This document shows, piece after piece, positions 1 to 64,000 of a stretch of DNA of 64,000 nucleotides; positions within the stretch are counted from its first letter, which is position 1; each line of letters starts with the position of its first letter. This stretch comes from Trichodesmium erythraeum GBRTRLIN201 (GTDB taxonomy: Bacteria > Cyanobacteriota > Cyanobacteriia > Cyanobacteriales > Microcoleaceae), in assembly GCA_018457135.1 (NCBI GenBank), contig JAGGDU010000123.1, forward strand, positions 63,505-127,504, given 5' to 3'. The translations under genes and the position numbers were made by a program. The notes under the pieces are model-generated. The model was given only the letters and a program-made list of their open reading frames with translations, was not told the origin of the DNA and did not search any database.

Positions 1-517
1 TAGTCTTTCGTGAGATAGTAAATATTAATTAATTAGGGCTGGCTAAATAAATAGAGTGGTTAGGAATTGAGCCAAAAAAATGGCTAAAATCAAAAACAAG
101 TCTAGTTTTAAGCATGATGCTTGAAAATGAAAATTATGAAAATTTTATTATAGTAAGCTTTTGAGCATTTGAAATTTTCCCACACCAAACAACTCTAATA
201 CATAATCCTGATAATCCATCAGTTTAAGTGATGGCTTACCTTGAGAAAAGTGCCAAAACAAAAATTTATCAAATTAATATTCATGCTAGTTATAATTTTC
301 CCTGACCTGAGGCCGAAAAAGAAAAATTAACATATTGCAAATAAGCTTTCGTCTATCTATATTTTATATTCCTCTTTGCCTGTTAACTCTAACTCATTAC
401 TTTTGACAAGAATTGAATATATCATTTAAATACTGAAAAGCTTATTGCTTATTGTCCTTAAACTTATTTAAGGCCCTCACTCTTCAACTTTTTTAGCCAA
501 GCCTAATTGAGCATTAT
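1..517. other. AT-rich non-coding region
   Basis: No convincing gene on either strand. The left edge may hold the end of a neighbouring transcription unit outside the window. A short motif, CCAAACAACTCTAAT, near 174-190 recurs at 3806-3820 and, inverted and slightly changed, near 2400, so this stretch carries at least one dispersed repeat. The 3' end of the heme oxygenase gene begins at 518. Confidence 0.5.
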
Positions 518-1237
518 TTATTCAGCAGCAGTAGCCAATTCTGTACTGCCAGCCGTGCGCTTTCTTGTTAAAGTATTAAATAATAAGGTACCAATAGCCT
601 TAATTAAATTACCCTCTAATTCATTGAACATTTTCATATTCATACCAAAAGCAGCATTTGCTTCATCTACTATTCTACTTGCTGTTGCCTGATCGATAGG
701 TAAATCATTCATGGCCTGACGATAGTTATTCTTAAATGCCTTCTCATCCAGAATATCTGGGAATTCATAGAAAGCAGTACCTTCTCCATCAGTTAAATTC
801 ATGCCTCTCTGAGCAATTTTCTTAAGAATTTGACCACCAGACAAATCTCCCAAGTAACGAGTATAGGAGTGAGCTACTAATAATTCTGGTTGTTTTTCTG
901 ATATGTCTCTAATTCTCTGTACATAAGCTTTACCTGCAGGGGAGGGAGCCACTTGCTCCCGCCAACCATTACCATAATAGAACTTTAAGTCTTGCTCTAA
1001 ACTTTGCTTACGGTTTAGTTCTGGAAAGTTAATTTTGGAAATGACTGGATGTTCTCGGTGACGTTGAATTTCTTCTTCCATTGCGGAATAAACGAAGTAA
1101 AAATTCTTAACTAAATTTCGGTAGGAAGTCTTTTCTACAACTCCTTTTAAAAAACACTTGACAAAACTTACATTTTCTGCGTTTGTATGAGCTTTTTTAG
1201 TTCCTTCACGCAATTGAGTTGCCAGGTTTAAATTCAT
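518..1237 (-). CDS. ho1: Heme oxygenase (biliverdin-producing, phycobilin pathway)
   Basis: Opens heme to biliverdin IXalpha, CO and iron using ferredoxin. In cyanobacteria this is the first step of phycobilin chromophore synthesis and also recycles heme iron. The protein is soluble and cytoplasmic, 239 residues, normal for the family. His17 in the TKKAHTNAE segment fits the proximal heme ligand, and the distal-helix signature YTRYLGDLSGGQ is intact. The start was set at MNLNLATQL because AAGGAT lies 7 bases upstream; a longer reading frame adds eight residues (MVSVRIFS) with no ribosome site. The gene is monocistronic with long gaps on both sides. The assignment is secure; which heme oxygenase paralogue it is cannot be told from sequence alone. 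Confidence 0.95.
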   Translation of the reverse strand: MNLNLATQLREGTKKAHTNAENVSFVKCFLKGVVEKTSYRNLVKNFYFVYSAMEEEIQRHREHPVISKINFPELNRKQSLEQDLKFYYGNGWREQVAPSPAGKAYVQRIRDISEKQPELLVAHSYTRYLGDLSGGQILKKIAQRGMNLTDGEGTAFYEFPDILDEKAFKNNYRQAMNDLPIDQATASRIVDEANAAFGMNMKMFNELEGNLIKAIGTLLFNTLTRKRTAGSTELATAAE

Positions 1238-2694
1238 GCTAAATATCCTTACTGATACCAAACTATATAATTGGCCGTATAAATTCCTACAGAAACTGAG
1301 AAATTAATTGCCTATTTGAATACCTTAAAATGAATGGATGAAAATTTACGTTAAGAATAATTAAGTAAAAAGTAATTATTAACTATAGCTATATCCTTAA
1401 AAGCTATCAGCTATATGCTCAAGTCATAAATATTAGTTGTAAAGAATTTCAACTTTTAAAATGTCCTAGCACTTTTTTATAAAACTACAAACTTTTCACT
1501 ATTATATACCTGTTTCATAAACTTAAAACTTCACTTGTAAAAGTAATCTACCAAACTTGAAAGCCAAAATATCAAGTTATATGTAGTCTGACTGTAGGTA
1601 ATTAGTATTACAAACTTAGACAAAACTTAATTTTTTTTTATTTTTCATTTCAAATAATTAGCTATTTTAATCACTATTGACTAGGTATAGTACTAGCTAT
1701 ATTTTATAGCTTATTTAAATCCTGATAACTAATTATCAGTAAGTTGGGCTAACAATTTACCCTATGTAACAAAATTTCAAGAACCCCTCAACTTAACTAT
1801 TTGGAAGAGCTTGGAGTTAGTATATAAATCTATAAGCTAGTTGATGCTTATCTATTGATTATGTCTATTAGTAGAAATTATTTAACATCCTCCCCTTTTG
1901 TTAGATGGGGAGTTCTTGCGAGCCATAGCTCTGATGCAGGTTAATATTTGACAAGCTGGTGAATTTATTATCGCCAGCGCGAAACTTAACGGTAGCCAAA
2001 ACCTGTGCTTGGTGCGTCCTTTTTTTTCTGAAACTTCCCGACCGCGACTAATTAATATAATAATAACATATATATTAGATTCAAAAAAAGAATCAAAAAG
2101 TCGTCCGATGGGCGTGTCCTGCTTTAAACCAAATTTTTTGGTAAAACTTGGAGAAATATCTACCCTAATACCAATTTATCAAAAACTTTTCTAGCTGTAT
2201 CAACAGCCGGGAACCTAACCCTAACCCCAACCATAAAAGGTTAAGGAGTTTCCATACAACGTTTATACAGTAGGGACATTGCAGACAATGTCTGTAGAAC
2301 ATTGATAAAATTAACACCACTCTAGAGGGTTGAGCGTGCAAGAAGGAAAAAGAATGGCTATGTTAATTACTTAATAACTGAAGTGCTACCTAAATAATTC
2401 ATTAGAGTTGTTGGGAATTGGTATAAGATTAAAATGCTTAGAAATGAGAATTTATTGCAGAAAAGTTTTTTGCAGAAAAACCTTTTACTGCAATACTCCT
2501 AACCAATATTGTGAATCATATTTTATCCTTATTGCGTGCTTGACTTACGAACCCATAGAGACAGCATTTGTGTTTCATCTGTGTAAGCCTTGCAGTCCGT
2601 GGCTGATAGCTTAACTATTCTAACATACATAAGTCCTGATGCTGATAATTGAAAGCTTTTCAAAATCAAACTCATAAATTTATCTGACATAATT
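1238..2694. other. Long intergenic region with a repeat element
   Basis: About 1.45 kb without a credible gene. It holds one copy of a roughly 200-base repeat (1884-2090) that recurs at 6730-6890, a telomere-like run of CCTAACCC units at 2213-2231 that is too short to matter, and a copy of the CAACTCTAAT motif near 2400. The short open frames here (for example 2009-2194 and 2408-2614) have no recognisable product or ribosome site. Confidence 0.5.
1884..2090. repeat. Dispersed structured repeat, copy 1 (IS200/605-end-like)
   Basis: Begins with AACATCCTCCCC, whose CTCCCC (1890-1895) pairs with GGGGAG (1907-1912). A second hairpin follows (GCTGG...CCAGC near 1955-1980), then a T8 run and a CTTCCCG block. 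The segments GGGGAGTT-TTGC-AG-CA-AGCTC and TTTTTTTTCT...CCCG are shared with 6730-6890. The CATCCTCCC edge resembles the end of the tnpB element at 25518, so a relic of an IS200/IS605 end is likely, but this is inference. Confidence 0.5.
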
Positions 2695-3732
2695 ATGGAA
2701 TTACGTGGTATTTGGCTGACAAATGTTGATAGCAAAATTCTCCATTCTAGAGACAAAATTGCTGAAGCAATGAATTTTCTTGTTGACACAGGATTTAATG
2801 TTATATTTCCTGTTGTCTGGAATAAAGCATTTACTCTCTATCCTAGTCAACTGATGGAAACAACTTTCGGACAAGAAATAGACCCCTTATACAAAGGTCG
2901 CGACCCTCTCGCAGAAGTCATCATAGAAGCACAACGAGTGGGTCTCAAGGTTATTCCCTGGTTTGAATATGGGTTTGTTAGTTCTTATAAACAAAATGGA
3001 GGGTTGATCCTGAGCAAAAAACCGGAATGGATAGCTCGTGAGCGTAAAGGTAATTTACTAGTGAAAAATGGTTTTGAGTGGATGAATGCTTTAGATGAAG
3101 AGGTGCAAAATTTTTTGATTGATTTGGTTTTGGAAGTTGTGAGAAATTATGATATTGATGGTATTCAGGGAGATGATAGAATGCCGGCCTTTCCTTCTGA
3201 GGGCGGTTATGATGCAAAAACAGTAGGGCGTTATCGCCAACAATTTTCTTGTCATCCACCCCAAAATAATAAAGATCATAAGTGGTTACAATGGCGGGCG
3301 AATATTCTGACAGATTTTTTAGCTCGTTTATACGGAAAAGTGAAAGCAGTTAAACCTAATATTTTGGTCTCAATGGCACCCAGTTTTTATAAGTGGGGTT
3401 TCAATGAATATCTACAAGACTATCCCACTTGGATAAATAGGGAAGTTGTTGATATTGTTCATCCTCAACTTTATCGTCGTGACTTTTCTAGTTATAAGTC
3501 TCTTGTAGAACAGTTGGTAAAACAGCAATTTATTGCTACTCATTTAAATAAGATATTTCCGGGAATTTTAATTAAAATTGGTTCTTATCGTATTAGTATG
3601 GATTATTTGTTAGAAGCGATCGCTTATAACCGTTCTGTAGGTATTAATGGAGAAGTGTTATTTTTCTATGAAGGTCTGCGAGAAAATAATGATGTTTTGG
3701 CTAAAGCATTGAGAAAATATGTTTACAATTAA
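2695..3732 (+). CDS. Glycosyl hydrolase-like 10 (GHL10) family protein
   Basis: A 345-residue protein opening with ELRGIWLTNVDS, typical of the GHL10 (former DUF187/YngK-like) TIM-barrel family of putative polysaccharide hydrolases. Recognisable barrel segments include NVIFPVVWNKAF, LKVIPWFEYGF, YDIDGIQGDDR (a candidate acidic active-site strand) and VDIVHPQLYRRD. There is no clear signal peptide, so it may be cytoplasmic or exported by an unusual route. It covers the catalytic core only; longer family members carry extra C-terminal domains. It converges on the serine hydrolase gene at 3832, with an inverted repeat between them. Substrate unknown; family assignment is firm. Confidence 0.85.
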   Translation: MELRGIWLTNVDSKILHSRDKIAEAMNFLVDTGFNVIFPVVWNKAFTLYPSQLMETTFGQEIDPLYKGRDPLAEVIIEAQRVGLKVIPWFEYGFVSSYKQNGGLILSKKPEWIARERKGNLLVKNGFEWMNALDEEVQNFLIDLVLEVVRNYDIDGIQGDDRMPAFPSEGGYDAKTVGRYRQQFSCHPPQNNKDHKWLQWRANILTDFLARLYGKVKAVKPNILVSMAPSFYKWGFNEYLQDYPTWINREVVDIVHPQLYRRDFSSYKSLVEQLVKQQFIATHLNKIFPGILIKIGSYRISMDYLLEAIAYNRSVGINGEVLFFYEGLRENNDVLAKALRKYVYN

Positions 3733-3783
3733 AGTAACCATTCAGCGGTCAGCTATTAGCTACCAGCTACAAGTTATTAACTT

Positions 3784-3820
3784 ATTAGAGTTATTGGGCT
3801 TATTTCCAAACAACTCTAAT
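3784..3820. terminator. Inverted repeat between convergent genes
   Basis: ATTAGAGTT (3784-3792) and AACTCTAAT (3812-3820) are perfectly complementary, with TTGG/CCAA adding inner pairs. It sits between the convergent GHL10 and beta-lactamase-like genes and could end transcription from both sides. No long T run follows, and the right arm belongs to a dispersed motif, so it may instead be a small repeat. Confidence 0.45.
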
Positions 3821-3831
3821 GACCATCCAAT

Positions 3832-5073
3832 TTATTTGCTATCCATTGCCATCATGCGATCATAAACATGACGAGACAATTTAGGAAATATTTCTTCATC
3901 ATTAGAATAAGCAGCATCTTCTGCAAAAATTGCTAAAATATAAATAGCTTGATTATCTAAAGTTCTGACAAAGGCGACATCCATACGATCTTTAGAAGTC
4001 AAACCAACTTTAGAACCGAAATAAATATTAGCAGGCAGAGACTCTCCCAGAAAACCTTTGACTCCATTGTAGGGATCATTCTGCCATACTTGGGGTCTTA
4101 AATCTCTCGTTAATAAATAAGCCATTCTCGTACTATACTTTCGTGAAACTGCCTGCCTAGTGTATATTTCATATATTAATCTGGTAGCCTGGTCAGTTGA
4201 AATCAAATTTCGGAGAAACTTACCATCTTGCTTTCGTAGTTGGCGATCGCGACCTACTGGACCTGTTTGACTAGGAGAATATCTTGGATAGTTTTTTGTA
4301 CTAACTATTAAATCTTGGTAACCAGCTTTTTGAAAAAATTCATTGACTGATTTTCTTTTTTCTAACCAAGTATTTAACTTTTTGCCTTCCAATTTAACCC
4401 CTGATTTTGTATCAGTAATTGCATCTAAAATTCTACTAGCAGAATCATTATGAGATTTCTGCATCATTAATCTTAAATCTTCATAAAACTTCGGTTCATT
4501 ATCAATTAAACTTTGTTCAACTGCTCCATAAAATGCAGCCATCCAAAATAATTTGGCTACACTAGCAGGGTATCTTAAAACTTGATTTTTATATCCAGCA
4601 TATGTGTGAAGATCTGGGTTACTAACATCAATTAAACTAATAGATAGAGGCGCTGTAGGCAGCCCTTTTTCTTTAGCAATACTGAGTAATTCATCAACTA
4701 TTTCTTGTAACTGCGGGCTATTACGTTTGTATGTTTGTCTACGAACATTATAGGCAAATCCTAAATCTTTTGGAGTTTCTTCAGGAACTGGGGGTACATA
4801 GGGTGGTATTAGGGTAGGTGATACAGAAGATGCAGGAGTAGGTAAAGGTTTCTCTGAAGCTGGCCGACCTCTAAAAGGTAAGGTAATAATCCAGCTCACT
4901 GTCATTAATAAAGCAACTAAAATAAATATATTTTTATATTTTAACTGTAATAATATTAACTGTATATTTTTGGTTTTAACTCGCCGACGAACTTTAACTG
5001 GCCGTTTTTTTACTGGACGATATCGTGGACGAACTCGACGAAATGTTTGGGATACTACCTTTTCTGCGTGCAT
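3832..5073 (-). CDS. Membrane-anchored class A beta-lactamase-like serine hydrolase
   Basis: A 413-residue protein. It has a very basic N-terminus (residues 11-36, many Arg/Lys), one membrane segment at about 47-64, a Pro/Ser-rich linker, then a penicillin-binding/beta-lactamase fold. The SxxK motif is Ser171-Val-Ala-Lys174; an SxN-type motif is Ser207-His-Asn209; a KVG near the C-terminus stands where KTG is usual. Family members either hydrolyse beta-lactams or act on peptidoglycan; the anchor and the absence of a classic E166 region I can point to suggest a cell-wall role rather than resistance, but this is inference. It converges with the GHL10 gene. The start ATG has no strong Shine-Dalgarno. 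Confidence 0.8.
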   Translation of the reverse strand: MHAEKVVSQTFRRVRPRYRPVKKRPVKVRRRVKTKNIQLILLQLKYKNIFILVALLMTVSWIITLPFRGRPASEKPLPTPASSVSPTLIPPYVPPVPEETPKDLGFAYNVRRQTYKRNSPQLQEIVDELLSIAKEKGLPTAPLSISLIDVSNPDLHTYAGYKNQVLRYPASVAKLFWMAAFYGAVEQSLIDNEPKFYEDLRLMMQKSHNDSASRILDAITDTKSGVKLEGKKLNTWLEKRKSVNEFFQKAGYQDLIVSTKNYPRYSPSQTGPVGRDRQLRKQDGKFLRNLISTDQATRLIYEIYTRQAVSRKYSTRMAYLLTRDLRPQVWQNDPYNGVKGFLGESLPANIYFGSKVGLTSKDRMDVAFVRTLDNQAIYILAIFAEDAAYSNDEEIFPKLSRHVYDRMMAMDSK

Positions 5074-5381
5074 TTGAATAGGATATGAAAAATATAAGTA
5101 TTGATAATTTTATTGCTTTTGAAGACTATAATATCTAAAAGTATTGGTTAAAAAGATATTATCTTAACCATTGATAAAGCTCAATATCATACAAGTTCTG
5201 AATTAAAGATTTCTTTGGCCTAGCACTTGGGAGTATTTTCCAGTCTACTCACTTTTATTTAAAACTGGCAGAGCGTTTATGGCCTCTAATTAATGAACCT
5301 ATAGCAAATCATTCATTAGATTTGTTGCTTCATAAGTTAAAGTAATAGTTGTTATATATATTTAAAAGATCAAATAAGAAA
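5074..5381. other. Intergenic region
   Basis: Contains only the upstream region of the leftward serine hydrolase gene and the left flank of a dead transposase. No terminal inverted repeat could be fixed for the transposase here. Confidence 0.4.
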
Positions 5382-6290
5382 ATGCTGGACATCAATTGAG
5401 TGTTCAAAGAAGATAGACTGTTAAAGGCATTAACGGGACTAAACCGTAGGGCATTTGATGAATTGTTGGAAGCTTTTTCTGTCCAGCTTGACTTGGAAGC
5501 GATCGCCACTACCCAAAAGCCTAGACTTTGAGACAAAGGAGAAAGTTATTTGCCAAACTGCGAGAAGCCAAAGAGCTGCTATTTTTTATTTTGCTCTATT
5601 TTTAATGCTATTCTACCTTTGATTTGCTGGAGGTATTATTTGACTTGCATCCCAGTCGAGCACACCCTTGGATGTTAATACTACAAATAATACTGGAGAA
5701 GTCCTTAGGTCAAAAAAAGGCCCAAATAGAACTTAAATGGGAAAGCGTTGGAGAATTTATGAGGAAATTTCCTTCAGCCTTAGAAGTAATAATTGATGGT
5801 ATAGAACGTCTAATTCAACACCCAAAATAGCAACAGAAGCAGAAAAATAATTACTCAGGTAAAAAAAAGCCTCATACTTGTAAACACTTAATTATGACAA
5901 ATAAGAACAAGAGAGTTTTAGTGCCTTCAAAATGACGAGAGGGTAAGGTACATGATCAACAGCAACTAGATTAAGAAAAACTTGTAGACTTTGTGATATA
6001 TAAAGTGAAAATTCATCTGGAATCAGGTCTTTAGGGATTACAAAAAGAATTTGTTAACATCAAAATACCCACAAAAAGCCAAGAAAGAAAGAAAGAAAGA
6101 ATTAACAAATAAACAGAAATAATCAAACAGAAAAAAAGTAGCGTTCTCCTTGCTGTATGAACACAAAATATCAGGAGTAAAAAGAGACAATGCAACAATA
6201 GGAATAATTAGAAATAAGCTAAAAGGTTTAAATGATTGCCTGATTTTAACTGCTGTATAACTATAGAATTTATATTTAATGGCAGCATAA
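5382..6290 (+). pseudogene. IS5-type (DDE_Tnp_4) transposase, degenerate
   Basis: Reading across frames gives a nearly complete transposase of the cyanobacterial IS5/DDE_Tnp_4 kind: MLDIN, then DRLLKALTGLNRRAFDELL (N-terminal helical domain), FDLLEVLFDLHPSRAHPW, IDGIERLIQHPK (first catalytic Asp), YSGKKKPHTCKH, REGKVHDQQQLD, GLQKEFVNIKIP, GVKRDNATIGIIRNKLK and NLYLMAA at the end. It is interrupted by a stop six codons in, several further stops and frameshifts, and an AAGA microsatellite near 6085-6105. The longest intact piece is 5624-5830. It cannot make active transposase. A 108-codon open frame on the opposite strand (6038-6364) is only its shadow. Confidence 0.85.
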
Positions 6291-7406
6291 GTTAATGGAT
6301 GTAGCCGAGGATTTAATAATTTTGTTTTTCCACTTTCCAGTTTCCAGGTTTTATTTAGCGACAAGTCTATTTGCTATTCTTAAGGAGCTAGAAAAAGTTT
6401 TGTTTAAATATTTTCAAGTTCTTTTAAAACAGTAGTTTCTTATCAAGGCTATAACCCAGTATGTATGTTGCTGAAAGTTATAGTTTAATTAGACCGATGC
6501 TATCTAATTTTAAATGACTCAATATTTAAATTATTAAAATATAAGATATCTTTTGAATGATTCGTCTTCAAATAGATAAATTACTTCCTAGTCTTAAAAA
6601 AGTTTAGCTTTCTTTTTTTATTGATATTTGTGGTCTTTGTAAATATTGACAAATAGTGATTTATCAAACTAATTTATCAAACAAAGACATTATAAATACG
6701 AGAAAATGGAGATAATCTCTGGCTGTGAGGCGCGGGGAGTTTTTGCCAGTCAAAGCTCAAGGGATGGTTTACTTAAGTCTTGTGCCTAGTGTTTTTGGTC
6801 TTGGATATTACATTTCCTTCCAGGTCTGTTTTTTTTCTTCGGACTGCCCGCATGCCAATAATATATCAATTATTTAACATATGTGTTTAAAAAAAACAAA
6901 TAGAAAATAAAAAATTTATGGGTGATGGTTAAGAAGCAATTTTTTTGGTAATTTTGCCAAATACAGATAAAAGTGGAGTTTATACAGTAGCAGCAAATAT
7001 TCAATCAGTCATTAAAAATTTAGTTATTGTTCTAACAAAAGTTGAAAAACAAATATTTAGCTTCAAGTTAGATAACCTTACTCACAGATATTATTAATTG
7101 AGTAAACACCTCAAGAATTGAGACTTGTTAAAGCTTTATATTAAGACTAAATTGTCCGAAATTGCCATATACAGTCCCTTAATGATTTTAAAGGAAAGAA
7201 ATATTTAGTGTCACCATTCTCAGAAAGCCAAGAATTAAAAATTTAATCTCAAAAGTATTAATAATCAATACTTTGAGTCTTTTTAAATGGACACCTGATT
7301 TTACAACTCACCGCACTAATTATAATATTATGTTATACCCGTTTAAGTAACTAATAAATTATATCATGTCCGGTAGCATAATTTGTGTATAAAATTAAGT
7401 CATAAG
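6291..7406. other. Long AT-rich intergenic region before amiC
   Basis: No gene seen. It contains the second copy of the dispersed 200-base repeat (6730-6890) and, just ahead of amiC, an ATCATGTCCGG sequence at 7373-7383 that matches the ends of the small element at 38424-38497. The rest is low-complexity AT-rich DNA. Confidence 0.5.
6730..6890. repeat. Dispersed structured repeat, copy 2
   Basis: Shares with 1884-2090 the block CGGGGAGTTTTTGCCAGTC followed by AAGCTC, then a T8 run, CTTCGGACTGCCCG and an AATAATAT tail. CTGGC (6720-6724) can pair with GCCAG (6745-6749). Copy 2 lacks the CTCCCC arm of copy 1. Neither copy overlaps a reading frame. Confidence 0.5.
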
Positions 7407-9527
7407 ATGAAAAATATATATTCTGGAAATCGTTTGATATTTATCAAAAATACCCAAATGCGAACAACCCTTATGCTACAATGGCTGCTGCCAAGTATAC
7501 TCAGCATTTTTGTCTTAGGCAGTCCCTCAGAAGCTGCAACTCTAGAATCTTGGCAATTTAAAGTTAATCAGAACGAACTGTCCTTTACTACAGAAGGTGG
7601 GGTTCAACCAAAGGCCCAATTAGCAACTAATCCAACTCGGTTAATAATAGACCTGCCAGGAACAACTTTAGGTAGTGTAAGACCTTCTCAAGCTATAGGT
7701 CGAGCTATCAAAGCAATAAGAGTAGAACAATTTGATTCTCAAACAGCTCGGATAGTGGTGGAATTAAACAATGGCTATACCATTGACCCAAAGCAAGTAC
7801 AATTTCGGGGTATTTCTCCTAGTGAGTGGACTGTACAAATACCAAGTCCTCAACAAATTACCTCTACTACAAATACAGATATTAATTTTGCGCCTCAGTC
7901 TTCACCCCCACCTCCTCAAACTCTACAACAGCCTTCACCCCCACTACTCCTAAGTCCTCCTCTGCCTTTTCTGAAGAAAGAAAGATCAAGTAATCAAAAT
8001 AGAACAAGACCTACTAACTCTCCTCTGGTAAATCAAGTTACAACTACTGGTACACCAACTCTTGTAGAAGATGTCCAAATCAAAAAAGAGGGAGTAGTTC
8101 TCAAAACAAGTGGTAGATTACCAGAAATTGAACTAAAGAAGAGTGTTGATCGTACCTGGATGACCATTGATGTCCTCAATTCTACTCTGACTGCCAAGGG
8201 TCTCAAGCCCAGTCAAAGATTTAATGAATCAGGATTAACAATTACTCAACTAACTCAACTTTCGACTTCACCAGCAGTAGTTCGTCTTACACTAAGTTTG
8301 CCAGATAAAAGGACTCAATGGCAAGCTCGTGCTTATGCAGGTGGAATAGCAGTATGGCCTGAAGGAGAAGTACAACCTACAATTAATGAAGCTACTGGTT
8401 TTGTTTTCCTTAAGTCAGTGGAATTAAAAAATGGTACTGAGTTAGTGGTTACTGCAGATAAGCCTATTAACTATACTAGTGGTTGGGATTCTGAAACAGG
8501 TGCCTATGGAATTACTATATATAATGCTAAGATAGATGACCGATTTAGGTTACCAAAAAGAGAAGTTGGTAGCCCTTTAATTTGGGCAAAAATACGTCAA
8601 GAAGATCCAGAAACAGTTACAATTCTGGTCAAGCCTGCTACTAATGTTAAAATTGCAGAAGTCACTCAGGTTACGACTCAACAGTTATCTTTACTTATGG
8701 GTTGGGGTAATATTGGAACTGCGCCTCCAGGTTGGAGACCCAACTCTATAGAGCCATCTTCTAGTTCAAAACCTTCACTATTCCCAAGGAGATATAATTC
8801 GTCATCTCCAAATTCATTGGGGGAAAATTCACTACCTCAGAATAGATTACCTCGGAATTCTCCTGAAAATTTGCGTCCGAGACGCTGGCCTTTTACTTGG
8901 CCTCGTCGCAATAATCAACGCTCATTAAATAATGATCGTCGTTTTCCTTTGCAAAATCAATTACCTCAAAGTGATGGACGAGTAATGATAGTGATAGACC
9001 CTGGACATGGGGGACCAATGGATTTTGGTGGAGTAGGTTTTGGTGGTATGCGGGAGAAGGATATTGTATTACCGATGTCATTGGAAGTAGCTCAAATCCT
9101 GGAGCAGAATAATATACAGGTGGTTATGACTCGTAAGACAGACCGGGATTTGGATTTACCACCACGCTCAGAGTTGGCTAATAGGGTTGGAGCAGATTTA
9201 TTTGTGAGTATTCATGCTAATGCTATTAGTATGAGTCGTCCTGATGTGAATGGTTTAGAAACTTTTTATTATCAAAGTGGGCAGGTTCTAGCACAGTATA
9301 TTCAGAATAGTATGTTGGAAGCTTTTCCGACGATGAATAATCGTGGTGTGAAGCGAGCTCGTTTTCATGTGCTAAGACATACTAAGATGCCTGCTGCCTT
9401 GGTAGAGGTAGGTTTTGTCACTGGTAATTATGATTCTCGGATACTTGCTGATCCTGGCCAACGGAGTCGTATGGCACAGGCGATCGCTCGTGGCATATTG
9501 AAATATGTCCAAGTTTATTATCGGTAA
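7407..9527 (+). CDS. amiC: N-acetylmuramoyl-L-alanine amidase with AMIN domains
   Basis: Zinc amidase that cuts the bond between MurNAc and the stem peptide, splitting septal peptidoglycan in the periplasm. The N-terminus carries a signal peptide (core MLQWLLPSILSIFVLGSPSEA), then AMIN-type beta domains (about residues 45-150 and 220-450 in two or three parts), Pro/Ser-rich linkers, and a C-terminal Amidase_3 domain from about residue 525. Zinc ligands are His534 (DPGHGG), Glu550 (MREKD) and His603 (SIHAN); the catalytic Glu is 667 (LVEVGF). In cyanobacteria AmiC is needed for septal nanopores and filament communication. The start is uncertain: ATG at 7407 or 7458, the latter giving a more compact signal peptide; a TTG at 7383 is also open. 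It converges with murQ. Confidence 0.93.
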   Translation: MKNIYSGNRLIFIKNTQMRTTLMLQWLLPSILSIFVLGSPSEAATLESWQFKVNQNELSFTTEGGVQPKAQLATNPTRLIIDLPGTTLGSVRPSQAIGRAIKAIRVEQFDSQTARIVVELNNGYTIDPKQVQFRGISPSEWTVQIPSPQQITSTTNTDINFAPQSSPPPPQTLQQPSPPLLLSPPLPFLKKERSSNQNRTRPTNSPLVNQVTTTGTPTLVEDVQIKKEGVVLKTSGRLPEIELKKSVDRTWMTIDVLNSTLTAKGLKPSQRFNESGLTITQLTQLSTSPAVVRLTLSLPDKRTQWQARAYAGGIAVWPEGEVQPTINEATGFVFLKSVELKNGTELVVTADKPINYTSGWDSETGAYGITIYNAKIDDRFRLPKREVGSPLIWAKIRQEDPETVTILVKPATNVKIAEVTQVTTQQLSLLMGWGNIGTAPPGWRPNSIEPSSSSKPSLFPRRYNSSSPNSLGENSLPQNRLPRNSPENLRPRRWPFTWPRRNNQRSLNNDRRFPLQNQLPQSDGRVMIVIDPGHGGPMDFGGVGFGGMREKDIVLPMSLEVAQILEQNNIQVVMTRKTDRDLDLPPRSELANRVGADLFVSIHANAISMSRPDVNGLETFYYQSGQVLAQYIQNSMLEAFPTMNNRGVKRARFHVLRHTKMPAALVEVGFVTGNYDSRILADPGQRSRMAQAIARGILKYVQVYYR

Positions 9528-9884
9528 GGGGAGTTGTCTGAGATATCAGTTCTTAGTTAATCTAGCTTGAAATAATATGGGGAATTCTATAAACAGAGTC
9601 ATCTTTGATATGGTTGAAGCCATAAACTTAGGGATTTCAATCCTTGAGGATTGATTTTTGGCTGAAGTTTTGTAGCTTTTTCATTCCCGCATAAATGAAT
9701 TTTCTAGGCTGAGTATTAGAAGTTATTTCTCTCATCAGTTGTCAATTCTTACTGCCAACTATCAGCCCTCAGAATCCGCCCACAAATACTATGGAAACTA
9801 ATATATAGTAGTTTTTCTGTCGGGAACTTTTCAAAAATGATCACCCCCTCTAAGACATTACATAGAATTTCCCCACTTTGTAGT
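9528..9884. other. Intergenic region between amiC and murQ
   Basis: Separates two convergent genes. It contains the terminator at 9637-9659; otherwise nothing recognisable. Confidence 0.5.
9637..9659 (+). terminator. Rho-independent terminator downstream of amiC
   Basis: Stem TCAATCC (9637-9643) and GGATTGA (9648-9654) with a four-base loop, followed directly by TTTTT. It lies about 110 bases after the amiC stop, in the right orientation. Confidence 0.65.
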
Positions 9885-10808
9885 CTACTCAGTAGAAAAA
9901 CTTACGTTTTTCATGGCTGCTCTAAGATTACCTTGATACTCAGATAAAACCCTATCCCCTTCTTCTTTTTTTAAGTTACTCCAGTGCATCAAAAGTGCTA
10001 ACTTAACTGAATCACCACTTTTATTCAATAATTCCTCTGCTTCATCCCGACTTAACTCGGTTAAGTCTTCAATAATTCGTAAGGCCCGATCCCGTAACTT
10101 ACTATTTTTTATAGCTACATCAATCATGCGATTACCATAAACTTTTCCTAACCTCACCATTACTCCGGTGGATAAGATATTTAAGGCCATTTTTGTGACT
10201 GTTCCTGCCTTCAGACGGGTTGAACCTGATAATAGTTCCGGACCAACCAACAACCTAATATCTACATCTACCTTGATGCTAAATTGTTCTACAGGCACAC
10301 AAGTAATAAAAATTGTTTTTGCTGCCCTTTGTTTTGCTCCTTCTAAAGCACCGTGAACATAAGGAGTTGTACCACCTGCAGTGATGCCAACTATTACGTC
10401 TAGATTTGTGATATTGTGCGAAGCGATCGCCTCATTACCATCTTCCCAGCTATCCTCCAAATCTTCGGAACTGCGAAGTAAAGCATTTGCACCTCCAGCA
10501 ATAATTCCTTGTACCAACTCTGGAGACGTGCAAAATGTTGGTGGACATTCAGCGGCATCTAATACGCCTAAACGACCACTAGTACCTGCTCCCACATAAA
10601 ACAATTTACCACCTTGACTTAAAGCTTTAGTAGTCATGTCTACTGCCTGAGCTAGTTGTAAACGGGATGAAGCGATCGCTTTCAAAGTTTGCTTATCCTC
10701 TTGGTTAAACAAGTCTACTAATTCTAAAGAACTTAACTGGTCGAGATTATGACTATTTGGGTTAACCTGTTCGGTTAACAAATGACCTCGCTGTTGTAAA
10801 TTTTTCAT
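9885..10808 (-). CDS. murQ: N-acetylmuramic acid 6-phosphate etherase
   Basis: Cleaves the lactyl ether of MurNAc-6-phosphate to give GlcNAc-6-phosphate and D-lactate, a cytoplasmic step in peptidoglycan recycling. The 307-residue SIS-fold protein shows the family opening LQQRGHLLTEQVNPNS, the sugar-phosphate loop VGAGTSGRLGVLDAAECPPTF with catalytic Glu87 (equivalent to E. coli Glu83), and a second acidic site in LEDSWEDG around residue 118. The start MKNLQQRG is preferred because AAGG lies about 8 bases upstream; an upstream ATG would add eight residues (MYNLSRFD). It converges on amiC, whose product releases wall fragments, so the pair fits wall turnover, though no shared operon is possible. 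Confidence 0.95.
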   Translation of the reverse strand: MKNLQQRGHLLTEQVNPNSHNLDQLSSLELVDLFNQEDKQTLKAIASSRLQLAQAVDMTTKALSQGGKLFYVGAGTSGRLGVLDAAECPPTFCTSPELVQGIIAGGANALLRSSEDLEDSWEDGNEAIASHNITNLDVIVGITAGGTTPYVHGALEGAKQRAAKTIFITCVPVEQFSIKVDVDIRLLVGPELLSGSTRLKAGTVTKMALNILSTGVMVRLGKVYGNRMIDVAIKNSKLRDRALRIIEDLTELSRDEAEELLNKSGDSVKLALLMHWSNLKKEEGDRVLSEYQGNLRAAMKNVSFSTE

Positions 10809-11327
10809 ATCAAACCTTGACAAATTATACAAAAAAATATTAGCGTCTCCATAAATCTTATCTCTTAACTATTATTGTGTTAAAACTCGGGTATAAATCG
10901 TGTTAATTGAGGAAATTCTAATAATTGAGCTAATAAATACTTTGATCCGCACCTATGGCTGGCTATGGGGTAGATGAGGTAGGTGAGGTCTGCCCCACAA
11001 TAGTTTTGTTATTTATGCCATACCTCTTTATTTTTCATAGCCCCACAGCAGCTTGAGGGTTTATTATTCTATATTTTCATGGAGATGGATGAACTGAAAT
11101 TAGTTCTTTTGATTAATTCTCTTGAGCAAAAAAATTTGAGCTACGATGAGAACCCCTGAATCTATTTACATTGTCCACTGGTAAATCCTGGCTTCAGATG
11201 ACTAGAAAGACTCTAGCTATTCTTGGGACTTATCTTGATTCAATTTAATAATTGAACTATGGGTTATTTGTCCGAAATCTGCTATTACTGATAACTTATA
11301 AAGACGATAACTCCTAACTGAAATGGC
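10809..11327. other. Intergenic region
   Basis: About 520 bases with no gene or strong structure. A G-rich stretch with repeated GAGGTAGG-like words lies near 10970-10990. Confidence 0.4.
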
Positions 11328-11690
11328 TTATAAAAGGCCTTCTAATTGACGCCTAATTTTATCTAAGTCTGCTTCAGTGTTTTCAGAAGCTTGATTTGCA
11401 TCTTCTTGCCAATTAGTTTTTTCTACATTATGCTCTGGAGGAATTTCTAACTTACCTGATGGTATAATCTCCCAATCATAGTCCACACTCTTGCAGAATT
11501 CTATAATTTCCTCTTGGTCAAACTCTTCAACTGTGGGAGTAGGAAATGCTTGAGCTTCTAGTAATACACCGAAGCGAGTCGCATCATCCTCAGATTCAAA
11601 CATCAATACTTTCTGGCTACTGTCCATCTGAATTGTATGTATTCCCTCATTTTCAGTTCTAGCATTAAACAGTAAAACAAATATTCGCAT
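11328..11690 (-). CDS. DUF3110 domain protein
   Basis: A 120-residue acidic protein beginning MRIFVLLFNARTENEGIHTI, the hallmark of DUF3110, a family found in cyanobacteria and plants with no known biochemical role. The conserved block runs to about residue 80 (EIIEFCKSVDYDWEIIPSG); the C-terminus is a charged, probably helical tail. The start is placed at this Met because it begins the conserved domain and has GGA about 8 bases upstream; an in-frame ATG 27 codons earlier lacks support. It is monocistronic in long gaps. Confidence 0.8.
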   Translation of the reverse strand: MRIFVLLFNARTENEGIHTIQMDSSQKVLMFESEDDATRFGVLLEAQAFPTPTVEEFDQEEIIEFCKSVDYDWEIIPSGKLEIPPEHNVEKTNWQEDANQASENTEADLDKIRRQLEGLL

Positions 11691-12525
11691 AACTTTTCCA
11701 TACCTTGAAGATAGCTTAATTTTGTCTATATTAGCTGATAGGTGAATGCTACATAAATAGGGTTTTTTCAATTATTGGTTATCAGTTATCCCTTGATAAA
11801 GGATAGCCCTTTTCATCTTGATGAGCTTACCTCATAACCAAAACTTTGTAGAAGCGTTTGACTTTGGGAATGCTAGGCAAATATCTTGAGAAATATTTAT
11901 GGCTATTTGTCCCTAATGTAGCTGACTATGAAAACCGCTATGATCTAAACAGTTAAAAGAATAAAAAAAACCCGCTATTTTACTAATAGAGTTTCTAAGT
12001 AGTCCCCATTAATAGGAACAGGGTAGAATTTCAGTGCTCAGTTTACCATTAACCCAATAGGTTATTTTAAGACGGGTCCTTATTTTGTAGTTCTTTTCCA
12101 TGGAATGTCCTCACCTAACTCCATCTTTTGGAGCTCAAGAAAATGTAAAACAGTTTTTGAGTCTAGGGTATTACTTATGAACAATAAATAAGGTTTCAAG
12201 TCTCCTCTTCTAAAAGGATAAAAAAAGAAAATTCTAGGTTTCCAGCTTTCTACTTTCGCTTTATGCTATCAATATCTTTCTTGAGAGCATACTTGACAAA
12301 AAAAGCAAGTTATGTTTTTATTTCAAAGAGATCTTTCCCGGAAAAAAAGTGTATTGGATTAAGGACTTAAGTAGTTTTGTCTAGCTACTATACTCTTTCT
12401 CCTTTCTCTCTTACTTCCCCTTCAAGTTTTGGGTTAGTTCCTACAAAGTTTTCAGAAGTTCCTAATTAACGATAGGAATGGAGCCGGAGGTACTGATAAC
12501 TGATAACTGATAACTAATAACTAAA
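11691..12525. other. Intergenic region before the TamB gene
   Basis: No gene seen. Contains a short motif AGTAGTCCCCATTA near 12000-12015 that recurs inverted near 42270, and ends in a heptamer repeat at 12494-12521 directly against the next start codon. Confidence 0.45.
12494..12521 (+). repeat. Tandem heptamer TGATAAC (STRR-type)
   Basis: Three perfect TGATAAC units (12494-12514) and one TAATAAC (12515-12521) end four bases before the ATG of the TamB gene, where a ribosome site would normally be. Two more units occur at 56376-56389. Short tandem heptamers of this sort are a known cyanobacterial repeat class. Confidence 0.75.
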
Positions 12526-15500
12526 ATGACAAACGCCCCAAAAAAACTTAATGACCAAACCAACGTTTCCACCTCCAGAAAATGGATACGAATAATTATT
12601 ATTAGTGGTATAGGATTAGGTACTGTCTCGGTAGCAGGAGGAATAGTAGGAACCTGGTTTGTACAGAAACAACTAGCTCCAATGGTCAGTAAGAGTCTAA
12701 GCAAACTAATGCAAAGACCAGTTAAAGTGGGGGAACTGAAAAAGTTTGGTCTCGGTTATATAGAGTTTGGTCCTTCGTCCTTACCTCCAAACTCAAAGGA
12801 CTCAATTAGTGCCTACACAGAAGTAGTCAAAGTCAAATTTCCTCTTAGATCAATTTTATTCAAAACCTTAAAACTGGATATTACATTTGGAGAATCTCAA
12901 GCTTATGTACAACAAGAAATTGATGGTTCATTTGCTATACCAAAATTGGCAGGGGACTTACCTGATCCACCATTAGATATTGAGATTAAAAAGGTAAATT
13001 TCCCAAAAATAAATGTTTCTATTCAGCCGTCGGAAAAAGGAAAATCTTCTACCCCAATTCTATTAGATTTAAGTAAAACCGAAGTTCGCTCTTTAGATAA
13101 ACAACAACGTTGGTTAGTGAGTCTTAATGGTAGGGTTATAGATGGTGGTAACTTTAAGGTTAACGCTGATGCTAATATCAAAACCTGGGAAATTGAAGCT
13201 AATATGGTAGCACAAAAGCTGCAGCTGCCAATATTTGCAACCTTAGCATCTGCACTAGAAAATATTCCGACTCTAAATATAGAAAGTGGGGAGTTAGATG
13301 CAAACCTCCGCGCTCAGGTTAAAATAACTGATAATATTGCAGATATTGTACAAGATGTGAGAGGAAGGGTTAGCTTACAGAGGTTGAAGGCAAACACTGA
13401 TATCCTCAGCAACCAAGTTAACTTGAATACGGTTGCTAATATTTCTTGGCCAAAAGTTAATGTGGAAAATTTGGATGGGAACTACGGGAATATTGGCTTA
13501 AAACTAAGAGGTGCAGTAGAAACAACAAGAGATTTAAATTTAGAGAATATTAAACTTGATTTCCAGGGGACTGTTTTGCCTGTTTCTTTTGAGACTTTGT
13601 TTAATACTGCGACAAGAGAGATTAATTTACTCTCAAATAATACTACATCAGCGGAAACTAAACAACAGTTACAGCAGATCAATGGTCAAATTCAAAGTAT
13701 CAAGCCTTTGTTAGCAGGGAGAGTAAAAACTGATATCAAGTTTTCTGGAAGTTTACTCGAACCATTGGTATCAGGAAAAATTGAGACTACTGAAGTTACT
13801 AGGGTTGATAGGTTAAGGTTTAAGAATATTGCTACTAAGTTTACTGTTAGTTCTCAGTTAAACCAAGATTTTCGACCTGTTAATATGGCTGCTAGTTTCT
13901 CCGGTTTGCAAATTAACCCTATGTTGGGAGGTAAAATAACTGGTAAAGGGGCTGTTTTAGAAGTAGACCTCCCCATTGCTACCCCCAAGGCGAGCAGTAA
14001 AAAACTAGAAGTTGGCACTCAGGCTGTAGAAAGGTTCCAAGAAGTATCTCTAAAGAGTCAAGAGTCAGAAACGAAGTTTAACCCAACAGTTGACTTAGAC
14101 TTGCGGGTACAAAATTTACCTGTGGAAGCGATCGCTCAACAATATAACATTACTTCACCTCTTCCTATTGGTGAATTTTCCACGGAGGTTAAAATTTCTG
14201 GTCCTCTTGAAACTCTTAAAGGGCAAGTTCAATGGCGGCTACCTAAAGCAGTTTATCCTTTAAGTGGTGCTGTTGATATTATTAATAGTCAGGCAAATAT
14301 TAAAAATACTATTGTTAAAATTGGTGGCGGAACCGTTAATATTAATGGCAATGCTAACTTGGAAAACTGGCAACTAAATGCCACTGTTAACCAAGTTAAT
14401 TTAGATAAGAAGTCTTTACAACCTTTAGGTTTACCATCAGGATTAGAAGGTATTTTTAATGGTAAAGCTAATTTTTCTGGTCTGACAAGTAAATTTTCAA
14501 TTAATAGTATTAATGGCAATGGAAATGGTATTGTTAATATTGCTGGTGGTCAAATTAATCTGAATGGTAAACTTAATAATGGTAATTGGCAAGGAAAAGG
14601 AATAGGGAGTCAAATCAATTTAAGTGCTTTAGAAAGAATTGCTATAAATTCAGATATTCTAAGAACTCCTAATTCAATATTTTCTAGTAAAAACGACGGG
14701 ATAATTAATGGTGAAGTAACTTTATCCGGGAATTTAAATAATTTAAGTTTAGCAGGAGTAAAGGCTAATATTAATGGCAATCTTAATCTTGCTAATGGCA
14801 TAATTAATGCTAATGGTAAAGTTAATAATGGTGGATTTAAAGTGTTAGTTAATACTGCAGAGTTACCAATTAATCCTTTACTAGATTTAGGCTGGTCTGC
14901 AGTTAATTCAGGAATTATTAATGACCAAGAAAAATTAAATCTGATTAAGAAAAATATTCCCCGATTAAAATCTATCAATGGTAAGTTAAGTGGTAAGGTT
15001 AGTTTATTGGGAAATTTGACTAACCTTTCTCCAGAATTTTTACAAGAAAATATCACTGGAGATTTCACAGGAAATCTCAAGATTAAAACAGGAACAATTA
15101 ACGCTGTAGGTAATTTAAAAAGAGGTAATTTCCAAACTATATTTCAAACAAATCAAATAGCTCTAAGTGCTGTAGAAGATTTATTGAAAGAAACCAGAAT
15201 AGTTTCTCCTAAAAGCAATATTGTACAAAAAAATACTGACGGACAAGTTAAAGGTAGAGCTACAGTATCTGGAAATATAAATAATTTGACTCCAGAAGGA
15301 GTGACTATTGATGGATATGGCAAGGTTTTGATTGCAGGAGGAATAATTAACGCTCAAGGAAGATTAAGTCAAGGAAATTTTCAAGCCTCAGTTAATAGCA
15401 GTAAATTAAGAGTAAATCCACTTTTAGATTTGGGAAAGTCAGTTTTAGTATCTGGATTAATACCAGTCGAAACTTATAAAATTAAAACTTTAATTCGTCA

Positions 15501-18500
15501 AGTTAATACTATTAATTCGTTAAATAGTCAAGTCAATATAAAGGCTAATTTTTCTGGAAATTTGACAAATTTTACTTCAGAAAGAATAAGCGCAATGGCT
15601 AAAAGTCAGCTATTTATTGATGATAATTATATTGATTTTGATGGAAAACTTAACGGGGGCAACTTTTTAGTAAATGTAGAAACAGCAAGAATTAGTTTAC
15701 GCCCTTTAGAAAAAATAATCAGAAAAACTGATTTAGTTTCTCTTCCTCCTAGCGCAACTTTACCCCCAGGAATTGAAGGAGAAATATTGGGAAAATTTAG
15801 CGTTTTTGCCAATATTAATAATGTTAATCTTCAAGATATAGCTGTTGATGGAAGTGGAAAATTAATAATTGGAAATAATACAATTAATGCTACAGGTAAA
15901 TTAGAGCAAGGAAATTTTGAAGCAGTAGCGATCGCTGATCCTATTCCTCTAAGTTTTGTCAAAAAAATAGCCAAGGAAACAGAGGTAGTTTCCTCAGAAA
16001 ATTTACGTTATTTAGAAACAATAAATGGGAATGTTTTTGCGAATGCTAAATTAGCAGGAAATTTAGATAATTTAAACCCAGAAGCTATCGCTGCTTCTGC
16101 AGAAGGAAAACTAATTTTTGCTGATGGTGGAGCCATAAATATTACTGGGGAATTAGTAGGTAAAGAATGGCAAGCTGCCGTAGTAGGAAACCAAATTCCT
16201 TTAGAGCAATTTTCAGCTGCTTTAGAAAAACATGAACAGGCAAAATCTGCTGTTGCTGCCATTAGAAAAGCTCAAAAATTATTAGGGCAAGCTGAAAATT
16301 TACCTGTAATTGGAGGGTTATTTAATAGCAAAATTGATTTGTCAGGAAGTCTAGCAAACTTAAATCCAGAAGCGATTCAAGCTCAAGCAAAATTAACACT
16401 TTCAGAGTTACCAGTGATTGATAAATCCTTCAATGGTTTGTTTAGCTGGAACCAGAAAAGAATAGAAATAACAAAAGCTGCTATTCCCCCAGAAGTTAAT
16501 GTTAATGGATTAGTAGATGTAGATTTTACAGCACAAAAATCTCCTACTATTTCTGGAATTAATATTGATGTCAGTTTGTCAGATTTTAACTTAGCATCTT
16601 TGCCAATAAAAAAGTTGATGGAAAGTTTACCTGTAGAAAAAAAAGGTGAATTATTAACAGGTAGAGTTAGCTTTGATGGGAAAGTTATTGGAAAATCTAT
16701 TGCAGATTTAAACTTAGTTGGTGATGTAGTTTTGAGAAATTTATCAGTAAATAAGGTAGATTTTGATTCTGAGTTATCAGGAAAGTTAAATGCAGGAATT
16801 ACTCAAGGGATAAACTTTAAAATTGCTGGTAAGAATGATTCTTTGGAGTTGGTGTTAGATGAAACTTATTTTCCCACTGCTTTTTTAGTGAAACGAGACC
16901 AGGCAAAACTCGCTGGTGTTACTGAAGGAGAAAACTTTCTAATAACATTAGCAAAATTTCCTTTGGAGTTGTTAGGTATAGCACCAGCAAAGCAGTTTGA
17001 TATTGGCGCAGTTTCTGGAGAAGCATCGGCAAAAATAGCTGTATCTAATTTGAGAACGTTTGATATTAAGTCTATCAAAGCAGATGGAAATTTAGAGGTG
17101 ACAAAACCTGGTATTGGTTATATAGATGCTGAAAGTTTTAGAGCAGATATAAATTATGCTCAAGGGAAAGCAAGTATTAATGATGGCATATTGTTATTAG
17201 GAAACAGTCGATATGTCTTACAGGGAATGGTTGATCTTAATTCACAGGGTGCTACTTTTGACCCCTATTTTGCAGCTAACCTCAAAATAGAAAAAGCAGA
17301 AGTGCAAGATATTTTGACTGCTCTCCAATGGTTTGAGTTAAAAGATATTGCACGGGGAGTGGCAACTCCAAATTATGCTAAGGCGGCAGACTTACAAACA
17401 TCAGCAGTGGGTTTTTATGAAAAGACACCAGTAATGATGCAGTTGCGTCGGCTTGCTGAAATTAAGGTTTTGCTCAAACAACAGGAAGAAAGTCAAGAAC
17501 CAAAAACTCCCATACAGATACCACCTCTTGCTGATCTTGATGTTACTTTGTCTGGAGAAATAATGGCAGAAGGATCTTTGCAGTCTGGTGTTGATGGGAA
17601 GTTTGATATCAAAGGTAGCGGTTGGAGTTGGGGAGTTTACAAAATAGATAATTTTCTTGTACAGGGTAAGTATGAAAATGAAGTCCTGACTGTCAAACCC
17701 CTAGAAGTGCAAGTAGGAGAAGCGTCCTTGGCTTTTAATGGAGATTTGAATACAAAAAATCAAAGTGGGAAGTTACAGTTAAAAAATATAGATTTGGCAG
17801 AAGTACAGAAGTTTGCTCAGAGTTATGTACTGCAAAATAGTAATATTAATATTACGGGAAAGTTGAATTTAGAAACAGAATTAAATGGAAATTTTCAAGA
17901 CCCCAGAGCTAAAGGTAAAATTAAGATAGTAGATGGAACTCTAAATGAACGACCTATTGAAAAAGCACAAACTGATTTTAGTTATAAAGCTGGGCGACTG
18001 GGTTTTAATGGGGATCTTTCTATAGTTGGAGATCCTATTTTATATGAAGGTGATGTACCTATTAATTTACCTTTCGCTAAAGTTTCTACAGATAACAATT
18101 TAATTAATGCCAGGGTCAATGTTAAAAATGATGCTTTCAAAATAGTAAATATTTTGACTGACCAGGTGGTTTTAGACTCGGGTGAAGGAGACATATCATT
18201 GGAGGTTAAAGGAACATTAAAACAACCACGAGTAGAGGGTACTGCTAAATTTACAGATATTAGTATAGCTGCAACAGCATTTCCTGAAGCTTTAACAGAT
18301 TTAGAAGGTACAGTTTCATTTAATGGCGATAGCATAGAAGTTGAAAAAATTCAAGGAAATATTAGTGATGGTGTGGTTGAAGTTACTGGTGTCTTACCTA
18401 TTCGCGAATCATTGGGCAGGGAAGACTCTGATATCAATAACCCTCTTACCATTACCTTGAAAAAACTTAATGTAGATTTTAAAAAGGTCTTTAAAGGTGG

Positions 18501-19494
18501 TATTGATGGTGAGGTAATAATTACGGGTACAGCTTTGGAACCTGTTGTTGGTGGTAATGTAGAAGTATCCAAAGGTAAGATATTTTTGAATCAAGCAGTA
18601 GGTTTAGCAGAAGGAGCAGTAGGAGAAAAGCAAACAGATGGGGTAAGCTCTGGTTTGGGAGAATTTGAGGTTGGTTTGAATGATTTTCAGTTGATGTTGA
18701 GCGATCGCCTAGAGATGTCTTTTCTAGGAATAGCTAATTTTCAAGTGGCAGGTGGTTTACTGATAAATGGTACTCTCAAGAATATTCGTCCCAGTGGTAA
18801 AATTAATTTAGAAGGAGGTACAATTAATTTATTTAGTACAGAGTTACGTTTAGACCGCAGCTATAAAAATATAGCTGAATTTAATCCCAATAATAGATTT
18901 GACCCTATGCTAGATATACAATTGTTAGCATCAGCCTTTGAAACTAGTGGCTCATCATTATCAAGATCGAATTCAGCATTTTCCGCTGAAACCATAGATG
19001 CTCCATCTCTAGGTACATTGAGTAGTAGTCAGAGAATAAAAATTAGAGCTAAAGCGAAAGGACTGCTATCAGAGTTAAAAGATAACTTAGAGCTGACAAG
19101 TTCTCCACAGCGAACAGAGACACAAATAGTTAGTTTATTAGGTGGTAATATTGTTAATACTCTTAGTGCGGGCAGAAGTTTAGCATTAGCAAATGTGGCG
19201 AGTACTGCTCTATTTACTAACATAGAACAGGATATTATTGAAGGAACAGGATTAAGTGAATTTCGGATATTTCCTGCCAATATTCCTAACAGTGGCTCGG
19301 AACGTGCTAATAGTTTGGGTTGGGGTCTAGAAGTTGGTATTGATCTGACTGATAAAGTGGGAGCATCTGTTACTATACTTGAAGCAACAGAGTTGTCTTT
19401 AGATTATCAAATTAATAATAAAATACGTCTCCGGGGTAATAGTAATTTCGATGAGAATGCTGTGTTGTCTATTCAGTATGAAACTAGATTTTGA
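12526..19494 (+). CDS. tamB: TamB/TIC236-type translocation and assembly module protein (DUF490)
   Basis: A 2322-residue envelope protein. An N-terminal cytoplasmic tail is followed by one membrane helix (about residues 19-47) and then a very long repetitive beta-rich body that in this family forms a lipid- or protein-guiding groove across the periplasm. Repeats of the form SGNLNNLSPE...INGKLNNGNF recur many times between about 550 and 1300. The last 400 residues match the DUF490/TamB C-terminal domain and end in Phe (NAVLSIQYETRF), as expected for a partner of an Omp85 protein. Plant chloroplast TIC236 is the homologue. Bacterial TamB-like proteins help phospholipid transport or outer-membrane protein insertion. 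No Omp85 gene is nearby. The start lacks a Shine-Dalgarno, and the upstream heptamer repeat occupies that site. Confidence 0.9.
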   Translation: MTNAPKKLNDQTNVSTSRKWIRIIIISGIGLGTVSVAGGIVGTWFVQKQLAPMVSKSLSKLMQRPVKVGELKKFGLGYIEFGPSSLPPNSKDSISAYTEVVKVKFPLRSILFKTLKLDITFGESQAYVQQEIDGSFAIPKLAGDLPDPPLDIEIKKVNFPKINVSIQPSEKGKSSTPILLDLSKTEVRSLDKQQRWLVSLNGRVIDGGNFKVNADANIKTWEIEANMVAQKLQLPIFATLASALENIPTLNIESGELDANLRAQVKITDNIADIVQDVRGRVSLQRLKANTDILSNQVNLNTVANISWPKVNVENLDGNYGNIGLKLRGAVETTRDLNLENIKLDFQGTVLPVSFETLFNTATREINLLSNNTTSAETKQQLQQINGQIQSIKPLLAGRVKTDIKFSGSLLEPLVSGKIETTEVTRVDRLRFKNIATKFTVSSQLNQDFRPVNMAASFSGLQINPMLGGKITGKGAVLEVDLPIATPKASSKKLEVGTQAVERFQEVSLKSQESETKFNPTVDLDLRVQNLPVEAIAQQYNITSPLPIGEFSTEVKISGPLETLKGQVQWRLPKAVYPLSGAVDIINSQANIKNTIVKIGGGTVNINGNANLENWQLNATVNQVNLDKKSLQPLGLPSGLEGIFNGKANFSGLTSKFSINSINGNGNGIVNIAGGQINLNGKLNNGNWQGKGIGSQINLSALERIAINSDILRTPNSIFSSKNDGIINGEVTLSGNLNNLSLAGVKANINGNLNLANGIINANGKVNNGGFKVLVNTAELPINPLLDLGWSAVNSGIINDQEKLNLIKKNIPRLKSINGKLSGKVSLLGNLTNLSPEFLQENITGDFTGNLKIKTGTINAVGNLKRGNFQTIFQTNQIALSAVEDLLKETRIVSPKSNIVQKNTDGQVKGRATVSGNINNLTPEGVTIDGYGKVLIAGGIINAQGRLSQGNFQASVNSSKLRVNPLLDLGKSVLVSGLIPVETYKIKTLIRQVNTINSLNSQVNIKANFSGNLTNFTSERISAMAKSQLFIDDNYIDFDGKLNGGNFLVNVETARISLRPLEKIIRKTDLVSLPPSATLPPGIEGEILGKFSVFANINNVNLQDIAVDGSGKLIIGNNTINATGKLEQGNFEAVAIADPIPLSFVKKIAKETEVVSSENLRYLETINGNVFANAKLAGNLDNLNPEAIAASAEGKLIFADGGAINITGELVGKEWQAAVVGNQIPLEQFSAALEKHEQAKSAVAAIRKAQKLLGQAENLPVIGGLFNSKIDLSGSLANLNPEAIQAQAKLTLSELPVIDKSFNGLFSWNQKRIEITKAAIPPEVNVNGLVDVDFTAQKSPTISGINIDVSLSDFNLASLPIKKLMESLPVEKKGELLTGRVSFDGKVIGKSIADLNLVGDVVLRNLSVNKVDFDSELSGKLNAGITQGINFKIAGKNDSLELVLDETYFPTAFLVKRDQAKLAGVTEGENFLITLAKFPLELLGIAPAKQFDIGAVSGEASAKIAVSNLRTFDIKSIKADGNLEVTKPGIGYIDAESFRADINYAQGKASINDGILLLGNSRYVLQGMVDLNSQGATFDPYFAANLKIEKAEVQDILTALQWFELKDIARGVATPNYAKAADLQTSAVGFYEKTPVMMQLRRLAEIKVLLKQQEESQEPKTPIQIPPLADLDVTLSGEIMAEGSLQSGVDGKFDIKGSGWSWGVYKIDNFLVQGKYENEVLTVKPLEVQVGEASLAFNGDLNTKNQSGKLQLKNIDLAEVQKFAQSYVLQNSNINITGKLNLETELNGNFQDPRAKGKIKIVDGTLNERPIEKAQTDFSYKAGRLGFNGDLSIVGDPILYEGDVPINLPFAKVSTDNNLINARVNVKNDAFKIVNILTDQVVLDSGEGDISLEVKGTLKQPRVEGTAKFTDISIAATAFPEALTDLEGTVSFNGDSIEVEKIQGNISDGVVEVTGVLPIRESLGREDSDINNPLTITLKKLNVDFKKVFKGGIDGEVIITGTALEPVVGGNVEVSKGKIFLNQAVGLAEGAVGEKQTDGVSSGLGEFEVGLNDFQLMLSDRLEMSFLGIANFQVAGGLLINGTLKNIRPSGKINLEGGTINLFSTELRLDRSYKNIAEFNPNNRFDPMLDIQLLASAFETSGSSLSRSNSAFSAETIDAPSLGTLSSSQRIKIRAKAKGLLSELKDNLELTSSPQRTETQIVSLLGGNIVNTLSAGRSLALANVASTALFTNIEQDIIEGTGLSEFRIFPANIPNSGSERANSLGWGLEVGIDLTDKVGASVTILEATELSLDYQINNKIRLRGNSNFDENAVLSIQYETRF

Positions 19495-19780
19495 TTGAAC
19501 AACTGCAAGCTAAAATTAAAAAGTCAAAAGTTAAAATACCTGTAGGTTGGTTTGAGGGACGAAACCCAAAAAATAACCCTTGTAGTCAGTCAAAAGTCAA
19601 TCCCCCCCCTTTTTATTCCCAGGGGGAAAGTTATACTAAGTTCCTTAAGTATGGCTATAGATTATACTCAAGAATGAAATCATATAATCTTATTAATATT
19701 AAGTAATGTAGCCTAAGTTTATGAAATTGGTATTAGTTGCTCGTAATAACAAACCCTATTTTTTTCTATTTTTTTTCCAC
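19495..19780. other. Intergenic region
   Basis: Follows the TamB stop. A 71-codon open frame overlapping the TamB stop codon (19491-19706) has no recognisable product and a biased, repetitive composition; I do not call it a gene. Confidence 0.4.
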
Positions 19781-20440
19781 TCAGCAGCATTAGCTTAAAT
19801 ATTCCTTTCTACCGGCAAAGCCTCTTAATATTCTTCTATCCATTCCCCAAAGTTTTCTAACTTCTAATTAAATTATTATGAATAATATCTAATAATCTTC
19901 CTGCCTCTAACTTATATTTAGTAATTAATCGATTATTTAGGTTCCCTAAGTTATCACTAACTTCCAATAAAAGCTCTAAACTATATTCTTAATTAGACAA
20001 TTTTTACAAAATTACTCGTCGGCGAATATATGTTACTTTGAAAAAATTAAGTAACTGTTTCCCATGCTCAACTAATTCTAAAAATATCTTTTTAGTAACT
20101 GACTTTTTCTCTTTATTCAAATTATCAAAAACTGCATTAACTTGCTTTGTAAAAGTACCCGAAATTCCATCAAACTTTTCATAAGTTGTTAGAGTTAAAT
20201 ATTAACTTTTATCTTCTCCCTGTATAGTAGATTTCCATAGAAAATCAAAATTACATCGTAACAGAGGTAAACTACCAATATTACGCAAAAAATCTGAAGT
20301 TATTTGAGCAGCTAATTTAGCTTCTACTTTCATTTCTACTAATTCCGCCAGCTTCTTAATTGCTTCCTCCATCTCATCCTTTTCCAAAGGCTTTACTAAT
20401 AATTGATACTCCTTAATTTTTGTTGCTAACCCTAAAGATA
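19781..20440 (-). pseudogene. Remnant of an nSTAND1 (WD40-associated) NTPase
   Basis: Read leftward, with several stops, this stretch follows the C-terminal part of the nSTAND1 NTPase domain that precedes WD40 repeats in cyanobacterial signalling proteins. Matching segments are EYQLLVKPLEKDEMEEAIKK, AQITSDFLRNIGSLPLLRC, LTLTTYEKFDGISGTFTKQV, AVFDNLNKEKKSVTKKIFLE, RRRVIL, and LLDIIHNNLIRS followed by an EW(I)EEY-like tail. Most of it stays in one frame, with stops near 20202, so decay is by point mutation. The P-loop region and the WD40 repeats are missing. The longest intact piece (20202-20387) is only 61 codons. Confidence 0.75.
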
Positions 20441-21597
20441 TTGAAAATTAGTAGAGAAAATATTCCTGGATTTATTAGACCAAATAAAATTTATTTTAAG
20501 TTTTTTTATTTGCTAAAATAGGCGAAAAAAATAAAAAAATTAGACATTTTTTATGCTTTTAGCAGATAATAAAAGAATCCTAAAGCTTGTAAATTACAAT
20601 CAATAATTTTTCAGCCTTCTAACAAAAAAAATTGTTTTTTACCTGAATTTGGCATAATAAATTTTTGAAATAATCTAAATATATGTCATAAATATTTCTT
20701 TTTAATTGCACATCACTGGTTACTAAAAACTCTTATCGAATCATCTAGCTTGCCACTAAAAATAAAGCAACAGCAGGGATTTCATTTTTTGAGATAAAAT
20801 CAAATAAATTACTATTTTTTTTGAGGTATTTTTTATTAATTATGCCATCAGATACAAATATTTTTTTTAACCTGTTTTGCAATAATATTTTGCAGATTTT
20901 AAAAATAAAATTTGTCATATTTTCTAAAGTTTAGCAATAAACTTAACATCTTTAACTACATTTTTAGGGTTAAATATTGCTTAAATAGATATTCATTAAT
21001 CCTAAAAATAAAGGCTTATATACGTATTTTAAAAAAAAATTATTAGTAATAATTTAATTTTTGATAAACCATTTTTTTAAAATTACAAATACACATAATG
21101 CCTCAATAAATTAATTATATTATTTACAAAAATTAATATTTTTTCTATTACACCCAGCTAATATATTTATCAGAATTATTGGCAAGTAATTAAATAAGTA
21201 AATAATCTACATTTAAATATTTTTTACATCTTTGAATAGTATTTTAATGATATTAATTTTAGACAAATCAGGAGGTTTTAATCGTAAAATAATATAGATA
21301 CCCAATAGATAAATTATTCCCTATATTATAAATATTCAAAAGATATATTTTTTAGAAAAAACATCAAATAAAATAACTTTTAAACATAAAGAAAGAAATA
21401 TCTTATTTTTGATTTTACTAAACCATACCCATAATGACAGTCAACAAACTACTTTTATGGTACTATAAACACATAGAAAATAAACAGGCTTCTCCATACA
21501 AGGTTCTCAAACCCTTATGCTCCAATTTAAAAATTAGTATGCATTTTTAGATTGGTATGTATTTTTAGAGAGGTCTAATGTAACAAAAATAATCTCT
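20441..21597. other. Very AT-rich intergenic region
   Basis: More than 1.1 kb of extremely AT-rich DNA with many A/T runs and no recognisable gene. It may hold further, unrecognisable decay of the NTPase gene to its left. TTTTTAGAGAGGTCTAATG near 21563-21581 resembles the end of the element at 58992-59060. Confidence 0.45.
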
Positions 21598-23208
21598 ATG
21601 AAAAAATTAAAATTTTTAATTACTGGTGTCACTGTCATTGCAGCAGGTAGTTTTGCTACATATCTTTACTTTAAAAATATAGCAATTAAGGTATCTAGTC
21701 CCCTTAACAGTGGCCAAATTGTGCCAGAATCAGCAATTATGGCTGCTTTTTTTCATCCTAATCAAAAAGCCATCACTAAATTACAACAATTTGGTACTCC
21801 TGAAGCAAAAAAGTTGATTAGTCAAAATTATGCAGAATTTCAGCAAGAAAATTTAGCTGAGGCTAATATTAATTGGGAAAAGGATATTCAATCTTGGTTG
21901 GGAGGAGTAATGTTAGCTTTTGTACCTGGTGAGGAAGGACAAGATATGGATCCTGTAAATCTTTTGATGGTAGTAGGAATTAAAAATAAATTAGAAGCTT
22001 TAAGATTTGTTAGTAAGTTCAAAGGTGAAGGGGAAAATAGGGTAATAAAGAGAAAATATCAAGGGGTGACTATTCGAGAAATTACTGATGAGAGCAGGAA
22101 AACTTTTAATGTAGCAATTTTGGGAGATTACTTGGCGATCGCTCCCATCCCAGCAGTAGTAGAAAGTGCTATTGACACCTTTCAGGGTAAGAGTGTTTCT
22201 CTGAGTCAAAATGCTCCTGAAACTTTACAGCAAAATACGGAGCTTGAAAATACTATTGCTACTATTTTTATTCCTAACTATATTCAGTTAATCACACAAT
22301 TTACAGATGATTTGCCAGAGGATCAAAGTTCTTCTAGTACTGGTTTAGAGCAATTCCAGCAAATAAATTCTGTCGTAATGGGAATAGGGGTTGATGATGC
22401 AGGTGTGCGGTTGCGAGCGGTGACTAAGTTAGTTTCTCCATTGCCTCTAGAGTTAACTAAACCTGCATCGGAGAAAATTTTGCAACGCTTTCCGGCGGAG
22501 ACAATGATATCGCTCAGTGGCATTGGAGTTAGTCAAAGTTGGTCCCAGCTTGTAACCCAAGCACAGGAAAATCAGGATTTGCAGGATGCTTTGGGTATTG
22601 TGAGAAATTCTTTTAAAGAAGTAGGCTTTGATGTAGATCGAGAGGTGTTTAGTTGGATGGATGGAGAATTTGCCCTTGGTTTGATAGCATCAAATAAGGG
22701 AATATTAGCAACAACTGGGGTTGGTGCGGCAATGGTTTTTGAGACTAGCGATCGCTCTACTGCCGAAGCCACATTGAAAAAGTTAAATCAGATGGCGAGC
22801 CAAAAGAAAGGTGTGGTGGTTGAGGAAAAACAGATAGGAGATCAGTTGGTGACGGAATTGCAAATGCTTGGTATTGGTACATTTTTGGGATATGGGTGGT
22901 TGGATAATAATACGTTGTTTGTAGCAATGGGGAAACCATTAATAGAAGTAATGATGAGTATGCCTGAGAATAGTTTAATTGGTAGTGAAAGTTTTGAGGA
23001 AATTAGGAGATCTTTACCCAAGTCGAATCAGGGGTATTTTTATTGGGACATCAAGCAAAGCATGGTTTGGGTGAAGCGTTATCCGTTTGTAAGTGTCTTG
23101 ATACCATCGGAAGTGAGAGCAATTTTGAATTCAATTCGAGGTATTGGGGTTACGGCGAGTTGGTTGGATGAGTTGACAAATGAGATGGAGATGTTGTTGG
23201 CGTTGTAG
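21598..23208 (+). CDS. DUF3352 domain protein, membrane-anchored
   Basis: A 536-residue protein with an N-terminal membrane segment (residues 5-25) and a periplasmic body matching the cyanobacterial DUF3352 family. Characteristic parts are the opening VPESAIMAAFFHPN, NWEKDIQSWLGG, DYLAIAP, and the repeated module DREVFSWMDGEFALGLI followed by the C-terminal SESFEEIRRSLPKSNQGYFYWD. The family has no assigned function. It stands alone on the plus strand between two gene remnants. Its start ATG is preceded by a weak purine stretch only. Confidence 0.85.
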   Translation: MKKLKFLITGVTVIAAGSFATYLYFKNIAIKVSSPLNSGQIVPESAIMAAFFHPNQKAITKLQQFGTPEAKKLISQNYAEFQQENLAEANINWEKDIQSWLGGVMLAFVPGEEGQDMDPVNLLMVVGIKNKLEALRFVSKFKGEGENRVIKRKYQGVTIREITDESRKTFNVAILGDYLAIAPIPAVVESAIDTFQGKSVSLSQNAPETLQQNTELENTIATIFIPNYIQLITQFTDDLPEDQSSSSTGLEQFQQINSVVMGIGVDDAGVRLRAVTKLVSPLPLELTKPASEKILQRFPAETMISLSGIGVSQSWSQLVTQAQENQDLQDALGIVRNSFKEVGFDVDREVFSWMDGEFALGLIASNKGILATTGVGAAMVFETSDRSTAEATLKKLNQMASQKKGVVVEEKQIGDQLVTELQMLGIGTFLGYGWLDNNTLFVAMGKPLIEVMMSMPENSLIGSESFEEIRRSLPKSNQGYFYWDIKQSMVWVKRYPFVSVLIPSEVRAILNSIRGIGVTASWLDELTNEMEMLLAL

Positions 23209-23301
23209 GAGGAGGATATTTTTAGGACTAATACAGTTTCATAAAACCTCCAAGTCAAAATTCAAAACTCATCCCTGACTGAATTTCAATATTGAATAAA
23301 G

Positions 23302-23359
23302 ATACAACTGACTTCGGGCAAGTGATGTACAGCTATATTTGATAAAAATTATGTAGTGT
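23302..23359. repeat. Dispersed 58-base repeat, copy 1
   Basis: Shares 49 of 58 bases with 56708-56765 by eye, including the identical cores TTCGGGCAA, TGATGTA and TAAAAATTAT. Non-coding in both places. It abuts the right end of the polyketide synthase remnant. Confidence 0.6.
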
Positions 23360-23399
23360 AGGATCTTATCCGCGAGACGTAGCTCATAAACCTAAAATA

Positions 23400-23985
23400 T
23401 GCTGTAATTATAGATGATCATAAATGATGCCAGATTATAGCCAAAGGCTTACGTGCCCTTGCTACCCGTCCGGTGACGCTGGATATGACTGGATTTTTTT
23501 ATTGATTATAAATTCAATTCCTTAGCGACTGCTTTCCATTCGGCTCAAATTGGTTCCATTAATGGTGAATGAAATGCATGAGATACCTGCAATATTTTGG
23601 ATTTAATATTTTGGATTTAATATTTTGGATTTAATATTTTGGATTTAATATTTTGGATTTAATATTTTGAATTTAATTTTTTCTGATTCTAAAGCGCTGA
23701 CAATTTCCTTAACTTCTGTTACCTCACCAGAAATGACCACACTTTTCGGTTCATTTATCCCTGCGATCGCTAATTTATCCCCATTAGCTGTTAATTTTTT
23801 TTTTACCTTGGCTACTGTTGCTATCACAGCTACCATTTCTCCTTCTGGAGGTAATGACTGCATTAACCTTCCTCTAGCTGCCATTAGTTTCAGACCATCT
23901 TCTCAAAAGAAAACTCCGGCTACTGTTGCTACCACATATCCTCCTACACTAGGATCCATCACTACATCTGGTTGACAGCATTTTT
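23400..23985 (-). pseudogene. Polyketide synthase acyltransferase (AT) domain remnant
   Basis: Read leftward, this matches a malonyl-CoA:ACP acyltransferase domain in order: PDVVM, then SVGGYVVATVAGVFF (the GHSVGEYVAA active-site region, here with GHS changed to DPS), EDGLKLMAARGRLMQSLPPE, MVAVIATV, INEPKSVVISGE, IKFKIL, then VSHAFHSPLMEPI, AEWKAVAKEL and PVISSVTGRVA. Stops and frameshifts interrupt it, and a 14-bp tandem repeat splits it at 23591-23674. The longest open piece is 23645-23884. No ketosynthase or other PKS domain is nearby, so a fragment of a larger lost gene is likely. Confidence 0.85.
23591..23674. repeat. 14-bp tandem repeat, six copies, inside the AT remnant
   Basis: Five perfect copies of AATATTTTGGATTT (23591-23660) and one variant AATATTTTGAATTT (23661-23674). 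Removing five units restores one open frame reading KFKILQVSHAFHS on the minus strand, the canonical AT-domain sequence, so the repeat expanded inside a real gene. Confidence 0.9.
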
Positions 23986-24353
23986 CATATCGGTAAACCA
24001 CAATAAGGAGGTTAAATGCAACCTCCCTACAAGGTTTTAGTTATGACGATATAGTTCACCAATTTAAAAAGTGCTATAATTCCCCAGGTCGATCATAAGT
24101 TGGCTAAAACATATTCTATGACAAATATAGCAGGTTGGATATAAGCTGTTTAGCCAACTAGAGAATTGGTATGACAAATAGCAATAATAATTCCAAGACT
24201 TCTAACCTTATAAGTGATGACTCTTTGATCAAAAAGAGCAATTCACCCACATAAATGATAATATTTCTCCTAATTAAGTCCTAACTAATGACTTCCAACA
24301 ATAATGTAAATATTTGTAGAAAATATTTATCATAGCTGCTATAAGAGACAATA
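23986..24353. other. Intergenic region with two inverted repeats
   Basis: Contains a 7-bp hairpin GGAGGTT/AACCTCC (24007-24026) and the inverted-repeat element at 24098-24159. No gene seen. Confidence 0.5.
24098..24159. mobile_element. Small inverted-repeat element (MITE-like)
   Basis: AGTTGGCTAAAAC at the left end and GTTTAGCCAACT at the right end are complementary apart from one extra A, bounding 62 bases of non-coding AT-rich DNA. No transposase is near. It could also be a long hairpin. Confidence 0.5.
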
Positions 24354-25484
24354 CTAACTATTAACAAACTCTAGTCTTGATGTTAAAAATCTATCCATCC
24401 AACCTTCGAAATAGGCTTGATTTTCTGCTTGTTCCTCTAGGTTTTCTGTATCTAAAGGATGAGGTGTTAAACCCAAAACTGCTGCCGTTGTTACACAAAA
24501 CATTGACTTTTGAAAAGTGGCACAAATTTTCACTCGTAAATTATCTGTACCCCGGTTAGTTTTTTGATAAAATTCAAGAAGATAATCTGGTATAAAATGT
24601 CGCATATCTTGCATTAATAATGTGGGTGGAATTCCTGCACCACCAATAGGTAAAGGATCTGCATACAAGGCACCATAAGTAAATTGACTTTGATCAGGGT
24701 CAATTTGTTGAGCTTGAGCGTTATATGAAACTGTTCCTGAAAATGGTGTTCCTCGGAAGAAAATTGCTTCCACATAAGGAACCGCTGTATCTGTTAAAAA
24801 CGTTAAACCTACTGACTTAGGAATTATATCATGAGGTTTACCTTTAATATTTACAGCAAAAGTAATTGGTAAATTTGCTTCTGCGACTAACCCTGATAAA
24901 ATATGATTGACTACTTCAGGAATAGATTTTATTTGACCTTGGTCATATTGATCAGATAAGGTGATAAAGATATCACTCATTACCCGCCAAAATTGACCTA
25001 AGGCACTGTAATAAGCTTGTTGACGTACCATATCTGGTAAAAATTCTGGAAATAATTGATTGAGTGGCATTAACATCAAATTCCCGGAAATTTTAGCATC
25101 TATTGCTGCTTTTGCTAATTGTTTAAACTCAGCTGAATCTAAATATGTATCCAGACCTCCCCCTCCATGCCATAACATTCCCCTCATGCAATATTCTGCA
25201 TATTCATAATTAATTCTGTCATGAGACCAAAACTTGAGTAATTTACCTAATGAAATTTTACCATTAAAGTATTTGAAAAAGGGAAACATTTCTAAAAATT
25301 GATGTTCGGCAATGTAATTAAGATTTTGGGAATAAGCATCTAATACAATGCCGTAACTTTTTAAAATTCCGACAACTTCTAAGACATTTTCTGGGCTATC
25401 CTTGAGCAGAGCTTGACCAGATTTTAAGCGGTTTATATAAGCTGAAAGTGGATGAGTAGAAGATTTTAAAATAGTGTTTGTCAT
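24354..25484 (-). CDS. CO2 hydration protein of the NDH-1 CO2-uptake complex (ChpX/ChpY, CupA/CupB family)
   Basis: A 376-residue protein of the CO2-hydration family that binds the NDH-1 variant complexes on the thylakoid and converts CO2 to bicarbonate. Conserved parts visible are LPLSAYINRL-type opening, HDRINYEYAEYCMRGMLWHGGGG (the His-containing motif implicated in metal binding), LFPEFLPDMVRQQAYYSALGQFWRVMSDIF, and IGGAGIPPTLLMQDMRHFIPDYLLEFY. The start at MTNTILKSS has AGGAAAC about 10 bases upstream. Its natural partner ndhD lies 2.3 kb upstream on the same strand, with a damaged tnpB in between. Trichodesmium is reported to have only the constitutive NDH-1(4) system, so ChpX/CupB is more likely than ChpY/CupA, but I cannot prove the paralogue. 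Confidence 0.88.
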   Translation of the reverse strand: MTNTILKSSTHPLSAYINRLKSGQALLKDSPENVLEVVGILKSYGIVLDAYSQNLNYIAEHQFLEMFPFFKYFNGKISLGKLLKFWSHDRINYEYAEYCMRGMLWHGGGGLDTYLDSAEFKQLAKAAIDAKISGNLMLMPLNQLFPEFLPDMVRQQAYYSALGQFWRVMSDIFITLSDQYDQGQIKSIPEVVNHILSGLVAEANLPITFAVNIKGKPHDIIPKSVGLTFLTDTAVPYVEAIFFRGTPFSGTVSYNAQAQQIDPDQSQFTYGALYADPLPIGGAGIPPTLLMQDMRHFIPDYLLEFYQKTNRGTDNLRVKICATFQKSMFCVTTAAVLGLTPHPLDTENLEEQAENQAYFEGWMDRFLTSRLEFVNS

Positions 25485-25488
25485 AAGC

Positions 25489-26577
25489 TTAGTGTTTCCT
25501 AAATTCAATTCTTAATTGACATCCTCCCGGCGCTGCTGTACTTGAGACAGCAAGGGATTCTTTAGCATCAGTGTTAAGCGCTTTCTGCTTCATAGCACTT
25601 GCCCTCTGAGATTTACTCTCTTCAGGTCTTACAGTCGCGACCCAGACTGACACTGCCTGCCCAGCAGCCAAAATGTTTATACTTGCGTTTATGTCCCTGT
25701 CATGGTGACTAGCACATTCAGGACAGTCCCATGCTCTAATATTTAAAGGTAATTTTTCTACTACATGACCACAATTAGAACAACGTTTAGAACTGAGAAA
25801 ATATCTCTTAATTTTTATTAATGTACCACCATACCATTCAGCTTTGTATTCTAATTGTCTCAGTAATTCTACCCAATTAGCATCATTTATTGCTCTAGCT
25901 AATTTATGATTCTTGACCATGTTACCTGCAGCTAGATCATCAACTACAATAGTTTGGTTTTCTCTAATCAGTTTAGTTGTTAGCTTATGGGTGTAGTCTA
26001 GTCTTGAGTCTTTAATTAAGGCGTGTATCTTTGCTATTTGAAGTCTAGCTTTCTGATAATTATTAGACTTTTTACCTCTTTTTCTACTTAGAGACTTTTG
26101 ATCACGCCTTAATTTTTTGTGTAACTTTTGAAGATTCTTTGGGTAGGCGACTTTTGCTCCATCGCTAGTAGTTACTAAGCTGTTGATTCCTAAATTAATA
26201 TAGACTTGGCCATCTTTACACTTAAAGGCTGCCTTAGTCAACTCAGTACTGCCACCGTGGCACTTTTTTTTTAATTTAGGATATTTAGTTCGTCCGCTAA
26301 AAAAGTTGTTGAAAGCAGTTTGTAAGTGTCTTAAGCCTTGCTGGAGCGGTACAATACTTACTTCAGTTAGAAAATCTAAATCTTCCTGTTTTTTCCAGTT
26401 GATCAGCATAGGTGAGGTTTGTTTGTAACCTACTCGTTCCTGGTATTCATACCAAGCTTGAGTTCTGACAGCTAAAGCTTTGTTGTAGACTAAACGCACA
26501 CAGCCCAATGTTTTCCTCACCAGACTTTCCTGCTGAGGAGTTGGGTAAAATCTAAATTTGTATGCTTTTTCAACCAT
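25489..26577 (-). CDS. tnpB: TnpB-family RNA-guided nuclease, internally deleted and probably inactive
   Basis: A 362-residue TnpB of an IS200/IS605-type element with no tnpA. The N-terminal recognition part (KFRFYPTPQQ) is present. Between KDGQVYI and NLGINSL the usual segment of about 50-60 residues is missing, and the first RuvC aspartate (normally GIDLG) reads INLG, Asn128. The second acid (usually VVEDL) is Asp213 (VVDDL). The zinc finger (Cys266, Cys269, Cys285, Cys288) and the RDIN motif with Asp295 are intact. TnpB cuts DNA at the element's target using a right-end RNA; this copy looks unable to cut. The 3' end lies just before the CO2-hydration gene's start, so the element inserted into the CO2-uptake region. 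Confidence 0.85.
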   Translation of the reverse strand: MVEKAYKFRFYPTPQQESLVRKTLGCVRLVYNKALAVRTQAWYEYQERVGYKQTSPMLINWKKQEDLDFLTEVSIVPLQQGLRHLQTAFNNFFSGRTKYPKLKKKCHGGSTELTKAAFKCKDGQVYINLGINSLVTTSDGAKVAYPKNLQKLHKKLRRDQKSLSRKRGKKSNNYQKARLQIAKIHALIKDSRLDYTHKLTTKLIRENQTIVVDDLAAGNMVKNHKLARAINDANWVELLRQLEYKAEWYGGTLIKIKRYFLSSKRCSNCGHVVEKLPLNIRAWDCPECASHHDRDINASINILAAGQAVSVWVATVRPEESKSQRASAMKQKALNTDAKESLAVSSTAAPGGCQLRIEFRKH

Positions 26578-26600
26578 CTACTGCTTACTTTTCAACATCT
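25489..26600 (-). mobile_element. IS200/IS605-type element carrying only tnpB
   Basis: Bounds are approximate. The 3' end of tnpB, including the GGGAGGATGTCAATT sequence near 25513-25527 (minus strand), is the usual right-end region and also the source of the guide RNA. The left end lies shortly beyond 26577 and was not fixed. As is normal for the family, no terminal inverted repeats or target duplication are seen. Confidence 0.55.
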
Positions 26601-27743
26601 AAATTCTAACAGATTATTTGTAAAACCGCAAGATTGATTGGCATTCATCCCCCTTGGAAAGCTATCGCTTATAAGGAAATCTTGAAACATTTGTGAGAGT
26701 ATTGGGAAGAGTGGGAGGAATAATTCTGTCTACAGCCTTCACTTCTTTGTGTCTAACTCAATACATTTTTCTCCCGCAAAAGCTAGGTCAAAACCTACCC
26801 ATAACTTGTCAATTTTGTCAAGTTTTATGTGAATAAAGATTTTTGTAAATCATAGCTGGGAAAGGGGGTAGAGGGGATAAGGTCTGAAAACAAACTCAGT
26901 TTCTAAATTTATTCACCCTAATACCAACAAATTTGATATCAAAAGTCAAAAGTTAAAAGTAATCTCTGACATCATGTCCACTGGCATCCTTTGTATAAAC
27001 CTAAGGGTGAATATCTACAGGAAATTTAATTTTTTCCAGCTTTTAAGTCTTCTTTGCTGAATTCAGGACTTACACATAACTACCATATTTAGTAGGGGTT
27101 AGTGGCCGTTAACTCCTGCCATTAATTCCTATAGATATTGTATTATACCACATCCTCCATTCCACTGTGCGATCGCCATTTTGGATTCAACCGGCCAATA
27201 CTCAGTTTCTAGAATCTCACTCTCTCTTAAGGTTATAATAGTATTTTTCCTCAGACTGCTACACCCCACTAAACTTAATATCATCAGCCCAAGCAATTTT
27301 TGGGAAGAACCTGTTTAGCAAGCCCATGGTCAAACTTTTTGGACTGTAGAAGTTTGGGCAGTTATCTCCTCAATAATTAGCCCTATTTCATCAATAGTAA
27401 TGAGTTGAGAATGAGTTTAGCTTTTTCTACCTTGCTTAACCCCTCACTCATTACAGCGGTTTTCTGTCCATTTCCTACACAAATCTCAAAATTATAGATT
27501 AATTAAGATCAAAAAATTCCGTAGTGTTATATAAGCAAAAAAGAGAAAGAATTCTCTAAGTAGGTAAGCATAAATAGAGGTTAATATAAAAAATATGAAA
27601 AAGTAGCTATAACCCAGTTTCCAATTTTTTACTGTTTTGAATTTTTCTTGCTATTGTACTAATAATTAAGTAGACCTACTTACTAAGAATTCTGAGCAAA
27701 ATTTTTCTTAGTGTTGAAACTGTAAAATCTTAATGCATGACTT
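26578..27743. other. Long intergenic region between tnpB and ndhD
   Basis: No intact gene in about 1.17 kb. Pieces on the minus strand near 27130-27470 look like decayed coding sequence that I cannot identify. CAGGACTTACAC near 27064 matches the ends of the element at 56604-56691, and ATCATGTCC at 26971 matches the ends of 38424-38497, so at least two partial small elements lie here. Confidence 0.45.
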
Positions 27744-29264
27744 TTAACTTCCTTGAAATGGAGATGGGGTAGCGATCGCAGATTTGTTAACTACCTGTGA
27801 GACTGTAGTTTTACTAGTGCTCATACTATTTGCTTCAGTTTCAGTCCAACGCACCACCCAATTAGGCTGTATTCCTAGAACAACGATCATAACTGCTAAA
27901 ACAATTGCTGGTATTCTATCAGACCATTTTACTGGAGGCAGATTGATTACTGTTTCAGATAACCTACCAAAAAATACTCGGTTAATTAAAAGCAAGAAAT
28001 AGGCTGATGTTAATCCTGTTCCAATCATACACAATAGAGTTGGAATTCTAAAAGCATTAAAACTGCCTCTAAATACTAAAAATTCAGAAATAAATCCAAC
28101 CATTCCTGGAATACCAGCACTTGCCATTACTCCTAAAATCATGAGACTGCCAACCATTGGTAAACCTTGTTCTGGGTTTAATAGACCTCGCAATAAATCT
28201 ATATCCCTTGTACCAGCTTTTTTGTAGACTATTCCCACTAATAAAAATAGTAGGCCTGAAATTAGACCGTGGCTAATCATTTGAAAAACTGTGCCCAAGA
28301 TACTGAGGGGAGTTGCTGCTGCACTAGCTAACAAAATGTAACCCATGTGACCAACTGAACTATAAGCCACCATTTTTTTCATGTCTTTTTGAGCGATCGC
28401 ATTAAGTGAACCGTAAATTACACTTACTACAGCCCACACTGCTAACCAGGGAGAAACATCTGCCCAAGCTTCAGGAAACATATTTAATCCAAATCTTAGC
28501 AAACCATAAGTTCCTAATTTTAATAGTACTCCTGCTAAGAGTACAGAAACTGGTGTAGAGGCTTCAACATGGGCATCTGGCAACCATGTATGAAAGGGAA
28601 CTAGGGGAATTTTAATTCCAAACCCGACAACTATTGCTCCTAATAATAATAGTTGAGTTCCTAAAGGTAGAGTATGGACAACTGCTTGGTCATAAGCAAA
28701 ATTTGACGAACCACTTAACCAAACTACTCCAAGAAAGCCTACTAAGATTAGGATTCCTGAAATTGCTGTATAAATAAGAAATTTAGTGGATGCGTAACCC
28801 CGTTTTAGTCCTCCCCAAATTGCAATTAATAGGTATAAAGGAATAAGTTCGAGTTCATAAAACAGGAAAAACAGTAGTAAATCTTGAGCAAGAAAGGCTC
28901 CAAATACACTAAGGGCCAATAATAATATTAAGGAGTAATAAAAACGAGGTCTATTAATTGATTCATCTGTAGCATATATGGCAATAGTGGTTAATATACC
29001 GTTTAATACCACTAATGGTAGAGATAAACCGTCTATTCCTAAGGAGTAGTTTAGGCCTAGGGAATCTATCCAGGGAACCATAACAACAAATTGTTGATTT
29101 GGATCTTGTGTATTGAATTGGGTAAGTAACACCAAAGACCATAAAAGACTAATGATGGCCACTATTAAAGCTAGTTGGCGGGCCAATTTTGGCGATAGGT
29201 AACTTGGCCAAAAACCAATAATACCAGCACCAATTAGTGGTACTAAGATGAGACTATTGAGCAT
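27744..29264 (-). CDS. ndhD: NAD(P)H dehydrogenase subunit 4 (NdhD), CO2-uptake type likely
   Basis: A 506-residue, roughly 14-helix proton-pumping subunit of cyanobacterial NDH-1 in the thylakoid membrane. Family motifs seen are FFLFYELELIPLYLLI, FGIKIPLVPFHTWLPDAHVEASTPVSVLLAGVLLKLG, AYSSVGHMGYILL and MISHGLISGLLFLL. AAAGGA sits 8 bases before the ATG. The same-strand CO2-hydration gene downstream suggests the NdhD3/NdhD4 branch that powers CO2 uptake, and NdhD4 fits the expected Trichodesmium gene set; this is inference. Unusually, no ndhF lies directly upstream, where it is often found. A tnpB element and non-coding DNA separate it from the hydration protein gene. Confidence 0.92.
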   Translation of the reverse strand: MLNSLILVPLIGAGIIGFWPSYLSPKLARQLALIVAIISLLWSLVLLTQFNTQDPNQQFVVMVPWIDSLGLNYSLGIDGLSLPLVVLNGILTTIAIYATDESINRPRFYYSLILLLALSVFGAFLAQDLLLFFLFYELELIPLYLLIAIWGGLKRGYASTKFLIYTAISGILILVGFLGVVWLSGSSNFAYDQAVVHTLPLGTQLLLLGAIVVGFGIKIPLVPFHTWLPDAHVEASTPVSVLLAGVLLKLGTYGLLRFGLNMFPEAWADVSPWLAVWAVVSVIYGSLNAIAQKDMKKMVAYSSVGHMGYILLASAAATPLSILGTVFQMISHGLISGLLFLLVGIVYKKAGTRDIDLLRGLLNPEQGLPMVGSLMILGVMASAGIPGMVGFISEFLVFRGSFNAFRIPTLLCMIGTGLTSAYFLLLINRVFFGRLSETVINLPPVKWSDRIPAIVLAVMIVVLGIQPNWVVRWTETEANSMSTSKTTVSQVVNKSAIATPSPFQGS

Positions 29265-29690
29265 TTATTTATATTTTCCTTTAACGTCAAGATACAAATT
29301 GATTAACTACAAATAACTTATTACAATATAATAGTATTCTTTGTGTCTAAAAGCAGATTATAAGAATCAACGTGATCAAATTGAACTAAATATGATAGTC
29401 TGAAAATAAAATCCATCTATTCATAGATTTGACCTCAACTAAAGTCAGACAAGACTATACTTTAGTTCTGTTTAAAAAATCATCAATAAAAATTAACAAC
29501 ATTGTTAATTTTAAATTAACTGTTAGTAGGGCTTAGGGAAATCAATATGAAATAGGGTTTATTGCCCTGATTATTGTCTTTCGCGAATAAAATACGTTTA
29601 GTATAATTAATAAATTTATTGTTAGCTATAAACCTCAAAATAATTACTAAAATTACTTTCTATTATAATTTTAATTTTGATATATTTTTT
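29265..29690. other. Intergenic region upstream of ndhD
   Basis: Must hold the ndhD promoter, but no clear -35/-10 pair could be chosen. No ndhF sequence is present. Confidence 0.4.
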
Positions 29691-30141
29691 ATGCATAGAT
29701 TATGGGAAGTTGGACAAACTATATTAGGCTTAATATACCCCCATCCTCTTACGGATACTAGTACAATAACTATTTTACCATTAGGCCAAATAGTTTTAGT
29801 TCGTCTTCGTGACAATAATCAATATACTCTGCTAGGAGGTATGGTGGAATAGGGCAAGGATGTTTCGACTACTGTGAAAAGGGAGTTATCTAAAGAAACA
29901 GAGTTATAATTAGTAAAAACTATAATTATTGATAAGGGATATATTTTACACTAAATCTGGAGCCAATAGTAAATTATATGAATATTCTGCTTGAGGCTGA
30001 TGTGAAGGAAAATATGGATTTTAAAGACAACTTAGAGATTAGTGATATTTAAGGTTTTGAAATGACATCTTTACTACAGGATTGATCATCATTACTATCG
30101 ATGATCAAGGATTATCTGAGTTCTTGACAGTTTTGGCTTAA
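29691..30141 (+). pseudogene. Nudix hydrolase, degenerate
   Basis: Reading frame begins MHRLWEVGQTILGLIYPHPL and continues ILPLGQIVLVRLRDNNQYTLLGGMVE, then hits a stop where Trp is expected (GGMVDWGE in relatives). In the same frame follow GKDVSTTVKRELSKETEL, a damaged Nudix box, another stop, LVKTIIIDKGY, and later EADVKENMDFKDNLEISDI and DDQGLSEFLTVLA with the final stop. At least four in-frame stops or frameshifts separate these. Nudix hydrolases cleave nucleoside diphosphate derivatives. An upstream in-frame extension to 29619 is not supported. Confidence 0.8.
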
Positions 30142-30708
30142 ATATTTCTTTAATTATAGCAGTTTTGAAATTAATTAGGTATCAAGTTTTACGGATTTAG
30201 GGAATAATAAATAGAGAATAAACATTAGTATTAAACTCTAACTCACTATCCTCAAAACTACTAATAAAATCAGAAAAAATTGTGTATAAAAATATATATT
30301 TATTCCTCAGTGTGTATGAATAAAAAAAAATTAATTTGTACTAATTATTGAAAACAATATTATGTTTGACTGTGTTATAAGTATATATAGAAATCCACCT
30401 ATAAGTTATCAAAATTCAAAAACTATAAATACACTTCAAAACTCTTGCCCCTTGCTAGGATTATTATTTCCAAAAAGAACAAATATTTTAGATATAAATA
30501 AAATAGGATGGCTATATCCAACATTAAAATTTTATCACCTCCTAATTCCTAAATTTTCACAACTACTTTTTAATACTTCAGTGTTTTTTCCCAATAATTA
30601 ACACCTCAAACCTAGCACCTAAAACTTTTGTTCAGGATATCTACCATTACATAGGTAATGTTTAGGTATTTAGGTCAAATATTTGTGAAATTTTCCCATT
30701 AAATATTT
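30142..30708. other. Intergenic region
   Basis: AT-rich. A 79-codon open frame at 30362-30601 has no ribosome site, no recognisable family and unusual composition, and I do not accept it. It holds the upstream region of the alpha/beta-hydrolase gene. Confidence 0.4.
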
Positions 30709-31536
30709 ATGCAATCTGTATGGCTTAATTCTCGTGTAAAATTGTCTGATGGACTATTATTTTGGCGTGAAATTGGTACTGGTTCAAAAAATATAGTTTT
30801 TCTACATGGAACTTGGTATGACAGTAGTCAGTGGTTATCAGTGATGGAAAAATTAAGTTTACATTACCATTGTTTTGCACCAGATTTACCTGGATGTAAT
30901 GAGTCGAAATTTTATTCTACTTATTACTCAATTAGTCAAATGGTAGAATATTTAGCTGAATATATAGCTGCCTTGAAATTAGAAAAAGTTTATTTAGTTG
31001 GTCACTCTTTAGGAGGTTGGATAGCGGCTAGCTATGGTCTTAAATATCCAGATAAATTATTGGGTTTGATTTTAGTATCCCCTGAAGGAATTGATATTGC
31101 TGATGTAAAAGTACGTTGGCAGTGGTATCGCTGGTTAGCTCCGAAAGTTTCTTTGTTGTATTGGATGTTGCGATTAATATATCCTTTTACTAGGCTACTA
31201 GGTCTTAATAAGAAGGTTAAACAAATACTACAAATAAGACAAAATTTGCGTCTTAATTCAACAGTAAATCAAATTTTATTCCGGCGCCGTTGGGCACAGA
31301 TAAAACATGAATTATTAGCAGAAAATTTAGGTTATTTAAAAGTAGCAACGTTGGTTTTACAAGGTTATAAAGATACGGATATTACTCTATCTATGAGTAA
31401 ATACTGTGCTGAACTATTGCCGAGGGCTAAACTTAGTTTAATTAGTTCTGGGGAGAGTAACTTACCTGAACAAATACCAGATATAGTAGTACAAAAAATT
31501 ATAGATTTTTTGAGTGACGAAGATAATTTATTATAG
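30709..31536 (+). CDS. Alpha/beta-hydrolase fold protein lacking the catalytic histidine
   Basis: A 275-residue soluble protein. The oxyanion-hole strand VFLHGTWYDSSQW, the nucleophile elbow GHSLGGW (Ser100) and the acid strand LQGYKDTDI (Asp) are in place. Where relatives have GH in a segment like IPNCGHxPHEExP, this protein has ISSGESNLPEQIP, so the catalytic His appears replaced by Glu. Between Ser100 and the acid lies a cap domain of about 100 residues rich in Arg/Trp/Leu. It faces bioF in convergent orientation. A BioH-like role next to bioF is tempting but unsupported, and loss of His argues against ordinary esterase activity. Confidence 0.8.
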   Translation: MQSVWLNSRVKLSDGLLFWREIGTGSKNIVFLHGTWYDSSQWLSVMEKLSLHYHCFAPDLPGCNESKFYSTYYSISQMVEYLAEYIAALKLEKVYLVGHSLGGWIAASYGLKYPDKLLGLILVSPEGIDIADVKVRWQWYRWLAPKVSLLYWMLRLIYPFTRLLGLNKKVKQILQIRQNLRLNSTVNQILFRRRWAQIKHELLAENLGYLKVATLVLQGYKDTDITLSMSKYCAELLPRAKLSLISSGESNLPEQIPDIVVQKIIDFLSDEDNLL

Positions 31537-31570
31537 GAGTAGGAAGTAAAAGGTAGGTTTTAGGAGTAAT

Positions 31571-31601
31571 AAATAATGGCGCTTTTCGCCTATAATTATT
31601 A
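31571..31601. terminator. Hairpin between convergent genes
   Basis: GGCG (31578-31581) pairs with CGCC (31587-31590), and flanking AATAAT/ATTATT extends the stem with a small bulge. It lies between the stops of the alpha/beta-hydrolase gene and bioF. Confidence 0.4.
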
Positions 31602-31679
31602 AAGATATCGTTATTATTTACTTATTACTTAATAACTAAAATTTTGAGTAAGGCCTTGGGCTATTTTCTGGAATTGGTA

Positions 31680-32861
31680 TCACTGACTCAAATTAATTAA
31701 TGCAGCTATTAATTGCTGAAGATGACTTGTTTCATGGGTAGACATTAGAGAAATACGAATGCGACTGGTATTAACAGTAGGCGGGCGAATGGCAGGAGCA
31801 AATATTCCTTCCTGTTTTAACTTTTCTCCAACTTTCAATGCTTCGACTGCATTTTTAAGGGGAAAACAAATAATTGGTGATTCATAATTAGAGGTTTTCT
31901 TACCTTTGTGTAACAATTGACTTTCTGTTTCTAGTAAATTAATAAAAATCTCTAAATTCTGCCATAGTTTCATACGACGTTCTGGCTCTTTTTTAATAAT
32001 TTTTATAGCTGTTAAAGCTGCTGCAGTATCAGCAGGAGTTAAACCTGTGGTATATATCCAAGTGGGTGTTCTATTTCTGAGAAATTCTATTAAATTTTTT
32101 GACCCGGCAACATAGCCGCCTAAACTTCCTAATGCTTTACTCAAAGTACCAATTTGAATTAATTGTTTTCCTGTACAGTTAAAGTGTTCAACACAACCTC
32201 CTCCATTAATTCCAAATACTCCTGTTGCATGAGCTTCATCTACTAAAAGCATACTATTATATTTTTCTGCTAAATCTAATAACAATGGCAATTTACATAA
32301 ATCACCATCCATACTAAAAACACTATCTGTAATTATTAAACTGCGGCGATAATTTTCTCGTTTTTGTTCTAATTTATTTTTTAAATATTCAATATTATTG
32401 TGGCTATATTCGATAATTTTGGCACCACTAAGAATAGCTCCATTTTTCAGGCTAGAATGATTATATTCATCTGATAAAATTAGGTCACGTTGACTGACAA
32501 CCGAAGAGATTACACCAATATTTGCTAAATATCCTGAACTAAATACTAATGCTGATTCTGTTTGTTTTAATTTGGCTATTTCTCGTTCTAATTCCTGATG
32601 TATTTCTCGATGACCTGTTAATAAACGCGAGCCTGTACTACCGCTACCAAATTCTTTTGTTGCTTGTATAGCTGCTGCGATTAAACGTTCATCTCCTGCT
32701 AATCCTAGATAATCATTACTGGCAAAATTTATTAGTTTTTTTCCTTCTAATTTAATTATTGCACCGGGAATACTTTCAATAGTTTTGACCGAACGATACC
32801 AGTTAGCTTTATGTATTGTTGATAGGGATGACTCTATCCAACTATAGGGGTTATTTTGCAT
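31680..32861 (-). CDS. bioF: 8-amino-7-oxononanoate synthase
   Basis: PLP enzyme that joins pimeloyl-ACP (or CoA) with L-alanine to make 8-amino-7-oxononanoate, the first ring-building step of biotin synthesis. The 393-residue cytoplasmic protein shows the alpha-oxoamine synthase features: [28 protein letters not shown], the cofactor strand [13 protein letters not shown], and the PLP lysine in [16 protein letters not shown]. The start is placed at MQNNPYSW; the longer frame adds a hydrophobic, repetitive stretch made by a run of short repeats and lacks a ribosome site. No other biotin gene is adjacent, so this is a scattered pathway, usual in cyanobacteria. Confidence 0.92.
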
Positions 32862-33889
32862 TTTTAAGGAATAGGAAATATGGAATAAGAAATAGGGAGT
32901 AGAGAGAATAAAGTAGGGAGTGGCCAAAAATTAAATTATTTATCACTTAACATTTTTAAGGATTATAAATACCGAGACTCCCTATCTAAACTCTAAATCT
33001 AAAGAGTGTTAAAATAATACTATTACAATATATTTTTGCTTTACTCCACAAGGTTAAAAGTTAGTAAAGTAAGTTTGGTTCATTTTGTACAATTTGCTTT
33101 CAAGCCCCGAAACAATCTTTGAAGAATAAGGGCCACGGTTTAGGACTGTACTAAGTTTGTCAGCTTATGGCTTTTGGTAGGGTCTTTCTGAAGTTGCTGC
33201 TAATAATATTCAAATTTAGGGACTATTTCTAGTCCAATTTTCTTCCTATTGAAGGACAACCTGAAGGCTGAGGCTGAAGGACTAAAGATCACTAACTTGC
33301 TAAAAACTAGATTTAGGGAAGTTGACCAAAAATTATTAGATCGTGTAGAAATTTTGTTAAGTTATCTTCTTCGAAAGGAGAGCCCGAGAGATGGTAACCA
33401 GGTCAGAGTAAATTAGATATCTCCAAAAATTAAAAATTAAATCAATACATACTCATTACGGGATGAGAACTATTAGGCATTAAATATAGCATTACTATTC
33501 AGAAATGCTATAATTAGAGATAAAACTATGGCAGCAATTTTAGTATAATTTAGCAACTTAATTATTAAAGCGATCGCTTAATTCAGTCTCTCAAAAAAAC
33601 AAAAAAAACAGGCGCAGAAGTTGATATTCTGGGAGCAAATAATGACAACACTTGACACAAATATAATTTTGTTCACCTTTTTCTAGATTTAATGGCTGTG
33701 GTCTTACGGATACTCTATTGTATTTTTCCTTGAATTATACACAATTATTATTGTATGAATTCTCTCAATAATTTGTCAAATTACTGAGTCTCTTCTTAAA
33801 AAATAACTCTTTTTTGATTTCAAGATTTATATTAACTAACTACAAGGATGTCGGTAAGATACTGATCAACATTTTAGTAAGAAAAAACT
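32862..33889. other. Intergenic region with possible decayed DUF4351 fragment
   Basis: About 1 kb without an intact gene. One piece near 33250-33410 may be a coding remnant and is listed separately. GCGATCGC at 33571 is outside any gene. Confidence 0.4.
33251..33412 (+). pseudogene. Possible fragment of a DUF4351-type C-terminus
   Basis: A frame without stops reads LKAEAEGLKITNLL followed by KTRFREVDQKLLDRVEILLS. The pattern of leucines with RFxEVxxxLLxRVExL resembles the C-terminal DUF4351 region of Rpn/PD-(D/E)XK-like proteins. No start, catalytic domain or ribosome site is present. The similarity is by memory and weak. Confidence 0.3.
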
Positions 33890-34991
33890 ATGAAGACAAA
33901 ATTAGGTCACCCCATGCTACCACAAGCTAATAATGATGAATTAGCACGGCAAAATTTTCAGTTTGAGAAAATATATGTTTAAAAAAATGCTCCCTGAATT
34001 GAAGGTGGTATAGGAAGAAACTGTCAAACCACAATTTGAAGTAGAAAACCAACGTCTTCCTAAAGACCGTTATGAAATTCGGCGGGGTATGAAGCAACAA
34101 CAATGCTATAAATGGTTTAGTAGCTTAAAGCGGACTATCCAAGAGATGATGTGGGAGTCAGTTGCGACTACAGTCGAACGTCAGCTACCAGAATTGATAG
34201 AACAAGCAAAAGATCGAGAAGCACCCCAAGGAACAGTTACCTTAGACCCTGAATTGAAAATACCAGCCTACCAAACTGCGGTAGATATTCATTGTATGCC
34301 TGGGGGATATAATGGTGAATACACTCAAGATGATATATCTGCTGGTGCTATCTATAATTTAGGTGTTTATATATATAGTCTGGCAAACCGTGACTCCATT
34401 CGCGATGACAGAGTTCAGACAGTTATCCACAAATTCTTGAAGCAGGAATACCCAAATTTTCAGCCTGGAAAAATTCTAGATATGGGTTGTACGATAGGTG
34501 ATAACACTTTGCCTTATGTAGATGCTTACCCAAATGCTGAAGTTTATGGTATCGATCTAGCTCGGGCTATATTACGCTATGGTCATGCGCGAGCCGAGTT
34601 TTTAGAAAAACGGGTGCATTTTAGTCAACAGAATGCCGAGAAAACTAACTTTCAGGATGAGTCATTTTATTTGGTGGTAAGTCATATTTTACTACATGAA
34701 ATACCTGTACCAGCAATTCAGAATGTTTTCCGCGAAAGTTATCGTTTGTTAGCTCCAGGTGGAATAATGATACATCAAGATGCGCGTTTGTATTGTCATC
34801 TAGATGTATATACTGCGTTCCTCTACGATGAAGAAACAACTAATAATAATGAACCCTTCTGGAGTTCGATGCGAGATTTAGATTTAGTAGCTGTAGCAGA
34901 AGAAGCAGGTTTTTCCAGAGATAGTCTCATTGAAACGCTACTGGTAAAAAATAATGGAATGCAGTTATTTATTATTGTTGGTACTAAATAA
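33890..34991 (+). pseudogene. Class I SAM-dependent methyltransferase with broken 5' end
   Basis: The intact part (ATG at 34089, 300 residues) holds a Rossmann methyltransferase domain: LDMGCTIGDNTLPY (SAM motif I), EVYGIDLARAILRYG, SHILLHEIP and RLLAPGGIMIHQD. Coding similarity continues upstream to ATG 33890 (MKTKLGHPMLPQANNDELAR), with LPELKVV and FEVENQRLPKDRYEIRRG leading straight into the intact part. The join needs a one-base frameshift near 33979 and reading through TAG at about 34011. So the original protein was about 365 residues. The truncated form keeps the SAM-binding domain and might still work if translated from 34089. It heads a same-strand group with a small protein, DUF3598 and a glutathione transferase. 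Confidence 0.7.
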
Positions 34992-35011
34992 AAAAAAAAG
35001 ACAGAAAAAAA

Positions 35012-35281
35012 ATGATTCCTAAACAAGCAAAAGGTAAACGACCAGTTTATTTAGATAATACAGATAACGATCAATTACTGGCAATAATAATGGCATTGGC
35101 AGGAGAGGTGTCAGTATTGCGATAACGCCTAGATACAATTGAAAAATTAGTAGTAGCTAAGGGTATTATGTCTCTTGAAGATATTGAAAATTATCAGCCA
35201 GATGTAAAAGTAAATGAGGAACGAGAACAATGGCGTGCTGATTATATTAATAGAATACTGAGAGTTATACAGAATCTTTAA
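35012..35281 (+). pseudogene. Small coiled-coil-like protein interrupted by one stop
   Basis: A 90-codon frame reads MIPKQAKGKRPVYLDNTDND, LLAIIMALAGEVSVLR, then TAA at 35123-35125, then RLDTIEKLVVAKGIMSLEDI and onward to WRADYINRILRVIQNL. The stop sits where a Glu codon would fit (GAA to TAA) inside a heptad-like helix. The rest of the frame is clean, which points to one recent nonsense mutation or an error. It begins 20 bases after the methyltransferase stop and was probably in its operon. Function unknown. Confidence 0.6.
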
Positions 35282-35460
35282 TTGCTCTCAGATAATGAAA
35301 AAAATTGTTGAGAAATTTGCCATTGTTGGTGCAAAATTAGATTTTTAAGTCAGCCTAAAATAGGGATAGAAGTTAGTAATGGTTCTAATTTTTGCGAGTG
35401 GTATATATGGGGATAATAATCAGGTAAAATAGTACAAAATCAAGATAAATTTGAGAATAC

Positions 35461-36255
35461 ATGAACATGAATCTACAAGAACAAAATTGGATAAATTTAT
35501 TCGGAGATCTTTCTCCAGAAGGAATAGCTTGGTATGGTATTTGGACTAGATATTCTCCAAAATTAGAAGTTATAACATCTTTTCAAGGTATCAGAAATTT
35601 GTCAGCTAATAATAATAAAACAGTAATTACTCATCGTAATAATTATACTTATGCTGATGGTAGTACGAAAGAAATACAATGGCTTCTTGATAAAGAAATT
35701 GCCAATCAACCAGATGGAATAATTCATTCGGGAGCAGAATCTATGAGGGTATTATCTTTCAGTGAAGAAGCCAAAACTTCGATATGCCCACAATTAAAAA
35801 TAGAGAATCCTTTCGGTTGTGAATTGTTTTTCCAACATCAAAATTTTCGGACTAGCGTTGTCGTTATTTATGGAGAAAATGGCGAGCTAGCAAGATTTAC
35901 ACAAATTCGCGAACATCTAAATAGTTATCCAGACCAAAAACCAGGAGCAAATTTAAATAATATATCAGGAAATTGGGTTAGAAAAAAACAATCTATGACT
36001 CCAGATTTACAAGTTTTTCAAGAACCAGAGATGAGAGAAATTGAGTTAAATCTAACTACAGGTAAAAATCAAACATTTTTCCTACCTGATGCTATAGTTA
36101 TCAATGTTCCTCAACAGCTAAAAATAGGAGAAGAATTTGAAATTTTAGTAGGTAAGATGGTGATAGAAAATAAGTATAAAAGGATGATTGTTAAATACGA
36201 TAAAAATGGCAAATTTATCCAGTTAATTTCTGAAGTTTTTGACCGGAAAGATTAA
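35461..36255 (+). CDS. DUF3598 family protein
   Basis: A 264-residue protein starting MNMNLQEQNW, with LFGDLSPEGIAWYGIWTRYSP, the conserved opening of the cyanobacterial DUF3598 family, which is predicted to have a lipocalin-like beta-barrel fold. Other conserved parts are QWLLDKE, FGCELFFQHQNFRTSVVVIY and FFLPDAIVINVPQQL. There is no signal peptide or membrane segment. Function is not established; relatives occur near genes for small-molecule chemistry. It lies after the damaged methyltransferase and small-protein genes, with a 179-base gap. MNLQEQNW, two codons later, is an alternative start. Confidence 0.8.
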   Translation: MNMNLQEQNWINLFGDLSPEGIAWYGIWTRYSPKLEVITSFQGIRNLSANNNKTVITHRNNYTYADGSTKEIQWLLDKEIANQPDGIIHSGAESMRVLSFSEEAKTSICPQLKIENPFGCELFFQHQNFRTSVVVIYGENGELARFTQIREHLNSYPDQKPGANLNNISGNWVRKKQSMTPDLQVFQEPEMREIELNLTTGKNQTFFLPDAIVINVPQQLKIGEEFEILVGKMVIENKYKRMIVKYDKNGKFIQLISEVFDRKD

Positions 36256-37003
36256 ACTGGCTGGAAAAGTAGTAATTTTGGTTATTAGTTATGGGTACTT
36301 TTGTAAACAATGCATTAAAAATAGCATCAAGCCTTTATATAGTCTAGGTTTGAGATTTAATAAATCTGTTTGATTTTTTCCTAATATATCTAAGTTAGAG
36401 CTATTTTTAGCAATAGGTACCTATTTCCTTGACGCCAAAAGAGCAATGATAAGCTAAAAAAATATCAAAGTACCGTTATCAGTTATTAGTACCTCTAAAA
36501 TCAAGCCAAAAGCTGAAAATACTTTATTCTTTTGATATTCTCCTGAAAGGTCAGCTGTTTACCTTACTTTTTGTCAAAGGTAATTCTTTTAGGGGGAGTT
36601 GCCAGAAAAAGAGCGATCGCCAATTGATAATAGGAAAAAATTGACTAAAAATATAGAATATGTTATATTTAAAATCCTTATTTTTTATAATAATATCCTC
36701 AAAAAATAGAGATATTTGATAGAATACCTTTGCCATATAATTACTGTCTACTTTTTTTCCTTTATAATATACTCAAGAATCAATTTATTATACCAAAATT
36801 TAACAAAAAAATATGTTTTAATAATCAGTGTGATTAAAGAAGTTAATAGGATATTTTCCTTGGAAAAAAAAATAACTTTTGACCTAAAAAATAGTGTTAA
36901 AACTATTTGAATGTGACTCCTGAATCCTAATAAATATTTTAGTCATTTCTAACAAATATTTATCACATTTAGTCTAATAAATTAGAAAGGATAAAATTCA
37001 GCA
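36256..37003. other. Intergenic region
   Basis: About 750 AT-rich bases between the DUF3598 and GST genes. Short open frames on both strands (36551-36736, 36716-36910) have no family or ribosome site. A GCGATCGC octamer occurs at 36613. Confidence 0.4.
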
Positions 37004-38287
37004 ATGGTAACAGATATATTCCAGAATAAACCCCTTCCTAACTGGGAAGAATTACTACAAGTTGCCCAACAAAATACTACGGCAAAATGGATATTAAGAA
37101 CAGATAAAAGTCCTAGCACTGCAACAATATCTAGTTATATTGCTCGACTAAACCCTGAGGAAAAACCCTCTGTTTTGCTTTATAGAGATAATAATGCTTG
37201 GTGTCCTTTTTGTGAAAGAGTTTGGTTTGCGTTAGAAGAAAAACAAATCCCTTTTGAAGTTGAGTTAATTAACTTAGCAGATAAACCACAATGGTACAAG
37301 GATATGGTGCCAACCGGGTTAGTTCCGGCAGTGAAAATTGAAGGAGAGTTAGTCTATGAGTCGAAAAATATTTTACTTGCTTTAGAAAATAAATTTGATA
37401 GGCTTCCCCTATTACCTAAGGAACCCCAAGAAAGGTCTGTAGCTTTAAATATGATAGAAGCTTTTGACAGTAATGGTTTAGTTAAATCAGGATATGAGTT
37501 TCTCTTTAATTCTGTGAAATCAAAAGAAATAACACCTGAAGAAAAAGAGGCACAGCTACTGAATTTGCAAACAATTTTTGAGACTAGGTTAGACCAGTTG
37601 GAAGAAACATTAAGTCAGTATCCTGGTGCTTATTTTTTGCACGAGTTTAGTTTGGTGGATATAATATATACTCCTGGTATTACGAGATTAGCAGCTAATT
37701 TACCTGTATTTCGGGGGTATTCTATATATAATAACGATCGCTTTGCGAGAATTAATCAATGGTTGACGGCGATCAATCAGCGTCCGGCTTATCAACATAT
37801 AAAACCAAATTCTCAAACTAATAATTTGATCATACAAAAAATATTTCATTTGCCGGCTATTTACAACAGTAAATCAGAACCTCAAGCAAAATTTGAAAGT
37901 CAGGAACAAGACTATCGGATGGAGGCAGCCGGGAGATTAAGTAGTAACTACAAAACTGTTGTTGCTGATATTCTCAAAAATTCGGGAATTCAAACATGGG
38001 TGAGTCAGGAGAGTTTACCAAAAATTGAATTGGTTATTGACTTTTACTTGAGACGTTTAGTTTATTCTTTAATTGAGGGGGGCGTCCCATCATTTTTTAC
38101 TCACTCAATTGATGCCAAAACTGAACAACACAATGAAGTCAAAGAGATAAATTCTGCTGATGCTGCCCTTGGAGCGATCGCTCTAGCTTTTCTCAGAAAT
38201 AGAGTTTGTGTACCCCGTGACATGAGTGCAAATGCTGCAGTGGCTTTTCAAACAGCAATTGATACTATGTTGTCTTGTCTCTATTAA
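37004..38287 (+). CDS. Glutathione S-transferase-like protein with C-terminal extension
   Basis: A 427-residue protein. Residues about 55-135 form a thioredoxin-like GST N-domain with a CPFC pair (Cys67, Cys70) after LLYRDNNAW, and VPTGLVPAVKIEGELVYESKNI gives the glutathione-contact cis-Pro and Glu-Ser. A helical GST C-domain follows to about residue 265 (NQWLTAINQRPAYQHI). The last 130 residues form an extra helical domain with LGAIALAFLRNRVCVPRDMS near the end. The CPFC site suggests thiol-disulfide or deglutathionylation chemistry more than classic conjugation. AAAGGA lies about 10 bases before ATG. Cyanobacterial and plant proteins of this layout exist; substrate unknown. Confidence 0.85.
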   Translation: MVTDIFQNKPLPNWEELLQVAQQNTTAKWILRTDKSPSTATISSYIARLNPEEKPSVLLYRDNNAWCPFCERVWFALEEKQIPFEVELINLADKPQWYKDMVPTGLVPAVKIEGELVYESKNILLALENKFDRLPLLPKEPQERSVALNMIEAFDSNGLVKSGYEFLFNSVKSKEITPEEKEAQLLNLQTIFETRLDQLEETLSQYPGAYFLHEFSLVDIIYTPGITRLAANLPVFRGYSIYNNDRFARINQWLTAINQRPAYQHIKPNSQTNNLIIQKIFHLPAIYNSKSEPQAKFESQEQDYRMEAAGRLSSNYKTVVADILKNSGIQTWVSQESLPKIELVIDFYLRRLVYSLIEGGVPSFFTHSIDAKTEQHNEVKEINSADAALGAIALAFLRNRVCVPRDMSANAAVAFQTAIDTMLSCLY

Positions 38288-38423
38288 ATTTATCTTCAAA
38301 CTAAAAGTTGAACAAATAGCTTCTTCAGGACTTACACAGGTGAACCTAGAGACCGAATTTTTTCATTAATATTTATGATTAAAAACAAAGACTTATCTTA
38401 GAAACCTAGTTTATTCAAGTAAT

Positions 38424-38497
38424 ATCATGTCTGGATAATTCAGTTATCAAAAAGTTTTTTTAGGAACTTTAATTATAACTATGTAACCAGACATGAT
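38424..38497. mobile_element. Small inverted-repeat element (ATCATGTCTGG ends)
   Basis: ATCATGTCTGG (38424-38434) and CCAGACATGAT (38487-38497) are perfect 11-bp inverted repeats bounding 74 bases of non-coding DNA. Similar single ends occur at 7373-7383 (ATCATGTCCGG) and 26971 (ATCATGTCC). It falls between the GST gene and the PepSY-like gene, both ending toward it, so it may also serve as a terminator. Confidence 0.65.
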
Positions 38498-38516
38498 CCA
38501 AGTTCTCTTCTTCTGA

Positions 38517-38798
38517 TTATCTCTTATATTTTCGGTTCACTTGGAACCACATAATAATTCCTGTTACTGCCAACATTAACATTCCAAAGGCATTTAAAAA
38601 TGGATAAATCATCTCTAAATTAATTCTCCCAAACTTGCCTCTATGCCATTCTAATAGCCAAATAAAATCACCAGCTTTACCTGTAATGACTGATATTTGA
38701 AATAGGGAACCTGTAATTAAACTAAGTAGTACAGGAAATAACATTACTGGAGCAAACCAATAGTGAAGTTGGCGCAGTCTTGCTTTATTAATTTTCAT
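38517..38798 (-). CDS. PepSY-like small membrane protein
   Basis: A 93-residue protein with two or three membrane helices: LHYWFAPVMLFPVLLSLITGSLFQI (about 12-36) and PFLNAFGMLMLAVTGIIMWF (about 66-85). The opening RQLHYWFAPVMLFPVLLSLITG resembles the first helix of PepSY-associated membrane proteins (often named for siderophore or reductase transmembrane proteins), with a conserved His. The close distance to a second leftward gene and the divergent multicopper oxidase suggest a shared metal theme. Function unknown. Confidence 0.7.
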   Translation of the reverse strand: MKINKARLRQLHYWFAPVMLFPVLLSLITGSLFQISVITGKAGDFIWLLEWHRGKFGRINLEMIYPFLNAFGMLMLAVTGIIMWFQVNRKYKR

Positions 38799-38847
38799 AG
38801 CTTAAAAATTTAATCGCAGGCAAACATCCCAGATGTATTATACAAAT

Positions 38848-39186
38848 TTATCTCAATAAATACGACTTCATTGAAAATAGTAAAAAGGGGATTATAAATA
38901 ATAGTAAAAAAATAATTTCTCCAGGTTGTACCAAAAAATTATTCATTTGAGCTAGGTCAGAGACATTAATAGCTTTTTGCTCTACAAGTGTTTCTACTTT
39001 AGTTTCTACCTTTGGAGAAGATACTTGTGGTATTTCATTTTTCGGTTTTTTATTGACAGAATTACTTTCTACTTGTTTTACTTCTGGGTTTGAATTATCA
39101 TTTTTACTAGGTACATGCAGTTCTGGGGCATGAGCGAGGAAAGATATAGTGTGCACTATTTTTTTACTCCTATCAATTTCAGTCAT
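38848..39186 (-). CDS. Hypothetical single-pass membrane protein
   Basis: A 112-residue protein with a His-containing N-terminal stretch (HTISFLAHAPELHVP), a Lys/Ser/Glu-rich middle that is probably disordered, and one C-terminal membrane helix (PGEIIFLLLFIIPFLLFSM). It lies 49 bases upstream of the PepSY-like gene on the same strand and probably shares its transcript. GGAGAAAAG stands near the start. No family recognised; three His in the N-terminus would suit metal binding, but that is a guess. Confidence 0.6.
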   Translation of the reverse strand: MTEIDRSKKIVHTISFLAHAPELHVPSKNDNSNPEVKQVESNSVNKKPKNEIPQVSSPKVETKVETLVEQKAINVSDLAQMNNFLVQPGEIIFLLLFIIPFLLFSMKSYLLR

Positions 39187-39320
39187 ATTCGGAGAAAAGG
39201 ATAATTACATTTAGCTCCTAAGACAAAAAAATATCTTGATTTCATTATTTTACTCGATCATCATAGTAATTGGCTAAAATAAAATGTTAAATCAAATATA
39301 AAATTCCCAAAATATTAATT

Positions 39321-40763
39321 GTGAAAAAAATTAATCGAAGAAAATTTTTCATCCTAAGTTCCAGTGCGATGGCAACTTTAATCACTCAATGTAATATAAA
39401 TAATACTCAAAAAAATCAACAACTTATATCATCATACCCTCAAATACATCAGAGCCAAGATGGAATTCTAGAAATTGATTTGACAGCTAATATTAGTCAA
39501 ATAAATCTGGGAAATAAACAAGCTTATGTATTAAATTATAACGGACAAATTCCCGGACCAAGATTAGAAGTAAAACCAAGAGATACAATTAGGATTAATT
39601 TCACTAACAATTTACCCCAACCTACAAATATTCATTATCACGGACTACATATTCCCATGACTGGAAATGCTGATAACGTATTTCTGAATATTTCTCCAGG
39701 CGATCGCTTGACATATCAGTTTCAAATTCCTGAAAATCACCATGCTGGAATGTTTTGGTATCATCCACATCTCCATGGTTTAGTAGCAGAACAAATTTTT
39801 GGGGGGTTAGCTGGATTATTTATTGTCCGTGGAGAGCTCGATGAAATTCCCGAAGTAAAAGCTGCTTCAGAACAATTTTTAGTGTTGCAGGATTTTGCCC
39901 TAGACCAAAAAGGAAATATACTCCCATCTCATGAGCTTTCAATAATGACAGGAAGGCAAGGAAATTTGATCACTGCTAACGGTCAGTCTAACCCTAAATT
40001 AACCATTCCCCCTCAAAATTTATTAAGAATTCGTATTCTTAATGCTTCAAGTTCCAGATTTTATCGGTTATCTTTAGAAGAACACCCATTTTATTTAATA
40101 GCTACTGATGGAGGAGCATTAGCTGAACCTGTAGAAATGTCAGAACTATTATTGACTCCTGGAGAACGTGCAGATGTATTAGTCCAAGGTAACCGAGAGC
40201 CAGGAAAATATCGCTTGTTGAATTTACCTTATGAACGAGTGGGTATTGGTATGATGGGGAGAAATGTATCTGAAAGTCAACCACAAGTTTTAGCAACAGT
40301 GAGTTATGACCAACAGTCCACTGCTGTGCCACTGCCAACCAAACTCATCCCTGTCCCAGCATTGCCCGAACCTCAAAAAGTACGTCGTTTTCAGATGAAC
40401 CATGGCATGATACCTGGTCAAGGGATGGCATTTTTGTTTAATGGTCAGCCATATCAACCAGAAAGAATTGATACTCAAGTTCAGCTCAATACCGTTGAAG
40501 ACTGGGAATTAATTAACACAGGCATAATGGATCATCCCTTTCATATTCATAGCAATGCTTTTCAAGTTTTGAGTCGGAATGGCAAACCAGAACCCTATCG
40601 TGCCTGGAAAGATGTAGTCTTAGTCAGACAGGGAGAAACAGTTTTAATTCGGATGCCATTACAAGATTTTGCTGGAAAAACTGTTTATCATTGTCATATT
40701 CTTGACCACGAAGATTTAGGAATGATAGGAAATTTGGAAATTAAAGCAAGACTTTCTATTTAA
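39321..40763 (+). CDS. Multicopper oxidase (laccase/CueO-like)
   Basis: A 480-residue three-cupredoxin oxidase, probably periplasmic. The N-terminus NRRKFFILSSSAMATLI looks like a twin-arginine export signal. All four copper motifs are intact: HYHGLH, FWYHPHLHG, DHPFHIHS and YHCHILDHEDLGM, the last supplying the type 1 copper ligands with Met as axial ligand. Such enzymes couple oxidation of Cu(I), Fe(II), Mn(II) or phenols to reduction of O2 to water. Start codon is GTG at 39321. The DUF411 gene follows 53 bases later, and two small membrane proteins diverge upstream, making a likely copper-handling group. Confidence 0.92.
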   Translation: MKKINRRKFFILSSSAMATLITQCNINNTQKNQQLISSYPQIHQSQDGILEIDLTANISQINLGNKQAYVLNYNGQIPGPRLEVKPRDTIRINFTNNLPQPTNIHYHGLHIPMTGNADNVFLNISPGDRLTYQFQIPENHHAGMFWYHPHLHGLVAEQIFGGLAGLFIVRGELDEIPEVKAASEQFLVLQDFALDQKGNILPSHELSIMTGRQGNLITANGQSNPKLTIPPQNLLRIRILNASSSRFYRLSLEEHPFYLIATDGGALAEPVEMSELLLTPGERADVLVQGNREPGKYRLLNLPYERVGIGMMGRNVSESQPQVLATVSYDQQSTAVPLPTKLIPVPALPEPQKVRRFQMNHGMIPGQGMAFLFNGQPYQPERIDTQVQLNTVEDWELINTGIMDHPFHIHSNAFQVLSRNGKPEPYRAWKDVVLVRQGETVLIRMPLQDFAGKTVYHCHILDHEDLGMIGNLEIKARLSI

Positions 40764-40816
40764 CCAGAAAATTTATCATTACAATAGAGTACTATAGATT
40801 ATTTAAGGTAATAATT

Positions 40817-41374
40817 ATGAAAAAAGTTTTCTCTAATTGGATAAAGTCTTTAATTGCTGGTGTTGCAGTTGCTGGAGTTTTAGGGGCAACATATTGGTAT
40901 TTTGTCGGTTTACCAGAAAATCCTACCTTGAGTACAAAAACTCAGACTGTTCTTAACTCTAGTTTATCTACCACAGACTTAGCACCACCAGTCCTTAATG
41001 TCACTGTCTACCGTACTCCTACTTGCGGATGTTGTAAGGGTTGGGTGGAACATATCAAGCAAAATGGCTTTCAAATAACTGATATTGTCAAACCTGAGTC
41101 AGAAATTAAAACTATTCGCCAGAAATATAATTTACCCTCAGATTTAACATCTTGTCATACCAGTGAAATTGCTGGCTATCTTGTAGAAGGTCATGTTCCC
41201 GTGGCAGATGTCAAAAGTTTAATCGCCCAGAAACCAGATGTTGCTGGAATTAGCGTTCCTGGAATGCCCATTGGTACTCCTGGCATGGAAATGGGCGATC
41301 GCAAACAATCTTTTGATGTATTTACCTTTGAAAAAGATGGTCAGACTAAAGTTTTTAATTCCTATAAATTCTAG
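40817..41374 (+). CDS. DUF411 metal-binding protein
   Basis: A 185-residue exported or anchored protein with an N-terminal hydrophobic helix (about residues 10-30) and a DUF411 domain. The domain shows VTVYRTPTCGCCKGW with Cys70, Cys72 and Cys73, SCHTSEIAGYLVEGHVP, and the Met-rich loop VPGMPIGTPGMEMGD. The Cys and Met pattern suits copper binding, and family members often sit beside multicopper oxidases, as here (53 bases after one, same strand). Role is inferred as copper delivery or storage in the periplasm. Confidence 0.88.
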   Translation: MKKVFSNWIKSLIAGVAVAGVLGATYWYFVGLPENPTLSTKTQTVLNSSLSTTDLAPPVLNVTVYRTPTCGCCKGWVEHIKQNGFQITDIVKPESEIKTIRQKYNLPSDLTSCHTSEIAGYLVEGHVPVADVKSLIAQKPDVAGISVPGMPIGTPGMEMGDRKQSFDVFTFEKDGQTKVFNSYKF

Positions 41375-41553
41375 AATAGGGAATAGAGAATAGTTAGAAG
41401 TAATTGATACTTTTTCGATGGTAATTAATTTTATCTTTGATTTTAGGAGAGTTTTAATAAAATAAATTAGATAAATATTTTATCCAGCTATAGAGTAGGG
41501 AATTTAACTAAAATTTTCCTACTTTATAACTAATTTAAACATACAAATTTATC

Positions 41554-42111
41554 CTAATTTTTGCCTTGATTAACTTGTTGTAAAACATAATTATAGACAG
41601 GTTCAATTCCTCGAAAATATTCAGCTTCATCAGCATTATTTGAGACAAAAAACAAAGTCAAACATTTTATTATTTTCCCCTCATCTTTTAAATTATCATT
41701 ACCCACAAAAACTTTCACTGGATGTTCAGAAAATCTCTCATTTGTCAATTCAGCTATTTGATTAAAAGTATTAAATAAGCATTGATATTCCTCCTCATCC
41801 CGGGGCATAACTGCTACATACCTCTGCCTCATCCCTGCATCTTCTCTAGAGAAATGACCTTGACAACTAGAATAGGTTATACAATTTAATTTCAGAATTA
41901 GGGCAATAGTTAAATCTCTAACTCCTTGTTCAATTGACTGTTTAAAATAACGATGATATTTAGTAAAAATTGCCGAATCACAACAGGCAGCAGTTCCATC
42001 ACTATTAATATTACCCTGAGGACTGTGTTTAAATATGTCAAACTCTGTTACTTCAACAAATCTATCTTCCCAAGAATCAATAAAGGATTTAAAATCACTA
42101 AATTCAGTCAT
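41554..42111 (-). CDS. Conserved hypothetical protein
   Basis: A 185-residue soluble acidic protein. Recognisable features are a CCDSAIFTKYHRYFKQSIEQGVRDLTIAL stretch with adjacent cysteines and a NCITYSSCQGHFSRED segment with Cys and His that could bind a metal. No signal peptide. I do not recognise a family. It stands between the copper group and coaE, alone on its strand with gaps on both sides. Confidence 0.65.
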   Translation of the reverse strand: MTEFSDFKSFIDSWEDRFVEVTEFDIFKHSPQGNINSDGTAACCDSAIFTKYHRYFKQSIEQGVRDLTIALILKLNCITYSSCQGHFSREDAGMRQRYVAVMPRDEEEYQCLFNTFNQIAELTNERFSEHPVKVFVGNDNLKDEGKIIKCLTLFFVSNNADEAEYFRGIEPVYNYVLQQVNQGKN

Positions 42112-42639
42112 AATTTTAAATATTTTTTTAATGCCAAAACAATAGTTAGCTAGATAATTATATAGTATGTATAGCTTAATTCAGAAGGCGAAAACTACAA
42201 AATAAGAAGGGAAAATATTTGAATTATTACTGTTACTAAACTTGAGGTAAGCAATAATTTACGCCCTAGTAATGGGGACTACTATCAACAGAAAGTATCT
42301 TAAAAAAGTATCTGATTTATTCTGGGTAGTTTAAAAATTAAAAATATTCATCTTCAATATAAAAAATGAAAAATATAAAACTTTTTTTCGGTGCTTTTCA
42401 GAGTCTTTGGTCAATTGGTAAAGTATATTAGTGGGACTTTTCAAAAACTTTTCAAGAAATTATAAATATCACAGAATATTATCGGTTTTATTGCTTAAGA
42501 ATTGGGATATATTTTTGTGACTAGATTAATTTAATAATCTTTCATCGCAATTGAATTATAAAAAAGACTATTTGTCAATGATTTTGTTAAAATGAAATGA
42601 CCCTACTACTTTTTTAGCTTAATTCCCAACCAGTCTATT
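42112..42639. other. Intergenic region
   Basis: No gene. TAATGGGGACTACT near 42272-42285 is the inverted match of a motif at 12000-12015, probably ends of the same repeat family. Confidence 0.4.
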
Positions 42640-43287
42640 CTATTGATGAGCGATCGCTAAGTCTACTTGCTTCAACAAAGCTTCTAAGGTAGAGGAATTA
42701 TCCACAACAATATCCCCCTTTTGACATTTTTCTGATAGGGACATCTGATTATTAATTCGAGTGTAAGCTTGTTCTTGAGTCAAACAGTCACGTTTCATTA
42801 ATCTCTCTATTTGTTGTTGGAATGGAGCATATATAACCCAAATTTCTGTTACTAAGTCAGTCATCTTAGCTTCAAATAACAATGGTATTACTAATACCGC
42901 TGTAACATCTTGAGAAGTAATTTTATGGGATGTTACCTGTATATAATTTGTCTGCTCAAATTCACTATTTTTGGCAATAAAATACTTAATATTCTGCTCA
43001 AAGCGATCGCGGACATAAGGATGAATTTGTTTTTGTAACCAGAGTAACTCTTTTTGATCATTAAAAACAATCTCTCCTAATTGTCGTCTATCTAAATTAC
43101 CATTAGGTAAGACAATATTTTGACCGTAGTGTTCTACTATGCTCTTTAAAATTGATGAACCAGGTTTTACAGCTTCTCGCCCATAAACATCCGCATCCCA
43201 AATTGGAAACTGATAGTTTTTACTCAAATAATTAGAGACAGTAGTTTTTCCTGTGCTAATACCACCAGTTAAACCAATTAAGCGCAT
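42640..43287 (-). CDS. coaE: Dephospho-CoA kinase
   Basis: Phosphorylates the 3' hydroxyl of dephospho-CoA with ATP, the last step of coenzyme A synthesis. The 215-residue protein begins MRLIGLTGGISTGKTTVSNYL with the P-loop, then FPIWDADVYGREAV (the CoA-domain DAD motif), RRQLGEIVF, and LVIPLLFEAKM. An insertion of about 15 residues rich in Ser/Thr/Gln lies before the last of these (FEQTNYIQVTSHKITSQDVT), near residues 108-128. The first enzyme of the CoA pathway, coaX, lies at the far end of this window. Confidence 0.93.
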   Translation of the reverse strand: MRLIGLTGGISTGKTTVSNYLSKNYQFPIWDADVYGREAVKPGSSILKSIVEHYGQNIVLPNGNLDRRQLGEIVFNDQKELLWLQKQIHPYVRDRFEQNIKYFIAKNSEFEQTNYIQVTSHKITSQDVTAVLVIPLLFEAKMTDLVTEIWVIYAPFQQQIERLMKRDCLTQEQAYTRINNQMSLSEKCQKGDIVVDNSSTLEALLKQVDLAIAHQ

Positions 43288-43685
43288 AATTTTTAAGTTA
43301 AAATTTAAAAGTCAAAAGCAAGAGAAACAGTAGTAGCCCATAATAGAAAAGTTCCATGGAACAGTTCTAGAAGGGCAAAACTCAGAAGTCGGGATAAATG
43401 GCCACTACCCGTACATTCTCAGTACGGACTAGATTTCAGAGGCGCGAGAAAGTCCTAACAACTTTGGCAACTGCTGTGTTTTTATGATTTAGTTTTAATC
43501 ATGAAAACTGTTATAGTTATGAAGTTGAGGTTGATTTATCCAGCCATTGGATAGTCCTACCATATTATTTTCAACCTTATATACCTAGAAATGATTATCG
43601 GAACAACCTAACTTCTTATGAGAAGGATAAAAAAAATATTCTTGGCTAAAAAGTTATTTATTATTAAATAATATATCACAAACTA
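43288..43685. other. Intergenic region between divergent coaE and the haemagglutinin-CHAT gene
   Basis: Must contain both promoters. No clear promoter pair, repeat or RNA could be supported. Confidence 0.4.
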
Positions 43686-46600
43686 ATGAACTATGCACCC
43701 TTTGATAAAATTTACAAAATACTCATAGCTATCCCCTTAACTGGACTTTGGGTATTTGATATTGCTACACTCTTACCATTCAAAAACAGCAAAAATAATG
43801 CTAAACTCGGAATAATATCACGGGAATTATTTTCCCCTAAAACCACATTAGCTCAACCATCGACTGAACCAATAGTTCCTGAAGCCAACTCAACAAACAC
43901 AGTAGTAACTCCAGTAACACCATCAAACAATTCTTCCCAAACTCGCTTCGATATTACAGGTGGAAAGTATTCGGAAGATAATGCTAATCTTTTCCATAGC
44001 CTTACTAAATTTAATCTGGGAGAAAAACAAATTGTTAATTTTATATCTAACCCCAATATCAGAAATATTTTAACTCGTGTTACAGGTGGAAATATTTCTA
44101 TAATTAATGGTTTAATTCAGGTAACAGGGGGAAATTCTAACTTATTTATTATGAACCCTGCTGGTATTATTTTTGGTCCAAATTCTAGATTAGATGTACC
44201 TGGATCTTTTGTTGTAACGACTGGTTTAAGTATTGGTTTTGATGATGGTTTGTTTAATTCTACTGGTGAAAATAACTACGATATTTTAACAGGAAATCCC
44301 AGTATTTTTTCCTTTCCTATAAATAATTCGGGAGTAATAATAAATGAAGGTGAATTCACTGTTAAAGCAGGAGAAAGTGTAGTTTTATTGGGTGGAACAA
44401 TTATTAACACAGGTAAAATATCTGCACCTGGTGGTGAAATTACAATTTCTGCAGTCCCTGGAAAAAATTTAGTCCGCATTAGTCAAGAAGGACGTTTATT
44501 AAGTTTAGAAATACCAACGGAAAGTGAAGAAAACTCAAGCACAAATTCTGCCCAAGAATTAAAAACGTTCAATTACTTATCAATACCAGAACTTTTAACT
44601 GGTAAAAGTGAAGCTATAGAAACAGCTACTGGAGTAATAGTTAATGATGATAATCAAATAGTTTTGGTAGGTTCTAATCAAGTAATTCCTACAGATTTAG
44701 GTACAACTATTGTCTCTGGATTCCTGGATGTTTCTTCAGCAGAAAAATTGGAATTTGCAAACACAGGTAGAATCAATATTTTTGGAGAAAAAGTAGGATT
44801 ATTTGATGCCAAGCTGAATGCTGGTGGTATTTATGGGAGTGGAAGTATTCAAATTGGTGGAGATTTTTCAGGTGTAGTAAATATTCCTAATGCTACTCGT
44901 ACTTATGTCGATGAAAAAACAAAAATATTTACTACATCTTCTTTAGGTGAGGCAGGTAATGTCATTATTTCGAGTGCAGAAGAAACTATATTTTTGGGTA
45001 AAATAGAAGCTATTAGTGATGCCACAGAAGAGTCTATAGCGGAAGAAAAAAACTCTAGCAAAAATATAGTAGAAGTTTCTAGTCAAGGAACTTTAATTTT
45101 TGATGGTACTATTAATTTAGGTTCTCCAAATACTTTAGGAAATTTATCCTTAAAGTCGGAAAATATTAATATTGTAGATGGAAATATTGCTCTAGAAGAT
45201 AATCCTTTAACTGGAGAAGCAGAAACAGAATCTCAGATTGCTAAGTCATCTATAGAAACTATATCAAATACAAATATTAGGATTGAAGCATCAGATAATA
45301 TAACTATTAATAATTTATCTGAAGCTGAGTTAAACTTTTCAAATGTCAGAGGTAAAATATCATTTATAGCAGATAGTGACAAAAATAATTTCGGGTCATT
45401 TAGAATAGATTCAGAAAATACTATTAATACTCAAGGAGCAGAAATTAGTATTTCTGGAAAAACAATAAATACAGATAATATTAATACAAAAGGAGGAAAA
45501 ATAAGTCTGAGTAGTAGTCAAGGTTTTGTTATGACTAATAACTTATCTACTAGCAACTCCAATACAACAGTAAAAACTAATGGAGGAGATATAGATATTA
45601 ATGCTCAGGGAAATATTACTACAGGAGAAATTAATTCTAGTGGAGAGTCCAGTGGTGGAAATATTAATATCAATAGTCAAACAGGTAGCATTAAAATTAC
45701 AAGAGTAAATATAGATACTACTTCTTCAAATGGCCGGGGTGGAAATGTCAGAATGAATGCTGCTACTAATATTGACATAGAAAATATTAACGCTGAAGGT
45801 AAACAAAGTGGTGGAAATATTGAACTGAGATCTGAAGACACTCTCAACCTTAGGGTAATATCAACCTTAAGTGATAGCAGAGAAACTGGCAACATTTCTA
45901 TTATTGGAAACGAAATCAACCTTTTAGGTGGAGAAAATAGCATTAGTAGCAATGGAAAACTGAACTTACACTCAGCATCAGAAAATCACAATATTACTCT
46001 GGGCGGTTTTCAAAATACAGCAGCACTTAACCTCAAAACATCAGACTTAGCAACTTTTGCAAATGGTTTTACATCTATTACCATTGGCAAATCAGAAAAT
46101 TCTGGTACTATTACTATATATTCTCCAGAAAAAAGTAACAACAATGGAGTCATATTTCGCGATCCGGTGACTCTTCAAGGAGAAAAAGTTACAGGTCAAG
46201 GTAAAATAACCGGAATAGATGATGCTAAAATTACGATAAATGCTAAAGGTGACATTCTTACTGGCAATATTTCTGTGCCTGGAGACATTAGTCTTCGAAG
46301 CACTCAAGGAAATATCAAGACTGGGAACATGGCTGTAAATATATCAGAAAATAGCATTGGTAACATTGATATTGTTACTGGTGGTGCTATAGAAACAGGG
46401 AAATTAACCACTACAGGAACAACAGCCGGAGGAAATATAAATCTCCAGGCAGGCGCTCACTTAACTACAGGTATAATAAATTCTAGTGCGACACCAGGAA
46501 ATGCTGGAAAAATTCAACTGAGTGCGGAAAATGATATTGAAATTATCTCAATACAAGCAGAAGGTGGAAATATTGGAGGTAATGTAGAAATTAGTACGAG

Positions 46601-48932
46601 AGATGCTTTGAGAATAGCAGGTACTTTTTTAAATCAAAATCAGGAGCTGGTTAGCATTTCTACCGCCGGAGAATTAGCAGGGGGGAATATTAATATCAGC
46701 ACAGGGAAAACACCTTTTACTGTAGGAGATATTACGACTAACGGTTCTGTAGGAGCAATTACAGATGGAAACCTGATAATTTCACCAGATCGTTCTCTAC
46801 CCAATAAGTTTAATCTCATTGATATCCAAAAGAGGGAAAACTCTCAACTACAGGATAATAACTCTAGTGAAACTCAAAAAGAAACAGAGTTACAGACTCA
46901 AAAAAGTCCACTCCAGCCAGACTCAACCGCGGATAGCAGTTCTAATAAAGATAACCAAGCTTCTGTAGTTACTCAAACTAAGTCTAGTAATTCTAAGGAA
47001 GAAAATCAAACCAGTGTAGTGACTCAACAAGAATTAGTTGAGCCATCAGACAATATTAAGATAGATCAGGTAGAAAAAACTCAAAGTTCTATTGAGGAAA
47101 ATAATAAACCATCCTTAAACACAAACCAAGAAGTACAGACAGTATCTCAAGAACCTGTTTCTATTGAGGAAAATAATCAACCATCCTTAAGCACAAACCA
47201 AAAAGTACAGACAGTTGAGAAAAATAATCAACCATCCTTAAACACAAACCAAGAAGTACAGACAGTATCTCAAAAACCTGAAGCAAGTTCACAACGTTTA
47301 GACAGTTCTGAAGTGACTCCCTCTGTTATAGAAAATGTAGATAATATCAAATTATCAAGAAGCTTAGAAGAGCAAACTTCTCCTCCCCCAGTACTTGTAG
47401 TAGAAAATCAAAATACAACCACAATAGAATTAGAAAAAACTGATAATTTTCCACCTGTTCCAGAATTCTTAGAAAATCAAGAAGCAAAAATTATTGTGGA
47501 GGATATCGAATATAGTGAAACTCCAGCAGCTTCTAATAAAATTTTAGAGGATACCACCTCTAGTTTAAATTCAGCAGTTTCAAATCAAACAGTTGCTATA
47601 GAAAATCCTGCTCAAGGTAATTTTTCCCAGAAACCAACTCCAACGATAGTTGTAGAAGAAAATATTACAACTACTGCTTCAGAAATTTCTCCCAAGAATA
47701 ATTTCCATCAAATTAGTTTAACAGATACCATATCTCAGATAGAGCTAACCAGACGCAGAGAATTTACTAATTATTTAGGAAAAAACATTTCTAAGAGAAC
47801 TGCTACAGCAACAAATATCCGCAATACTCTCAGCAGTGTTGCCAAAATAGATATCAGACCAGCAATGATATACGTCTCCCCACAACCCAATTATTTAGAA
47901 CTACAATTGTTTTTGCCCAATGGTAAACCAGTTGTTAAAAGCATTAAAAAAAATAGAGATGAGGTAATTGAGGTTGCAAAAAAATTCACTAACCAAATTA
48001 GAACTCCTCGTCAATTAGATTCTCACAGCTATTTATCAAATGCTAAAAAATTATATAAATGGTTGATTGCGCCAATATCTCAAGAATTGGTAGCTTATAA
48101 TATTAACATGATCGTTTTTTCAATGGATAGTGGTTTGAGAACTATTCCCATAGCAGCTTTACATGATGGTCAACAATTCCTAGTAGAAAAATATAGTTTG
48201 GGTTTAATCCCTAGTTTTACTTTAACAGATACAAGATATTTGGGATTAGATGGTTCTCAAGTTTTAGCAATGGGAGCATCTAAGTTTTCTCCTAATACCA
48301 ATGAAACTCCTCTACCTGGAGTACTTGTAGAACTTAAAGCTATTGTGAATAATCTTTGGCCGGGTAAGTATTTTTTGAATCAAGAATTTACTCTAGATAA
48401 CTTGAAGTATGAACGCCGAAAAGAAAAATTCAAAATTATTCACTTAGCTACTCATGTAGAATTTCATCCAGGGGGTGCTGATAATTCTTATATTCAATTT
48501 TGGGATACTAAGCTACCCTTAAATGAATTACGACAGTTACGTTTGCATCGCCCCCAAATTGAATTATTGGTATTGAGTGCTTGTACTACTGCAGTGGGAG
48601 ATGAAGATGTTGAATTAGGTTTTGCAGGTTTGGCAGTGCAAGCAGGAGTCAAGTCGGCTTTGGCAAGTCTTTGGTATGTTAGCGATGCTGGTACATTAGC
48701 TTTGATGACTGAGTTTTATCAACATTTATCAAAAAGACCTATTAAAGCAGAAGCATTACGAAAAGCTCAATTGGCAATGTTAAGGGGAGATTTGCATTTA
48801 CAAGATGGTCATATACTCCGAAATGGTAATCAGGGTCTCCCTTTACCACCGGAGTTAGCCATAGGAGGTAGGAGAGATTTATCTCACCCTTATTATTGGG
48901 CATCATTTACCATGATAGGTTCACCGTGGTAA
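43686..48932 (+). CDS. Secreted haemagglutinin-type protein fused to a CHAT caspase-like protease
   Basis: 1748 residues. A hydrophobic export segment (about 10-30) leads to a filamentous-haemagglutinin N-terminal (TPS) domain: FDITGGKYSEDNANLFHSL, NPNIRNILTRVTGGNISIIN and NLFIMNPAGIIFGPNSRLD. Then comes a long Gly/Asn/Ser/Thr beta-helix (about 180-1040). A disordered linker (about 1040-1400) contains near-tandem repeats of EENNQPSLNTNQEVQTV at 1137-1200. The C-terminal CHAT domain (about 1430-1748) has catalytic His1590 (LATHVEFHPGG) and Cys1633 (LSACTTAVGD), with ASLWYVSD downstream. TPS proteins leave the cell through a TpsB pore; none is adjacent. CHAT proteins are cysteine peptidases linked to cell death or processing in other systems. 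A surface protease or self-processing adhesin is the likely role. Confidence 0.9.
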   Translation: MNYAPFDKIYKILIAIPLTGLWVFDIATLLPFKNSKNNAKLGIISRELFSPKTTLAQPSTEPIVPEANSTNTVVTPVTPSNNSSQTRFDITGGKYSEDNANLFHSLTKFNLGEKQIVNFISNPNIRNILTRVTGGNISIINGLIQVTGGNSNLFIMNPAGIIFGPNSRLDVPGSFVVTTGLSIGFDDGLFNSTGENNYDILTGNPSIFSFPINNSGVIINEGEFTVKAGESVVLLGGTIINTGKISAPGGEITISAVPGKNLVRISQEGRLLSLEIPTESEENSSTNSAQELKTFNYLSIPELLTGKSEAIETATGVIVNDDNQIVLVGSNQVIPTDLGTTIVSGFLDVSSAEKLEFANTGRINIFGEKVGLFDAKLNAGGIYGSGSIQIGGDFSGVVNIPNATRTYVDEKTKIFTTSSLGEAGNVIISSAEETIFLGKIEAISDATEESIAEEKNSSKNIVEVSSQGTLIFDGTINLGSPNTLGNLSLKSENINIVDGNIALEDNPLTGEAETESQIAKSSIETISNTNIRIEASDNITINNLSEAELNFSNVRGKISFIADSDKNNFGSFRIDSENTINTQGAEISISGKTINTDNINTKGGKISLSSSQGFVMTNNLSTSNSNTTVKTNGGDIDINAQGNITTGEINSSGESSGGNININSQTGSIKITRVNIDTTSSNGRGGNVRMNAATNIDIENINAEGKQSGGNIELRSEDTLNLRVISTLSDSRETGNISIIGNEINLLGGENSISSNGKLNLHSASENHNITLGGFQNTAALNLKTSDLATFANGFTSITIGKSENSGTITIYSPEKSNNNGVIFRDPVTLQGEKVTGQGKITGIDDAKITINAKGDILTGNISVPGDISLRSTQGNIKTGNMAVNISENSIGNIDIVTGGAIETGKLTTTGTTAGGNINLQAGAHLTTGIINSSATPGNAGKIQLSAENDIEIISIQAEGGNIGGNVEISTRDALRIAGTFLNQNQELVSISTAGELAGGNINISTGKTPFTVGDITTNGSVGAITDGNLIISPDRSLPNKFNLIDIQKRENSQLQDNNSSETQKETELQTQKSPLQPDSTADSSSNKDNQASVVTQTKSSNSKEENQTSVVTQQELVEPSDNIKIDQVEKTQSSIEENNKPSLNTNQEVQTVSQEPVSIEENNQPSLSTNQKVQTVEKNNQPSLNTNQEVQTVSQKPEASSQRLDSSEVTPSVIENVDNIKLSRSLEEQTSPPPVLVVENQNTTTIELEKTDNFPPVPEFLENQEAKIIVEDIEYSETPAASNKILEDTTSSLNSAVSNQTVAIENPAQGNFSQKPTPTIVVEENITTTASEISPKNNFHQISLTDTISQIELTRRREFTNYLGKNISKRTATATNIRNTLSSVAKIDIRPAMIYVSPQPNYLELQLFLPNGKPVVKSIKKNRDEVIEVAKKFTNQIRTPRQLDSHSYLSNAKKLYKWLIAPISQELVAYNINMIVFSMDSGLRTIPIAALHDGQQFLVEKYSLGLIPSFTLTDTRYLGLDGSQVLAMGASKFSPNTNETPLPGVLVELKAIVNNLWPGKYFLNQEFTLDNLKYERRKEKFKIIHLATHVEFHPGGADNSYIQFWDTKLPLNELRQLRLHRPQIELLVLSACTTAVGDEDVELGFAGLAVQAGVKSALASLWYVSDAGTLALMTEFYQHLSKRPIKAEALRKAQLAMLRGDLHLQDGHILRNGNQGLPLPPELAIGGRRDLSHPYYWASFTMIGSPW
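47085..47280 (+). repeat. Imperfect tandem repeat in the linker of the haemagglutinin-CHAT gene
   Basis: Three copies of a unit containing AACCATCCTTAA and AAGTACAGACAG with spacing of about 72 and 51 bases, all in frame. They encode the repeated linker segment EENNQPSLNTNQEVQTV. Confidence 0.8.
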
Positions 48933-49393
48933 GAGGATTTTGTTTCAGGGGTTATTGAAAAAAAGTTTCTACCTTTAAGCAAAAATACCAAATTGATAGC
49001 TGGCAAGACCCAGGCTTAAAATATAGGTAAGTATTCAATAGATGGGGAAATGGGATATATTGAAGTATTTTTTTACCTTTTTTCTGTATTGCTTCTTTTC
49101 ATAGATGACTCTGTGACTCAAAAATTTAATTGCGGGTACTGTCGGTATACTATCAAGATTTAAACGTTAATCAATATTTGGAGTTCCTTATATAACTAAA
49201 GTAGAGGGTAAAAACACTTGTTTAAGAATTTATTTAGCAATATTAGAACGAAAAACGATTAGTTACTTGCACATTCCTTAAAAATGCTTAAGTATTCCAT
49301 TTTCTTACTACTATACTACTTAAAATTTAAGACTGTGCCAATTCCTACAATCATTATTACACATTGACCAAAGCCAAATATATTACCATTACT
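48933..49393. other. Intergenic region
   Basis: No gene or strong structure. It may hold a terminator of the preceding large gene, but none could be supported. Confidence 0.4.
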
Positions 49394-49561
49394 ATGCAAG
49401 ACTACAAAAAAATTTTCTTGATTGGAATAGTTTGTTTGATCCCTCTGTTTTTATGGGGAATGAATATAATTTTAGCCAGAGGTTATTTAGGCTCAGTAAT
49501 GTTGGATATTTATGAGAGCGATCGGGATGCCTCAGCTATTTTTTGGACAGATGTAGAGTAG
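49394..49561 (+). CDS. Small membrane protein, hypothetical
   Basis: A 55-residue protein with one clear membrane helix (IFLIGIVCLIPLFLWGMNIIL, about residues 6-26) and a conserved-looking acidic tail (MLDIYESDRDASAIFWTDVE). The ORF opens earlier at 49364, but MQDYKKIF is the more natural start for a membrane protein. A HIP1-like GAGCGATCG lies inside it. Function unknown; it is a real-looking but unconfirmed gene. Confidence 0.5.
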   Translation: MQDYKKIFLIGIVCLIPLFLWGMNIILARGYLGSVMLDIYESDRDASAIFWTDVE

Positions 49562-49820
49562 ATGGGGAGTGCAAAGAGTATATTAGTCAATCAATATTTT
49601 TCAACTTGATAATTTTTGGTTAACTTAAGAGAAACTATTGTTTATATTATGAATAACCAGCAAAAAATGATATTACCTGAAACTTTAAATAAGTAAGTAT
49701 CATTTTGTTTAGCTTTCCGATAACTATATTTTCGGTATAAAAAATTTTTGTCTAACTTTTTTTGTAAAATTTAAGAGTAAGTTTACTTTAATTTACAAAG
49801 ATAAATAAATTTAAAATCAC

Positions 49821-50456
49821 CTAAGCATAGGATTTTATAGGTATAGCTGTAACAACCATCAGTCCCCAAATAAATCCTAAACGAAATTTAGTTGCATTAT
49901 GTATTTTAAACTCAGCAGATACCAATAACTGATGTAATTCAGCTTGAGTATAGCATTGTTGATGAGCAGAATCGAAAATTCGTAAGAACCAGTCGCATAT
50001 TCTGCAAAAAAAATAATCTTTGTTCCAGTCAAGAATTATTACTTTGCCACTGGGTTTAAGCACCCGTTTAATTTCTCCTAATGCTACTTGAGGATAGTCA
50101 AAATAATGAAAAGCATTAGCACATACAACCACATCAAAAGAATGACTGTTAAACGGTAGTGAATGAACTGAAACTTTTTGAAACTCGACATTAGAATTAG
50201 TTTGATATTTTTTCCTAGCTATATTTAACATCTTCTCAGATATATCAATTCCGATAATTCTCTGTGTCGGATTTTTTTTGAGCAAGAGTCGTTCAAATTC
50301 CCCAGTACCACAAGCAACATCTAGAATCTTTGCCTGTGGATCAATTTGTTCCCAAGTGTGAAGAAAACTCAGAGTATTCATGATATAACTTTGCCAGCGC
50401 CAATCATAAATATTAGCAATTTGATCATATTGTTTTTGGATTTTAAATTCGCTCAT
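49821..50456 (-). CDS. Class I SAM-dependent methyltransferase
   Basis: A 211-residue soluble methyltransferase. Motif I is ILDVACGTGEFERLL, motif II IIGIDISEKMLNIARKK, and motif III-IV DVVVCANAFHYFDYP, with VLKPSGKVIILDW following, as in the Methyltransf_11 family. The C-terminal fifth (AELHQLLVSAEFKIHN...GLMVVTAI) is typical of small-molecule or quinone-type methyltransferases. It is transcribed away from the ptx genes, so the 450-base gap between them must hold both promoters. Substrate cannot be told. Confidence 0.85.
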   Translation of the reverse strand: MSEFKIQKQYDQIANIYDWRWQSYIMNTLSFLHTWEQIDPQAKILDVACGTGEFERLLLKKNPTQRIIGIDISEKMLNIARKKYQTNSNVEFQKVSVHSLPFNSHSFDVVVCANAFHYFDYPQVALGEIKRVLKPSGKVIILDWNKDYFFCRICDWFLRIFDSAHQQCYTQAELHQLLVSAEFKIHNATKFRLGFIWGLMVVTAIPIKSYA

Positions 50457-50909
50457 ATCATTTCAGTTATCAATTATCAGTTATTAGGAAAATCAGCTAA
50501 ACCCAGAGGATAAAAAAATAGTCAATAGGATATTTTAATCCTACGAAAAAAATAGGATTAAGACATAATTTTTCATCAAATTTTAAGATTATGCCTTACA
50601 CATACTTTTTCAATATCTAAATATATATATAATCCCTAAAGATATCTTTTTTTAGCTAACTTAGCTTCATAAGTAGGTAGTATATTAAGTAATATCAGAA
50701 GTTTGTAATAGTTGAGTAAAAACTATTCATAACAAAAATAATTAAATTTAGAAAATCTAAGGATAATAACTAGGCAAGGATATATCAAATGGAATCTATA
50801 ATATTTCTGGGCATCTAGATAAGAAACTTATAAAATATACTTGAGCATATATTAAGAATAAAAGTAAGCTCTAGAAAAAATTAGTTAACCATTTAACCCA
50901 TCAAGCATT
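50457..50909. other. Divergent promoter region of the methyltransferase and ptxA genes
   Basis: Close to ptxA, TTAACC occurs at 50885 and again at 50893, an exact 8-base spacing (listed separately). No convincing -35/-10 pair could be fixed. Confidence 0.4.
50884..50900 (+). promoter_or_regulatory. Possible Pho-box-like direct repeat
   Basis: Two TTAACC words eight bases apart resemble the octamer direct repeats of cyanobacterial PhoB/SphR sites (CTTAACCT type). They lie only 10-25 bases before the ptxA start, too close for a usual activator site, and a normal box has more repeats. Weak candidate. Confidence 0.25.
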
Positions 50910-51668
50910 ATGATCTCTCTAAATAAACTGGGTGTGACTTACCCAAATGGCACAGAAGCTTTACACAACATTTCTATTGAATTGAATCAAGGAGAATTCA
51001 CTGTAATTTTAGGGTCTTCTGGAGCTGGAAAATCTACTCTCTTACGCTGTATAAACTTTCTTACTTATCCTACCAGTGGAAAAGTCATTATTGAAGGTAA
51101 TGGTGATTTAAATCACCCTAAAATATTACAAAAACATCGTCAAAGGACAGGAATGATTTTTCAACAACATCAATTAATTCCTCGGCAAACTGCTCTCAAA
51201 AATGTTCTAGTAGGTCGTTTAGGTTATCATTCTACCCTGAGAAGTTTATTTCCTCTTCCTAAAACAGATCAGTATATTGCCTTAAATTGTTTAGAAAGAG
51301 TAGGTTTATTAGAAAAGGCTTTAACACCTGTTCAAGCTTTAAGTGGTGGACAACAACAACGAGTAGGAATTGCTCGTGCTTTAGCCCAAAAACCTAAATT
51401 TATCTTAGCCGATGAACCCATCGCCAGTTTAGATCCTGCTAGCTCTCATCAAGTTTTATCTAATTTACAAAAGATTTGTCAAGAAGATAGAATTGGGGCT
51501 TTAATTAGTTTACATCAAGTTGATTTAGCTTTACAATATGCCCAGCGTATTATTGGATTAGGTAAAGGGACAATTCTCTTTGATTGTAATCCTTCAGAGA
51601 TCAAAAAACAGCAACTTGAAGAAATTTATCAAACTCTATCCTATAATCCTATAAGTAAGACTATATAA
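50910..51668 (+). CDS. ptxA: Phosphite ABC transporter ATPase
   Basis: ATP-binding subunit of a PhnC-type importer that drives phosphite uptake with PtxB and PtxC. The 252-residue protein has Walker [10 protein letters not shown] (35-43), the Q-loop FQQHQLI, the ABC signature [15 protein letters not shown] (144-158) and Walker B FILADEP (164-170). On sequence alone it could belong to a phosphonate importer, but the operon ends in a phosphite dehydrogenase, which settles the phosphite role. It is followed by an unusually large 448-base gap before ptxB. Confidence 0.92.
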
Positions 51669-52116
51669 CTATATACATATTGTCCGTCATACAATACAGT
51701 TCAATCAACGATTTTTTGCACTTCTGTAATCTGAACAGCTTATTTGTATATACTAAAAGTTTTATACTATAATAGTATTGGTATTATCTAGACTATATTA
51801 ATTAAAATAAATGTACTAGAAAAAAAAAGCTTAGTAAAGTTAAACTGTCGCAAACCCATTTCCAAATAATTATTTATAAGGTCTGCTCGTCTTCAAAACT
51901 GAAGATGACACTTTCACCTCATCTAGCTCCTATCCTAAACTTCCCTTGTTATAGGCACATATTTTAAACTTTATCTCAGATCTAATGAGTTCACATTAGT
52001 TGACTGTTTGAGGTAATTGACAATTTTAGAGTCATAGTAATATTGATGCAATAGTTGTTTGTTTTTGTATGTGTTTCACCGCCTTTAGCTAATTAATTTT
52101 TCAGGACATAAAGATT
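51669..52116. other. Large gap inside the ptx operon
   Basis: No gene. A hairpin TCTTCA-AAAC-TGAAGA lies at 51890-51905 without a T run. The gap is long enough for a second promoter ahead of ptxB. Confidence 0.45.
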
Positions 52117-53013
52117 ATGTTAGGTTTAATCCTCAAAAAAAATTTGTTTACAGTGCTTTTTTTGGCTTGCTTAAGTTTAGTTAGTTGTAGTAATTCTAAT
52201 ATTCAAAAATCAGAGAACAAAGCTAATCCTCAAAAATTAGTTGTTGCTTTATTGCCAGATGAATCTGCTGCTACTGTTATTCAGAATAATAAAGGACTTG
52301 AGATGTACCTAGAAAATAAGCTAAATAAAGATATTGAATTATTTGTTAGCACTGACTATTCTTCTATGATTGAAGTAGCTAGTAAAGGACGTTTAGATTT
52401 AGCTTATTTTGGTCCCTTATCTTACGTTTTAGCGAAAACTAAAAGTAATATTGAACCCTTTGCTGCTTTAGAAAAAGATGGAAAAAATACTTATCAAGCT
52501 CTAGTTATTGGTAATGCAGAAGCAGGAATTAATTCCTATGAAAAAATAGAAGGAAAAATCATGGCCTATGGCGATCAAGCTTCTACTTCTAGTCACTTAA
52601 TTCCTAAGTCAATGTTAAAGCAAAAACAATTAAAAGCTGGGGAAAATTATGAAGAAGTTTTTGTGGGTGCCCATGATGCTGTTGCTATTGCTGTTGCCAA
52701 TGGTAAAGCGCAAGCTGGAGGGTTGAGTAAACCCATTTTTACTGCCTTAATTGAAAGGGGAACAATTGATAAAAATAAGGTAATTATTATTGCTGAATCT
52801 AAACCTTTTCCTCAGTATCCTTGGACAATGCGCTCTGATTTAGATTCTGAACTTAAAACACAAATTCAACAGGCATTTTTAGAGTTGGAAGATAAGGCAA
52901 TACTAAAACCATTTAAAGCAGATGCTTTTACATTAGTTACAGATCAAGATTATGATGTGGTTAGAAACTTAGGAGAAGTGCTAGAGCTTAATTTTGAACA
53001 ATTGAATAAATAA
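52117..53013 (+). CDS. ptxB: Phosphite-binding lipoprotein
   Basis: A 298-residue periplasmic solute-binding protein of the PhnD/PtxB family. The signal peptide ends at a lipobox LVSC with Cys24 as the lipid anchor. Mature segments include LVVALLPDESAATVIQNNKGL, STDYSSMIEVASKGRLDLAYFGPLSYVLA (the oxyanion-contact region of the family) and YGDQASTSSHLIPKSML. It delivers phosphite to PtxC/PtxA. It is followed by ptxC after 56 bases on the same strand. Confidence 0.93.
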   Translation: MLGLILKKNLFTVLFLACLSLVSCSNSNIQKSENKANPQKLVVALLPDESAATVIQNNKGLEMYLENKLNKDIELFVSTDYSSMIEVASKGRLDLAYFGPLSYVLAKTKSNIEPFAALEKDGKNTYQALVIGNAEAGINSYEKIEGKIMAYGDQASTSSHLIPKSMLKQKQLKAGENYEEVFVGAHDAVAIAVANGKAQAGGLSKPIFTALIERGTIDKNKVIIIAESKPFPQYPWTMRSDLDSELKTQIQQAFLELEDKAILKPFKADAFTLVTDQDYDVVRNLGEVLELNFEQLNK

Positions 53014-53069
53014 GAGACTAAACCTCAGAAAAATTAGTCAATCTTATTTAAAAATTATCCTTGAAAGAT

Positions 53070-53888
53070 ATGAAAGTTACTCCTAAAATTACGCCCAATA
53101 AGTTTGATACTTTACTCCGTCAACAACAAAGAAGTTGGTATATTTTTTTGACTAAAACATTGATATTATTAGGTATTATTTTAGTCAGCTTTGGGACTGT
53201 AGGATTATTGGATGGACAACGATTATCTGAGGGTATTCCTGATTTAATTGGGATGGTTGGAGAAATGTTACCGCCAGATTTTAGTCGCGCTTTAGACTGG
53301 ATTAAACCTTTAATTGATACTATTGCTATGAGTATTGCAGGTACAGGTATGGCTATTGCTCTTTCTATTCCTCTTTCTTTGGGAGCTGCTCGCAATACTA
53401 CTCCTCATCCTGTTGTTTATTTTCTCTCAAGAATGATTCTGAATATAGCTAGGGCAATTCCTGAATTAATTTTAGGAATAATTTTTGTTGCAGCAGTTGG
53501 ATTTGGCACACTTCCTGGGGTATTAGCATTAGGATTTCATTCAATTGGTATGGTGGGAAAATTTTTGGCTGAAGCTATAGAACATACGGATAATTCTCCT
53601 ATTGAAGCTGCAAAATCTGCCGGAGCTAATCATTTACAAATTATTTTTCATGGCATTTTTCCTCAAATTTTTCCTCAAATTGCTGACCTAACTTTTTACC
53701 GTTGGGAATACAATTTTCGAGCCTCAATGGTATTAGGTGCTGTAGGAGCTGGCGGCATTGGGTTTGAAATTATTGGAGCCCTACGTTTACTAAAATATGA
53801 GGAAGTTTCTGCACTATTACTGGTCGTGTTAATAATGGTTACTTTAGTTGATAGTTTAAGTAACTATTTGCGTCAAAAGTTTATTTAA
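53070..53888 (+). CDS. ptxC: Phosphite ABC transporter permease
   Basis: A 272-residue inner-membrane permease of the PhnE/PtxC family. It has about six membrane helices and the EAA loop EAIEHTDNSPIEAAKSAGANHLQIIFHGIFPQ that contacts the ATPase. The start is placed at ATG 53070 (MKVTPKITP) rather than the in-frame TTG nine bases earlier. ptxD follows 119 bases later. Confidence 0.92.
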   Translation: MKVTPKITPNKFDTLLRQQQRSWYIFLTKTLILLGIILVSFGTVGLLDGQRLSEGIPDLIGMVGEMLPPDFSRALDWIKPLIDTIAMSIAGTGMAIALSIPLSLGAARNTTPHPVVYFLSRMILNIARAIPELILGIIFVAAVGFGTLPGVLALGFHSIGMVGKFLAEAIEHTDNSPIEAAKSAGANHLQIIFHGIFPQIFPQIADLTFYRWEYNFRASMVLGAVGAGGIGFEIIGALRLLKYEEVSALLLVVLIMVTLVDSLSNYLRQKFI

Positions 53889-54007
53889 AGCTTTAAGTAA
53901 GTAGTTCAAGTATCTAGTTTTTTCTACTGGGGAGAAGGAAATATAATTTATTTCAATATATTCCCTACTTCCCACTATCTACTCCCTTAATTTCTCAGGT
54001 ATTCAAT

Positions 54008-55003
54008 ATGGATAAAAAACCATTAGTTGTTATTACCCATTGGATTCATTCTCAAGTTATTGATTATTTAAGTAAAACTTGTGAAGTTATTCTCAATCAA
54101 ACTCAATACACATTGTCTCGTGAAGAAATTATCAATCGAACAAAAGAAGCTGAAGGTCTAATGGTATTTATGCCTGACTTTATTGAATCAAGTTTCTTAG
54201 ATGCTTGTCCTCAATTAAAAGTTATTGCAGGAGCTTTAAGAGGGTATGATAATTTTGATATAGATGCTTGTACAAAACGAGGTATTTGGTTCACAATTGT
54301 TCCCGACTTATTAGCAGCACCCACAGCGGAATTAACTGTTGGATTATTATTGGGATTAGCTCGTCGAATGTTAGAAGGCGATCGCCTAATTCGTGATGGT
54401 CAATTTCAAGGATGGAAACCAAAACTTTACAGTAGAGGATTATTACATCAAAATCTAGGAATTGTAGGGATGGGAAAATTAGGAAAAGCTTTAGCCCAAA
54501 GATTGGTAGGTTTTAACATGAATTTATTCTACAGTGATTCTATTCCCTTATCTGTAGAACAAGAAACTGCTTGGAAAATTTCTAGAGTTTCTTTAGAAGA
54601 ACTCTTAAAGATTAGTGATTATGTAGTTTTAATGGTACCATTAATTCCTGATACCTATCATCTTATTAATCAAGATACCTTAGCCAAGATGAAACCAAAA
54701 AGTTTCCTGATCAATGCCTGTCGGGGATCAGTTGTAGATGAGAAAGCGATCGGGTCAGCAATTCAATCAGGACATTTAGCTGGATATGCTGCTGATGTCT
54801 TTGAGATGGAAGATAGGGCTATCCCTCATCGCCCTCAAGGGATTTACAATACATTAATAACTGAAAAAAATAAGACTTTTTTGACTCCTCATCTGGGTTC
54901 TGCTGTTGATGAAATTCGCCATGATATTTCTTTTGAAGCAGCCAAAAATATTGTGCAAGTTTTATCAGGAGAAATTCCTCAAGGAGCTGTTAACAAGCTA
55001 TAA
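54008..55003 (+). CDS. ptxD: Phosphite dehydrogenase
   Basis: NAD-dependent oxidoreductase that oxidises phosphite to phosphate in the cytoplasm. The 331-residue protein aligns closely with Pseudomonas stutzeri PtxD. The cofactor loop GMGKLG is at 154-159, with Asp177 at the site that sets NAD preference (Glu175 in P. stutzeri). The catalytic residues map as Arg239, Glu268 and His295 (Arg237, Glu266, His292). Met55, Trp136 and Tyr141 of the phosphite pocket are conserved, but Lys76 is replaced by Arg78 (ALRGYDNFD). To my knowledge Trichodesmium is reported to grow on phosphite with such an operon. Confidence 0.95.
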
Positions 55004-55486
55004 ATTAAAGAAGATAGTAGTCCTAAAATAAAATAGTAAACAGAAAGGAGATTATAACTATTAACTAACTCCGGTACTTTCTATTTATTGTTCTCTGTGT
55101 TCTAGTTCTGATTATTACTTATTTTTTCTTATGATAGTAAAGATTATTAAAAGTATCGGTGAAAGTTTGTAGTTATTCAGGACAATAATATTCTTGACAA
55201 GATTACTGCTTTTTTCCATATTTATGAGTTCTCTGATGGCTACATAGAGAAAGTTTCATCATCAAAAGGATTAAAGGAAAATAATTATATGACCATTCTC
55301 ATAGTTTCTTGATGCACTACCGAAGGTTATTGTTGCCTATATTAATTACTTAATAACTGAAATGTGATCTAAGTATAATATTAATGCAGAAAAACTGGTA
55401 TAATGGTCTAATAGAGACTAGAAGTAGATATACAAAACCTCTAGTCTCTGTTTAGTAAGCTAATTATTCAACATGTTAATTAACCA
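55004..55486. other. Intergenic region
   Basis: Between the convergent ptxD and CADD-like genes. It contains a word TTAATTACTTAATAACTGAA shared with about 2360 and, in part, 31620. No clear terminator. Confidence 0.4.
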
Positions 55487-56170
55487 TTAATTCACAGCTT
55501 GACAATATTCTTCATAAACACCATCAAGCAATAAATTCAAAGCATCCACCGCTGTTGCTGCTGCTGCCAACGCTTCCTCTTTCTGAGCATCAGTTTCACA
55601 TAGTTTTACTAATGCTTCTTTTGTGACTTTGCTGTGAATTTCATCAGCTTTTTCATGTACTTTAAAAAATGATAGAGCTGCTTCAGAATTAATCCCATAA
55701 AATTCTTTTAAACCAGCAATTTTAGTACTAGCAACCTCAGGAATTTGTGATTCATAAGCATAAAGAGCAGCTAAACCTTTAGCCGGGTTTTCACTCCCAG
55801 CTAATTCCTTGAGAATACTTACAGATTTCTTGGTTTTTGCTAAATGTTCCCGCTCTTTAACTGCTTCTCTTTTTACATCCAAACCTTCAGCAAAACGTAA
55901 CCATAACTCAGGGTGATTTGCTGCTCCCATTTCTTCTTCAATCAGATTTTCTAAGAGCATTTTACGAATTTCTAAATCATCACAAGCTGCATGAGTAGCG
56001 CTAATATAAGTAGGGAAATAATGAACTTGTAGATAATATTCCTGAGCGTACTCCTGCAACATTTTTAAAGATAATTTTCCTTGATTCCACATTTGGTAGA
56101 ATGTGTGCTTAAGTAAATGTTGTTTTTCAATAATCTCATCCAGTAAGGACATGAAATCTTGTGCAGTCAT
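55487..56170 (-). CDS. CADD-like diiron or Fe/Mn protein, probable p-aminobenzoate synthase
   Basis: A 227-residue, all-helical protein of the heme-oxygenase-like/TenA-PqqC fold, closest to the CADD family. In Chlamydia CADD makes p-aminobenzoate for folate, using its own tyrosine as substrate. All six metal ligands align with a constant offset of two: Glu79, His86, Glu140, His172, Asp176, His179 (CADD Glu81, His88, Glu142, His174, Asp178, His181). The sacrificed Tyr27 is Tyr25 (KHTFYQMW), and the amino-donor Lys152 is Lys150. The start at MTAQDFMS matches family length; an upstream ATG would add seven residues. It converges with ptxD. No folate gene is adjacent. Confidence 0.88.
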   Translation of the reverse strand: MTAQDFMSLLDEIIEKQHLLKHTFYQMWNQGKLSLKMLQEYAQEYYLQVHYFPTYISATHAACDDLEIRKMLLENLIEEEMGAANHPELWLRFAEGLDVKREAVKEREHLAKTKKSVSILKELAGSENPAKGLAALYAYESQIPEVASTKIAGLKEFYGINSEAALSFFKVHEKADEIHSKVTKEALVKLCETDAQKEEALAAAATAVDALNLLLDGVYEEYCQAVN

Positions 56171-56603
56171 TTGTTTGTCTTGAAGCAACATACTTATTCG
56201 CTTAACTAAATATTAAATATCAATGCTAAAATAACACAACTTTCTGGTTTGTCAAGAATATAAAATATTTTTTTTATAAACTCAATTTAGACTCTGAATA
56301 TTTTATCTATAGTTTTAAGGACAATATCTATAGAAGGTAGAAATAGAAATAAATAATTGTTTTTATAGGAAGTACTGATAACTGATAACTGAAATAACTA
56401 AAAAAAGTAGGTCTTAACCCTTCCTGTTCAAGGTTTGGGAAAAAATAAACTTCAGTATCCTAATCCCGATACTAAGTGTTGTCAAGTACTAATAACCAAT
56501 AACTTAAATGACCAGCTACTTATTTTTATTAGCTGACCAGACAGGATAAACCGATCTAATTTGCTGATTCCTATATATAGTTTTTTTAAAATTAAATATA
56601 TAT

Positions 56604-56691
56604 AGGACTTACGTAAAGACACTAATTGTAGTTTAAATATCGGAAATAATTATCAAAAATACACCACATATAGAAACAATACGTAAGTCCT
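56604..56691. mobile_element. Small inverted-repeat element (AGGACTTACGTA ends)
   Basis: AGGACTTACGTA (56604-56615) and TACGTAAGTCCT (56680-56691) are perfect 12-bp inverted repeats, flanked by TATATA on both sides, which fits a target duplication. The 88-base interior is AT-rich and codes for nothing. Diverged members or single ends lie at 57893-57980, near 27064 and near 38328. Confidence 0.75.
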
Positions 56692-56707
56692 GATATATAT
56701 ATAGAAA

Positions 56708-56765
56708 ATACAACAGATTTCGGGCAAATGATGTATAGCTGTGTTTGCTAAAAATTATTTACTGT
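56708..56765. repeat. Dispersed 58-base repeat, copy 2
   Basis: Matches 23302-23359 in 49 of 58 bases. It lies 16 bases after the inverted-repeat element. Confidence 0.6.
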
Positions 56766-56875
56766 GAGCATCTTGCTCCCGTGAATATACCATTAAACAA
56801 CGCAAAGCCCTGTATATTATCAACAAGCGCCATAAAGCTTTATTTATTGATAATAACTCCAGGTTTATTGACAAA

Positions 56876-56992
56876 ATGCGTTTACCCTGGTGCTAGCAAG
56901 AGAGAGATTTTTTTTGCGATTTTTTTGTACAAGATGCGTTTGCCCTGACACTGGCAAGATGGGAATTTTCTTGGCGAATTTTTTGTAATTTA
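56876..56992. repeat. 58-base tandem duplication spanning a gene's 3' end
   Basis: The sequence from 56876 (ATGCGTTTACCCTGGTGCTAG) recurs from 56934 (ATGCGTTTGCCCTGACACTGG), both followed by CAAGA, a T-rich stretch and TTTTTTGTA. The two diverged copies are offset by 58 bases. They form the C-terminal codons and the tail of the leftward gene at 56893. Confidence 0.6.
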
Positions 56993-57576
56993 GCTCCAGA
57001 TAATTTAACGTTTGCATATTGATTTAGCCAGGAATAAAGTTTAGCTGCTATCAAACCTAAACCCATGGGTTTAGAAGTAAAACCTGAACGCAAATTTTTA
57101 CGAAGTTGAGTTAATGTCAAACCTTGCTGTAGTAAAAAGGGAACAATATCAATTAATTCTTGAGAAATATTTTGTGGTTGAAAACTAGATTCTGGGTCTG
57201 CTTTCAAAGTAAATCTGCGACGACGCTGATAGTGATGCTGCCAAAACCAACTATAATGATCGTTATATGCTTCATGAGTATCAATAATAGGGTCTGAAGT
57301 TTTTATAGTATTAGGATTTTCCCACTCTAGCTTTTCTGCAACTATAAATACTAAATCACAATAAAGATTACTAAAGTTGGGAAAGGTGTCACCAGAAACC
57401 CAAAAGTTTATATTGCCAACTTGTGGTGACATTTGAGTAATGTGGCAATAAGTATGAAGAAACTTTTGATTCCAAACATAGGGATCTTGATTACCATTTG
57501 TGTTGTCGTGGTAAACTTTCGTAGTTTCAAAATTTGAAACTACACGAGGAGGGTGATAAATAAGATAACCGCTCAA
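56893..57576 (-). CDS. Hypothetical protein with duplicated C-terminus
   Basis: A 227-residue soluble protein, unidentified. Features are an opening MSGYLIYHPPRVVSNFETTKVYHD, a central WVSGDTFPNFSNLYCDLVFIVAEKLEW, a basic RRRRFTLKADP segment and a helical C-terminal third. The opening and the DPIIDTHEAYNDHYSWFWQHHYQ region look conserved and His-rich. The last 30 residues come from a 58-base tandem duplication that runs past the stop, so the original stop may have been elsewhere. Upstream spacing and strand give no operon partner. Confidence 0.6.
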   Translation of the reverse strand: MSGYLIYHPPRVVSNFETTKVYHDNTNGNQDPYVWNQKFLHTYCHITQMSPQVGNINFWVSGDTFPNFSNLYCDLVFIVAEKLEWENPNTIKTSDPIIDTHEAYNDHYSWFWQHHYQRRRRFTLKADPESSFQPQNISQELIDIVPFLLQQGLTLTQLRKNLRSGFTSKPMGLGLIAAKLYSWLNQYANVKLSGAKLQKIRQENSHLASVRANASCTKKSQKKSLSC

Positions 57577-57984
57577 AATTATATGCCTCCTAAAAATTTA
57601 ATTTATACCATTTCTTGACTCGAATTTGGTTGATTTGTTTCTATCCCAGATTCCGTACCTCAAAATGTAGTATTTAAGATCACCTATTTTAAGCCTTGTC
57701 TGATCATAATTCTGAAATTTATAATTAAAAATAAATATTAGATAGACTATTACTATTAATTATTAATATTAATTATTAATAATAGAATCTGAAATCTACA
57801 AAGGCACTTGCCTTTATATGTCAATGCTGTGAAATTTAATCAGTAAGCCCTAAATAATTTTAGCGATCGCAACAATCATTTCTCAGTTTCTCAGGACTAA
57901 TGCAAAACCTCTATAGTAGTGGCTTTATGGCATTTACTCCCTACAGATAGGGTATTATCTAGGAGACTTGCGTAAGTCCTGTTT
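57577..57984. other. Intergenic region
   Basis: Holds a low-complexity TTATTAATATTAATTATT stretch (57750-57785), a GCGATCGC at 57863 and the diverged inverted-repeat element 57893-57980, which touches the stop of the exporter gene. Confidence 0.5.
57893..57980. mobile_element. Small inverted-repeat element, diverged relative of 56604-56691
   Basis: AGGACTAATGCAAAAC at the left and CTTGCGTAAGTCCT at the right are imperfect inverted repeats (about 13 of 19 positions). Its length, 88 bases, equals that of the intact copy. It ends four bases before the DMT exporter's stop codon. Confidence 0.6.
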
Positions 57985-58932
57985 CTAAAATAAACGTTTA
58001 TGCTCCTGACTCAAAAATAAAATACCCATAGTAACAATAGCAATACCCATAATTTGCAAACCATTAATAGTTTCTTGAATAGTTAACCATGCTAAAATTG
58101 CTGTCAGACTAGGATTAGTTGCTCCAATAGTTGCTGCAGTACTAGCACCTATCAACTTAATTCCATAATTAAACATTAAATGACCGCTCAAAGTAACGAT
58201 CGCTGATAAGAAACCACCAACCCACATAGGAGTCCAGTTAAGGTCTGCATTATCTCCTTGCCAGATTAACAAACTTATGGAAGATAACCCTAAAGTAGTA
58301 GCAAAACTAATCCAAGTAAAGGGAACTAGGTGTATAGTTTCAAAACTTTTTTGTGCATTTACAGTATAGAGAGCATAAGCAACTGCAGAAGCCAAGGCAA
58401 AAATTACTCCAATTCCGTTGTAGTAATCATCAGATGTTGTCTGAGTGTAAGGAATAGTCAGAAAAGTACCAACTAATACAATTACCATGATCATCCAGCG
58501 AAACTTTGTAGGAGGAATACCCAAAAATATCCAAGAAAATAGTGAAGTGAATATTGGGTAAGCAAAAAACAGAGTTAAAGCAATTCCAGTTTCAATTAAA
58601 CCGATAGATACATAAAGTAGTGCTAAATAGAGAAACATCAAGACTCCACCAAGAAGCGATCGCCCCAACATAGGATATGCTTCATGATTTCCTAATTTTC
58701 TAATATCTTGCCAGGTAAGCGGGTAAAGTTTTGTCGCGAAGGATGCCATCAACGGAACTACTAACACCATCCGCATAAACATTAGTAGAAAAGAATTTTG
58801 TAGGTTAGGTATAACAAATCCACCGGTTTCAAATATCCCTAAAATTGTCTGTTCATTAAAGAGAATTCTGACAATGACATTTTGGAAACAGAAACAGAAG
58901 GATGCCAGTAAAACAATGATCAAACCAAACAT
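57985..58932 (-). CDS. EamA-family (DMT superfamily) exporter
   Basis: A 315-residue, roughly ten-helix inner-membrane protein with two EamA repeats. The second begins near FALASAVAYALYTVNAQ and ends ATIGATNPSLTAILAWLTIQETINGLQIMGIAIVTMGILFL, the usual signature. DMT proteins export amino acids, nucleotides or other small metabolites; the substrate cannot be told here. It stands alone on the strand with an element at its 3' side. Confidence 0.85.
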   Translation of the reverse strand: MFGLIIVLLASFCFCFQNVIVRILFNEQTILGIFETGGFVIPNLQNSFLLMFMRMVLVVPLMASFATKLYPLTWQDIRKLGNHEAYPMLGRSLLGGVLMFLYLALLYVSIGLIETGIALTLFFAYPIFTSLFSWIFLGIPPTKFRWMIMVIVLVGTFLTIPYTQTTSDDYYNGIGVIFALASAVAYALYTVNAQKSFETIHLVPFTWISFATTLGLSSISLLIWQGDNADLNWTPMWVGGFLSAIVTLSGHLMFNYGIKLIGASTAATIGATNPSLTAILAWLTIQETINGLQIMGIAIVTMGILFLSQEHKRLF

Positions 58933-59474
58933 AGACTAGGTTCAAATAAATGGTAGTTTTTGGGCTTAAAAAAATTAATAGTTTATACAATAGACATCTC
59001 GAAAAACGCCGATTTAGGAAAGGCGGGGCAAGGGTTTAATAACCTTTTCTAGAGAAGTCTAATAACTATTATAAAATTTTCTTCAGCCTACCAAAATTAA
59101 GTCTTTTAGTACAAAAAAATGCTGTGGGAAAATTGTTAATAACTTACCTCTATTATTTCGGTAAAAACTTGCCGCAGATTCGGTTATTAATATGTATTAT
59201 TACTCTTTCATTCTTCTACGACTGATAGCTATTTAGAAGTAAACTTCTTTCACTTTCACTCCAGAGAAATGTAGATTTCAGAAATAACTGTAGTTAAAAT
59301 AAATCTTGTAATTATATCTGTAAAAACTAACTTACCTATATCCTATTATAGGAAAACTGATAAACTATATAACTGCTTTATAGCTAATCAATCAAAAAAA
59401 TACTACAATAACAGATATTAGTAGAAATATAACATAAAAAAGCAGAACTGCTTATGTTATTATTTATCTTTAAA
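58933..59474. other. Intergenic region
   Basis: Contains the inverted-repeat element at 58992-59060 and otherwise AT-rich DNA. The tRNA follows. Confidence 0.5.
58992..59060. mobile_element. Small inverted-repeat element (AGACATCTC ends)
   Basis: AGACATCTCGAAAA at the left and TTTTCTAGAGAAGTCT at the right are complementary with a one- to two-base offset. The GC-richer interior contains AGGCGGGGCAAGGGTTTAATAACC. Length 69 bases. A similar end may lie near 21563. Confidence 0.55.
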
Positions 59475-59547
59475 TACCCCCAAGGGAATTCGAATCCCTG
59501 TCGCCTCCGTGAAAGGGAGGTGTCCTAGGCCTCTAGACGATGGGGGC
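59475..59547 (-). tRNA. trnE: tRNA-Glu (UUC)
   Basis: A 73-base cloverleaf on the minus strand. The acceptor arm GCCCCCA pairs with TGGGGGT (G1-U72, as in cyanobacterial and chloroplast tRNA-Glu), with A73. The anticodon loop reads CTTTCAC with anticodon UUC, and the T-loop TTCGAAT is intact. CCA is not encoded. In cyanobacteria this tRNA also feeds chlorophyll and heme synthesis through glutamyl-tRNA reductase. Confidence 0.97.
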
Positions 59548-59572
59548 TTACTTCTTTCTTTTCACCTTTATA

Positions 59573-59601
59573 AGAATAGCGAATCTCTAAATAAATGTCA
59601 A
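59573..59601 (-). promoter_or_regulatory. Promoter of tRNA-Glu
   Basis: On the minus strand TTGACA (59596-59601) and TATTCT (59573-59578) are 17 bases apart, a near-consensus sigma-70 promoter. The tRNA starts about 26 bases downstream of the -10 box. Confidence 0.75.
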
Positions 59602-59740
59602 GGGTTATGAAAAAAAAATTTCTCTGGCATTATTTAGCTACATTGAAACCATCAGGAACAAAGGTCTGGATTGGTTGCTTGACATACTCCTAACCTAGTT
59701 TAGGAGCACAAACTATTAACCTTCTTACTATAAATTCCAA

Positions 59741-60880
59741 CTAGGATTGTCCCTTGGCCTCCAAGACCATCTGAGCCGATATACCATCTTTCTGGTCCCC
59801 AAAATACCATAAGACAGCAGCAGCCTCAGCCCGACTTACAGTTTTATCTGGCCTAAACAATTTAGTATAACCAAAAACCCGGCGAATATTAGAAAACTTA
59901 TTCCCACCATCTGCTAATACTGCCTTCAAAGCAATAGGATTAATTTTAGAAGCGTCTTGAAAGTCCCAAACAGCCTTAATTTTCTCTATTGTAGCTTCTG
60001 GTAATGGCTTGCGAAAATCTAAGGGCACTTTCCAAAGAATTAAATCCTCACGAGTTAAAAAATCATCTGGGCGAAACTTGAGCAAATTAACATCTCCAAA
60101 TAAAGGACTAGGAATTAAACCGGCCTCTGCCAAACCTTGAATTACAGCAAAGTCAGGGTCAGTTTTTGGCACATCTTGAAAAATCTGTTTTTCATTTGCT
60201 CTAGCTAATCGGATATGTTTAGCAGAATTATTAGTAAACATCTTATTATTTGCACTGACTAACCATCTAGCATATACACGCCGACTCACAAGATTTTGAG
60301 GTTTAACTAACATAGTTGTCCCATCGGGATTATATTGATTGTTAAGTTCTTCCTGTGGAAATAGCCCCAACTTGGACAAATCTGCAATGTATGGACGTAA
60401 ACCTGTAGGCACATCCTTAAGAGCCATTTTCAATGGACGAGAACTTGAAGGTATGGGAGTAAGTACTGGAGGGATAATATTAGGGGGAGATGATGTCGGT
60501 GTTGATAGTGCCGATGCCGTGGAAGTAGGTAAAGGTGTGGGCAATACTTGGGGTAATGGTTGAGTTTTTGCTTGGGGAGTTGGTAGTAAAGTTGAAATTC
60601 TGGCAGGTTCAGATTTATCCAGCAACTCGGAGTTAGGAGTTGGGGAATTTTCTAGAGGAAAATTAGTCGGAAGTTGTACTGTTTTTTCTGTTTGTTGGTT
60701 GTTTGGGCTAGAGCTTTGAATTAATTGGTTAAAGGGAGGATTATTTTTTAACTGGGGATCTGCTGCAAAAATTTGCTCTAATTCTTTGCTGGCAGGATTA
60801 TTGGCGCAAGCACTCACAGAAGCTAATAAACAAATAGTTAGACTAGCAAATATCTCAGGTTTATTTAATAACATATTCAT
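59741..60880 (-). CDS. SLH-domain lipoprotein
   Basis: A 379-residue envelope protein. The signal peptide ends at lipobox VSAC (Cys27), then a long Pro/Ser/Thr-rich linker (about 30-145), then a domain from about residue 150 with DVPTGLRPYIADLSKLG and, near the C-terminus, FGYTKLFRPDKTVSRAEAAAVLWYFG, the S-layer-homology hallmark that binds cell-wall polymer. The SLH region appears as three partial repeats. It probably links the outer layers to peptidoglycan. MNMLLNKPE and MLLNKPE are equally possible starts. Confidence 0.82.
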   Translation of the reverse strand: MNMLLNKPEIFASLTICLLASVSACANNPASKELEQIFAADPQLKNNPPFNQLIQSSSPNNQQTEKTVQLPTNFPLENSPTPNSELLDKSEPARISTLLPTPQAKTQPLPQVLPTPLPTSTASALSTPTSSPPNIIPPVLTPIPSSSRPLKMALKDVPTGLRPYIADLSKLGLFPQEELNNQYNPDGTTMLVKPQNLVSRRVYARWLVSANNKMFTNNSAKHIRLARANEKQIFQDVPKTDPDFAVIQGLAEAGLIPSPLFGDVNLLKFRPDDFLTREDLILWKVPLDFRKPLPEATIEKIKAVWDFQDASKINPIALKAVLADGGNKFSNIRRVFGYTKLFRPDKTVSRAEAAAVLWYFGDQKDGISAQMVLEAKGQS

Positions 60881-61074
60881 ACAAAGAAATTTACTTAGTA
60901 TTTTTAGCTAAATCATTGGTTCATCTCATACCATAATTTTCAATTTGGTGTGAGATGAACTGATAAAGTAATCTTACAAATAATGAGACTAGATTTGCGA
61001 GGATCAGAAACTTAGTTTAGCTGTTCCAGAAATATTAAGCTTTACTTGGTGCAAATGGGCTAGTTTCTTTAACC
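60881..61074. other. Intergenic region
   Basis: No structure supported. ATTTTCAATTTGG-type words only. Confidence 0.3.
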
Positions 61075-61959
61075 TTATTTTATTAGCATCTCCTTTGACT
61101 GTTCTTCTCCTTCCTCTAATCCTTTTTCAGTTTTTTCTTGATCTTGTATTTTTTTGAGGTGGATATTACTCATCGTATTAATAAATTTAGCCATAGCATC
61201 TCTTGTCATTTTGTAACGTTCCTTTTCTTCGGCATTACGAGGAATTCTATAACCTGTAGTTACTGCTAAGAGAAATTTCTCTTTTTCTGCTTCTAAATTT
61301 TCTACAGCTTTTTTAGAAGACAACCAAGTTTCTTCAAGAGGAATCGAAGTTGAAAGACTAGCAATAATAGAAGCGAATGCTGGCAATATTACAGGTAACC
61401 ATTTTAACCAAGCTGGACTTGTTTCTGACTTTTCAACCAGAACTAAAATCGGAGTCACTGCAGAAAAAATTATTGTTACTATCTGCAATACATAGTAAAG
61501 GGATTTTGCCTGTGAACTAATTTTTTTATTATTGTCTATTAGCCGTTGAGCGTACTTTAAAGCTGATTCTACTCCTTCCATTATCTGTTGATTTTTTGGA
61601 GAGTCTTCTAGTTGTGACACTTTGATATACATGTCTCTATCTTTAAGTAAATTATAGTTCTTAAGCTTTTTAAGATAGTTGATCTTTAATTCCCTAGAAG
61701 TCAGGAAGAAAAAAACAAACAAACTAATAGAAACTACTAAAATAATCAACAACAATTTAATCTCATTTGGTAAGAGAAAAGTTGTAATACCTGAAGCAAT
61801 AGCTATAACCAAAGATAGATAGGTCAGTATTCTAAACAATAGCAATATATTGGGGCTAGGCGCTTGAGATTTAGAGATATCTACTTGGATTTTTTCTGAC
61901 TGAGAATTAATTATTTGAGAAGAAGTTGTCATACTTTCCTTTATTTCTGAATTGCTCAT
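61075..61959 (-). CDS. DUF4231/SLATT-type membrane protein
   Basis: A 294-residue protein with four predicted membrane helices (about 37-63, 67-87, 163-185, 193-210), a cytoplasmic loop starting ELKINYLKKLKNYNLL, and a helical C-terminus YRIPRNAEEKERYKMTRDAM. The core segment YAQRLIDNNKKISSQAKSLYYVLQIVTIIFSAVTPILVLV plus SLSTSIPLEETWLSSKKAVENLEAEK matches the DUF4231/SLATT domain. SLATT proteins have been predicted as membrane-permeabilising effectors in nucleotide-signalling defence systems. No sensor, nucleotidyltransferase or other defence gene is beside it, so it is a lone copy, role unknown. Confidence 0.75.
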   Translation of the reverse strand: MSNSEIKESMTTSSQIINSQSEKIQVDISKSQAPSPNILLLFRILTYLSLVIAIASGITTFLLPNEIKLLLIILVVSISLFVFFFLTSRELKINYLKKLKNYNLLKDRDMYIKVSQLEDSPKNQQIMEGVESALKYAQRLIDNNKKISSQAKSLYYVLQIVTIIFSAVTPILVLVEKSETSPAWLKWLPVILPAFASIIASLSTSIPLEETWLSSKKAVENLEAEKEKFLLAVTTGYRIPRNAEEKERYKMTRDAMAKFINTMSNIHLKKIQDQEKTEKGLEEGEEQSKEMLIK

Positions 61960-62802
61960 AATTTTCTTCTTTATTTTGATTGAATAACCATTTTATAATA
62001 TACTATTTTTAGTCAAATAGCCAAGATTAAATTACCTTTAAAGTATCTTGGATAAATATGGTTTTCAATCTAAAAATATTTTGGAGATAATCTTAACTAT
62101 TAGTAAGCTATTTTTAACATTAAATAACTACCTTATTATTCCTTTTATGACTCCATAAATATATTTATTTAATATAAAAAAAAGTCATACTTTATAAAAA
62201 TTGCAAATCATTTTTTATGACTAAAATGATGCTTTGCCTGACAATATATTTCGCACAAGTAACAACTTGATAGTTTTTCACTTATCAACTCTACTTTTAC
62301 TTTGGCACTATAGTTTTCAGACAATATTTATAAATAGGGGAACAATAGTTAGCGAAAAACCAAAACACAAACCTTTTTTAAATTACTGACATGTAATTAT
62401 ATATCTGGAAAAAGATATCCTTTAAAATTTAGTCAATTACTTGAGAATAGCTAAAAAGTGAAGTCATAATTTGTAAAGTTAGTAACTTGTTGAACAGGGA
62501 GAGACTCCCAACCAATAAAGGAATAAAACCCATCAAAACATATGGCTGGTCCTAAGTTAAGCAGCATCAAAAAATAGACATCGGTGTTGTTATAGTGCTA
62601 TGTGCGGGCAAGCAACATGATCCAAACTATCAACCATAAACGTCTTGGTCTTGGCATCAAACAATAAGACCATGCCAGTAACAGCTCTCACTTTGGATGG
62701 AGTCATGCTTGCATATTTAATTTAAGGTGCAAGCTTTGAGTAGAGACTTTGTTGCACAGCTAGAATAGTTAATAATATTAGGTAATGACAGGAAATATTC
62801 AC
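61960..62802. other. Intergenic region with an unidentified coding-like piece
   Basis: AT-rich. On the minus strand near 62560-62720 a stop-free stretch reads TPSKVRAVTGMVLLFDAKTK and then TFMVDSLDHVACPHIAL before a stop; it looks like protein coding sequence but I cannot identify it. Confidence 0.35.
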
Positions 62803-63596
62803 CTAGTCTAGTTGAATATTTGTTACTCTTGCCATTCCCCAAAAAATTAAATCAGGTGCATCTATAACTATTGCAGCTAGTTGAGGAAACAGGGTTGTGA
62901 AATGAGTAAATAGTATGGAGTGATCCCCTCCAGTAAATACTATTTTACTTTCAGGAAATTCTTCCAACCAAGATACAACGTAATTTTTCATACCTGCCAA
63001 TATAGTGTAAATGACTCCACTTTGAATTGCTATTCCTGTTTCTTTTGCCCACCGAGTGGGTAACTCTACAGGTATATCAGTTAATGGTAACATAGCTGTT
63101 CCCTTTGCTAAGGATGATAACTGTAATCTTAGCCCTGGTAAAATAGCTCCTCCCATTATTTTTTTTTTGCATTGGCACCAGTAAAGGTCATTGCCGTACC
63201 AGTATCTATAACTAGTATAGGCCAACCAAAGTTTGTACCTGCACCTAACACTGCCAAAGCTCTATCTATTCCTAGAGTAGGATAAAGTCCTTGCAACGGT
63301 AACTTATTCAGGGTAATCATATCGGAATCAGGATAAGTTTGCCAAAGTGCTGTTTGCTCAGGAACTACTGATGCTATTAATAAAGGTATCCTATGATTCA
63401 AGTTTATGTTCTTAGTTTCTAATATATTTTTGAGGCTTTTTTCTATTCCCTTTTCCTCATTTATATGAGATTTAATTTCTATTTGTTGAAGATGATTAGC
63501 ATCCCAAGTATTCTGAATTATTTTATCAGTAAAATAACCAAAATGTAACCGGGAATTTCCAATCATTAGACCTAACCATTTTTTACTTTCAGGCAT
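62803..63596 (-). CDS. coaX: Type III pantothenate kinase, split by a frameshift at an A10 tract
   Basis: Phosphorylates pantothenate in the first committed step of coenzyme A synthesis. The N-terminal half (63156-63596) has IGNSRLHFG (phosphate loop), SVVPEQTALW, GIDRALAVLGAG and VIDTGTAMTFTGA; the C-terminal half (62803-63225) has MGGAILPGLRLQLSSLAKGTA and FTGGDHSILF. Both are needed for one enzyme. They are in different frames, joined at ten A residues (minus strand, complement of 63159-63168). Eleven A (or eight) would give a continuous protein of about 265 residues. This is either a sequencing error, a mutation, or slippage. Confidence 0.85.
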
Positions 63597-64000
63597 CTAA
63601 AATTTGATTTTTTTTAGCAAAAGGTTAACAATTAAAACAATATTTTTTTTTACTAATAGTTTTTTTTCTACAATATGATGAATTTATAAATATTTTTTTC
63701 TAAATTATCTAGACAGTTTTTGATAAAACAACTTATTACTTGGGTCATCTTATTTTACTTTTTTTTGCTACATACAAAGATATAATAATCCTATCTAAAG
63801 AGTGAAATAAATGGGCTGCTTTAAGGCAGAAGACAGAAGACACTTGTACTGAAGTCACAGGAGTTAGAGTTATTTTTTAAGAAGTCCGGTGATTTTATAT
63901 AATATTTAGGATTGGTATACATAAGTATAAATCAAAGAAATTAGGCAGAACAAATGTCTGGATAGATAATGGTGCTGGTTACTTATATCAAATCTTAAAA
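63597..64000. other. Intergenic region at the right edge
   Basis: AT-rich with several T runs; no gene seen before the window ends. Confidence 0.4.

Follow-up and report, generated by a model that had tools for sequence, protein, structure and literature searches.

An A10 tract divides the type III pantothenate kinase gene of Trichodesmium erythraeum: possible rescue by decoding slippage

In the 64,000 nucleotides of Trichodesmium erythraeum GBRTRLIN201 DNA analysed here (the window, G000:C123:63505-127504; G000 is the genome it belongs to, 7,221,323 bases in 241 contigs, 99.97% complete), the coaX gene for a type III pantothenate kinase lies on the minus strand at 62803-63596 as two reading frames that meet at a run of ten A residues. 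The N half (63156-63596, minus strand) encodes 146 residues from an ATG at 63596 to a TAA at 63158-63156, contains GIDRALAVLGAG and DTGTAMTFTG and ends in GANAKKK; the C half (62803-63165, minus strand) occupies another frame and runs from IMGGAILPG to a TAG at 62805-62803. The tract itself (63159-63168, minus strand; T10 on the plus strand of the window) stands in the context GC-A10-TAATGG and is read in the zero frame as GCA AAA AAA AAA TAA, thereby including A_AAA_AAA in zero-frame phase, and the stop codon of the N half overlaps an ATG in the frame of the C half (TAATG, 63154-63158, minus strand), a possible site of re-initiation. The net shift is that of a single lost A or of two extra ones: if the message gains an A, or the ribosome steps back by one base, reading continues into the frame ATA ATG GGA, and two fewer A's would also reopen the gene but leave the loop encoded at this site one residue shorter.

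While no continuous reading frame spans the gene, the two halves together cover the Pan_kinase profile along its length, positions 6-141 of the 205 in Pfam PF03309 matching the N half and 143-202 the C half, both above the cut-off. On the NCBIfam model PRK13331 (253 positions) the N half aligns to 5-133 and the C half to 133-250, and therefore nothing is missing between them. Neither half reaches the equivalog cut-off of 251 bits by itself (168.1 and 144.9 bits), an intact relative (L035) scoring 332.7 bits on the same model, and inspection of both translations revealed no further stop or shift in either. The profile matches thus confirm the identity of the split gene as a type III pantothenate kinase and, together with the frames, bear out the original prediction that two halves of this enzyme meet in different frames at ten A's.

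A PF03309 match was found in 56 of 59 genomes, G000 included. In 55 of the 58 others the gene is a single match without internal stop (the short frame of G010, 185 aa, is cut by a contig end), and the profile found no match in the remaining three, G007, G044 and G002. The last of these belongs to the same genus set, which comprises seven Trichodesmium and Okeania genomes (G000 to G006, G000 included); at 94% completeness and in 1500 contigs, it may lack the match owing to an assembly gap. The named records nearest to the N half come from Okeania sp. SIO3I5 (83% identity) and Trichodesmium sp. MAG_R02 (79%), which the accessible text of one report equates with T. thiebautii (PMC9189399).

The five genus orthologues carry the tract only as A6 or A9, and always in frame: GCC/GCT AAA AAA CAA/GAA ATA GTG in G001, G005 and G006, and CAA/GAA AAA AAA ATA GTG in G003 and G004. 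The break is thus seen in one assembly and does not recur in any of these five orthologues. Compared with the A6 form, G000 has an A both where the first codon ends and where the CAA/GAA codon begins; the in-frame length for these substitutions is A11, whereas G000 has A10. Where G000 has the ATG of TAATG, the relatives carry GTG. Of 30 homologous loci tried, 29 were readable at this site (L007 gave none), and in all 29 the hairpin loop, counted from where the strand ends (TG in 26, TA in three) to the following GG, is eight residues long. Such constancy matches an A11, or a -1 slip on A10, and not an A8; adding one A, as proposed earlier, also restores a continuous frame. In the structure predicted for an intact orthologue (27 sequences, pLDDT 92.6), the break falls in the turn that links strand 135-141 to strand 146-154, so that the cut would separate two neighbouring strands.

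Two further observations concern these relatives. In MAG_R02 the N part of coaX occurs a second time about 2 kb from the intact gene, as an incomplete copy with stops (L036:3646-3924; G001:C457, about 5914-6192). Moreover, the cyanobacterial CoaX proteins (L003-L032; in the window at about 63560, minus strand) read LMIGN or similar where the solved relative 2h3g has LDVGN, and an Asp three residues before the N occurs in none of 29 cyanobacterial CoaX proteins; in other type III kinases this Asp matters.

How far can the length of such a tract be trusted in this assembly? Long A runs are often miscalled by an insertion or a deletion. We scored the frame on both sides of A/T runs with a codon model in 81 pieces of G000 (1,499,207 bases, the window included). 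With 180-base flanks, the runs in frame and off frame numbered 929 and 6 at A/T6, 287 and 4 at A/T7, 83 and 2 at A/T8, 10 and 0 at A/T9, and 0 and 1 at A/T10, the lone scorable A/T10 run being coaX itself; 93 of the 95 coding runs of A/T8-9 are thus in frame and two are off. With 120-base flanks the counts are 79 and 2 at A/T8, 8 and 1 at A/T9, and 0 and 2 at A/T10; random eight-base windows from the first 460.6 kb were off frame in 40 of 7967 cases. A break called with the shorter flanks at the A10 at 34990-34999 of the window was rejected, as it reads as a natural gene boundary, and a possible frame break at an A9 elsewhere in G000 (L132:5877-5885) is visible with the 120-base flanks only. 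The assembly reports 147 A10 and 10 A11 runs, against 326 and 28 in the six relatives together, in like proportions (p = 0.59). For its size, G000 has more A10 runs (147 in 7.2 Mb) than these relatives do (32 to 80 in 4.2-10.5 Mb). Taken together, the intact frames at A/T8-9 and the ordinary A11:A10 ratio lead us to reject general miscalling of homopolymers up to A8-A9 and to see no special lack of A11; at A11 itself a single miscall may nonetheless have occurred, and no in-frame coding A11 was found among the G000 runs inspected.

To place coaX among its like, we inspected 113 distinct A/T runs of at least ten in G000, drawn from its 157 A10 and A11 runs, and in the relatives 24 loci for 28 A11 runs and 25 A10 loci for 326 A10 runs. 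Tracts were counted if coding sequence lay on both sides and the gene was otherwise intact, both as judged by our own reading, with transposases excluded. Six tracts of at least ten A's are in frame, in five genes (L221 in G000, L090 in G003, L091 in G006, L289 in G002 and two in L298 of G006), and six are off frame (coaX and L193 in G000, L098 in G006, L106 in G001, L116 in G004 and L293 in G005), every one of the latter having in-frame orthologues in the genus. Set against the 93:2 of the A/T8-9 runs in G000, this 6:6 gives a Fisher p of about 1e-5, a descriptive value from an incomplete census over differing genome sets. Adding the transposase-like L233 (G000, in frame) and L108 (G002, off frame), which are left out of the 6:6, and the unconfirmed L301 makes it 7:8, with a likewise descriptive p = 6e-7 against the same 93:2. 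Within G000 alone, 1:2 gives p = 0.004, and 2:2 with L233 gives p = 0.007, again descriptively. Five of the six confirmed breaks are one base short (or two long) and one is the reverse (p = 0.22). L280 and L282, the latter in G000, are further in-frame A10 tracts that were met by way of L116 and stand outside these counts.

The individual comparisons are instructive. L193 has orthologues with open frames in G001 (222 aa), G004 (232 aa) and G003 (225 aa); the tract, read in those of G001 and G003, is A9 and in frame in both. The two confirmed off-frame A10 genes of G000, coaX and L193, are each one base short of an in-frame A11. L098 (1502-1512, G006) and L106 (987-997, G001) are one gene, off frame at A11 with opposite polarity in the two genomes, while in five others a single frame of 349-361 aa spans both parts; its C part looks lysozyme-like by sequence, and a search against NCBIfam gave no match for the gene. 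In G004 the frame of a long acidic gene breaks at an A11 (L116:1502-1512); the gene is in frame with A10 in G003, G002 and G000 and with A9 in G006. Finally, L293 is off frame at A10 in G005, its orthologues being in frame with A8 in G006 and A5 in G001. These comparisons suggest that long tracts arise repeatedly and break the frame while the surrounding genes stay recognisable.

Several candidates were set aside. The A10 break of L210 (G000, C46) was dropped because it sits in a glutathione-transferase-like remnant with other stops, a pseudogene. L301 (G002) looks off frame but stays unconfirmed, as it could be compared with L221 alone, at 37% identity and on one side. The second tract of L289/L295, as well as L300 and L311, were read as natural gene ends and not as breaks, and the remaining listed runs went uncounted because they sit where a gene begins or ends or are flanked by coding sequence on a single side. 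The window itself has, at 23650-23950 on the minus strand, a fragment resembling a polyketide synthase acyltransferase domain; the in-frame A10 within it (23795-23804) was dropped as belonging to a relic. Transposase-like genes split at an A8 (L124:12484-12491, G000) and at an A11 (L108:1502-1512, G002) may be cases of IS630-type recoding.

The first alternative to weigh is that the tract is misread or mixed, with A11 in most cells and coaX an ordinary intact gene. That coaX and L193 both fall one A below an in-frame A11 would be expected of such an error, as would the raised A10 density of G000 and the single unbroken match in every other genome with the gene. On the other hand, the assembly keeps the frame at nearly all coding A/T8-9 runs and at the A10 runs of L221 and L282, it reports ten A11 runs in a proportion like that of its relatives, and off-frame A10 or A11 tracts occur in four other assemblies too, among them one gene whose frame is broken in two species. 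The original prediction had deemed a read error equally possible; a miscalled A is indeed a serious contender, with a probability of about one third, but in view of the frames at A/T8-9, the A11:A10 ratio and the five further off-frame tracts in the genus, "equally" was slightly too generous.

Could the gene simply have been lost? As a young pseudogene, coaX would have been abandoned recently, with CoA supplied by salvage or through a different kinase. Taken at face value the break is real, and the partial copy L036 in G001 attests that coaX copies can decay in the genus. However, a profile search of the whole assembly found the split coaX as the sole PF03309 gene, only its two halves matching, and the type I pantothenate kinase model TIGR00554 gave two matches in G000 of 25.9 and 21.8 bits, far from the cut-off of 235, which by translation look like phosphoribulokinase-type proteins; a search for type II kinases was without match in G000 but, being equally silent in all of its controls, carries no information. 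The earlier remark that no other pantothenate kinase is visible thus holds assembly-wide as far as the type I and type III models can show. Also, coaE, for dephospho-CoA kinase, is intact in the same window (42640-43287, minus strand; TIGR00152, 196 bits against a cut-off of 65.55), and the final step of CoA synthesis is therefore retained. Finally, coaX has no further lesion and is constrained as in its relatives: when G000 is paired with each of seven relatives, dN/dS (NG86) comes to 0.25-0.55 in the N half and 0.26-0.44 in the C half, and pairs among those seven give 0.22-0.54 and 0.12-0.55. Both halves thus appear under purifying selection like intact orthologues, in a pairwise measure to which a very recent loss would be invisible, and the break is therefore either young or tolerated. 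All in all, we consider a young pseudogene unlikely, with a slim chance. Unlikely too, and the least probable of the readings, is a two-piece enzyme in which the N half stops at the TAA, translation re-initiates at the overlapping ATG and the halves assemble: the TAATG overlap, with ATG in place of the GTG of the genus relatives, and the conservation of both halves would suit it, but unsplit relatives have the start-like GTG at the same place, and the predicted cut in a tight turn between neighbouring strands would oblige the pieces to fold together.

The reading we prefer, at a probability of roughly one half, is that the tract truly contracted from A11 to A10 and that full-length CoaX is still made by slippage of RNA polymerase or of the ribosome, as far as can be judged from sequence. 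Two changes to A (GCC/GCT to GCA, and CAA/GAA to AAA) would have joined shorter runs into an A11. This A11, of a length rare in the genus and probably unstable, would then have lost one base, a contraction suggested by the comparison with relatives, and the resulting A10 breaks the frame. RNA polymerase may insert an extra A, or the ribosome may slip back by one base on A_AAA_AAA, and in a fraction of expression events this would yield a full-length CoaX of about 264 residues with the eight-residue hairpin loop. Beside the transcriptional slippage first proposed, the sequence also permits a -1 ribosomal slip on the heptamer or re-initiation at TAATG. The slippery heptamer of a -1 programmed frameshift is present in zero-frame phase (GC A_AAA_AAA AAA TAA), and no significant RNA fold was found downstream of the tract (z = 0.08 and -0.21 against shuffles, in a test that leaves pseudoknots outside). 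As no downstream RNA structure stands out, we lean slightly to the transcriptional route. Like the polyA-tract genes of Blochmannia and Buchnera discussed below, coaX is broken inside an A run of at least nine and has no other lesion.

Does this extend beyond coaX? One may speculate that off-frame A10-A11 tracts are generally tolerated in Trichodesmium and Okeania, slippage of RNA polymerase or ribosome being so frequent that genes, the sole visible pantothenate kinase among them, drift between in-frame and off-frame lengths without loss and tract length tunes the dose of full protein. We hold this to be doubtful. It weighs against the preferred reading of coaX that hypermutability of tracts of at least ten A's alone could give the pattern seen in the genus without any rescue, and that the other off-frame genes, which are not known to be essential, may simply be broken.

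The translation machinery of chloroplasts is of cyanobacterial descent. In a chloroplast atpB mutant (I-iota), a +1 change giving A11 is partially rescued by recoding, for which the authors, in the accessible part of their report, favour ribosomal frameshifting, and a stem-loop is predicted downstream (PMC8254509). As far as that text goes, the two cases share an A11-type tract in lysine codons of an important gene, and differ in that coaX is one A short and has no significant downstream fold, whereas the atpB mutant is +1 with a predicted stem-loop. A second parallel comes from the endosymbionts Blochmannia and Buchnera: the available text describes eight genes of Blochmannia vafer with indels in polyA/polyT tracts, and reads the frameshifted polyA-tract genes of both endosymbionts as rescued by transcriptional slippage (PMC3017870). 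Common to them and coaX are a single indel in a long A tract, an otherwise intact and constrained gene, and an AT-rich genome, and their affected genes, in the part of the report at hand, include housekeeping functions, as here. Unlike these reduced endosymbionts, Trichodesmium is a cyanobacterium with a multi-megabase genome, and the present case is known from genomic sequence alone; also, we count 10 scorable A/T9 runs in 1.5 Mb against the 114-153 coding polyA tracts of at least nine given there per genome. According to excerpts from Baranov and colleagues, selection against A/T runs shows from a length of nine in a large share of genomes, and dnaX of Thermus thermophilus undergoes slippage at an A9 (PMC1088944); dnaX genes with A10 in another phylum are inferred to act alike in the accessible portion of a later paper (PMC3711429). 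Going by these excerpts, dnaX resembles our proposal in that slippage on an A run would give proteins from more than one frame, and contrasts with it in that the genomic frame of Thermus dnaX is full-length, with a short product put to use, while that of coaX gives the truncated product. Similarly, frameshifting in IS630-family transposases joins halves at an A run in the sections available (PMC5009743), and in both these and coaX the halves of one protein lie in two frames meeting at an A run, as judged from those sections. By its sequence, the G002 locus L108 looks like a transposase of this family, unlike coaX, a housekeeping gene with in-frame orthologues and no mobile element.

The phenomenon is known in kind; of note is its setting, the sole visible pantothenate kinase of a cyanobacterium with a large genome, whose sister genomes contain several similar tracts. 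In the open-licence literature we found nothing on transcriptional slippage in Trichodesmium or with cyanobacterial RNA polymerase and, among titles and the starts of abstracts, nothing relevant on Trichodesmium coaX or on homopolymer frameshifts in Trichodesmium. If the preferred reading is right, an important group of marine cyanobacteria has an enzyme of the CoA pathway that relies on decoding slippage, and annotation in this group would label working genes as pseudogenes; if the A10 is a miscall, it serves as a warning about the G000 assembly. Should tolerance of such tracts hold as a class, the polyA rescue of endosymbionts would extend to large-genome, free-living, nitrogen-fixing marine cyanobacteria. 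Candidate tracts in which slippage could be sought in RNA data are those of coaX, L193, L098/L106, L116 and L293.

The window also contains dispersed repeats. One lies just downstream of coaX at about 62339-62742, with several G000 copies among the matches listed; another, at about 55130-55321, has many G000 copies among the matches listed, and a third, at about 56604-56694, has dozens of copies in relatives among the matches listed.
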